Made by a program: the position numbers and the translations under genes. A stretch of 33,307 bases of DNA from Candidatus Kapaibacterium sp. (GTDB taxonomy: Bacteria > Bacteroidota > Ignavibacteria > Kapaibacteriales > Kapaibacteriaceae), in the NCBI GenBank assembly GCA_030833725.1, contig JAURGP010000022.1, positions 1 through 33,307 on the forward strand, in the 5' to 3' direction. The notes under the pieces were generated by a model, which did no database searches, was not told the origin of the DNA, and saw nothing but the letters and a program-made list of their open reading frames with translations. This document shows, piece after piece, positions 1-33,307 of the stretch (positions within the stretch are counted from its first letter, which is position 1; the number at the start of each line of letters is the position of its first letter).

Positions 1-439
1 GTGGTGGGCGGCCATCATCTCGACGCTGTGGGCGACCGTCATCACGACGCTGTGGGCGACCGTCATCACGACGCTGCTGGCCGGATCGCTGGCTACCCGA
101 GGTTCGTCCGCGCTGCGATGGCCGGCGGTTGTTCCCATCGGATGATCTGCGCAAGCCATACGAGTCGTTCGTCCGTGGTTGCCGATCATCCGGAAACGAC
201 GACTCGGGTTGTTGTTCATCCCATTGATTCCGGAACTGAGGATTCTGTCCGGGCACGTAGTTCGGATCGATGGCCTGCGGGGGCACGCGATCGAACGGCG
301 GGCGTGAGCGCTTGGAATTCGAGCGCTTTTTTCGTTGCTCAAACGATAATGAGCTTTCATTTGAGAGGGGTTGCTGTTCCCCATTACCACCGCGTCGTTG
401 GCGGTTGTCTCCTCTTCGGCGAGGTTTGCCGTGCTGCAT
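1..439 (-). CDS. Basic Arg/Gln-rich low-complexity protein, 5' part only (runs off left edge)
   Basis: Reading the minus strand from the ATG at 439 gives 146 codons with no stop up to the window edge. The product starts MQHGKPRRRGDNRQRRGG and continues with a disordered, strongly basic stretch rich in R, Q, N, D, P and S. Near the edge it holds three copies of the octapeptide RRDDGRPQ, encoded by a 24-bp tandem repeat. There is no signal peptide or membrane segment. It lies 51 bases downstream of the tlpA-like stop, in the same direction. Long basic R/G/Q-rich tails of this kind are known on bacterial RNA-binding proteins (DEAD-box helicases, Rho, RluB-type synthases), but the folded part is outside the window, so no function is assigned. 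The codon pattern and sensible composition make this frame far more convincing than the open plus-strand frames over the same bases. Confidence 0.7.
   Translation of the reverse strand, partial: MQHGKPRRRGDNRQRRGGNGEQQPLSNESSLSFEQRKKRSNSKRSRPPFDRVPPQAIDPNYVPGQNPQFRNQWDEQQPESSFPDDRQPRTNDSYGLRRSSDGNNRRPSQRGRTSGSQRSGQQRRDDGRPQRRDDGRPQRRDDGRPP
4..75. repeat. 24-bp tandem repeat, three units
   Basis: Three head-to-tail units lie at 4-27, 28-51 and 52-75. Units two and three are identical; unit one differs at a few positions. The period is a multiple of three, so on the minus strand it encodes an in-frame octapeptide repeat (RRDDGRPQ) of the Arg-rich protein. Confidence 0.9.
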
Positions 440-490
440 ATGTGCGTTACTACCTGGTGGATGATGTTGCTGGTACGTGTGTCGTACCAA

Positions 491-964
491 TCATCGTTGT
501 GTGTGAAAGCTGGAGATGCTGCTACGCAACACTGCGTAGGAACAAGGGCGATCGAAGAAGAACCTTCGGGTGGCGCCAGCATCTGTGATAAGAGTTGCGG
601 GGATCGACCCTGTCCAGGATGAATCTACGCGTGCCGTCCATGAATCATCGGCGTAGGTGTCCAGTAGGACGCATGGGAGTCGTATTCCCTTTCTTCGTAA
701 CCAAGGTTCTACAAGTGTCTGGTGGTTCGCTGGCTGATCGAGACTGATCAGAATCACGCGCACCGGCCGTGAAAATGTTGTCTTCTGTACCTGTTGCAAT
801 GTTGGCAGATCTTCGTCGCACGTTTTACACCACGTTGCCCAGAAGTGCAGCACAAACACGGTGTCGTTCCCACGCTGAATGCGATCTTCAACCTCTTTGA
901 GTGTGCTCTGAGGAATCCCCACCGCCAGCATGATCGACAGCCTCACCACGGCCCACGCAATCAT
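491..964 (-). CDS. TlpA-like thioredoxin-fold protein
   Basis: 157 residues. A short hydrophobic N-terminus (residues 3-17) looks like a signal peptide or anchor. It is followed by a thioredoxin fold with the motif FWATWCKTC, giving a CxxC redox pair at Cys46 and Cys49. The segment VRVILISLDQP and the GSIPATLIT segment, with the cis-proline expected in this fold, match the TlpA/ResA pattern. Proteins of this family reduce disulfides or apocytochrome cysteines outside the cytoplasm; the partner cannot be read here. The ATG overlaps the stop of the upstream SRAP gene by four bases (ATGA), so translation is probably coupled. The C-terminus is short and ends soon after the fold. Confidence 0.85.
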   Translation of the reverse strand: MIAWAVVRLSIMLAVGIPQSTLKEVEDRIQRGNDTVFVLHFWATWCKTCDEDLPTLQQVQKTTFSRPVRVILISLDQPANHQTLVEPWLRRKGIRLPCVLLDTYADDSWTARVDSSWTGSIPATLITDAGATRRFFFDRPCSYAVLRSSISSFHTQR

Positions 965-1563
965 CTGACTGCTTCTCCCACCGGCTCAATCAAATTTCGG
1001 GCCACAGGAACAGCCTCGAGGGCTCCGTCGGGTAAGGGGCTCATCAACTGCTCCATCCGTCCTCGGTCGTCCGTAGTCAGCCATTCCACGTGATCTCGAA
1101 GTGGAATCACCACGGGCATCCGTTGTTTTCGATTGTGTACGAATTGAAGCAGAGCGTTCGCCGCAGTCGTCAGAATGGAGAACGATGGAACTACCTCGCC
1201 TGTTACCGGATGGGTCCATGGTTCCCAGATACAGCCTAGCGTCAATGGACCGTGATCAACCGACTGCACGCGGTAGGGCTGCGTCGTCCGGCCCTCATGC
1301 CTCCACTCGATGAATCCATCTACCTCTACCAGTGCCCTACGCGATACAATGGCCTTGCGAAACGAGGGCTTTTCGAAGACGGTTTCCGAGCGAGCATTCA
1401 GCGTTTTCGAAGCGATATCCGCAGCAGCTGCTTCATCCTTAATCCAGCTTGGAATCAGCCCCCATTGCATGGGCTTGACGTGCTGTGTAGCCACGATGAT
1501 CGGCAACGTTGGATGGGCGAACCCCGAGACGGGTACACCGCGCACAGTTACCGTAAAACACAC
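961..1563 (-). CDS. SRAP-domain protein (YedK/HMCES family), abasic-site DNA-protein crosslinker
   Basis: 200 residues, normal for the bacterial family. It starts GTG-TGT (Met-Cys), and this start is required because removal of Met exposes the catalytic Cys2, which forms a thiazolidine with an abasic site in single-stranded DNA. Family landmarks seen are PMQWGLIPSW (31-40), NARSET (Asn56, Arg58), VDGFIEW with catalytic Glu86, and FVHNRKQRMP with His143. YedK uses Cys2, Asn75, Glu105 and His160 in the same order. The second motif position reads MCF rather than the usual MCGR, a slight divergence. The known role is shielding abasic sites during replication. It is coupled to the TlpA-like gene by a four-base overlap, although the two functions are not obviously linked. 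Confidence 0.9.
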   Translation of the reverse strand: MCFTVTVRGVPVSGFAHPTLPIIVATQHVKPMQWGLIPSWIKDEAAAADIASKTLNARSETVFEKPSFRKAIVSRRALVEVDGFIEWRHEGRTTQPYRVQSVDHGPLTLGCIWEPWTHPVTGEVVPSFSILTTAANALLQFVHNRKQRMPVVIPLRDHVEWLTTDDRGRMEQLMSPLPDGALEAVPVARNLIEPVGEAVR

Positions 1564-1586
1564 AGCAAACTCTGAACAGACACAGA

Positions 1587-2093
1587 CTACTCGACCGTAA
1601 TCTGGGCAACGTCGAAGTTCCCCTTCAGCGTAACCGTACCGGAACCAGATGTTTTCTCAACTTCTGCTTCAAAGCTTCCCTTGGCCCTGCCACCAACGCC
1701 GCCCCAGGAATCGATCGTAATTGTGCCGGACTTTGCGAAGTAAATCGAAAGCCCACTGCCCGGTGTGACCACTCCTAGACTAGCTGTCACTCCATCGAAT
1801 GCATTGATCTGGAATGTGCCGGTTTTGACATTAGAGATGGTGAGCGTGGCTGTGTAGGTATTGCTACCATCCGTTCCCAAAAGACCTATGGATCCCATAC
1901 CATCCGACTCTACGGCAATGACGCCTCCCATCGTTTGTATTGCCTCGATCAAGATGTCCGAGAATCCCTCACCATTCACACGAAAGGAATTGGACGGATC
2001 GCCAGATGGACTGGATGAGCTCGAGCACCCAACGATCGTAGCTGCGGTCGTAGCGACAAGAAGCGCTACGGCAAAGAAAAGTACGCGGTACAT
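1587..2093 (-). CDS. Small secreted lipoprotein of unknown function
   Basis: 168 residues from the ATG at 2093; that ATG has a GGAG ribosome site about ten bases upstream and lies past the nuoL stop. The first 22 residues are a lipoprotein signal (MYRVLFFAVALLVATT ... IVGC) with a lipobox cysteine followed by a serine-rich spacer. The rest is a small beta-rich domain with alternating G/T/S strands and no catalytic motif. It resembles short Bacteroidota lipoproteins of the DUF6252 kind, which is a weak impression. It follows nuoL by 55 bases. I do not recognise a function. Confidence 0.75.
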   Translation of the reverse strand: MYRVLFFAVALLVATTAATIVGCSSSSSPSGDPSNSFRVNGEGFSDILIEAIQTMGGVIAVESDGMGSIGLLGTDGSNTYTATLTISNVKTGTFQINAFDGVTASLGVVTPGSGLSIYFAKSGTITIDSWGGVGGRAKGSFEAEVEKTSGSGTVTLKGNFDVAQITVE

Positions 2094-2148
2094 AGAATTG
2101 CTCCAGATCAAGACATCTTGGCTAAACAGTAGGAATCTACGGAAAAGT

Positions 2149-4119
2149 TCACAGCAATGGCCACAGTACAACGCCAATCAGGATGACGATACCTACAACC
2201 ATCAGGACGGCATAATTCTGAGCGATGCCGCTCTGTAGTTTACGCAAGACTCCTGCTACTGCTCCAACCGTGCTCGCAGAACCGTTTACAACGCCATCTA
2301 CAATCTTGACGTCGAAGATCTTCCAGAGGAAGTCACGCGAAAGCGCCAGAATCGGACCAACTACAGCCAGGTGGTAGATTTCATCAACGTACCACTTGTT
2401 CCACAGGAGCTTGTACGCTGCCGAGAACTTCGCACCCAAGGCCGAAGCACGCTCAGTACCATCCTTGTAGAGGTTCCGTGCCAAGAAAACACCTGCCAGG
2501 GCAATTGTGACTGAACCCGCCATCAGGAGGATCTCCGTCGTGGGGTCCATCGTTACGCTGCCCATGCCCAGTGTTTGCACGCCGGCATCCATAATGGGAT
2601 GCAGCCACGATTCCAGCAGATTGGGGATGTGCAAGGGATGACCAAGCAAATGCGGCACACCCAGGAAGCCCCCTACCGCCGACAGCACCGCCAGAACAAT
2701 CAACGGAATGGTCATCGTGGCTGGCGATTCATGCGGATGCACATGATGATGGTCGAATCGCTCCTTGCCATGGAAGGTCAAGGCCGTCAATCGCCACATG
2801 TAGAAGGCCGTGAAGAAGGCCGCTAGGGCACCAACAGCCCACAATACCGGGCTGCCATAATAGAAACTGAAGAGCAGGATCTCATCCTTGGAAAAGAATC
2901 CCGAGAACAGTGGGATTCCCGAAATAGCCAGCGTACCAATGATCCACGTCCGATACGTAATCGGCATGTGCTTGGCCAGACCGCCCATTTTCTGAATGTC
3001 CTGTTCCTCGTGCATGCCGTGGATCACCGAACCCGAGCCAAGGAACAACAGTGCCTTGAAGAAGGCGTGCGTCATAACGTGGAACACTGCGATGGTGAAG
3101 GCCCCTACACCCAGGGCGGTGAACATGAAGCCGAGCTGTGAAACGGTAGAGTAGGCCAAAACCTTCTTGATGTCGTTTTGTACCAATCCCACGGTACCGG
3201 CGATCAGTGCCGTCGTGATACCGATGCCCGTCACAACGGCCATCGTGGTGGGCGACATGGCAAACAGAACATTGGTGCGGGCAATCAAGTAGATGCCCGA
3301 CGTCACCATCGTGGCAGCGTGGATCAGCGCCGATACCGGCGTTGGACCCGCCATGGCGTCTGGCAGCCACACACCAAGCGGAATCTGCGCACTCTTGCCG
3401 GTTGCGCCCAAGAACAATGCCAGGGTGATGATCGTGACGGTAGCGTCCCCCACCCCCCATGCACTCTGTGCTCCTGCAGTGATTGCATCGTAGTTCAACG
3501 TACCGAATTGCTGGAATAGCAAAAACATTGCTACCAGTACGCCGAAGTCACCGATGCGATTCACAATGAAGGCCTTCTTGGCAGCATCGCCCGTCCAGAC
3601 GATGTTGGTACCGTCGAACTTGCGGTTGTACCAGAATCCGATCAGCAGGTACGAGGCCAAGCCCACACCTTCCCATCCAAGGAAGGTCAGCAACAGGTTG
3701 TTCGCCAGAACCAGGTTCAACATCATGAATACGAACAGGTTCAGGTAGGCGAAGAACCGGAAGAAACTCTTGTCTCCATGCATGTAACCGATCGAGTACA
3801 CATGGATCAGGAAGCCGATACCGGTAATGATCAGCGCAAACAGAATCGACAACTGGTCGATCTTGTAGGCGATATCTACCGAGAACGAACCCGTGGCAAT
3901 CCAGGTATACACGGTCGACGTAAATGAGCGCGACTCAGCCGGCGCTCCCAGCATCTGCACAAACAGCGACACGGCCACGAGAAAGGAGAAGAATACGGCA
4001 CCGCTGCCGATCGCTCCAATCAGCTTCTCGCTTTTGATGCGGGTGCCGAACAGTCCAATGATGGCAAAGCCAATCAAGGGGAACAGTACAATCAGTCCTG
4101 GATGCAGTAGGGGGCTCAT
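2149..4119 (-). CDS. nuoL: NADH-quinone oxidoreductase subunit L
   Basis: 656 residues, typical NuoL length. It is an antiporter-like proton-pumping subunit of complex I in the inner membrane. Seen are the TM5 glutamate in FLGWEGVG (Glu150), the TM7 lysine in GATGKSAQIPLG (Lys242), the hallmark GPTPVSALIHAATMV with His267, about 15-16 membrane segments, and the C-terminal WNKWYVDEIY segment leading to the lateral helix and a last membrane helix. The C-terminus and length argue for true NuoL rather than the related NuoM, MrpA or DabB. The start ATG overlaps the amidotransferase stop (ATGA). No other nuo gene lies on either side, so it is detached from the usual nuoA-N operon. Two AGCCCCCTA motifs fall in it, one covering codons 2-4. 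Confidence 0.95.
   Translation of the reverse strand: MSPLLHPGLIVLFPLIGFAIIGLFGTRIKSEKLIGAIGSGAVFFSFLVAVSLFVQMLGAPAESRSFTSTVYTWIATGSFSVDIAYKIDQLSILFALIITGIGFLIHVYSIGYMHGDKSFFRFFAYLNLFVFMMLNLVLANNLLLTFLGWEGVGLASYLLIGFWYNRKFDGTNIVWTGDAAKKAFIVNRIGDFGVLVAMFLLFQQFGTLNYDAITAGAQSAWGVGDATVTIITLALFLGATGKSAQIPLGVWLPDAMAGPTPVSALIHAATMVTSGIYLIARTNVLFAMSPTTMAVVTGIGITTALIAGTVGLVQNDIKKVLAYSTVSQLGFMFTALGVGAFTIAVFHVMTHAFFKALLFLGSGSVIHGMHEEQDIQKMGGLAKHMPITYRTWIIGTLAISGIPLFSGFFSKDEILLFSFYYGSPVLWAVGALAAFFTAFYMWRLTALTFHGKERFDHHHVHPHESPATMTIPLIVLAVLSAVGGFLGVPHLLGHPLHIPNLLESWLHPIMDAGVQTLGMGSVTMDPTTEILLMAGSVTIALAGVFLARNLYKDGTERASALGAKFSAAYKLLWNKWYVDEIYHLAVVGPILALSRDFLWKIFDVKIVDGVVNGSASTVGAVAGVLRKLQSGIAQNYAVLMVVGIVILIGVVLWPLL
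2667..2675 (+). repeat. AGCCCCCTA motif, copy 1
   Basis: Inside nuoL. On the coding strand it reads as V-G-G-F codons. Confidence 0.8.
4108..4116 (-). repeat. AGCCCCCTA motif, copy 2
   Basis: Covers codons 2-4 of nuoL (S-P-L), immediately after its ATG, and touches the end of the amidotransferase stop. Confidence 0.8.
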
Positions 4120-5024
4120 CCGATCTCCGGTGCAATCGATTCAAAGTCTAGTTTCTCAACATCCATCATCACGTTACGGAACGAAATCCGCATCGTCTCG
4201 TCGATAATCATCATGGCATTCCGCTCCATCTTCATCCAGTCTGATCGGCGCGCTGTAAAAGGTTCCGAGGCTAGAACAATTGCCGACGGTTTCCCAAATG
4301 TAGGCTCCATTACGCAGACTTCGCCGCGACAATGATACTCCCGGCCATGCATGTAGTACAGTGAAGCCGGTTGCACGTTTGGATTGGTTGTGTAGCGGAC
4401 AGCCACCATGCAGGTGCCATTTGTAACGGCAAGGTTTAGATAGGAATGCTGGCGGATGTCGTGTTCGATCATGAGCTCGCTCAGATCCGAGAACATCATT
4501 TCCATGGCATGAACCAGTTCTTCGCAGCTCACTGTCCCGAACGGATCAGCAATATGGTTCAACAACAGCCCGAACAGGTGTTCAGAGTCTGTCGATCCCT
4601 GAATTGCGTCGTAGGCCTGGTCGTTCAACCGGCGCAGGAGCTTCCGACGCATATTCTTGAAGCCCCCTAACACCCCGTTGTGCATGAACATCAGTTGACC
4701 GCACCAGAAGGGATGCGAGTTGACCTCTTCAATCCCCAGTCCGGGCGAAGCCGCCCGGACGTGGGCAAACATGCAGGGTGAATAAATCTTCCGTGCCAGG
4801 TTCCGAAGGTTCTGGTCCCCCCAGGCGGGCTTGATACTGCGGAAGACGCAGGGCTCGTTGTCGATCTGTGGATCATACCATCCGATACCGAATCCATCAC
4901 CGTTGACGGATACGGACATCTCACCCGCATTCATGGTCTGTGCTGTTACCAACGAAAACTTTGGCCGATACAGCAAGTCATCTGCAAGAACGGGTGGACC
5001 GATGTAGGCCACAAAACGACACAT
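4116..5024 (-). CDS. Class II glutamine amidotransferase (YafJ-like)
   Basis: 302 residues with an N-terminal nucleophile (Ntn) hydrolase domain. Cys2 (MCRFVAY) becomes N-terminal after Met removal and would attack glutamine to release ammonia. Other family marks are NGDGFGIGWY (41-50), HVRAAS (88-93), NSHPF and the MHNG loop (about 102-117), and STDSE (144-148). There is no second synthase domain, so it belongs to the stand-alone YafJ/EgtC/DUG3-type group, whose substrates vary. Dipeptide or gamma-glutamyl amide hydrolysis is possible but not shown. It lies 20 bases after the CADD-like gene and overlaps nuoL by four bases, so the three are probably co-transcribed. Ammonia supply for p-aminobenzoate synthesis by its neighbour is unlikely, because CADD enzymes do not use glutamine. 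Confidence 0.88.
   Translation of the reverse strand: MCRFVAYIGPPVLADDLLYRPKFSLVTAQTMNAGEMSVSVNGDGFGIGWYDPQIDNEPCVFRSIKPAWGDQNLRNLARKIYSPCMFAHVRAASPGLGIEEVNSHPFWCGQLMFMHNGVLGGFKNMRRKLLRRLNDQAYDAIQGSTDSEHLFGLLLNHIADPFGTVSCEELVHAMEMMFSDLSELMIEHDIRQHSYLNLAVTNGTCMVAVRYTTNPNVQPASLYYMHGREYHCRGEVCVMEPTFGKPSAIVLASEPFTARRSDWMKMERNAMMIIDETMRISFRNVMMDVEKLDFESIAPEIG
4661..4669 (+). repeat. AGCCCCCTA motif, copy 3
   Basis: Inside the amidotransferase gene, read as L-G-G-F. Confidence 0.8.
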
Positions 5025-5044
5025 GATCCAGTAGTGCCCTTCGC

Positions 5045-5737
5045 TTAGTTCAGGGCAGCTTTTTCAGCACACCAGGTGTTGTAGACGCCATCCAGCAGCA
5101 GGTTGAAGGCATCAGCTGCTTCGCGTGCGGAATCCAGCGCGGCCTGCTTCTGCTCATCGGTCTGGCACAGACGAGCCAGTGCATCACGTGTTACCGTGCG
5201 GTGAATCTCGTCGGCATGCTCGTGTACCTGGAAGAACGTGAGGGCATCGGTCGTGTCGAGGTTGTAGAACTTCTTCAGCCCTTCAATCTTGGTGGTCGAG
5301 ATCTCAGGGATCTGCGACTCGTAGGCATACAGCGCAGCGATACCCTCGGCAGGATTGTCCCTACCGGCAAGCTCCTTGAGGATATGCACCGAAGCCCGGG
5401 TGTGCGACAGGTACTTGCGGTTCTTCATCTCGTCGCGCGACACTCCGAGAGCGTCAGCAAAACGCAGCCACAGTTCGGGATGGTTGTCGGCACCCTGCTC
5501 TTCTTCGACAAGGTTTTCCAACAGCATCTGGCGGATGTCCATGTCCGTACACTTCGAGTGCGTTGCACTGACGTACGTTGGGAAGTGATGAACCTGGTGG
5601 TAGTACTCTTTTGCATACTCGCGGAGCATGTCCACCGACAAAGCGCCTTCATTCCACATTTGGTAGAACGGGTGCTGAAGCATGTGGCGTTCTGCAATAA
5701 TCGCGTCGAGCTGCTGGAGGAATTCTTCGGTCGTCAT
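5045..5737 (-). CDS. CADD-family p-aminobenzoate synthase (TenA/PqqC fold, di-metal)
   Basis: 230 residues from ATG 5737 (AGGGA nine bases upstream). The longer open frame to 6022 is rejected because it runs through the divergent clpS. The all-helical haem-oxygenase-like fold matches the CADD folate-related family. Every key residue of Chlamydia CADD aligns with a constant offset of two: metal ligands Glu79, His86, Glu140, His172, Asp176 and His179; the sacrificial tyrosine Tyr25 (HPFY), Tyr41, and Lys150. In the characterised enzyme, the benzene ring of p-aminobenzoate comes from its own tyrosine and the amino group is attributed to its lysine. The residue numbers for Chlamydia are from memory. 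The likely role is bypass of PabABC in folate synthesis. It is divergent from clpS and followed by the amidotransferase. Confidence 0.88.
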   Translation of the reverse strand: MTTEEFLQQLDAIIAERHMLQHPFYQMWNEGALSVDMLREYAKEYYHQVHHFPTYVSATHSKCTDMDIRQMLLENLVEEEQGADNHPELWLRFADALGVSRDEMKNRKYLSHTRASVHILKELAGRDNPAEGIAALYAYESQIPEISTTKIEGLKKFYNLDTTDALTFFQVHEHADEIHRTVTRDALARLCQTDEQKQAALDSAREAADAFNLLLDGVYNTWCAEKAALN

Positions 5738-5792
5738 GGCGACGTTCCCTACAACGGTGAATGTGGATATGTGACTGTGTTGATCTGAACCG

Positions 5793-5800
5793 CAAAGATA
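5793..5800 (-). promoter_or_regulatory. Possible -7 element (TATCTTTG) for the CADD-like gene
   Basis: On the minus strand this reads TATCTTTG, an exact match to the Bacteroidota -7 consensus TAnnTTTG, 56 bases upstream of the CADD-like ATG. No good -33 TTG is seen at the usual distance, so the call is tentative. Confidence 0.35.
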
Positions 5801-5810
5801 GCGGATTTCA

Positions 5811-5818
5811 TAGTTTTG
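5811..5818 (+). promoter_or_regulatory. Possible -7 element (TAGTTTTG) for clpS
   Basis: TAGTTTTG exactly matches TAnnTTTG and lies 40 bases upstream of the clpS ATG. The nearest TTG upstream (5780-5782) is 28 bases away, longer than the normal spacing of about 19-22. The two -7-like boxes on opposite strands are only ten bases apart. Confidence 0.35.
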
Positions 5819-5857
5819 TGTTCGGCGCTGGGCGCCTTTCTCTATGATTGTCCGGCT

Positions 5858-6145
5858 ATGATGAACAACTACCCTGAATACGTTCCTGAAGAGGAATCCG
5901 ACGTCCTTGAGCAGGTGGCTCTGGCGGCCAAGGTGATCCTCTACAACGACGAAGACCACACGTTCGATGAAGTGATCACACAGATCATCCGCGCTACGGG
6001 ATGTTCCGCCGACACCGCTCATTCCCTTACCCTAGAAGTGCACCACCGCGGTAAAGCCATGGTGTTTGAAGGTCCCTTGGAGGGCTGCCTCCGCGTGTCG
6101 GCAATTCTGGAAGAGATTTCCCTACATACCCAGATCGAGTGGTAG
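5858..6145 (+). CDS. clpS: ATP-dependent Clp protease adaptor ClpS
   Basis: 95 residues, and the only recognised gene on the plus strand. ClpS docks on the ClpA/ClpC N-domain and delivers N-degron substrates (Leu, Phe, Tyr, Trp at the N-terminus) to ClpP. Seen are [15 protein letters not shown] (26-40) with Asn30 and Asp31, which bind the substrate alpha-amino group, and the VHHRGKA segment (61-67) with the conserved histidine. Two adjacent ATGs (5858 and 5861) can both serve as start. An open frame continues upstream to 5816 but adds non-conserved residues. No clpA or clpC is adjacent. Its TAG stop is the first three bases of a TAGGGGGCT motif. The convergent TPR lipoprotein gene ends five bases away, with no room for a normal terminator. 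Confidence 0.92.
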
Positions 6146-6151
6146 GGGGCT
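6143..6151 (-). repeat. AGCCCCCTA motif, copy 4
   Basis: Spans the gap of the convergent pair. TAG is the clpS stop, and the last T is part of the TPR gene stop on the other strand. Confidence 0.85.
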
Positions 6152-8325
6152 TACGGCTTCCTGAGGGGGGGAGAACTGGGCACGGAGCCCGTTGAATCCG
6201 AGGGAGCAGGTGGCGATGCGGGATCACCCGGGGTTCCAAGTACTCCCCTAGCCTTGTCAATTTGACCTTTGATGGCATCGTTAAGCGAACCGCCGCCAGG
6301 AGTGAGGCCCGGGATGTCTGGCAGTTGCATGTTCCCAAGCTGGCCATTCAGATTTAAGGCATCCTTATTCTGCTCCAACATTTGCTGCATGACGTTCTTC
6401 TGTCCGGCTGTGGCCTTCTCCAAAAGGTCGCTATCCAAGTCGCGAAGCAGCGTGGAATCAGCAATCTCAACATCATTGGCCTTTGCAAGGGCATACTCAA
6501 CGGACGGGCGGACCTCCTTGGCATACTCTGATCGCGGATAGCGCTCAACAAGCAGACCGTAGTAGTACAGGGCACTATCGTTCTGGTCCAAATCACGCTC
6601 CTGCATCCACCCCAGGGCATACAGGGCCTTTGCTGCATACGGACTGTCTTTGTAGTCGGCAGCAATGCGTTGCAGTTGTCGTGTTGCGTAGGCGTAATCC
6701 TTGATCCTCCGGAAGCTCATGCCGGAGCGGTACAGCTCGGAAGCATCGTCGGCGATGGCGTCGGCCACAAATCCAAGGGATGCGCTCGCTTCCTTCCCGT
6801 AGGGGGAGTTCGGATAACGTTCGTTCAACACCATGAACAGTGAATCAGCCTGTTCAGGGTTGCGTGGGGCAAGCACTCGTGCCTGCGCATACAGGTACTT
6901 GCTCCGCTCAGGATCACGGCTAGCTGTGCTGTCGTAAGCCCAGCGATAGTAGTACAACGCGGAGTCCGTGTTGCCGAGCTGCTCGTGAATCCGGGCCAAA
7001 CCGTACACTTCCTTGCACGTCATGATGGCGATGGAATCGCGCATGGACTCGCGTTCTACAATCACCTTACGGAAGCCTGCAACTTTCCGCTGCTGATCCT
7101 CCCACTGCTTCAACAGGTTGAAGTACTTCGAAGCAACCTCATACACCGGGGTCCGTATCACCTTCGCCTTGGCAAAGTAGACGAGGGCCTCCTCGTAGTT
7201 GCTCTGCTTGTAGAGGTCCATCGCCTTCTGAAAGTTCTGAGCCATCATTTCCGGCCGCCCGACATAGGCTGAATCAGCCTTCTTCTGCTGCGCAATCAAC
7301 GCAGGGTCAGGCGTTTCCGTACTGTCCTTGGTTGCCTCTTTGGCGCGTTGGAGGGCCAATCGCTCGGCTGTGATGAACGAGGTCCACTCGTTGAAGTTGT
7401 CGTTCTCTTCCAGTTCTACGAAGATGTCCTCGGCTTCCTCGAGACGGTCGAGACGGACGAGCGTGGCACCCAGATACAGCTGGCTTTCAAACTCCGCAAG
7501 GATGTCGGGGGTATACAGCGAATCAACCGCACGGAACGCCTCTTCGGCTAGCTGGTACTTACCCATGCGGTAGTACAGTGCAGCCACGTCCACTTGCCAC
7601 GTGGCTCGGATTTCGTCGTCTTCGCTCTGGGCAATCGCCTGCTTGTACGGTGCAACAGCCCCATCCAGGTCGCCCTCCTCAAGAGCCATCTCTGCCTGAA
7701 TGCGGTAGGCCTCTCCCAGAATGTCGTATCGATCCTTGTACCAGGCAACATCTACCGTCCGCGACAGCATCTGTTTTCCCTGCGTGACCTTGCGCTGCAG
7801 AAGGTAATCCTTCGACAATAACAGGTGGGCATCGGGAGAGTAGTCACCATCGGCAAAGCGTTCAATCAACTCCACACACTTCTGCTGCGATGGCACCCAC
7901 TCCTGTCGGAAGAAGTACGACTCAGCCATCATGAACAGACTACCCTGGATGTAGTCGGACTTTGGATGAAAGGACAGGATCTTCGATCCCTTCATCAGGA
8001 TGGAGTCCACCTTCTTGGCGACGGGTTGGAGCTTGCCCCGATCAATCATAAACGTCTTGAGGAAGGTATAGCTTCGGGTGCCGCCTTCTACGTTCTTCGG
8101 AGCTGCAACGCTATCCAAACCTGGCACCAGTACCCGTGGCGTGACCCTTCGTCCCTGATCGATAAACGCAAACTCGTCCTTCACATCATGCATGATCCGC
8201 TGCATGTTATAGTACGTGTTGAAGTACGTGGTCTGATTGTCGTACCACGCACAACCCGAAACTCCAATCGCGATCAGAGCCGCAAACAGAAGACGAGAGA
8301 CCAGATGTGAGGGTTGTTGGTTCAT
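6151..8325 (-). CDS. TPR-repeat lipoprotein, SprE/PorW-like (type IX secretion)
   Basis: 724 residues. A lipoprotein signal ends at the lipobox VSGC (Cys25), followed by WYDNQTTYFNTYYNMQRI, close in style to the start of SprE/PorW proteins. About ten TPR-like helical pairs fill residues 100-620, with repeated ALYYYG/LYYRMGKYQLAEEAF patterns. The C-terminal 100 residues are Q/N/P/G-rich and disordered. SprE/PorW is an outer-membrane-tethered periplasmic TPR lipoprotein of the T9SS that contacts the PorK/PorN ring and the translocon. T9SS cargo in this window supports that reading. Length is somewhat shorter than the Flavobacterium and Porphyromonas proteins (roughly 770-870 from memory). A general TPR lipoprotein is the alternative. 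It starts ten bases after the M61 stop. Confidence 0.7.
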   Translation of the reverse strand: MNQQPSHLVSRLLFAALIAIGVSGCAWYDNQTTYFNTYYNMQRIMHDVKDEFAFIDQGRRVTPRVLVPGLDSVAAPKNVEGGTRSYTFLKTFMIDRGKLQPVAKKVDSILMKGSKILSFHPKSDYIQGSLFMMAESYFFRQEWVPSQQKCVELIERFADGDYSPDAHLLLSKDYLLQRKVTQGKQMLSRTVDVAWYKDRYDILGEAYRIQAEMALEEGDLDGAVAPYKQAIAQSEDDEIRATWQVDVAALYYRMGKYQLAEEAFRAVDSLYTPDILAEFESQLYLGATLVRLDRLEEAEDIFVELEENDNFNEWTSFITAERLALQRAKEATKDSTETPDPALIAQQKKADSAYVGRPEMMAQNFQKAMDLYKQSNYEEALVYFAKAKVIRTPVYEVASKYFNLLKQWEDQQRKVAGFRKVIVERESMRDSIAIMTCKEVYGLARIHEQLGNTDSALYYYRWAYDSTASRDPERSKYLYAQARVLAPRNPEQADSLFMVLNERYPNSPYGKEASASLGFVADAIADDASELYRSGMSFRRIKDYAYATRQLQRIAADYKDSPYAAKALYALGWMQERDLDQNDSALYYYGLLVERYPRSEYAKEVRPSVEYALAKANDVEIADSTLLRDLDSDLLEKATAGQKNVMQQMLEQNKDALNLNGQLGNMQLPDIPGLTPGGGSLNDAIKGQIDKARGVLGTPGDPASPPAPSDSTGSVPSSPPLRKP

Positions 8326-8335
8326 GCCTGCATGA

Positions 8336-10177
8336 CTATGGTCTACGCAACCAACGGTCGAAGAGTTGTTGTTGTCGAGAAGTCATCGTATCCATCTTTT
8401 GCAATCTTGCCTTCATGACCGGTGCCGTCGACATCGTGGTACTGTACACAACGCCGTCGCACTGAGCCGTCACCAGAACCTCTCGATCACCGGCTGCAGC
8501 TAGGATCTGGTCCATCTGCTTTGTACCAGTAACGCGTGTGCCATCAAGAGCAACTAGTTCGTCGTCGATACCAATGCCGGCGCGCTGGCCGGGTGATCCA
8601 TCTAGGACTCCCTTGACCAGCACCTTGCCACTCGACTCGGCCACCGTCAATCCGGTAAACCGTATCGCGGGCACAGAGGCAAACGATCGATTTTCACCAA
8701 AGGTTATTGCTGGAGCGGTCTCAGCTTCTACCAGGAGCTTCAATCCAAGTGGCTCAAAGAGCTCAGCATACGGCAGTTCCGTGGTGCCGTTCAACCACTG
8801 CATCAATCGATCACGCAGTTGCACACCTGTGGACCGCTCCAGAATCGCAATGCATTCGTCCTCCGTCAGGCCGCGCGAGGGATCCTGCAGATATCGCTCC
8901 CATAGTCCTCGCAGGCCATCGTCCAGCGATGTACGACCATCCGTATGATCGATGATGTAGAGGTCCAGTAACATCGTGACAACTCCACCCTTGAGGTAGT
9001 AGGATGGGAATCGATTGTTTCCGTCGGGACTCTGGAGGTATAGCTTCACCCAACTCAGGAAACTGGAATCACGCGTCGACATCCGGAATCGTCCGGGCAC
9101 CAGCATCAGACGTGTGAGGTGTTCGGACGACAGCGTGTTGAGGTACTCATCCTGTGTGAGGAAGCCACAGCGATACGACAGCAGATCGTCGTAGTACGAC
9201 GTGACTCCTTCGGCTAACCACAGCATGGGCGTGTAGTTTTCCTTCGTGTAGTCGAAGGGGCCCAGTTCGACAGGGCGTATGCGCTTGACGTTCCAGAGAT
9301 GGAAGTACTCATGGCAGAGCAGAGCCAGCAAGCCCTTTGCTTTCGACGTCTCGAGTAGAGCCTGCGGATCAACGGCATTTACGCTGGATCGTGCATGCTC
9401 GAGTCCGCCGTAGGAATTGGGATAGCACTGCAGGATAAAAACGTATCGATCATATGGAACGGAGCCGAAGATTGCTGCCTCGGTGTTGACAATCACGCGA
9501 ATCTGTTCTGCCAACCAATCAATGTCTACTGGCTGCGAACTGGCCACGGCCAGCTCGTGTCGAGCCCCCTGCACGTCAAAGGTGCGCACGAGATGATTCC
9601 CAATCTCTAACGGGCTATCGGCCAGGATGTCGTAGTTCAGTGCTCCCAGCACGACGCCGCGTTCGGAGGGCGGAACAACTTCCGAGAGCTGGGTAGAAAC
9701 GGCCGGCCACGCATGTTGGTCATGGTGCAGCACCACATGGTGTATCTCCTGCATCCGACCTTCTACGTACATCATCGTTGCCGTCGGTACAAGGAAGGCA
9801 TGGTTCCGGTTGATGTGATTGGTGCGAACGGTGCGCTCGAAACCATACACGACGTAGTGTAGCTCGACAACATCCGCACCGTTGGTCGTGATCTCCACGG
9901 AGGACTTATCGCGCCAGCGGAAGGGGGCTTCCGTCTTTACCCCACCTCGCACGGTGAACGCTTCAACGTTACCCTGATAGCCGGCGTAGTCCCGCACCTT
10001 ATAGCTGCCCGGCGTCCATGCTGGCATCACGGCGGTAACCGTTGCACCTGTTACATCCGAAACAGTCATCACCACGCGCACAAGATGCTGAGACGCCCTG
10101 TCGAAGTGCAGGTCGTACATAATTCTGGCCGTGGTGCCACGAAGTTGCTCGTCGCGCTGTTCGATCTGATAGCTCAT
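8336..10177 (-). CDS. M61 family (glycyl aminopeptidase-like) metallopeptidase with PDZ domain
   Basis: 613 residues. The N-terminal beta domain (about 1-200) carries the M61 hallmark PAWTPGSYKVRDYAG (52-66). The thermolysin-like core has GGLEH (257-261) for N-terminus recognition, the zinc motif HEYFH (289-293) followed by WNVKRIRP, and the third ligand in WLAEGVTSYYDD (Glu323). A C-terminal PDZ domain spans about 515-590 (SPGQRAGIGIDDELVALDG). No signal peptide is seen, so it is probably cytoplasmic or exported by an unrecognised route. M61 enzymes remove N-terminal Gly/Ala. The ATG directly abuts the stop of the upstream J-domain-like gene, indicating an operon. Confidence 0.92.
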   Translation of the reverse strand: MSYQIEQRDEQLRGTTARIMYDLHFDRASQHLVRVVMTVSDVTGATVTAVMPAWTPGSYKVRDYAGYQGNVEAFTVRGGVKTEAPFRWRDKSSVEITTNGADVVELHYVVYGFERTVRTNHINRNHAFLVPTATMMYVEGRMQEIHHVVLHHDQHAWPAVSTQLSEVVPPSERGVVLGALNYDILADSPLEIGNHLVRTFDVQGARHELAVASSQPVDIDWLAEQIRVIVNTEAAIFGSVPYDRYVFILQCYPNSYGGLEHARSSVNAVDPQALLETSKAKGLLALLCHEYFHLWNVKRIRPVELGPFDYTKENYTPMLWLAEGVTSYYDDLLSYRCGFLTQDEYLNTLSSEHLTRLMLVPGRFRMSTRDSSFLSWVKLYLQSPDGNNRFPSYYLKGGVVTMLLDLYIIDHTDGRTSLDDGLRGLWERYLQDPSRGLTEDECIAILERSTGVQLRDRLMQWLNGTTELPYAELFEPLGLKLLVEAETAPAITFGENRSFASVPAIRFTGLTVAESSGKVLVKGVLDGSPGQRAGIGIDDELVALDGTRVTGTKQMDQILAAAGDREVLVTAQCDGVVYSTTMSTAPVMKARLQKMDTMTSRQQQLFDRWLRRP

Positions 10178-11050
10178 TTATCGTCCGCCAAAGTAGGTGT
10201 TCTCCATAAAGTCTTGATCGAAGTCCTGTGCTGCAGGCGCGTCGGGATTGCGTCCGGGTGGTCGGAGGCCGCCGGCCAGATCCTGATACGTCCGGCGATG
10301 CTCGATGAGTTCAGCTCGTCGTTTCTGGAGGTCGGCCTCGAGTTCCATGCGATGGCGTTCTACCCAGGCCGGATGGTCCAGATCACGAGCAAACATGAAC
10401 GGCTCTTCGGTCTGCATGCTGTCCAGCTTCCGTTGTTCCATCCGCAGTCGAGCTTCCAGTGTGCGCTCTTCTTGTTGCCAGCGTTCTAGGGACCACCTGT
10501 CATCACCCTGATCCACCGACGCACCAGTAACGGTGAGTAACGTGCGCAGTCGGGATGCATCGCGGTTTCTGTAGGCTTCCTGAACGCGGTGCCACGTAGG
10601 CAGGGAGTCCTCATGATCGGCATCTACGGCATCTGGGTGCAATCGTTTGGCTAGTGTTCGATACATCTGCACCAGCTCACCCTGTGACGCGGGCGGCTCC
10701 ACCGACGGGCCGTTACCGAAGGCTTCGCGATAGCGCTGATGCATTCGCGCATACTCCTTGTCTACCACACCGTTGATCAGTTCGACGGTCTCGGCCGTGA
10801 TGGCCTCGCCACGCGAAGCCTTCACTGTGAGCAACTCCACACGGCGAAACAACTCGGCGCATTGCAGAGCTAGGTTCTGTCGCTCTCGTTCGAGGGTACC
10901 GAAGTGCTGCTCGTACCGCATAAGAATCTGTGGATGCTCTACAGTAGCAAGGTGATGCCACTCCTCGAGCACACGCTGCAGGCGCTGACGGAGCTCTGCA
11001 CAGCGTGAGCGCACTCGAACCAGATCGGGATGCGTGATGGGCGTGGCCAT
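10178..11050 (-). CDS. Coiled-coil protein with a J-domain-like HPD segment
   Basis: 290 residues from ATG 11050; a TTG two codons earlier is also possible. Long charged helices (about 10-125 and 190-265) predict coiled coils. Between them is YRTLAKRLHPDAVD followed by WHRVQEAYRNRD, which follows helix II, the HPD loop and helix III of a J-domain, so it may stimulate a DnaK/Hsp70 ATPase. There is no G/F or zinc-finger region, so it is not DnaJ itself. The C-terminus is P/G-rich and ends FMENTYFGGR. It sits between the BatA-like gene (17-base gap) and the M61 peptidase (no gap). Substrate and partner are unknown. Confidence 0.75.
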   Translation of the reverse strand: MATPITHPDLVRVRSRCAELRQRLQRVLEEWHHLATVEHPQILMRYEQHFGTLERERQNLALQCAELFRRVELLTVKASRGEAITAETVELINGVVDKEYARMHQRYREAFGNGPSVEPPASQGELVQMYRTLAKRLHPDAVDADHEDSLPTWHRVQEAYRNRDASRLRTLLTVTGASVDQGDDRWSLERWQQEERTLEARLRMEQRKLDSMQTEEPFMFARDLDHPAWVERHRMELEADLQKRRAELIEHRRTYQDLAGGLRPPGRNPDAPAAQDFDQDFMENTYFGGR

Positions 11051-11067
11051 GAGCAAAAGTTACGGAG

Positions 11068-13176
11068 TTAGGCCGTTCCAGACGCCGTGGCATCACGGGC
11101 CATCATGCGGGAGACGACCGATTCCGCTACGGCGCACAACAGCGCCAGCATGATGGACAAGGGCCAGAGTTCCGAGCCAATACGAGCTTGACTCATCGAC
11201 GTTTGGAGGTCTTTCCCCGGCTCTGTGTACGTGACGTCGACCGACGCATCAACCATACGTTGCGCTGCCTGCTGCCACTGGTCGGCATCCATGAACTCCA
11301 GCAGCGATTCTATCCGCGGAACATTCACACTTGCCGCTGCCACATCGACACCATTCTGTGTGGTCACAAACACCACACCGGCGCGCTCCTGTGCTGGCAC
11401 CTGGAGTAGCGTCTGCGATGGCAATCGTGCCGGGGCGACATCACTGGTGACTCCGCCTGTTTCGCGAAGACGGAACAACTTTTCCCCTGTCCAGCGACCG
11501 GGTACAGCTATGGTAAGGGGCTGACCAATCATCGCAGATGTACGCTCATCCTGGGGTACCATGGCATACAGTGCTGATCTCACAACAACGGCAGCAAAGA
11601 ATCCTGTCCCGGCAAACGACCCCCAGGAGGGAGCAGGGTTGACTGCAACGTACAGCAGCCGACCAGCACCACGAGTACTCTCCGTGAGGAAGGCGCCGGC
11701 ATCCGTCGCCGCAAGGGTCACTCCTCCGGACGCTGATCGCTGCTTCAAGACTTCGATACGCTCCAGCGCTGGCGTACCAGACCGCTCTGCTTCAAACACA
11801 CCGTAGAACAGTGGATGGGTCTCATCAAGCGAGTGCACCAGCCACGGATTACGCGCCGGTGCCACCACACTCGTAGACAGTGACAACTGGAACGGTGCAG
11901 TCAACTGCATCAGTGATGGGTCATCGGACGCAAACACCACCACACCACCACCATCCTGCACGTACTGCTCCAAGATGGGAACAAACGCCGACGCGATGGG
12001 ACCGTCCACAACGAACAGCGCATCACACTCCGTGAGGCGCGGCATGGCCTCAGCCAGCGTGCGAAACCGCTGGACACTCTGAGCATCTACTGCGTCGTTC
12101 ATCGCAACGGCAACTGCCGTGGCAACGTACTCTGCTGCTGGCGTAGATCCCACGACGGCGAATCTGCCTATCGGTGGCACGAACACACTTGTGTATCGTG
12201 TATTGTCACCATCGATGGCGTCGTTATCGATCTCCGCAGCTACGGCGATGGTGCCGCGCTTCTGCGGAGGTGCCGTGAGGACCACCGATCTTGTGGTGCC
12301 AGCTGGAATATCCAAGGTGCGCTGTGCCACACCAACACCGTTAAACGACATGGTCACGACTACGGCTGTGGCATCACGACCGCTGCCATTGCGGATCCAG
12401 GCCTCCATCTCGAGCGGTCGGTCGGGCTGCACAATGGCCGTGTGCACGGCGATAGAATCGATTGAGTAGTTCGGTTCAACACCCGAGAGCCCCTTCCCAA
12501 CATGCACGAGGTAGAGCTGGGAGGCACGTTGCAGCATCGTTGAGGAATCCATCGACGCACGCTGCGCCAGAGACTTCTGGGCATCACTGAAAACATATAC
12601 TTCGCGATGGGCATGGGCCGCTTCGTCGAGTAACGCGTCTACCCGTCCAAGAGATGGTGCTAGGTAGGCCGTGGCCTCCACCGTCGTCATCGCCTGAAGA
12701 TCAGCACGGGCTTGGTCGATCGTACGTGTAAACCCAATCTGCAGACCGGCATCCCCCCCGCACATCGGCATCACGCAGACCTCATCGCCCGGTTGTAGTC
12801 CATCAATCACAGCCAAGGCCGCATCGATGGACTGCTGAAACCTCCTTCCACGTTGATCGGCCGCCTCCATACTTGCTGAGTTATCTATCAGCAGCACCAC
12901 CGACGTTCGCTCGGACGTGCTGAGTAACGGCAGGTTGGACGAAATCGTTGGCCGAGAGAATGCCAGTACAGCAAACACCACCAACAGCGTCCGCAGAATC
13001 AGCAACAGAATCTGCTGAATCTTGATGCGGCGCACACGCGACTGCTGAAGCTCCTGCAAGAACCGCAGCGTGCCGAAGTCCACGGTGCGGAGCTTTCGGA
13101 GGTTCAGCAGATGCAGCAGCACGGGAATGCCGGCTGCGACAAGTCCGATGAGGGCCAGTGGGTTAAGAAAGTTCAC
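11068..13176 (-). CDS. BatA-like membrane protein with VWA domain
   Basis: 702 residues starting at a GTG. The N-terminus is the double-membrane-anchor domain of the BatA family: NPLALIGLVAAGIPVLLHLL (5-24), then a basic linker and a second hydrophobic helix at about 54-72. A von Willebrand factor A domain follows, with the metal-site motif DNSAS (98-102) and YVFSD later. The middle is beta-rich and exposed to the periplasm. A last membrane helix (SIMLALLCAVAES) lies near residue 680. Relatives occur in the Bacteroides aerotolerance operon beside MoxR ATPases, but no moxR or other bat gene is here. It starts five bases after the rluB-type stop and is probably in the same transcript. Metal-dependent protein binding at the inner membrane is likely; the partner is unknown. 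Confidence 0.88.
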   Translation of the reverse strand: MNFLNPLALIGLVAAGIPVLLHLLNLRKLRTVDFGTLRFLQELQQSRVRRIKIQQILLLILRTLLVVFAVLAFSRPTISSNLPLLSTSERTSVVLLIDNSASMEAADQRGRRFQQSIDAALAVIDGLQPGDEVCVMPMCGGDAGLQIGFTRTIDQARADLQAMTTVEATAYLAPSLGRVDALLDEAAHAHREVYVFSDAQKSLAQRASMDSSTMLQRASQLYLVHVGKGLSGVEPNYSIDSIAVHTAIVQPDRPLEMEAWIRNGSGRDATAVVVTMSFNGVGVAQRTLDIPAGTTRSVVLTAPPQKRGTIAVAAEIDNDAIDGDNTRYTSVFVPPIGRFAVVGSTPAAEYVATAVAVAMNDAVDAQSVQRFRTLAEAMPRLTECDALFVVDGPIASAFVPILEQYVQDGGGVVVFASDDPSLMQLTAPFQLSLSTSVVAPARNPWLVHSLDETHPLFYGVFEAERSGTPALERIEVLKQRSASGGVTLAATDAGAFLTESTRGAGRLLYVAVNPAPSWGSFAGTGFFAAVVVRSALYAMVPQDERTSAMIGQPLTIAVPGRWTGEKLFRLRETGGVTSDVAPARLPSQTLLQVPAQERAGVVFVTTQNGVDVAAASVNVPRIESLLEFMDADQWQQAAQRMVDASVDVTYTEPGKDLQTSMSQARIGSELWPLSIMLALLCAVAESVVSRMMARDATASGTA

Positions 13177-13181
13177 CGCTG

Positions 13182-14030
13182 TTACACCTTGAGTTTCACG
13201 AGTCGGCGCAGCTCAGCAACTTCATCACGCGTGAGATGTCGGTACTCACCGCGCGCCAAACCACGTGTGGTGAGGAAGGCATACTGCTTCCGATCCAGCC
13301 GTCGCACTTCATAACCGAAGTGTTCAAACAGCCGCCGCACCTCGCGATTCTTCCCTTCGGCTAGTTCGAGAAACACCGTGCTCGGCTCCTTGGGATCAAT
13401 CATCACTTGGCACGGCTGGGTAGGTCCGTCCTCGAGTTCTACGCCGGCTGCGATGCGCTTTCCGTCGCGTGGATCGAGTGGTTTGTCCAGTCCAACCTTG
13501 TACACGCGGGGGATCTCATAGCGAGGGTGCATCAACCGATTAGCGAGCTCGCCGTCGTTCGTGATCAACAGTACGCCCGTTGTATTGCGGTCGAGGCGTC
13601 CCACCGTGAAGAGTCGCTGATGGATCTTTACGACGTCAAACACGGTCGTACGGCCCTTCTCGTCCGACGACGTCGAAATCGTATTCTTGGGCTTGTTCAG
13701 GAGCACGTACGTGAGGTGCTTGGTGCGCGTAATCGGTTCGCCGTTCACGGCAACCACGTCCTCTGGTCCAACCTTGGTGCCGCGCTCGGTACACACCTTG
13801 CGGTTGATCGTGACCTTGCCCTGCTCGATCAATTCATCGGCTGAGCGCCGAGAGGCAACTCCCGCGTCGGCGATGGCCTTGTTCAGGCGGACGCTCTGTT
13901 CCGGTCCTACAATATCACCGCGCTGATGCCTCTTTCTTGTCGGCTCTGTGGCCGACGGTCGCTGTTGAGTACGTGGTGCCGACGGGCCCTTGCCGTTTCG
14001 TCGTTTAGGAGTGTTCTTCTGTGTGCGCAT
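13182..14030 (-). CDS. Pseudouridine synthase, RluB/RsuA family, with basic N-terminal tail
   Basis: 282 residues from ATG 14030, chosen because GGGA lies six bases upstream. The first 45 residues are basic and disordered. An S4 RNA-binding domain follows (about 47-92: RLNKAIADAGVASRRSADEL), then the catalytic domain with GRLDRNTTGVLLITNDG, in which Asp147 is the nucleophile, and KNREVRRLFEHFGYEVRRLDR near the end. The order and motifs fit RluB/RluE/RsuA enzymes, which isomerise single uridines in rRNA; the target (23S 2605-like in RluB) is inferred from resemblance only. The 5' end overlaps the acyltransferase end by about 26 bases. Basic tails like this one are common in this family in Bacteroidota. 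Confidence 0.9.
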   Translation of the reverse strand: MRTQKNTPKRRNGKGPSAPRTQQRPSATEPTRKRHQRGDIVGPEQSVRLNKAIADAGVASRRSADELIEQGKVTINRKVCTERGTKVGPEDVVAVNGEPITRTKHLTYVLLNKPKNTISTSSDEKGRTTVFDVVKIHQRLFTVGRLDRNTTGVLLITNDGELANRLMHPRYEIPRVYKVGLDKPLDPRDGKRIAAGVELEDGPTQPCQVMIDPKEPSTVFLELAEGKNREVRRLFEHFGYEVRRLDRKQYAFLTTRGLARGEYRHLTRDEVAELRRLVKLKV

Positions 14031-14925
14031 GCCGATTCCCATCGTGAGCTTGTGTAGGGGGCTGACCTCGCCAACGGCGATGCTGCCAGCTCCAAAGTTG
14101 TGGATGACGTTCGATGGCCTGTTCAAGTACATGAACATGCCGCTGAGTTACTTCTTCTGCCGTATCTGTTGCCGTAATGGGCAATTCCTCGATGTGGGCG
14201 TGATACCTCCCGTCGGGCTGTCGGACGGCGAAGGTATAGTAGATCGGGGCGTTGAACCTCAACGCTAGCACTGCCGGTGCTTCGTAGGTTGGTGTTCGCC
14301 TGCCGAAGAACATGGGCCACGGATCATGCTCTGGACGTGCGTGCTGGTCGGCGAGGAAGGCTATCACACCGCCATCCTTGAGCACCTGCACGATCGTTCT
14401 CGCCGCTTGGTGAAACGATACAGCCACATTACCAAACTTCTCCCGGCTCGCATTCAGCTGATCATTCAAGGCAGCGTTACTCTGCGGGTGCACCACCATA
14501 TGAATCGGATGGTGCAGCGCAAGACCAGATGCCAGAGCGAGGTACTCCCAATTACCGAAATGTCCCGAGACCAGAATTACGGGAAGCCCCTTACGAACTC
14601 TGTCTCGAACTGGTTCTGCCCCTGTGATGATCATTCGATCAAGGATGTGCTGCTGATCCATCGCTGGAATTGCCAACATCTCTACCAGCGTAATGCCCAT
14701 GTTCTCATAGGATCCACGAATGATCTCACGCTGTTGCTGCTTCGAACGGCCTGGAAAGGCGGCTTGCACATTCTCTACCGTGATGGATCGGCGCTTCGGA
14801 TCAACCCACATCATCACAAGGCCAATACGACGTCCCATCGCAATACGCTGCTCGGGCGTCGCAGAGCACGACCACGCACTTAGCCACGTGAACAGACGAT
14901 ACAGAACACCATGTTGGGCGGCCAT
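14005..14925 (-). CDS. LpxL/HtrB-like lysophospholipid or lipid A acyltransferase
   Basis: 306 residues from ATG 14925; its A is the last base of the GWxTD TAA stop (TAATG). The earlier open frame is non-conserved and lies inside the upstream gene. The N-terminus is hydrophobic (YRLFTWLSAW). The catalytic motif SGHFGNWE carries the H(x)4E pair at His122 and Glu127. The substrate-binding block follows: FLADQHARP ... PMFFGRRTPTYEAPAVLAL. This is the inner-membrane LpxL/LpxM-type family, which adds secondary acyl chains to lipid A. In Bacteroidota-related bacteria, paralogues also acylate other amines and lipids, so the acceptor is uncertain. The position directly after the GWxTD gene suggests an envelope-lipid role for the operon. 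Confidence 0.88.
   Translation of the reverse strand: MAAQHGVLYRLFTWLSAWSCSATPEQRIAMGRRIGLVMMWVDPKRRSITVENVQAAFPGRSKQQQREIIRGSYENMGITLVEMLAIPAMDQQHILDRMIITGAEPVRDRVRKGLPVILVSGHFGNWEYLALASGLALHHPIHMVVHPQSNAALNDQLNASREKFGNVAVSFHQAARTIVQVLKDGGVIAFLADQHARPEHDPWPMFFGRRTPTYEAPAVLALRFNAPIYYTFAVRQPDGRYHAHIEELPITATDTAEEVTQRHVHVLEQAIERHPQLWSWQHRRWRGQPPTQAHDGNRHAHTEEHS
14037..14040 (-). promoter_or_regulatory. Ribosome binding site deciding the RluB-type start
   Basis: GGGA on the minus strand lies six bases from ATG 14030. It favours this start over the ATG at 14042 and over the longer open frame to 14138. Confidence 0.5.
14055..14063 (-). repeat. AGCCCCCTA motif, copy 5
   Basis: Inside the acyltransferase 3' end, read as Q-P-P-T, about 25 bases before the RluB-type start. 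Confidence 0.8.
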
Positions 14926-16340
14926 TATCGAGCACTGGGGAGCTGTTGATGCACGGGGTTCGGGTCGGGTGAAAAGGCACGAGCCCACCGATTGAACCAG
15001 TTGTCGTCCTTCACCTCACCAATTACGGTGCAGTGCACCAGCTTGTGATTCTGCATGACTTGCCAGTCCACGAAGTAGAAGTAGGCTCCACCCTGCACTC
15101 CTTGGTAGAACCAGATCTCGTAGGGTTTTGTGTCCATTGTCTGGATGAACTGCTCAATCTGTGTCGGCAGACCATACTTCAGTAGCGTTACGCCACGATC
15201 GGTGCGCCATCCGTCACGCACCATGGCACTCGTGTAGAAGGCCTGCGCTCGCTGGTACATCTTCCGAAAATCATCCAATCGCTCGTTCGACTGTGTGCTC
15301 GGATCAGGGTCTCGACTGTCCCAGAACTTGAAGAGGAATCGCTGTTTGGCGCGATTTGACTCGAGTCCCTCCATCGTGGTCTTTTCGGCGTTGGAAGCAA
15401 TCACCCGCGCTAGCTCCAATTCGAGCTCGAGCTGGTCACCAGTCTTCTGCGACCACTCTGAGGCGAAAAACCGCTGGTCTTCGCTCAGCAGAAGCTCGCC
15501 CTCGGGCGGCAACTCCGGGTTGAGAATGTAGAACCGCTCCGTTCGAGTGGCATACGACGTTGTAAGATCCTTTGACTTCACCGATACGGTAAGGTCGTAC
15601 ACGCCACTACGCAGCAGCTCTACAGAGAGGTCCTCCCGATACAGCAGGGCATCACTACCACCCAGCATACGCCGGTACTGCGTGAACACCGGTCGCTTGA
15701 CGTAGTCCAGCACGTCATATGCTAGCACGACGGTATCGACGCCGTTTAAACTGGCGTTATAGACCTCGCCATAGATACTGAGTGCGGGATCCGTTCCGAT
15801 ATACTCATGGCGTGGATTGGGCACCGTCTCCACACCATTGCGTGTGAAAGACGCCGGCGAACCCACCGTCTTCTGCGTACACATCACATCGCTCATGTCT
15901 ACTTGCAGGCCATAGGCATGCACAGTCGACGTGAACTTCGACGTTAGTGTTCGCGTGGAATCATTCATATCACGCACCACCAGCTCGGCCTGTACGGTAC
16001 CAGGATCAACGATGAAGGTGCGAATTCCGCTATAGAACTGGCGATGAAGGGGGCGCGACGACTCTGAAGTAGCCCGCGCTGTCCATGTGTCGCGTATCGT
16101 GTCGGCCGTGCTTCCTGAGCGACGGATGACATGCAGGTCAAAGGAAAGTTCTCCCTCAAAGCCGTACGGCCGTACGATGTACCGTACGGCCGTGTCCGGG
16201 AAGGCGTAGTGAAACTCCCATCGCGTCTTGCCAGCCTCTGCGCGGAACTGTACGACGTCCGCTACAACATCAACGGATTGCGTTTGGGCCGGGGCAATCG
16301 CGAGAACCAGGAGAACAACGAATGGTAAGAGTCGAACGAT
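14925..16340 (-). CDS. GWxTD-domain secreted protein, probable ATC start
   Basis: The frame is open from the PorV-like stop to the TAA at 14925. Starting at the ATC at 16340-16338 gives 471 residues with a textbook signal peptide (xVRLLPFVVLLVLAIAPAQT). No ATG, GTG or TTG occurs in frame before residue 121 (GTG at 15980), and starting there would delete the signal peptide and about 100 coherent residues. The N-terminal part is beta-rich. The C-terminal part (about 330-460) is a GWxTD domain, with GWRTD at 377-381 followed by RGVTLLKYG, EIWFYQG and YYFVDWQ-like segments. GWxTD proteins are widespread in Bacteroidota and Acidobacteria, with unknown function and an envelope location. It starts three bases after the PorV-like stop, so re-initiation or coupling may compensate for a weak start. 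Confidence 0.85.
   Translation of the reverse strand: MVRLLPFVVLLVLAIAPAQTQSVDVVADVVQFRAEAGKTRWEFHYAFPDTAVRYIVRPYGFEGELSFDLHVIRRSGSTADTIRDTWTARATSESSRPLHRQFYSGIRTFIVDPGTVQAELVVRDMNDSTRTLTSKFTSTVHAYGLQVDMSDVMCTQKTVGSPASFTRNGVETVPNPRHEYIGTDPALSIYGEVYNASLNGVDTVVLAYDVLDYVKRPVFTQYRRMLGGSDALLYREDLSVELLRSGVYDLTVSVKSKDLTTSYATRTERFYILNPELPPEGELLLSEDQRFFASEWSQKTGDQLELELELARVIASNAEKTTMEGLESNRAKQRFLFKFWDSRDPDPSTQSNERLDDFRKMYQRAQAFYTSAMVRDGWRTDRGVTLLKYGLPTQIEQFIQTMDTKPYEIWFYQGVQGGAYFYFVDWQVMQNHKLVHCTVIGEVKDDNWFNRWARAFSPDPNPVHQQLPSAR
16161..16194. repeat. Cluster of CGTACGGCCGTACG palindromes
   Basis: A perfect 14-base palindrome at 16163-16176 is followed by a second CGTACGGCCGTG copy at 16183-16194. GCCGTACGG (16161-16169) also pairs with CCGTACGGC (16182-16190), giving a 9-bp stem. 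All of it lies in coding sequence of the GWxTD gene. Confidence 0.6.
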
Positions 16341-16343
16341 AGT

Positions 16344-17435
16344 TTAGTCGAAGTCGATGGATACAGACAGACGATTGATCATGCCAAGCGACTGTGATGG
16401 ACTTACCGAATAGTCGATGCTGCCGTTAAAGCCCCCTGCCATGTACTTCAAACCGACACCACCGGACAGACCGAACTGATCGGTGCCGAAACGGTAGCCT
16501 GCTCGGAGTGACACGAACTCACGGAACGTGTATTCCGTGCCAACGGCAAATTGCTCGGGAACGTCGGAGAAGGTTTCGAAGTCAGCAGCTACGAGCCATT
16601 GATGAACAGCCACACCATCCTCGAACTCTGGGCGATCGGCAATAAAACCCTGGAACATGTCCACACCCAGTCCTGCACGGAAGGACAGTGGCATTTCAAA
16701 CGTCGAAGTTTGAATCTGCATGTCGATCGGGCTTGCATTCAAACCCGGAATAGGATTGTTGGTTCTTGTTACGTTCGGGCCATCGAACGTTTGCGGAGTC
16801 CCCAGGCTATTAATCGAGAAGCCGAGCGTAACGCCGTTGTAGCCAGTGTTGTAGCGCGTGCCAACGTCGAATACAAAGCCGCCGGCGTTCATGTTCGAGA
16901 ATCCGTGGTTGACGTACTTGGCCGTAACTCCAAACGAGAACTGATCGGTGAGCTCACCCGCAAATGTTACGCCAAGTGCCACATCACTCACGTTGTAGAT
17001 TCCACCGGTACCATCAGGCTGATCGGTAGTGGTCACAGCGATGTCACCACTGGAGAAGCCCGTGAAGCTTGCTGCAACGCGAAACTTCTCTGATACGGGC
17101 ATCATCACAGCGGCAAAGCTGTGCGACATCCCAGCGAACCAGAAGGTGTGGCTGAAGTTTGCCGCGTATCCGTCCAGCTGCGTTAATCCAGCCGGATTCC
17201 AGAAGATCGATGTCATGTCGTTGGCCACGCCTGCGTAGGCACCTGCCATACCATTGGCTCGAGCGCCAACACCAATCTTCAGGAACTGACCTCCAGAGAG
17301 GCCAACCTTGGTGAATTCGCCTGCTGTTACCGACTGGATCTGAGCGTGCGCTACCGGAGCTCCTGTTGCAACAAGTGCCACAACAACTGCCAACGCCACT
17401 GCGATCCGCGTCATTGTACCAAACATCCGATCCAT
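16344..17435 (-). CDS. PorV/PorQ-family outer-membrane beta-barrel
   Basis: 363 residues from ATG 17435, which has AGGA seven bases upstream; an in-frame ATG at 17465 with no such site gives ten more residues. A signal peptide ends at about VAHAQ. The mature start GQFLKIGVGARANGMAGAY followed by NDMTSIFWNPAGL is the hallmark of the PorV/PorQ (FadL-like) family. Alternating strands run to a final LSVSIDFD, an aromatic-acid barrel end. PorV is the T9SS shuttle that binds cargo C-terminal domains and carries them to the attachment complex. Many paralogues exist with unknown duties, and this one need not be PorV itself. It lies between the giant exported protein and the GWxTD gene, so it may serve the former. 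Confidence 0.85.
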   Translation of the reverse strand: MDRMFGTMTRIAVALAVVVALVATGAPVAHAQIQSVTAGEFTKVGLSGGQFLKIGVGARANGMAGAYAGVANDMTSIFWNPAGLTQLDGYAANFSHTFWFAGMSHSFAAVMMPVSEKFRVAASFTGFSSGDIAVTTTDQPDGTGGIYNVSDVALGVTFAGELTDQFSFGVTAKYVNHGFSNMNAGGFVFDVGTRYNTGYNGVTLGFSINSLGTPQTFDGPNVTRTNNPIPGLNASPIDMQIQTSTFEMPLSFRAGLGVDMFQGFIADRPEFEDGVAVHQWLVAADFETFSDVPEQFAVGTEYTFREFVSLRAGYRFGTDQFGLSGGVGLKYMAGGFNGSIDYSVSPSQSLGMINRLSVSIDFD

Positions 17436-17442
17436 GAACATG

Positions 17443-17446
17443 TCCT
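17443..17446 (-). promoter_or_regulatory. Ribosome binding site deciding the PorV-like start
   Basis: AGGA on the minus strand lies seven bases before ATG 17435. The ATG at 17465 has no comparable site. Confidence 0.45.
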
Positions 17447-17467
17447 GTGAAGTTTCGTTATTCATTT

Positions 17468-17493
17468 GAGAACACCCGCCGACAACACCCGAT
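17468..17493. repeat. 13-bp direct repeat between exoprotein and PorV-like genes
   Basis: Two adjacent 13-base units share GA-S-AACACCCG (17468-17480 and 17481-17493). They fill the whole gap between the stop of the giant gene and the ATG at 17465. Function is unknown. Confidence 0.5.
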
Positions 17494-20400
17494 TACTCGT
17501 TAGCCACGATCCGAGCTGGACCGGTAACGATGGTGAACTTCCTCATCACACTGGCACCGTCCGGTGATTCAATCTTCGCAATCAGCATCTGGCTGGCCAC
17601 ACGTTGACGGTTGCGCGTAAGAAGATCCCACACCATCGTTCCGAAGGTACCCGGATCGCCACTGGTAGACTCGTCGTGGCTAAAGGTGTTGATCAGTTCT
17701 CCACTCGTGGTGTAGATGCTGATCGTTGCCTTCCGTGGCAGACGTGTGAAGTAGATCTTGCCATCGTAGGCCGAGCTCATTCCTTCGTGTGTAACGAGGT
17801 ATGGATTTGGTACAACCTGTACTTGTTCCAGGTTTTCGTCGGTAAACGATGCGCCTGTTATCTCAGGATCGTACTCCTTCACGCGGAAGGATGCCTTCGT
17901 GCGTGGGAATGGATACCCCATGGCGCCACCAAACGTCGACACCACCACCTTATCTCCAGCCTTGAAATCAACTGTAGGATATGTCGTTGGTTCATTCTGT
18001 GCTGCAGCAATGCGTGGCGTTGTGCTTGGTACGGCGCTGAACACGTGGTTCTTGCGACCGAAGCGCGACCAGTCCAACGTGAATTGTGCACCGGCAATCG
18101 TGATCACGTTGACGAAGTCCAGCGTATCCTGGCCAGTGGTCGACAGGTTACGGCTCAGGTAGTAGCGGTTGTTGCGTCCAACTGGCCGACCTGTCGCTGA
18201 GTCGGCGCTAAAAAATCGCAATTCCGTGCTGCGAATACCACTGCGGCGCGAGTTCCGCCAACCGTAGGCTGCCGTGGTAAACGAACCAATCCGCACAAGC
18301 TCAGGGTTTGGATAGTCGCGCAGCTGGGCACGTTGTGCCGCCTCTTCCGTAAACAGAGGTAGCGCTTGCGGTGTAAGATCGAAGTCGTAGCTCACAGTCG
18401 CGGTTCCTACCGTTCCGTCAGGACGCAGGTCGGGGCGCTCATACGTGGCAATGTTGCGCACGCGCATGTTCAGGTACGGCACGTTTTCGAACGTCACAAC
18501 GGGATTCTTGCCTGCAGCATCACCTACGCGATCACTCATCACGAATGGCGTGGTGATAGTTTCCGTACCACCATCTTCGAAGGTAATCTCATACACACCA
18601 GGCCCGTTGTTGAACGACTGCGAGAAGATCGCTGTGGCTGGCGCGGTAAATCCAGGGTTCGTGATCTCGAAGTACTCCGGAGCAAGACTATAGGCTGGCT
18701 GCAGTTGGTAGCTTTTCGCTGGATAGTGATTCTCAGGCGCGGGTTTGAACGTCGTCGCCGATTGGCCACTTATTCCCCCGACACCAACGTAGATACTCAT
18801 GTCGCCCCCTTGGACGACGGACCCTTCAGCAACCTGACGATACTCACCACCCCATTGCTCGATGGTGTAGTCGAACGACAAACCAACTGTACCAAGAATG
18901 TACTTGTTCGGCAAGCACACAGCGTTCGATGCCCATGAACCGGAGCGAAGCACTTTCTCAGTGTTGTCAGGACGCAGGAAGGTTGTCGTATCGATACGCT
19001 CAATCATTCCAGGAGACGAGAAGACGGTGTCGTACACAAAGCCATTCGTATCCACAAACACACCGGCTGTGTCCACCCACGTTACAGTGTTCTCAGTGAA
19101 GTATCCGGCGAGGTTGGATCCCTCGGCACACAGCTGTGGCGGTAGGGGGCTTCCCCAGTTTCCAAGAAGTTGCCCTGAAGCGGAATCCCGCAGGAACATG
19201 AACATGTTGTAGAGGCCAATCGGCTGTGTGCTCTCCTGCTGATCATGGTCGATCCCGAACCAGTCACGGTAGAACAACAGTTCAAGCGTCTTCCCAGCAA
19301 ACAGCTGGTTGAAACGCTGATCGTCGTTCACGAGAAGCTTCAAGTTATAGATGCCTCCGGACTTGCCACGGTTTTCAGCATCGAACTCTGCTTCAAAGGC
19401 TGCCTCGTTACCCGGACGCGATGCCAATGGCGTTGTGGTCACGGTGTTTGGCAAACCAATGGCACGGTTTGTCAATTTCGACGGTGTACCAAGGAAGTAG
19501 TCACCTTCATCGTAGGCACGTACCGTGTAGTAGTAGTCCATGTTGTTGATCAGCTTTTCGCTGCGGCGTGGATCGGCGCTGTAGCGTACCACACCGTTGT
19601 TGTCGTCGTCACCATCATCGAAGAACGTGCGGTTGGTTGATAGTCGGCGCAAGTACGCACCAACAACTTCATTCCGAACCTCGGACGTTTCTTCCCACGG
19701 ACGGCGCACAACACGCGTGCGCTCACCAACTTGCTCAACGTCGGCAAATCGGAATGGCTCGGCCTTTACCTTCTTTGCCAGAATCAACTTGATGAGACTA
19801 TCCTTCGCCGCTGCTGCCTGCGTAGCGTTCAGGAACCAACCAGTGTTGTTGGACTGATCGCGAGCTACGGTTGGAAGATCATCGAACTGCGTTGTGACGT
19901 ACATCGTGCGCACCGAGTCGTACTTGTCGAAGCGGCTCACGTTGAGGCGACCATCCGTGCCGATTTGGTACTGATATGTATCCGGACGGCGGGAGATCAG
20001 CTCGTTAAAGTACGTGCCCCATGGTCCACCGGCTGATGGACGGCGAGCGACCAAGAATCGGCGTTGACCCGGCTGGATGATGTCGGCAATATCGAGTTCA
20101 TCAAGCGGTAGTCCAATGTCCGGAACCGTGGTACCAGACTTGAGGAAGGGAGGAGGGGTACCAATGACACCAATCTGCTTCCAACCCAATGGTCCTACAC
20201 GCTGCGACTCGATATCGTCGGTGTTGAACGTGTCGAGATCCGCACGACGAGCACGGTAGATCCGATATCCGAGGAAGTCCATACCGCCCTCGAGTGTATC
20301 GATCGACTGCTCTGCCGTTGAATCCCACTGAATCACTACGGCATTGTTCAGTGGCAACCAGCCGCTTTCGGGTACCTGGTAGAATCCTCCGCTCGTAGCG

Positions 20401-21887
20401 TAGCCCTTCACGATCGGAAGATCTGGAGCTCGTGGTGCACGGAACTGATTGTCGTAGACAAACTGAGCAAACTTCACCTTGCGGATGAGCTCGGCAAGGT
20501 CCTCGGTGGTACCATCAGCATCCTTGCCGGTTGCTGTTGTACCCAGGATGAGACCGACTACGATACGGGCAGAGTCGCCCGGACGCATGTTGAACGGGCC
20601 GGTAGCCATCAGCAGACGACGGTCACCAGGACCCTCGTCGCCATCGCGTTGACCGGATGACATGAAGTTGTACCGGTCCTCGTTTTCAATTGGGTCGACC
20701 GTGATCGGCCAGTTGCGCATCGTCCGTAGGCCAAGCTGCTCAGACACCGGGAACTGCTTGCGGTCGGTCCGTAGGTAGCCATCGGCATCTACCGCTGGCG
20801 ACTCAAGGAAGTTGAAGCCCAAGTAACCAAAGCCCTGGCCTGCTTCGCCACGATCACCGTTGGTCCACTGAACAGCAAGGTTCAGGGAGTCTTCCTCTGT
20901 GTAGAACCGTGCGCGGTCGTTTGCTGCACCACCACGTGGGTTGGTAAACGGAGCAATGTCCACGTCCATGACCGCTGCCATCCAGCACGCGAACAGCGTG
21001 TCGGTAGGGGCATTATTGATGCGTTCTGGGTGGATGAAGAGGTACTTGATGAAGAGCATGTCGCGGTAGTCACCAAAACCCCACGAGTAGATCATCTGTT
21101 CGATCTGGAAGCCCAGAGGGAAGCCCTCGTCAGCACGACGCTGGGCGCCACCTTCGTAGCGTGACAGGTCGGTATCCTTGTATACGGCAAAGACATCCTC
21201 ATCAGAAATGAAGGCCGGTCCTTTTTCGAAGTTGCTGCGATTACGCTGAGAAATGTCGTTGATGTAGTAACCGTAGTAATTCTCTACCCGCAGTGTGTCA
21301 TTCGGAGAAGAGTCCCAGATCGGCCAATTTGGAAACGACGGATTGAAGAAGTCCGTGCCGTCGGCCGTGCTGAAGTCCGTCGAGAAGTAGGTCCTGTTTT
21401 TCTGCGTGGACGACGAGGACTGGTCCACCAGCAATCCGTCTTCAATGGCACCAGGCACCATCCATGACTGACCGGAGTTCGGGTTGTAGGTAATCATCAC
21501 GCGCTTGCGCAACTCACCCGACGAACCGACCGGCTTCAGCGCTGCAAACCATGCGCCCCCTGCAAACAGGTACTGATTCTGCGAACCACGTGGCCAGAAC
21601 GTACCACCGGTTTGCCGGGCAATGTTGTAGCCGAAGATGCCGTAGTTGGTGGTGTAGAAGGCAACGTTCGATACCACGTTCTGCTGGAGATCGAAGGCAC
21701 CACTAGGCGTGCGTTGCACATCTTCTTGACCATCCTTCTGCGTCTTTGCTGTGCCCGCAATGTGGGCATTCAGCGGCGTCGCAAGGAGGGCCCAACTGGC
21801 AAGGAGGGCTATTCCGGCCGCGAACCAGCGCTGTTGCATGACTTCTCCAATGTTCGTTCTCATGTTCTTCGTCGGATTTTTTTTCAT
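17493..21887 (-). CDS. Giant secreted surface protein (1464 aa) with T9SS-like C-terminal fold
   Basis: 1464 residues from ATG 21887. A basic N-terminus and hydrophobic stretch (AAGIALLASWALLATPLNAH) form a signal peptide. The body is beta-rich with many aromatic and D/N/G-rich loops, including DDGDDDNNG (encoded at 19596-19619), and resembles large Ig/fibronectin-like exoproteins. The C-terminal 100 residues (VQVVPNPYL, then GKIYFTRLPRKATISIYTTSGELINTF-type strands and a final VMRKFTIV) follow the FlgD-Ig/T9SS type A sorting-domain pattern. Export by T9SS to the surface is therefore likely. It directly follows the TonB receptor (six-base gap) and precedes a PorV-like barrel. This is a SusC-partner position, but there is no SusD fold or lipobox. 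Function is not recognised. Confidence 0.8.
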   Translation of the reverse strand: MKKNPTKNMRTNIGEVMQQRWFAAGIALLASWALLATPLNAHIAGTAKTQKDGQEDVQRTPSGAFDLQQNVVSNVAFYTTNYGIFGYNIARQTGGTFWPRGSQNQYLFAGGAWFAALKPVGSSGELRKRVMITYNPNSGQSWMVPGAIEDGLLVDQSSSSTQKNRTYFSTDFSTADGTDFFNPSFPNWPIWDSSPNDTLRVENYYGYYINDISQRNRSNFEKGPAFISDEDVFAVYKDTDLSRYEGGAQRRADEGFPLGFQIEQMIYSWGFGDYRDMLFIKYLFIHPERINNAPTDTLFACWMAAVMDVDIAPFTNPRGGAANDRARFYTEEDSLNLAVQWTNGDRGEAGQGFGYLGFNFLESPAVDADGYLRTDRKQFPVSEQLGLRTMRNWPITVDPIENEDRYNFMSSGQRDGDEGPGDRRLLMATGPFNMRPGDSARIVVGLILGTTATGKDADGTTEDLAELIRKVKFAQFVYDNQFRAPRAPDLPIVKGYATSGGFYQVPESGWLPLNNAVVIQWDSTAEQSIDTLEGGMDFLGYRIYRARRADLDTFNTDDIESQRVGPLGWKQIGVIGTPPPFLKSGTTVPDIGLPLDELDIADIIQPGQRRFLVARRPSAGGPWGTYFNELISRRPDTYQYQIGTDGRLNVSRFDKYDSVRTMYVTTQFDDLPTVARDQSNNTGWFLNATQAAAAKDSLIKLILAKKVKAEPFRFADVEQVGERTRVVRRPWEETSEVRNEVVGAYLRRLSTNRTFFDDGDDDNNGVVRYSADPRRSEKLINNMDYYYTVRAYDEGDYFLGTPSKLTNRAIGLPNTVTTTPLASRPGNEAAFEAEFDAENRGKSGGIYNLKLLVNDDQRFNQLFAGKTLELLFYRDWFGIDHDQQESTQPIGLYNMFMFLRDSASGQLLGNWGSPLPPQLCAEGSNLAGYFTENTVTWVDTAGVFVDTNGFVYDTVFSSPGMIERIDTTTFLRPDNTEKVLRSGSWASNAVCLPNKYILGTVGLSFDYTIEQWGGEYRQVAEGSVVQGGDMSIYVGVGGISGQSATTFKPAPENHYPAKSYQLQPAYSLAPEYFEITNPGFTAPATAIFSQSFNNGPGVYEITFEDGGTETITTPFVMSDRVGDAAGKNPVVTFENVPYLNMRVRNIATYERPDLRPDGTVGTATVSYDFDLTPQALPLFTEEAAQRAQLRDYPNPELVRIGSFTTAAYGWRNSRRSGIRSTELRFFSADSATGRPVGRNNRYYLSRNLSTTGQDTLDFVNVITIAGAQFTLDWSRFGRKNHVFSAVPSTTPRIAAAQNEPTTYPTVDFKAGDKVVVSTFGGAMGYPFPRTKASFRVKEYDPEITGASFTDENLEQVQVVPNPYLVTHEGMSSAYDGKIYFTRLPRKATISIYTTSGELINTFSHDESTSGDPGTFGTMVWDLLTRNRQRVASQMLIAKIESPDGASVMRKFTIVTGPARIVANE
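19143..19151 (-). repeat. AGCCCCCTA motif, copy 6
   Basis: Inside the giant exoprotein gene, read as S-P-L. Confidence 0.8.
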
Positions 21888-21893
21888 GATCAA

Positions 21894-24800
21894 TTAGAAG
21901 CGGAACATCACGCCAAAGAACACCTGGCGTGGGTACTGGTACAGCGACCGACGAGCAACAACATCTGCTACGTAGCGCTGATAGCCAGCGTAGGACTCCT
22001 CAGGGGTTACAATGCCGTCACCGTTGCCGTCCGCCATAGCATTATACATGCGCAGGCCGATACGATCGTATTGATTTGGGGCCGTGGTAACCTTGTTCTT
22101 CGGATCGGCATCGCGATAGTACGTCGTGGCTGGGAAGTCACCTGGTACACGGCGCAGTGCGAAGCCGTCATCATCGGGGCTACCTGTGCGAGTGTAAAAG
22201 CTCACTGCACCGGTAAAGTTCATCAGGTTCGTGACGTCCAGGAACACATCGATGGCTGTGTTTCCGCCAATCAGATTGTTCAGTGGAATCGAGCGTGTAA
22301 TACGCAGGTCGTTACGCCAGTTCGATGGGAAGCGTCCAGAGTTGATGGCGCCTGTTGCTTGTCCGGCCAGGTTCACTGGCGTATACGGTAATCCCGACTG
22401 CCAGAAGCCCGACAAGTTGATGTTGAGGTTTTCGAGGAACGGAATCCCAGCAATCCGTGGTCCCTCATCAGCACCCCAGAAGAAGTTCAGTACGGCATTC
22501 ACACGGTGACGACGGTCAAACGACAATGGGAATGGCTCGACTGGGAAGGCGGGATTACCGGTGAAAGGATCAAGAGCAACAACGGTGTTTGCATTGTTTG
22601 CCGTACCTGTTGCCGAACCCAGCGAATAGTTGATGTTGAAGCCCCAGTTGTCTGCCGAGCGACGCATCAGGGTAATCTCGATACCCTTGGCGTTACCGTA
22701 GGCTGCCATCACGGTCTGGAAGTATGGCTGCGGCACGGCTGGCACGTAGGCCAAGTCGGACTGGTTGTAGATGTCCTTGTAGTAACCGGTCAGAGTGAGT
22801 GCGAAGTCGTCGTTCAACTGATGGTTGTAGGCAACTTCGTACTGATTCGTACGCTGCATCTCCATGTTGGGGTTGCCAAGGACAGATCCACCACGCAGCA
22901 ACACCGTGTTGAACGCGTCATAATAGTCCGACCACGGTGTAGCCTGATAGTAGATACCGTACGACAACTTAAAGTTCTGTCGTCCGCTTTCGCTCACCGG
23001 ATAGGTAATCGTCACACGAGGGCTGAAGTACAGCTTTGGCTTGGCTTCAGCGAATCCCTCAACCGAGCCGATGGGATAGAACACCTCCGTTGATGTCCGG
23101 TACTGAGCCTGTGGATCAAGGTAGTCCATGCGCAAGCCACCGGTGAAGATCAGGCTCTTGAATTGAATCTGATCCTGAATGAAGAGGGCACCTGTTACCG
23201 GAGTAAATGGCTCTTCGGTTCGTGCCTTCGTGGCAATCGGATCGGTATTCGGTGCAGCCTCCGGATCGTAGTAGATGTTCGGGCCGTAGGCGTTACCGTA
23301 AAAATCATAGAACGGGTTGCCATCCCAAGGGTTGCCGTTGTTGTGACGGTTCATGGTCAGCAATCGCATCTCGAAACCACCCTTGAGGACGTGGCGTGTT
23401 TCACCAACTTCGAGGTTGTGCGTAATGCTACCGTCCAACTGATAGAACGTGGCCTGACGCAACTCGAAGCCCCCTTCATTTCCACGGGAGGCGAAGTATC
23501 CAAACAGTCCGTACGGGTTCGATGTATTCTGGAAGTCACCAGGACCCTCAATAAAGCCCGTAATAGGGTTTGGCTTGGTGACTTCGATTTGGCGATATCC
23601 GTCTTCGGTTTGCGCCGTGGTGCGGAAGTACTCATACGAGTCCACGATACGGTTCGAACCCGCAGCGTAGCGTGTGGTATTCGTAACAGCATCTTCCTCG
23701 AACTTGAGGACGTCTTCCGGGTAGTACAGTTCCCATCCTCCGAGCAGGAGGTCGGGATCGTTTGGCGACGTGCGCTTGCCTGTCTCGGAAATCTTGGAGT
23801 TGAACGATCCGCGAAGCTCGAACACGGTGTTTGCACCGAGGGTCTGATTCCACTGTGCAAAGGCATTGCTGGAAAACTCCTGCACGACAATCTGCTTGGC
23901 CATGCGCTCGGGGAAACTCTCCCCATACACGCCGAGACCATTCTCATTCCCAGCGTTGTCCACACTCATCTGTGGTGTGTTGGCATACAACCAACCCCAT
24001 CCCGAGCGCTCACCGCTCACGAAGCCGTACATACCACCCACGAGAAGGTAGGCGTTGTCCGTTGCCTGAAACTTCATCCGCGCCGTTACGTTGCGGCTAA
24101 ACGTCTGATTGTTTGGGTTTTGACCGAGATTGTTGCCCAGCGGATCCAGCACCTGCAAACCGTAGTTCCGGAACTGCTCGTAGGTATTGCGTACGGAGAG
24201 GAAGAATGTCGAGCGGTTAAAGCCCAACGGACCACCGAACGTAAAGTCGATCACGTCCTGCTTTGGTGTACCGGCAGCAACACCGTTACTGGCATTACCC
24301 CAGGCAAATGGAACGTCGATGTAGTAGCGAAGCAGGCCTTCAAAGCGGTCGGTACGTCCGGTTTTGACGACGGTGTTTACAATACCACCTACGGCGTTAC
24401 CATACTCGGCACCGAAACCACCGGTCTTGGACTGCACTTCCTCCGTAGCAAATGGACTAGGCATGGCGGCCGAAACCGTCGCACCGGATTGCCCCAAGCC
24501 CCCTACAAACTGGTCTGTCACTGCCAGACCGTCTACTAGCACCTGGGTCTCCGTTGTCCGCGATCCACGCACCACAAAGTTGTTTCCCGAGGCCGTAATA
24601 CCAGCGTTCAGCGAGATCAGCGACGCAAGGTTGTCGCGCCCACCGATCTTGACGATATCCTCGCCCTTACTGATGCGGTCCGTACCAACGTCCGTGGAGC
24701 GCACCAACTCGCGGTCAGCACTCACGTCCACGACCTTCATCATCACACCACCGGTGGTGAGCGTGAAGTTGACCGTCACCGTCTGGTCGGCGGAGACGGA

Positions 24801-25061
24801 CACCTTGCGAACAACCGTGTCGTAGCCAACGGCCGTGACTCGCACGTCGTAGGTTCCGGCAGTGATGTTGAGAACCGTGTATTTACCGTCAGCTCCGGTG
24901 TATCCCCCTCGCGTTGTGCCAAGCACACGGACGGTTGCACCAGCTACGGCGGCCTTTTTTTCATCGGTGACCTTACCGGTCAGGATACCTGTAATACCAG
25001 CCCATGCCGGGACGGCCGCTGCCAGGGTTACAAGTACTACGACGAGGTACCTACGCACCAT
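21894..25061 (-). CDS. TonB-dependent outer-membrane receptor with carboxypeptidase-regulatory N-domain
   Basis: 1055 residues. A signal peptide (RRYLVVVLVTLAAAVPAWA) precedes a carboxypeptidase D-regulatory-like beta-sandwich (about 25-105: GKVTDEKKAAVAGATVRVLGT). A plug domain follows (about 130-230, NNFVVRGSRTTETQVLVDG), then a 22-strand-type barrel ending in a C-terminal Phe (FFGVMFRF), as Bam recognition needs. A canonical calcium-binding EF-hand loop (DGNGDGIVTPEE, residues 1011-1022) lies just before the last strands. The start has GGAG eight bases upstream. The substrate is not readable. It leads the operon with the giant exported protein, suggesting a receptor and surface partner pair. 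This is a CarboxypepD-TonB 'Oar'-like receptor rather than a SusC with SusD. Confidence 0.92.
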   Translation of the reverse strand: MVRRYLVVVLVTLAAAVPAWAGITGILTGKVTDEKKAAVAGATVRVLGTTRGGYTGADGKYTVLNITAGTYDVRVTAVGYDTVVRKVSVSADQTVTVNFTLTTGGVMMKVVDVSADRELVRSTDVGTDRISKGEDIVKIGGRDNLASLISLNAGITASGNNFVVRGSRTTETQVLVDGLAVTDQFVGGLGQSGATVSAAMPSPFATEEVQSKTGGFGAEYGNAVGGIVNTVVKTGRTDRFEGLLRYYIDVPFAWGNASNGVAAGTPKQDVIDFTFGGPLGFNRSTFFLSVRNTYEQFRNYGLQVLDPLGNNLGQNPNNQTFSRNVTARMKFQATDNAYLLVGGMYGFVSGERSGWGWLYANTPQMSVDNAGNENGLGVYGESFPERMAKQIVVQEFSSNAFAQWNQTLGANTVFELRGSFNSKISETGKRTSPNDPDLLLGGWELYYPEDVLKFEEDAVTNTTRYAAGSNRIVDSYEYFRTTAQTEDGYRQIEVTKPNPITGFIEGPGDFQNTSNPYGLFGYFASRGNEGGFELRQATFYQLDGSITHNLEVGETRHVLKGGFEMRLLTMNRHNNGNPWDGNPFYDFYGNAYGPNIYYDPEAAPNTDPIATKARTEEPFTPVTGALFIQDQIQFKSLIFTGGLRMDYLDPQAQYRTSTEVFYPIGSVEGFAEAKPKLYFSPRVTITYPVSESGRQNFKLSYGIYYQATPWSDYYDAFNTVLLRGGSVLGNPNMEMQRTNQYEVAYNHQLNDDFALTLTGYYKDIYNQSDLAYVPAVPQPYFQTVMAAYGNAKGIEITLMRRSADNWGFNINYSLGSATGTANNANTVVALDPFTGNPAFPVEPFPLSFDRRHRVNAVLNFFWGADEGPRIAGIPFLENLNINLSGFWQSGLPYTPVNLAGQATGAINSGRFPSNWRNDLRITRSIPLNNLIGGNTAIDVFLDVTNLMNFTGAVSFYTRTGSPDDDGFALRRVPGDFPATTYYRDADPKNKVTTAPNQYDRIGLRMYNAMADGNGDGIVTPEESYAGYQRYVADVVARRSLYQYPRQVFFGVMFRF
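24497..24505 (+). repeat. AGCCCCCTA motif, copy 7
   Basis: Inside the TonB-receptor plug region, read as V-G-G-L. Confidence 0.8.
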
Positions 25062-25084
25062 GAATCCACTCCAAAGGATCGTTG

Positions 25085-25104
25085 TTTTGCTTGGTTTTGC
25101 TTGT
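25085..25104. repeat. 10-bp tandem repeat in the TonB-receptor leader
   Basis: Two adjacent copies, TTTTGCTTGG and TTTTGCTTGT, lie in the 81-base gap upstream of the receptor. The period equals about one helical turn, so a regulator site or an mRNA-leader element is possible. Confidence 0.5.
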
Positions 25105-25142
25105 TTGTCGTCTGAAATGTACTGCGAAATCGCCGTGTTGCG

Positions 25143-27188
25143 TTAGTGAATCACGCTCACAGTGCGCGTCAGTGAAGCACCGTCCTGCTCAATCGTGAGC
25201 AGATACATTCCGGAAGCCAGTTTCTGCGTTGGAAGTTCCAGTACCCAATCCGAGGAACCTGCTGGCGACACCGTGTTCACCAGTGCCTCACCCTGCACAG
25301 AGAACAACCGCACAGAAATCGGACCTGCTCCTTGGCTCGTAATGCTCACGCGAGCTACGTCAGATGCTGGGTTCGGGTAGATGCTCACTGCAGCATTCAA
25401 CATCCGCTCCTCTGCCACCCGCGACGGACTACCAACCGCTGCGACGTCCACTGCGGCTACCATCACATCGGCTGCGGCAATTTCCGTTTCGACGCTGGTC
25501 ACGCGGTCACCTGGGAGGGGGCTGGCGCTGTAGGCCATGTAGAACAGGCCGTCCGATACTTCCTCAGCGATCGAGCCGAACAAGCAGTTGACACCATCTG
25601 GCGTCAGGTTAAAGGGCTGTGACCACGTTGGGTTGTTCTTGTAGCGCCACGTGAGGTACTGGTGACCGTACAAACCGTTCACGGTAATCATGGTGTCCAG
25701 GGTTTCACCCGTAAAGCGTGGCGTCGTGTCGATTTGCATTTCAAAGTAGTCGCCCGTCTTCACGCCGGTGAAGAGCATAAACACGTTGTCTTGTTCGTCG
25801 AAACCGATTGTAGGATAACGACTTACACCCGTATACGCACGGCGGCTTACGACCTTGCCCTCGCCATCCCAACGGTCGTCGCCCATGGTGCCCACGGTGT
25901 AGATCAGTGTGTCACCTTCTGGCCAGTAGTACATGCCCAGGCCTTGGTAGAGCCCATCATCCGTAACGGAGTAGATGGTGCCGCGGCGGTCAGCCAGGTT
26001 CCAGTCGGCTGATCCGGACGACAGCACATACATCAGGCCCTGACTAGTTGCCAAGTGCACACGGCCATCACTATCGATGGCAATGGCATGCATGGTGCTT
26101 GGCGATACGGTTGTATCCGAAACGAGGGAGATGGTCGTGCCGGTGATCGTTGAGTCGATAAACGTCTGATCCCGGTTGATGATCAGGCGCAGACCAATCT
26201 GCTCGTCATTCCATGTGGCACCGTAGTCAGTGGACTTGCGCACAAGCGTGCGCAGCGGGCCATCGGAGTAGGCAACGGCAACAACTGGACCACGAGCGGC
26301 AATAGCGTAGGTATCTCCACCGGCTGCACCAGGCAGTGTTTGCCCAGCCAGCGACGGTGGTACAACAGCATTCGGACCGGTAAAGAAGACTTCTGGTTCC
26401 CAGCTCTCACCACCGTTTGTCGAACGGCGGTAAATCAATTGGTCAGATTGATCCGGCATGGTGCGATTGTAGATCGCGTGCACGTTGTCACGGCCGTCAA
26501 TGGCTACGCGTGGCCACGTGGCGTTGTCGCTCGCCGAAGCAATCTCCGAGAACTGGAAGAAGGCATCGTCGCCGATACCAGAGTTGCGGAAGAAGCGAAT
26601 CGGAACGTGTGACGTGTTACCAACAGAACCGTCTTCAAAGAGGGCGATGGATGGCCATCCAGCGCGACCAATCTCCATCTTCGTCCACTCGGGCAGACCT
26701 ACGGTGAGTTCCGTGCCATTACTGGCCTCGAGGAAGTTATAGTAGCTCCCGCGTGTCTCGTTGAAACCCGGCGTGCGCGAGGCAACGTCGCGTGTGCCGT
26801 CGGTCGCTGCCATCCACAGGACTTGCAGGTACTTGTCAGCTCCGTCACGGCTTACGGCAATTCGTCGCGCCATCGAGGAATTCGTCTGGAAGTCGTAGAA
26901 GGTGGAGCCGATCTTTACTCCCGGAAGTACGCTCTGTGGCAGATCTACAACCTTAGGCGTCTGCTTACGCTGCAGAACCGGCGAAGTAGCTACCACTTCC
27001 GCCGTGCGCTCAGCCGAAGGCTGGACAATCAGTGTTGGTGCCGAAGCAGCAGGTACGAGCTGTGTTTTCGGCGGCAGCGGCATTGCCGTGGTGCGTGCAG
27101 TGGTATGCACGCGCTGGGCGAGCACGGAGCTCGCCGAGAGGATCAATGCACAGCCAACGAGAAGGGAACGGGTCGCAACCAAGTTCAT
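25143..27188 (-). CDS. Secreted sialidase/BNR-repeat-like protein with T9SS type A sorting domain
   Basis: 681 residues. A signal peptide ends at VLAQ (residue 25), followed by a P/T/V-rich linker to about 90. The beta-propeller-like body carries Asp-box-type motifs STNGGESW (256-263) and STDYGATW (319-326). Residues 599-681 form a T9SS type A sorting domain (SIYPNPASD ... GMYLLTIEQDG ... RTVSVIH), so it is exported across the outer membrane and attached or released. The sialidase active-site arginine triad cannot be confirmed by eye; many Asp-box propellers are not enzymes. AGGAG lies about seven bases before the ATG. It is followed by an 81-base gap, so it may be separately transcribed from the 104-base region upstream. 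Confidence 0.88.
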   Translation of the reverse strand: MNLVATRSLLVGCALILSASSVLAQRVHTTARTTAMPLPPKTQLVPAASAPTLIVQPSAERTAEVVATSPVLQRKQTPKVVDLPQSVLPGVKIGSTFYDFQTNSSMARRIAVSRDGADKYLQVLWMAATDGTRDVASRTPGFNETRGSYYNFLEASNGTELTVGLPEWTKMEIGRAGWPSIALFEDGSVGNTSHVPIRFFRNSGIGDDAFFQFSEIASASDNATWPRVAIDGRDNVHAIYNRTMPDQSDQLIYRRSTNGGESWEPEVFFTGPNAVVPPSLAGQTLPGAAGGDTYAIAARGPVVAVAYSDGPLRTLVRKSTDYGATWNDEQIGLRLIINRDQTFIDSTITGTTISLVSDTTVSPSTMHAIAIDSDGRVHLATSQGLMYVLSSGSADWNLADRRGTIYSVTDDGLYQGLGMYYWPEGDTLIYTVGTMGDDRWDGEGKVVSRRAYTGVSRYPTIGFDEQDNVFMLFTGVKTGDYFEMQIDTTPRFTGETLDTMITVNGLYGHQYLTWRYKNNPTWSQPFNLTPDGVNCLFGSIAEEVSDGLFYMAYSASPLPGDRVTSVETEIAAADVMVAAVDVAAVGSPSRVAEERMLNAAVSIYPNPASDVARVSITSQGAGPISVRLFSVQGEALVNTVSPAGSSDWVLELPTQKLASGMYLLTIEQDGASLTRTVSVIH

Positions 27189-27292
27189 ATGTTATCTCCT
27201 GGTAACCACAAGATGGTGTTCGGACGGAACATGTAGAGCGCGCAATATACGATTTTGCTCTCCACATCATCGAGCAGCAACCAGCGAACTTC

Positions 27293-28027
27293 TTACGGCA
27301 TGTTCGCCACGTGAGGCGCAAGCCAGGAGATCAGCGAAAGCAGGCCGAACACTGCCTGCACCACCGCAAAAACCAAGCCCCCTACCACGATGCCATACCG
27401 GTAGTGCACACCGGACCATACCGACAGGACCATGGCTGCCGCGATGTACTGCCAAGCCGTGAGGACGTCCAGACGCTGTAACCATAGGAAGAGATACGGA
27501 TGCTCGGCAGGTGACACCACCACGCCGAGATGCAGGCCATATCGCACACTTCCCGTGAGAAGGTGAAGCCCTGTTGTGAGCGATGTCTGTACCACTTCAA
27601 TGCCAGCTGTGGCACTTACGGCACCAAGAGCCATGGCATACCCTACGCGCTCGTTAGTGAGGAACCTCATCAGGAGCCACAGTAAACCTGCCATGGCGGC
27701 GTAGGATACGGTGGTCAGGATCAGTGCGCCACCGAAGGCTGCTGTAAAGGCCTTAGCTGGAACTGCCGTTGTGCTGCTGCCAGTCTCAGATCCAGGCACG
27801 ATGGTCGTGAGCTGGACAGACTCCTTCGACAACGACACGGATGAAGCCTCTGCAAACACGGCAGCGGTGTCTGCCAGGGTAACAACAAGCACGGCGGCAG
27901 CGAAGATCGCTACCGCCGTGGTGACTGAAACGGCCACTATCGAGCGGGGATCACGCAGGCCCTGCCACAGGGCCCGCAAAGCATCAAGCGTCTGCACATT
28001 ACTTTCCGGCTGGTGCAAAGTCGGCAT
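27293..28027 (-). CDS. Yip1-like multi-membrane-segment protein
   Basis: 244 residues with about five hydrophobic segments: 30-55, 90-115, 130-150, 185-205 and 213-235. The soluble N-terminus ALWQGLRDPRSIV resembles the start of bacterial Yip1-domain proteins (W-x-x-P/D-P before the first helix). The exact function is unknown. The ATG at 28027 lies inside the upstream M16 gene. A GTG at 27997, one base after that gene's TAA and preceded by GGAA, is an equally good start and would give 234 residues. It is the last gene of the lnt/M16 group; no clear terminator hairpin was seen after it. One AGCCCCCTA copy encodes V-G-G-L near its C-terminus. Confidence 0.65.
   Translation of the reverse strand: MPTLHQPESNVQTLDALRALWQGLRDPRSIVAVSVTTAVAIFAAAVLVVTLADTAAVFAEASSVSLSKESVQLTTIVPGSETGSSTTAVPAKAFTAAFGGALILTTVSYAAMAGLLWLLMRFLTNERVGYAMALGAVSATAGIEVVQTSLTTGLHLLTGSVRYGLHLGVVVSPAEHPYLFLWLQRLDVLTAWQYIAAAMVLSVWSGVHYRYGIVVGGLVFAVVQAVFGLLSLISWLAPHVANMP
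27376..27384 (+). repeat. AGCCCCCTA motif, copy 8
   Basis: Inside the Yip1-like gene, read as V-G-G-L. Confidence 0.8.
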
Positions 28028-30101
28028 CGGTCACGCCGGTGTTCACCTGTACGGAGAGATCGTAGGTGAGCGAGTAGATCGAGTTCTGCGTCACAACCTG
28101 AAGTGGGAACTGTACGCCATTGACGGCAGTGTAGTTCATGAACTTCTCAAGGTTCGTGATAGGCCCCTGGGGTGTAGGCTCGACCTTCTCAACGCGCAGC
28201 AAGAGCATGGAGGTAGCGTCGAATACCATCGTTTGTTCCGATCCACTCTCCATCGTTACCGCTACGAACAGTTCGTTTCCTTTTTTGCCCAGGACCTTAG
28301 CCTTCACACCATTTTCCGTGAGAGCAAGACCCGGGAAGAGTCTGGTTTCGGCAGCGGCCTTGGCTACTTCCTCCGGCTTCATCTCACCCGGTGCGCCACC
28401 ATTCAGCGACACCCAGCCCTGCGAGCCATTGAACCATTGCTCCTGACGCATCATACCTAGGTTGATGCTCGCAAACTCCTTGTTGGGAACCATCATCTTC
28501 CGTGTGACGGTGCCATTCATCGATCGACCCTGCATCTTCATGGTAGCCGTCCCCGTCATCGCTGCTGCAGAAACGGCATCGACAGCATCGCCTCCGAGAG
28601 CGCTGTGATGAGCCTTGACGACGTCGGCAACGGACATGGAAACCGGCTCATACTCATCGGCTGTGGCTGGCTCGAGGTCGAGCGTGTACTCGTAGATCGG
28701 CCCGAATTGCTCGAGCTTCGACTTGATTTCTGGCGACCCAACGACAGCAATCCGCAGCTGGAAGGGGCTGTAGTACTTCCGAACGGCCTTCTGCACGTCG
28801 GCAAATCCCACCTGTTCCAGGCGCTTGTCGTACGTTGTGGCATCCTTCAACGGAACCCGCGAAAGCCAAGCGTTCTGCAGAATTGCAGCAACAGTGGCCG
28901 GCTCTTCAAAGGCAAGGCGATATTGGCCAGCCATGAGAGCAATGCGTCGTTCCAGCTTAACGGGATCTGGACCCTCGGCAGCGATGCGGGAGACCTCCGT
29001 CAGGATCACGTTTAACGCCGAGTCGGTCACCGAAGAGCGCACTTCAGCGCCTGTTGACAGGCGGTTGTAGGATCCGCCACGCGTCACGTATCCAAACGGC
29101 GAGTAGGTATAGGAGTAGGTCTCACGAAGCGTTTCAAACAGAATGCTACCAAAGCCGGACCCGAAGTACGACGTTGCAACATTCAGCGCAAGGTGGTCGG
29201 GATTGCTCACACCGGGAATCGCTGCTCCCACCACGATCGAACTCTGTACGGATCCAGGCCGTGGAACGAAGTACACGCCGGCAGGAGCAACGTCCTGATC
29301 GGGAAGTTGCACCATGGGAACAGATGGGTTGCTCTTCCATGCTGCCAGCTTCTTGTTCAACATCTTTTTCACCTCGGCAGGATTGACGTCGCCTACAACG
29401 GCCATCGAGGCGATGTTCGGCGCCAGGTGCTGGGCGTAGAAGCTCGTGAGGTCCTCCCGTGTGATAGCATTCACCGAAGCCTCGGTTTGGCGCTGGGCCA
29501 GAGGGCTGGAAAATCCGTACACCACCTTACGCGACAATGCTTGAGCTAGCTCTCCGGCATTACCGCGTTGCGAGGCCACACTCGCCAAGTACTGTTCTTT
29601 GAGTTTTGCAAACTCGTCTTCGGGGAACGTTGCTTGCGTGAGCTGCTCAGCCAGAATGGTGAACAACAGATCAGAGTGCTTTGCCAACGCTGCACCCGAA
29701 ACCGTAATCGACTCCCCTACCGTGTTGGCGGAGATGCGCGCACCAACACCGTCTAGGGCGTCGGATGTTTGCTGCGCTGTTCGCGAGGTGGTTCCCTTCC
29801 CCAGCATGTCGGCCATCATCGATACCATACCCGACTTTCCAACTGGGTCCTTGGCTTCGCCTCCGCGAATCACCAGACTGAACGTCACCGTCGGTACTTG
29901 GTGATTCTCCACCACGTACACATGGAGACCATTATCCAGATCAAACTCGGTGTATGCTGGAAAGGTGAACGGCGTTGCCGCAAGTGGTTGGGGCTTCTCG
30001 TCAAGGGACAGCCCCTTGCCTGCTTCCTGTGCGCGTGCTGGCATAGTCAAGACTCCTGCAACGGCCACAACCAAAGCCATCGTGAAAAACGTATGTGACA
30101 T
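27999..30101 (-). CDS. M16-family peptidase subunit, catalytically inactive partner, with C-terminal lipid-binding-like domain
   Basis: 700 residues with a signal peptide ending at about ARAQ (25). Two M16 half-domains follow (about 45-470). Where active M16 enzymes have HxxEH, this one reads SGMVSMMADML (90-100), so the zinc ligands are absent. The second half keeps the R/Y-type region (SPFGYVTRGGSYNR), as in processing-peptidase alpha-like subunits. Residues 480-700 form an extra beta domain like LolA or outer-membrane-lipoprotein-sorting folds. AGGGGA lies seven bases before the ATG. It directly follows the active M16 gene, so the two very likely form a periplasmic heterodimer that degrades or processes peptides. 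Confidence 0.9.
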   Translation of the reverse strand: MSHTFFTMALVVAVAGVLTMPARAQEAGKGLSLDEKPQPLAATPFTFPAYTEFDLDNGLHVYVVENHQVPTVTFSLVIRGGEAKDPVGKSGMVSMMADMLGKGTTSRTAQQTSDALDGVGARISANTVGESITVSGAALAKHSDLLFTILAEQLTQATFPEDEFAKLKEQYLASVASQRGNAGELAQALSRKVVYGFSSPLAQRQTEASVNAITREDLTSFYAQHLAPNIASMAVVGDVNPAEVKKMLNKKLAAWKSNPSVPMVQLPDQDVAPAGVYFVPRPGSVQSSIVVGAAIPGVSNPDHLALNVATSYFGSGFGSILFETLRETYSYTYSPFGYVTRGGSYNRLSTGAEVRSSVTDSALNVILTEVSRIAAEGPDPVKLERRIALMAGQYRLAFEEPATVAAILQNAWLSRVPLKDATTYDKRLEQVGFADVQKAVRKYYSPFQLRIAVVGSPEIKSKLEQFGPIYEYTLDLEPATADEYEPVSMSVADVVKAHHSALGGDAVDAVSAAAMTGTATMKMQGRSMNGTVTRKMMVPNKEFASINLGMMRQEQWFNGSQGWVSLNGGAPGEMKPEEVAKAAAETRLFPGLALTENGVKAKVLGKKGNELFVAVTMESGSEQTMVFDATSMLLLRVEKVEPTPQGPITNLEKFMNYTAVNGVQFPLQVVTQNSIYSLTYDLSVQVNTGVTDADFAPAGK

Positions 30102-30103
30102 GA

Positions 30104-31474
30104 TTAGTTCCCCTTCGATGGTAGGTAGGTGAGAACAACGCGATTCGGGGTGCCGAACACACGACTGGCTACGCGCTGAATGTCGGCAGTGGTTACTGCC
30201 ATGTAGCGCTCCAGTTCGTTGTTGATCAACCCCGTACCATCGTAAAAGCGATAGTAGTTGGCCAGCTGCAGTGCCTTGCTGTACATGCCCGTTCTGCCGC
30301 TGATAAACTGCGCTTCGGTGATATTCTTCGCCTTCTGCAGCTCGGCGTCCGTTACACCATTGCGGACAACTTCAGCCAGTTGCTCGTCGATGGCCTTCTC
30401 CACTGCCTCGAGCCCCTTCCCAGGAGCTGCAACACCGATGAGGAAGGTCATCCCTGCATACTCTCGTAGCTGACTGCTACCTGCCACCTGGACGGCGAGT
30501 TGCTGGTCGTCCACGATCGCACGATACATGCGCGAGCTTTCCCCACGCGTAAGAATCGTCATCAGCAGTTCCATCGCATAGGCATCCTTGTCGGTCATCG
30601 ACACAGATTGATAGCCGATGAACATGGCTGGAAGCTGTGCTTTCTGATCGTTCACCGTTTCCCGGTAGGGAGCGGTAAGGGGCTTCAGGTTAGCAAACGA
30701 TGGACGTGCTGGAGCCTCGGCTTTGGGGAAGCTTCCGAAGTAGGCGTTGATGGTTTCACGAACGAGGGCTTCGTCGAAGTCTCCACTCACCACGAGCACG
30801 GCATTATTTGGCTGGTAGAACTTGTTGTAGAAGGCCTTGAACTCTTCGATCGAGGCACTGTCGATGTGCTGGGCTGAGCCGATCGGTGCCCAGGAATACG
30901 GCGACCCTGCGAAGAGATTCGCCTGCACCTTCTCGAACCAACCTCCGTAGGGAGCATTGTCATACCGGTTAGCGCGCTCTTCCTTGACCACACCACGTTG
31001 TGTTTCAACGCCAATCTCGTTGACCTGTAAACCCCGCATCCGCTGTGCTTCAATCCACAGCGGCAAGCGAACCTGGTTCGATGGCACCACGAAGTGGTAG
31101 ACCGTCTCATCAATGGAGGTGTAGGCATTCAACTCACCACCAGCCGACGTGATGAGCTTGTCGATGGTTCCACGTTCGATCTTGTCCGTGGACTCGAACA
31201 TGAGGTGCTCGAAGAAGTGGGCGAAGCCGGTGCGAGCCGGATCTTCATCGCGCGACCCCACCTTGTAATGCACAACGGTTGCAACTACGGGAGCACTGTG
31301 ATCCTCGTGAAGAATAACGTGTAGACCATTGTCGAGATCGTACTCGACGTAGGAAAGAGGTGGGACGTTGTCCATCGTGCTGGGAACGGATTGTCGGCTT
31401 TGTGCTTGTGCTGTAACGGTCACAGCAACAAGCCATCCTACTATGAGCAGGAGACCTGAGGGTGAGAAGTGCAT
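30104..31474 (-). CDS. M16-family zinc peptidase, active subunit
   Basis: 456 residues. A signal peptide ends at about TAQAQ (25). The inverted zinc motif HFFEH (86-90) in TGFAHFFEHLMF is intact, with a downstream glutamate in GVVKEERANRYDNAPYG as third ligand. Residues 95-130 (GGELNAYTSIDETVYHF) match the usual substrate-strand region. It has the length of a single-chain beta subunit of an M16B pair (processing-peptidase or PqqF-like clan). The neighbour encodes the alpha-like partner after only two bases. The ATG is one base after the lnt stop. The probable role is a periplasmic peptidase; its substrate is unknown. Confidence 0.92.
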   Translation of the reverse strand: MHFSPSGLLLIVGWLVAVTVTAQAQSRQSVPSTMDNVPPLSYVEYDLDNGLHVILHEDHSAPVVATVVHYKVGSRDEDPARTGFAHFFEHLMFESTDKIERGTIDKLITSAGGELNAYTSIDETVYHFVVPSNQVRLPLWIEAQRMRGLQVNEIGVETQRGVVKEERANRYDNAPYGGWFEKVQANLFAGSPYSWAPIGSAQHIDSASIEEFKAFYNKFYQPNNAVLVVSGDFDEALVRETINAYFGSFPKAEAPARPSFANLKPLTAPYRETVNDQKAQLPAMFIGYQSVSMTDKDAYAMELLMTILTRGESSRMYRAIVDDQQLAVQVAGSSQLREYAGMTFLIGVAAPGKGLEAVEKAIDEQLAEVVRNGVTDAELQKAKNITEAQFISGRTGMYSKALQLANYYRFYDGTGLINNELERYMAVTTADIQRVASRVFGTPNRVVLTYLPSKGN

Positions 31475-31475
31475 A

Positions 31476-33119
31476 CTATTCCGATAAGAATGATGTGTCG
31501 TGACGAATCTGCATGTTACGGACTACGTTGGGAAATCTTGCAGCAACCAGACCGAGGACGAGTGCGAGAAGCACCACCACCAATGCCACGGGCGGCAGGA
31601 TATCACCCAGCTGGTTGTATAAGGTTATCACGGTCATTGGTTGCACAGTACCCTGCAACACACCGCGGGTGAGTGCTGGCATGGCATATGCGGTTGAACC
31701 GTCGGCACGGATGATGCCGGTTTCACCGCTCATGGCACAGCGAAGAACATCCCGTCGCTGCTCAATGGCCCGCATTCGTGCGATACAGAAATGCTGTGCC
31801 GGCCCCCACGTACCATTGTACCATGCATCATTGGTAATCACCGCCAGAACATCGGCACCGGAGGCTACCATGTCGCGAGCTACTTCCGGATAGATACTCT
31901 CGATACAGATGATGGTTCCTACGCGACCTACCGTATCACCCAAGGGTGTGATGATGGGCAGGGGCAGGCGCGTTGTTCCCTTTCCCCATGCCGAGATACC
32001 AACACCCCATTCAATCCAGCTCATGGCAAACGTCAACTGATCCGCAAACGGTAGGCGCTCCGCAAACGGTGTGAGCATGGACTTGTGATGTACACCCACC
32101 ACTCCCCCGCCGGCCTGCATCGACATTGCTGCATTGAAGTGATCGTACCGCACAGTCGGATCGTCTGGCCACACACGTGCCGATGGGGGTGCCTGCCCAG
32201 CAGGATACACCACCCTGTCGGCAAATCCAGTAAGCAACGCAATACGTGAGGTATCCACCCATGAGCGCAGGTGCTGGAAGTCGTCCAGGTAGGGGGCTTC
32301 GCGAATCGTGTATGGAATGGCAGTCTCTGCCCACACCACCAGATCTGGGCGAGCCCCTTGCCATCGAATGGAGTCTACAAGATGCTGTTGTTGAGCAACC
32401 TGCCGCCGAGGGTCCGACCACTTATCCCATGGATTCTCATTCGGCTGCACGAGGGCTGCCTGAATCGTAGAGCCCCCTCGCTTGGATGGCTGGTACTGCT
32501 GCTGGTTCACAAATCCTAGCAGCGCCCACACGACTACCATGACTACTGCCGGGATGTACCGCCGCTGCACCAGGAGCGTATTGACAACGGCAATGAGGAA
32601 GGTAAGTCCGTACACACCTGCGTAATCGGCAATCTGTGCCAGCGGCGTGTCGATCAACATGTAGCCCGATGTCAACCATGGGTACGAGGCGTCGGTCTGC
32701 CCATGGAGCCACTCGAAGCCTGTAATGGAGAGTGGAGTTAGCCAGATAGATACGTTTCTACCCAGACGGCCACCCAGACGACGTCGTATGCTGGACAGTG
32801 CCAAGAATGGGAGCATCAAAAAAAACGGATGCCCCAACCATAGTGCTGCACCACTTGCCATGAGGTAGGGATCGGTTTGCTCCTGCCAACTCAGCACCCA
32901 CCAGTTGGTGATGCCGTGGTACACGAAGAACGTCACATACAGATGGGCAACAACGGATCTACGGCGATGAACCTCCATCTGATCCAGTGCCATGAGCAAC
33001 GGCACGTAGCCAACAAGAGCCAACAGGCCGAATGGAGACGGTGGGAAGGCAGCTCCCAGCAACACTCCACTTAGGAGGCACAGCAGTAGCGTGTTCGGTA
33101 GAGCGGGTATGGATGGCAT
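31476..33119 (-). CDS. lnt: Apolipoprotein N-acyltransferase
   Basis: 547 residues from ATG 33119. The ATG at 33149 is rejected because it lies in the loop of the terminator hairpin of the upstream gene. About six to seven membrane segments at the N-terminus (LLLCLLSGVLLGAAFPPSPFG and others) precede a periplasmic nitrilase domain. The catalytic triad is visible as Glu265 (VVWAETAIPY), Lys346 (VHHKSMLTPF) and Cys405 (IICIESIYPE), matching Glu267, Lys335 and Cys387 of Escherichia coli Lnt. The enzyme adds the third acyl chain to the N-terminal cysteine of lipoproteins in the inner membrane, and the lipoproteins at 1587 and 6151 would be substrates. A last membrane helix (VALVVVLLALVLGLV) lies near the C-terminus. 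It is first in its operon, before the M16 pair. Confidence 0.93.
   Translation of the reverse strand: MPSIPALPNTLLLCLLSGVLLGAAFPPSPFGLLALVGYVPLLMALDQMEVHRRRSVVAHLYVTFFVYHGITNWWVLSWQEQTDPYLMASGAALWLGHPFFLMLPFLALSSIRRRLGGRLGRNVSIWLTPLSITGFEWLHGQTDASYPWLTSGYMLIDTPLAQIADYAGVYGLTFLIAVVNTLLVQRRYIPAVVMVVVWALLGFVNQQQYQPSKRGGSTIQAALVQPNENPWDKWSDPRRQVAQQQHLVDSIRWQGARPDLVVWAETAIPYTIREAPYLDDFQHLRSWVDTSRIALLTGFADRVVYPAGQAPPSARVWPDDPTVRYDHFNAAMSMQAGGGVVGVHHKSMLTPFAERLPFADQLTFAMSWIEWGVGISAWGKGTTRLPLPIITPLGDTVGRVGTIICIESIYPEVARDMVASGADVLAVITNDAWYNGTWGPAQHFCIARMRAIEQRRDVLRCAMSGETGIIRADGSTAYAMPALTRGVLQGTVQPMTVITLYNQLGDILPPVALVVVLLALVLGLVAARFPNVVRNMQIRHDTSFLSE
32290..32298 (-). repeat. AGCCCCCTA motif, copy 9
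   Basis: Inside lnt, read as A-P-Y. Confidence 0.8.
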
Positions 33120-33133
33120 GAGCAAAATTAGAA

Positions 33134-33165
33134 AACCCCATCGCCACATACGTGACGATGGGGTT
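33134..33165 (-). terminator. Rho-independent terminator of the right-edge T9SS cargo gene
   Basis: Arms 33134-33147 and 33152-33165 pair at 13 of 14 positions (one C/A mismatch) around the four-base loop ATAC. On the minus strand the hairpin is followed by TTTTCTAATTTT. It lies 66 bases after the T9SS gene stop and just before lnt. Confidence 0.85.
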
Positions 33166-33182
33166 GCTTCTATTGCGTCCTC

Positions 33183-33238
33183 GGAGCCCTAACTATGGAG
33201 ACCTAACTATGGAGCCCTACCTGTGAAGACCTACCTAC
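33183..33238. repeat. 14-bp tandem repeat, four units
   Basis: Units are GGAGCCCTAACTAT, GGAGACCTAACTAT, GGAGCCCTACCTGT and GAAGACCTACCTAC, at 33183, 33197, 33211 and 33225. The cargo gene's stop codon lies in the last unit, so the array is mostly 3' untranslated between that stop and the terminator. Confidence 0.85.
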
Positions 33239-33307
33239 GGATGGTCACCGGCATGCTGGCCGTCTGGCCGTTGCTGCTGGCTACCAGCGTGTAGGTGCCC
33301 GTGGCCA
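33231..33307 (-). CDS. T9SS cargo protein, C-terminal end only
   Basis: The last 24 codons before the TAG at 33231-33233 read ATGTYTLVASSNGQTASMPV followed by TIRR. The G-T-Y-x-L-x-x-x-S-x-G pattern with a short basic end is the typical last strand pair of a T9SS type A sorting domain. The rest of the gene lies to the right of the window. It ends in the 14-bp repeat array and is followed by a strong terminator, so lnt is transcribed separately. Confidence 0.75.
   Translation of the reverse strand, partial: ATGTYTLVASSNGQTASMPVTIRR

Follow-up and report, generated by a model that had tools for sequence, protein, structure and literature searches.

A candidate self-sacrificing p-aminobenzoate synthase that apparently stands in for the chorismate-dependent route in a Kapabacteria lineage

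Results

The locus

The window (i.e. the whole 33,307-nucleotide stretch of contig JAURGP010000022.1 from Candidatus Kapaibacterium sp. that was analysed) carries a CADD-type gene flanked by genes for an amidotransferase and a ClpS homologue (Table 1). Translation showed that the CADD gene is a single uninterrupted frame of 230 residues with an ATG start and no internal stops. No folate gene adjoins it within the window. NuoL, a subunit of the quinone-dependent complex I, is encoded at 2149-4119 (-), in a genome that gave no chorismate synthase match.

Table 1. Features of the CADD locus and of related loci (window coordinates unless a locus is named)
Feature	Position	Strand	Basis or remark
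Class II glutamine amidotransferase, EgtC-like	4116..5024	-	PF13230, 60 bits; 20 bases downstream of CADD
Candidate self-sacrificing p-aminobenzoate (pABA) synthase, CADD/PabS type, 230 aa	5045..5737	-	TIGR04305, phmmer, AlphaFold model; coordinates include stop codon
Phe168 codon, metal-selectivity position (CADD Tyr170, NePabS Phe177)	5234..5236	-	Alignment
Lys150 codon, predicted amino donor (CADD Lys152, NePabS Lys159)	5288..5290	-	TTKIEG motif
Tyr139 codon, partner of Phe168 (CADD Tyr141, NePabS Phe148)	5321-5323	-	Alignment
Tyr41 codon, counterpart of a residue reported as essential in NePabS (PMC11965152, accessible part)	5615..5617	-	Translation, alignment
Tyr25 codon, predicted sacrificial tyrosine (CADD Tyr27, NePabS Tyr25)	5663..5665	-	HPFY motif
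ClpS adaptor homologue, divergent from CADD gene	5858..6145	+	PF02617, 54 bits; sole ClpS match in genome
Compact CADD relatives, 185 residues, sister family	L092:6605-7162; L093:347-901; L278-L287	+ (L092); - (L093)	

Family membership and predicted fold

The window protein matched the family model TIGR04305 at 288 bits, against a curated cut-off of 200 (E 4e-86), and is therefore a member of this family. A phmmer comparison with CT610/CADD of C. trachomatis (PDB 1rcw) gave E 2e-47, and these two E values together exclude a chance match. The PqqC model TIGR02111 reached 67 bits (cut-off 240) and the BesC model 43 bits (cut-off 500). The closest solved structures by sequence were 9pj4 and 8va9 (both labelled 4-aminobenzoate synthase) and 1rcw, with 9pj4 as the best match.

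The AlphaFold model (mean pLDDT 95.5) has a heme-oxygenase-like fold with CADD as its nearest relative. It overlaid on 1rcw with Z 32.4 and an rmsd of 1.1 Å over 214 aligned residues. The top three matches were all CADD structures, and the next family was PqqC at Z 27.6; the Foldseek TM-score of the model, by target, was 0.96. The absence of 9pj4 from the re-alignment against the PDB is no sign of a difference, since that list was made of Foldseek-ranked entries.

Active-site residues and their conservation

From the residue numbers of the CADD metal ligands, we located Glu79, His86, Glu140, His172, Asp176 and His179 in the aligned window protein. The offset to 1rcw was two throughout the named residues, and the sole gap there fell after residue 190. 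The first-pass annotation had placed all six di-metal ligands, Tyr25, Tyr41 and Lys150 at this constant offset from the Chlamydia enzyme, and every one of them could be read in the translation and alignment. The accessible part of PMC11965152 reports that CADD, whose ligands are three histidines and three carboxylates, draws on two of its own residues, Tyr27 and Lys152, to make pABA. It also describes NePabS of Nitrosomonas europaea, a biochemically characterised enzyme that uses Tyr25 and Lys159 and requires Tyr41. The window protein has the same three-plus-three ligand set, together with the sacrificial tyrosine (Y25), the donor lysine (K150) and the equivalent of the essential tyrosine (Y41).

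We observed that Tyr25, Tyr41, Lys150 and Trp90 were the same in all 96 rows of an alignment. The alignment comprised P0001, 15 loci from the sampled genomes (L094 gave no match) and 80 named loci; many rows are near-identical and some are one record entered twice. One of the two search seeds included Tyr25, which qualifies its invariance; Lys150 lay in neither seed. Viral contigs scanned with the window CADD protein yielded no relatives.

Metal choice in this family is reportedly set by two positions, Tyr141/Tyr170 in CADD giving Mn/Fe and Phe148/Phe177 in NePabS giving Fe/Fe, and the NePabS F148Y variant had similar activity with both metal sets (PMC11965152, accessible part). In the alignment the window protein has Tyr139/Phe168, i.e. 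the same pair as this cambialistic (metal-promiscuous) variant. Tyr occupied position 139 in 94 of the 96 rows, a count biased by the search seed that began at Tyr139, and Phe occupied position 168, which lay in no seed, in 93 of 96. The window protein is in this respect a natural Tyr/Phe hybrid in which metal choice and radical transfer could be studied.

pABA and chorismate genes in the window genome

The window genome is a 1.98 Mb MAG of 92 contigs (98.4% complete). A full pabABC set had been named in the first-pass annotation as the genomic half of what would speak against a pABA synthase, and a search for pabA, pabB and pabC had been proposed. We ran this search with profiles, and none of the three was found in the genome, so that half of the counter-evidence is missing. 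There was no match to PF00425, to which PabB, TrpE and isochorismate synthase belong. Four matches to PabA/TrpG (TIGR00566) did not exceed 65 bits against a cut-off of 121, and both matches to PF01063 (class IV aminotransferases, searched for PabC) were IlvE over its cut-off. Chorismate synthase (PF01264) likewise gave no match in the profile search. FolP, on the other hand, was recovered as a dihydropteroate synthase equivalog at 298 bits. Dihydropteroate synthase needs pABA. With this enzyme present and pabABC absent, the pABA-consuming step is retained and the usual pABA-producing steps are gone.

Distribution among relatives

CADD matches over the cut-off were found in 14 of 198 sampled genomes of the phylum: the window genome itself, 12 members of the same order (from three families) and the distant G164. 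G066 gave a 22-bit match in this sample. These 14 were set in a panel of 27 genomes with a non-random comparison group of 13, i.e. three genomes with sub-cut-off matches, one other listed member of the order and nine hand-picked members of the class. PF00425 was present in none of the 14 CADD genomes vs 11 of the 13 comparison genomes (Fisher p 6e-6, uncorrected for kinship; the 14 are mostly one clade, so that few independent events are involved). Chorismate synthase was found in one CADD genome (G164) vs 12 comparison genomes, and TrpG/PabA passed its cut-off in none vs 10. For each of these three profiles, the named control genomes were positive in 14 of 14 cases. Pterin-binding matches (dihydropteroate synthase family) were present in all 27 genomes, including every one that lacked PF00425.

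The profile pattern of the window genome recurred in the 12 sampled CADD-bearing order-mates. Since they have this pattern in common, folate synthesis in a Kapabacteria lineage seems to do without chorismate. According to the accessible part of PMC6338057, MAGs of Kapabacteria may lack the ability to synthesise Phe, Tyr and Trp, in line with the absence of chorismate synthase.

Named records led to 50 further CADD genomes, of which 31 lacked PF00425. These represent 50 of 80 loci, closely related Kapabacteria and Okeania/Trichodesmium rows having been left out. In our own grouping, PF00425 was absent from 21 of 22 Kapabacteria-type genomes, 0 of 10 cyanobacteria and 10 of 18 others. G214, of Kapabacteria type, carried CADD together with two chorismate-binding matches. 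As all ten cyanobacteria had both CADD and chorismate-binding enzymes, CADD is not always tied to the loss of PF00425.

The cyanobacterial CADD proteins (Okeania, Trichodesmium, Spirulina and others; L167-L176, L178-L183, L187) were 61-66% identical to the window CADD. Two copies were seen in Okeania sp. SIO2C9 (L171, L173) and in Trichodesmium GBRTRLIN201 (L172, L183). No hint of a pathway came from ten proteins encoded next to cyanobacterial CADD genes and next to one CADD gene of Kapabacteria type. Kapabacteria-like CADD loci also occurred in records titled Bradyrhizobiaceae (L129), Melioribacter roseus (L148) and Acidobacteria (L177), where wrong titles or mixed bins are possible.

The neighbouring genes

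PabA is a class I amidotransferase. The amidotransferase beside CADD matched class II models only and the window contig (C14) had no TIGR00566 match, so we rejected its identification as PabA. Its score as EgtC (TIGR03442, 184 bits) was under the cut-off of 218.65. The gene was found in 13 of 13 genomes of the families f1 to f3, the other 12 copies being 67-82% identical to that of the window, and it follows CADD in all sampled genomes of f1 (nine) and f2 (three). In G043 both genes are kept with the amidotransferase far from CADD. G164 carries CADD and no amidotransferase, and G004 carries a 42% identical amidotransferase relative and no CADD. Over the named loci, the amidotransferase adjoined CADD in 33 of 80 and did not in 47.

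The pairing had been called odd in the first-pass annotation. The gene is indeed adjacent, and the arrangement is a gene order of the lineage (33 of 80 loci) that is broken in G043. Adjacency is for these reasons no evidence for a joint reaction.

In 32 of 80 loci the ClpS gene lies on the other side of the gap upstream of CADD, divergently oriented, and some of these loci share none of the other neighbours that were tested. Twelve of the 32 lack an adjoining amidotransferase, among them L184, L185 and L188 (CADD identity 61-65%). Of 32 genomes, 31 had a single ClpS match, and the gene also occurred where CADD is absent. Our first idea, that ClpS is a dedicated partner of CADD, was dropped on these grounds: as the sole match in its genome, and one that occurs without CADD, it looks like a housekeeping adaptor. 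As a single reaction would use up a CADD molecule, clearance via ClpS is worth considering, as an idea only.

Compact relatives in a sister family

G109 and G160, from a fourth family of the order, lack PF00425 and gave weak CADD matches of 72-74 bits, which are proteins of 185 residues. These compact proteins keep the equivalents of HPFY, Tyr41, Trp90 and Lys150 and a matching ligand set in the alignment. They lack the first helix, have E-x2-H where the window type has E-x6-H, and show Phe/Tyr instead of the window protein's Tyr/Phe at the two positions of metal selectivity.

Compact member 1 scored 75 bits with TIGR04305 (cut-off 200) and is thus outside the family by this measure. The ten compact members scanned nevertheless matched no NCBIfam family other than TIGR04305 (best E 8e-23), with scores far below its cut-off. 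When solved structures were searched with a ten-member profile, all entries found were CADD or 4-aminobenzoate synthase. The compact model (pLDDT 94.8) overlaid best on CADD, with Z 23.7 vs 19.1 for the next family. In a tree of 90 rows, from which 12 loci had been removed as duplicates of named records and which 8 of the 13 rows for compact proteins plus L288 had entered, the seven compact rows formed one supported clade (100/99) on a long branch.

Within the sister family, 14 of 54 genomes carried a compact or related gene, some as fragments at contig ends; the 14 include G283, whose protein is different, longer and of 31% identity. PF00425 was found in 17 of the 54 and was classified from the locus as PabB in 12 and isochorismate synthase in 5. 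No genome combined PabB with a compact or related gene, where about three would be expected (Fisher p 0.024, uncorrected for kinship). Both states occur in genus g6, with the gene in G109 and G267 and PabB in G266. Neither gene was present in 28 of 54 genomes, which weakens the argument that pABA synthesis is indispensable throughout the family. We predict that the compact form is active as a pABA synthase. If so, it would be a smaller scaffold in which to study an enzyme that excises its own tyrosine.

The protein of G283 (L288:5636-6166, +) is a divergent third CADD-like form, with 136 bits for TIGR04305 (cut-off 200). It keeps HPFY and SKIDG, with Tyr139 replaced by Val and with an E-x2-H motif. 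We also considered folE as a shared neighbour of the compact gene, and dropped it when tblastn of FolE matched at 1 of 13 loci only.

Discussion

We consider it very probable that the product of the CADD gene is a heme-oxygenase-like dimetal enzyme which turns over only once and provides the pABA for folate, replacing a lost chorismate-to-pABA branch. Its functional reading as a pABA synthase is well supported by the genome evidence, and the self-sacrificing chemistry would follow by analogy with CADD and NePabS. In the proposed sequence of events, O2 would be activated at a dimetal centre (Fe/Fe or Mn/Fe) in its reduced state, bound by the six ligands, and oxidising equivalents would pass to Tyr25 via aromatic residues. 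The side chain of Tyr25 would then be severed from the backbone, leaving glycine behind, and the freed ring would be oxidised to benzoate and aminated from Lys150. The cost would be one protein per pABA. In the Kapabacteria lineage CADD would in this way stand in for the entire chorismate-to-pABA branch. With that branch apparently lost along with chorismate synthase, the ring would derive from tyrosine incorporated into protein, and we infer that this tyrosine is probably taken up from outside.

A dimetal oxidase of the CADD fold that acts on some other substrate (PqqC-, BesC- or UndA-like), in cells that import pABA or folate, would also fit parts of these results. HDO enzymes have the fold and the metal-site layout in common, PqqC and HrmI likewise reach Z 26-28 against the window model, and cyanobacteria keep CADD alongside chorismate-binding enzymes. 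We give this only a small probability, since the window protein passes TIGR04305 and falls under the PqqC and BesC cut-offs, since the self-sacrifice residues Tyr25 and Lys150 are invariant in all 96 rows, and since matches to the pABA-requiring dihydropteroate synthase family occur throughout the panel. That pabABC lie in the portion of the genome which the MAG does not cover, with CADD as a supplement, is extremely unlikely. The assembly is indeed in 92 contigs and short of complete, but PF00425 is absent from 12 of 12 sampled CADD order-mates, two of them single-contig genomes (G059 and G043, both with CADD), and from nearly all of the named Kapabacteria-type genomes (21/22).

The amidotransferase could in principle release ammonia from glutamine, so that the ring derived from tyrosine is aminated while Lys150 is spared or CADD is repaired. 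Of the 20 loci with both neighbours of CADD, 19 have a gap of 9-35 bases between the two genes and L149 has one of 107, and the amidotransferase is conserved throughout f1 to f3. However, CADD and NePabS reportedly take the amine from a lysine (PMC11965152, accessible part), and this lysine is invariant here. The separation in G043, the G004 relative without CADD, the lone CADD of G164 and the unpaired majority of named loci speak against joint action as well, and NuoL is linked about equally tightly in most of these loci. Having weighed a functional pairing on this evidence, we rate it very low.

The CADD clade has apparently lost the usual pABA route and carries a single-use enzyme that probably derives pABA from a tyrosine of its own. 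A wider picture can be offered tentatively, and we lean slightly against all of it holding together: an environmental clade without chorismate would draw the folate ring from the tyrosine of a throw-away protein, with supply set by the translation of one gene; the compact form of the sister family (no first helix, E-x2-H) would replace PabB; and spent enzyme would be cleared via ClpS.

The kind of enzyme and its occurrence outside Chlamydia are already known. The first-pass annotation had stressed presence outside Chlamydia, and this is less striking than it seemed, since NePabS is proven and putative synthases have been named in Wolbachia, Rickettsia, Chloroflexi and Sphingomonas (PMC11965152; Rickettsia also PMC5615194; both in their accessible parts). 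With such carriers published, CADD outside Chlamydia is expected. In the literature searched, most subscription papers being outside its scope, we found neither a CADD-type pABA synthase in Kapabacteria nor the compact form. What is new is the apparent wholesale replacement of the usual pABA route in the Kapabacteria lineage. Added to this are a lineage in which dihydropteroate synthase and CADD are retained and chorismate synthase and pabABC are absent, the Tyr/Phe hybrid and the compact sister form. If the reading is true, self-sacrificing pABA synthesis would be a main folate route in an uncultured environmental lineage; the route would not be confined to intracellular parasites or an ammonia oxidiser, and would be tied to the loss of chorismate synthase. 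Such bacteria would be expected to be independent of the shikimate pathway for folate and still to require dihydropteroate synthase.

The canonical PabA/PabB/PabC route leads to the same product from chorismate and glutamine, and all three profile searches for it were negative in the window genome. The nearest published parallel is fol_rel_CADD ('frC') of Rickettsia, in genomes without PabABC and chorismate synthesis; these, in contrast, are intracellular parasites in which the gene is degraded in almost all and no folate pathway is complete (PMC5615194, accessible part), whereas the window gene is intact and dihydropteroate synthase is retained. CADD/CT610 (1rcw, 8va9) is 38% identical to the window protein and has the ligands, the sacrificial Tyr and Lys and the Tyr at position 141 in common with it. 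It differs in having Tyr170 for Phe168, and the window lineage is environmental, with no folate cluster.

The likeness to NePabS (NE1434) extends to an environmental host, the ligand pattern, the matching Tyr25, Tyr41 and donor Lys, the Phe at the CADD Tyr170 position and a gene lying apart from the core folate genes. The differences are Phe148 vs Tyr139, a loop of about ten residues in NePabS that is missing from the window CADD, and a neighbour published as a glyA-like gene (PMC11965152, accessible part). We also noted that PDB 9pj4, labelled 4-aminobenzoate synthase, fits the residue numbers of NePabS.
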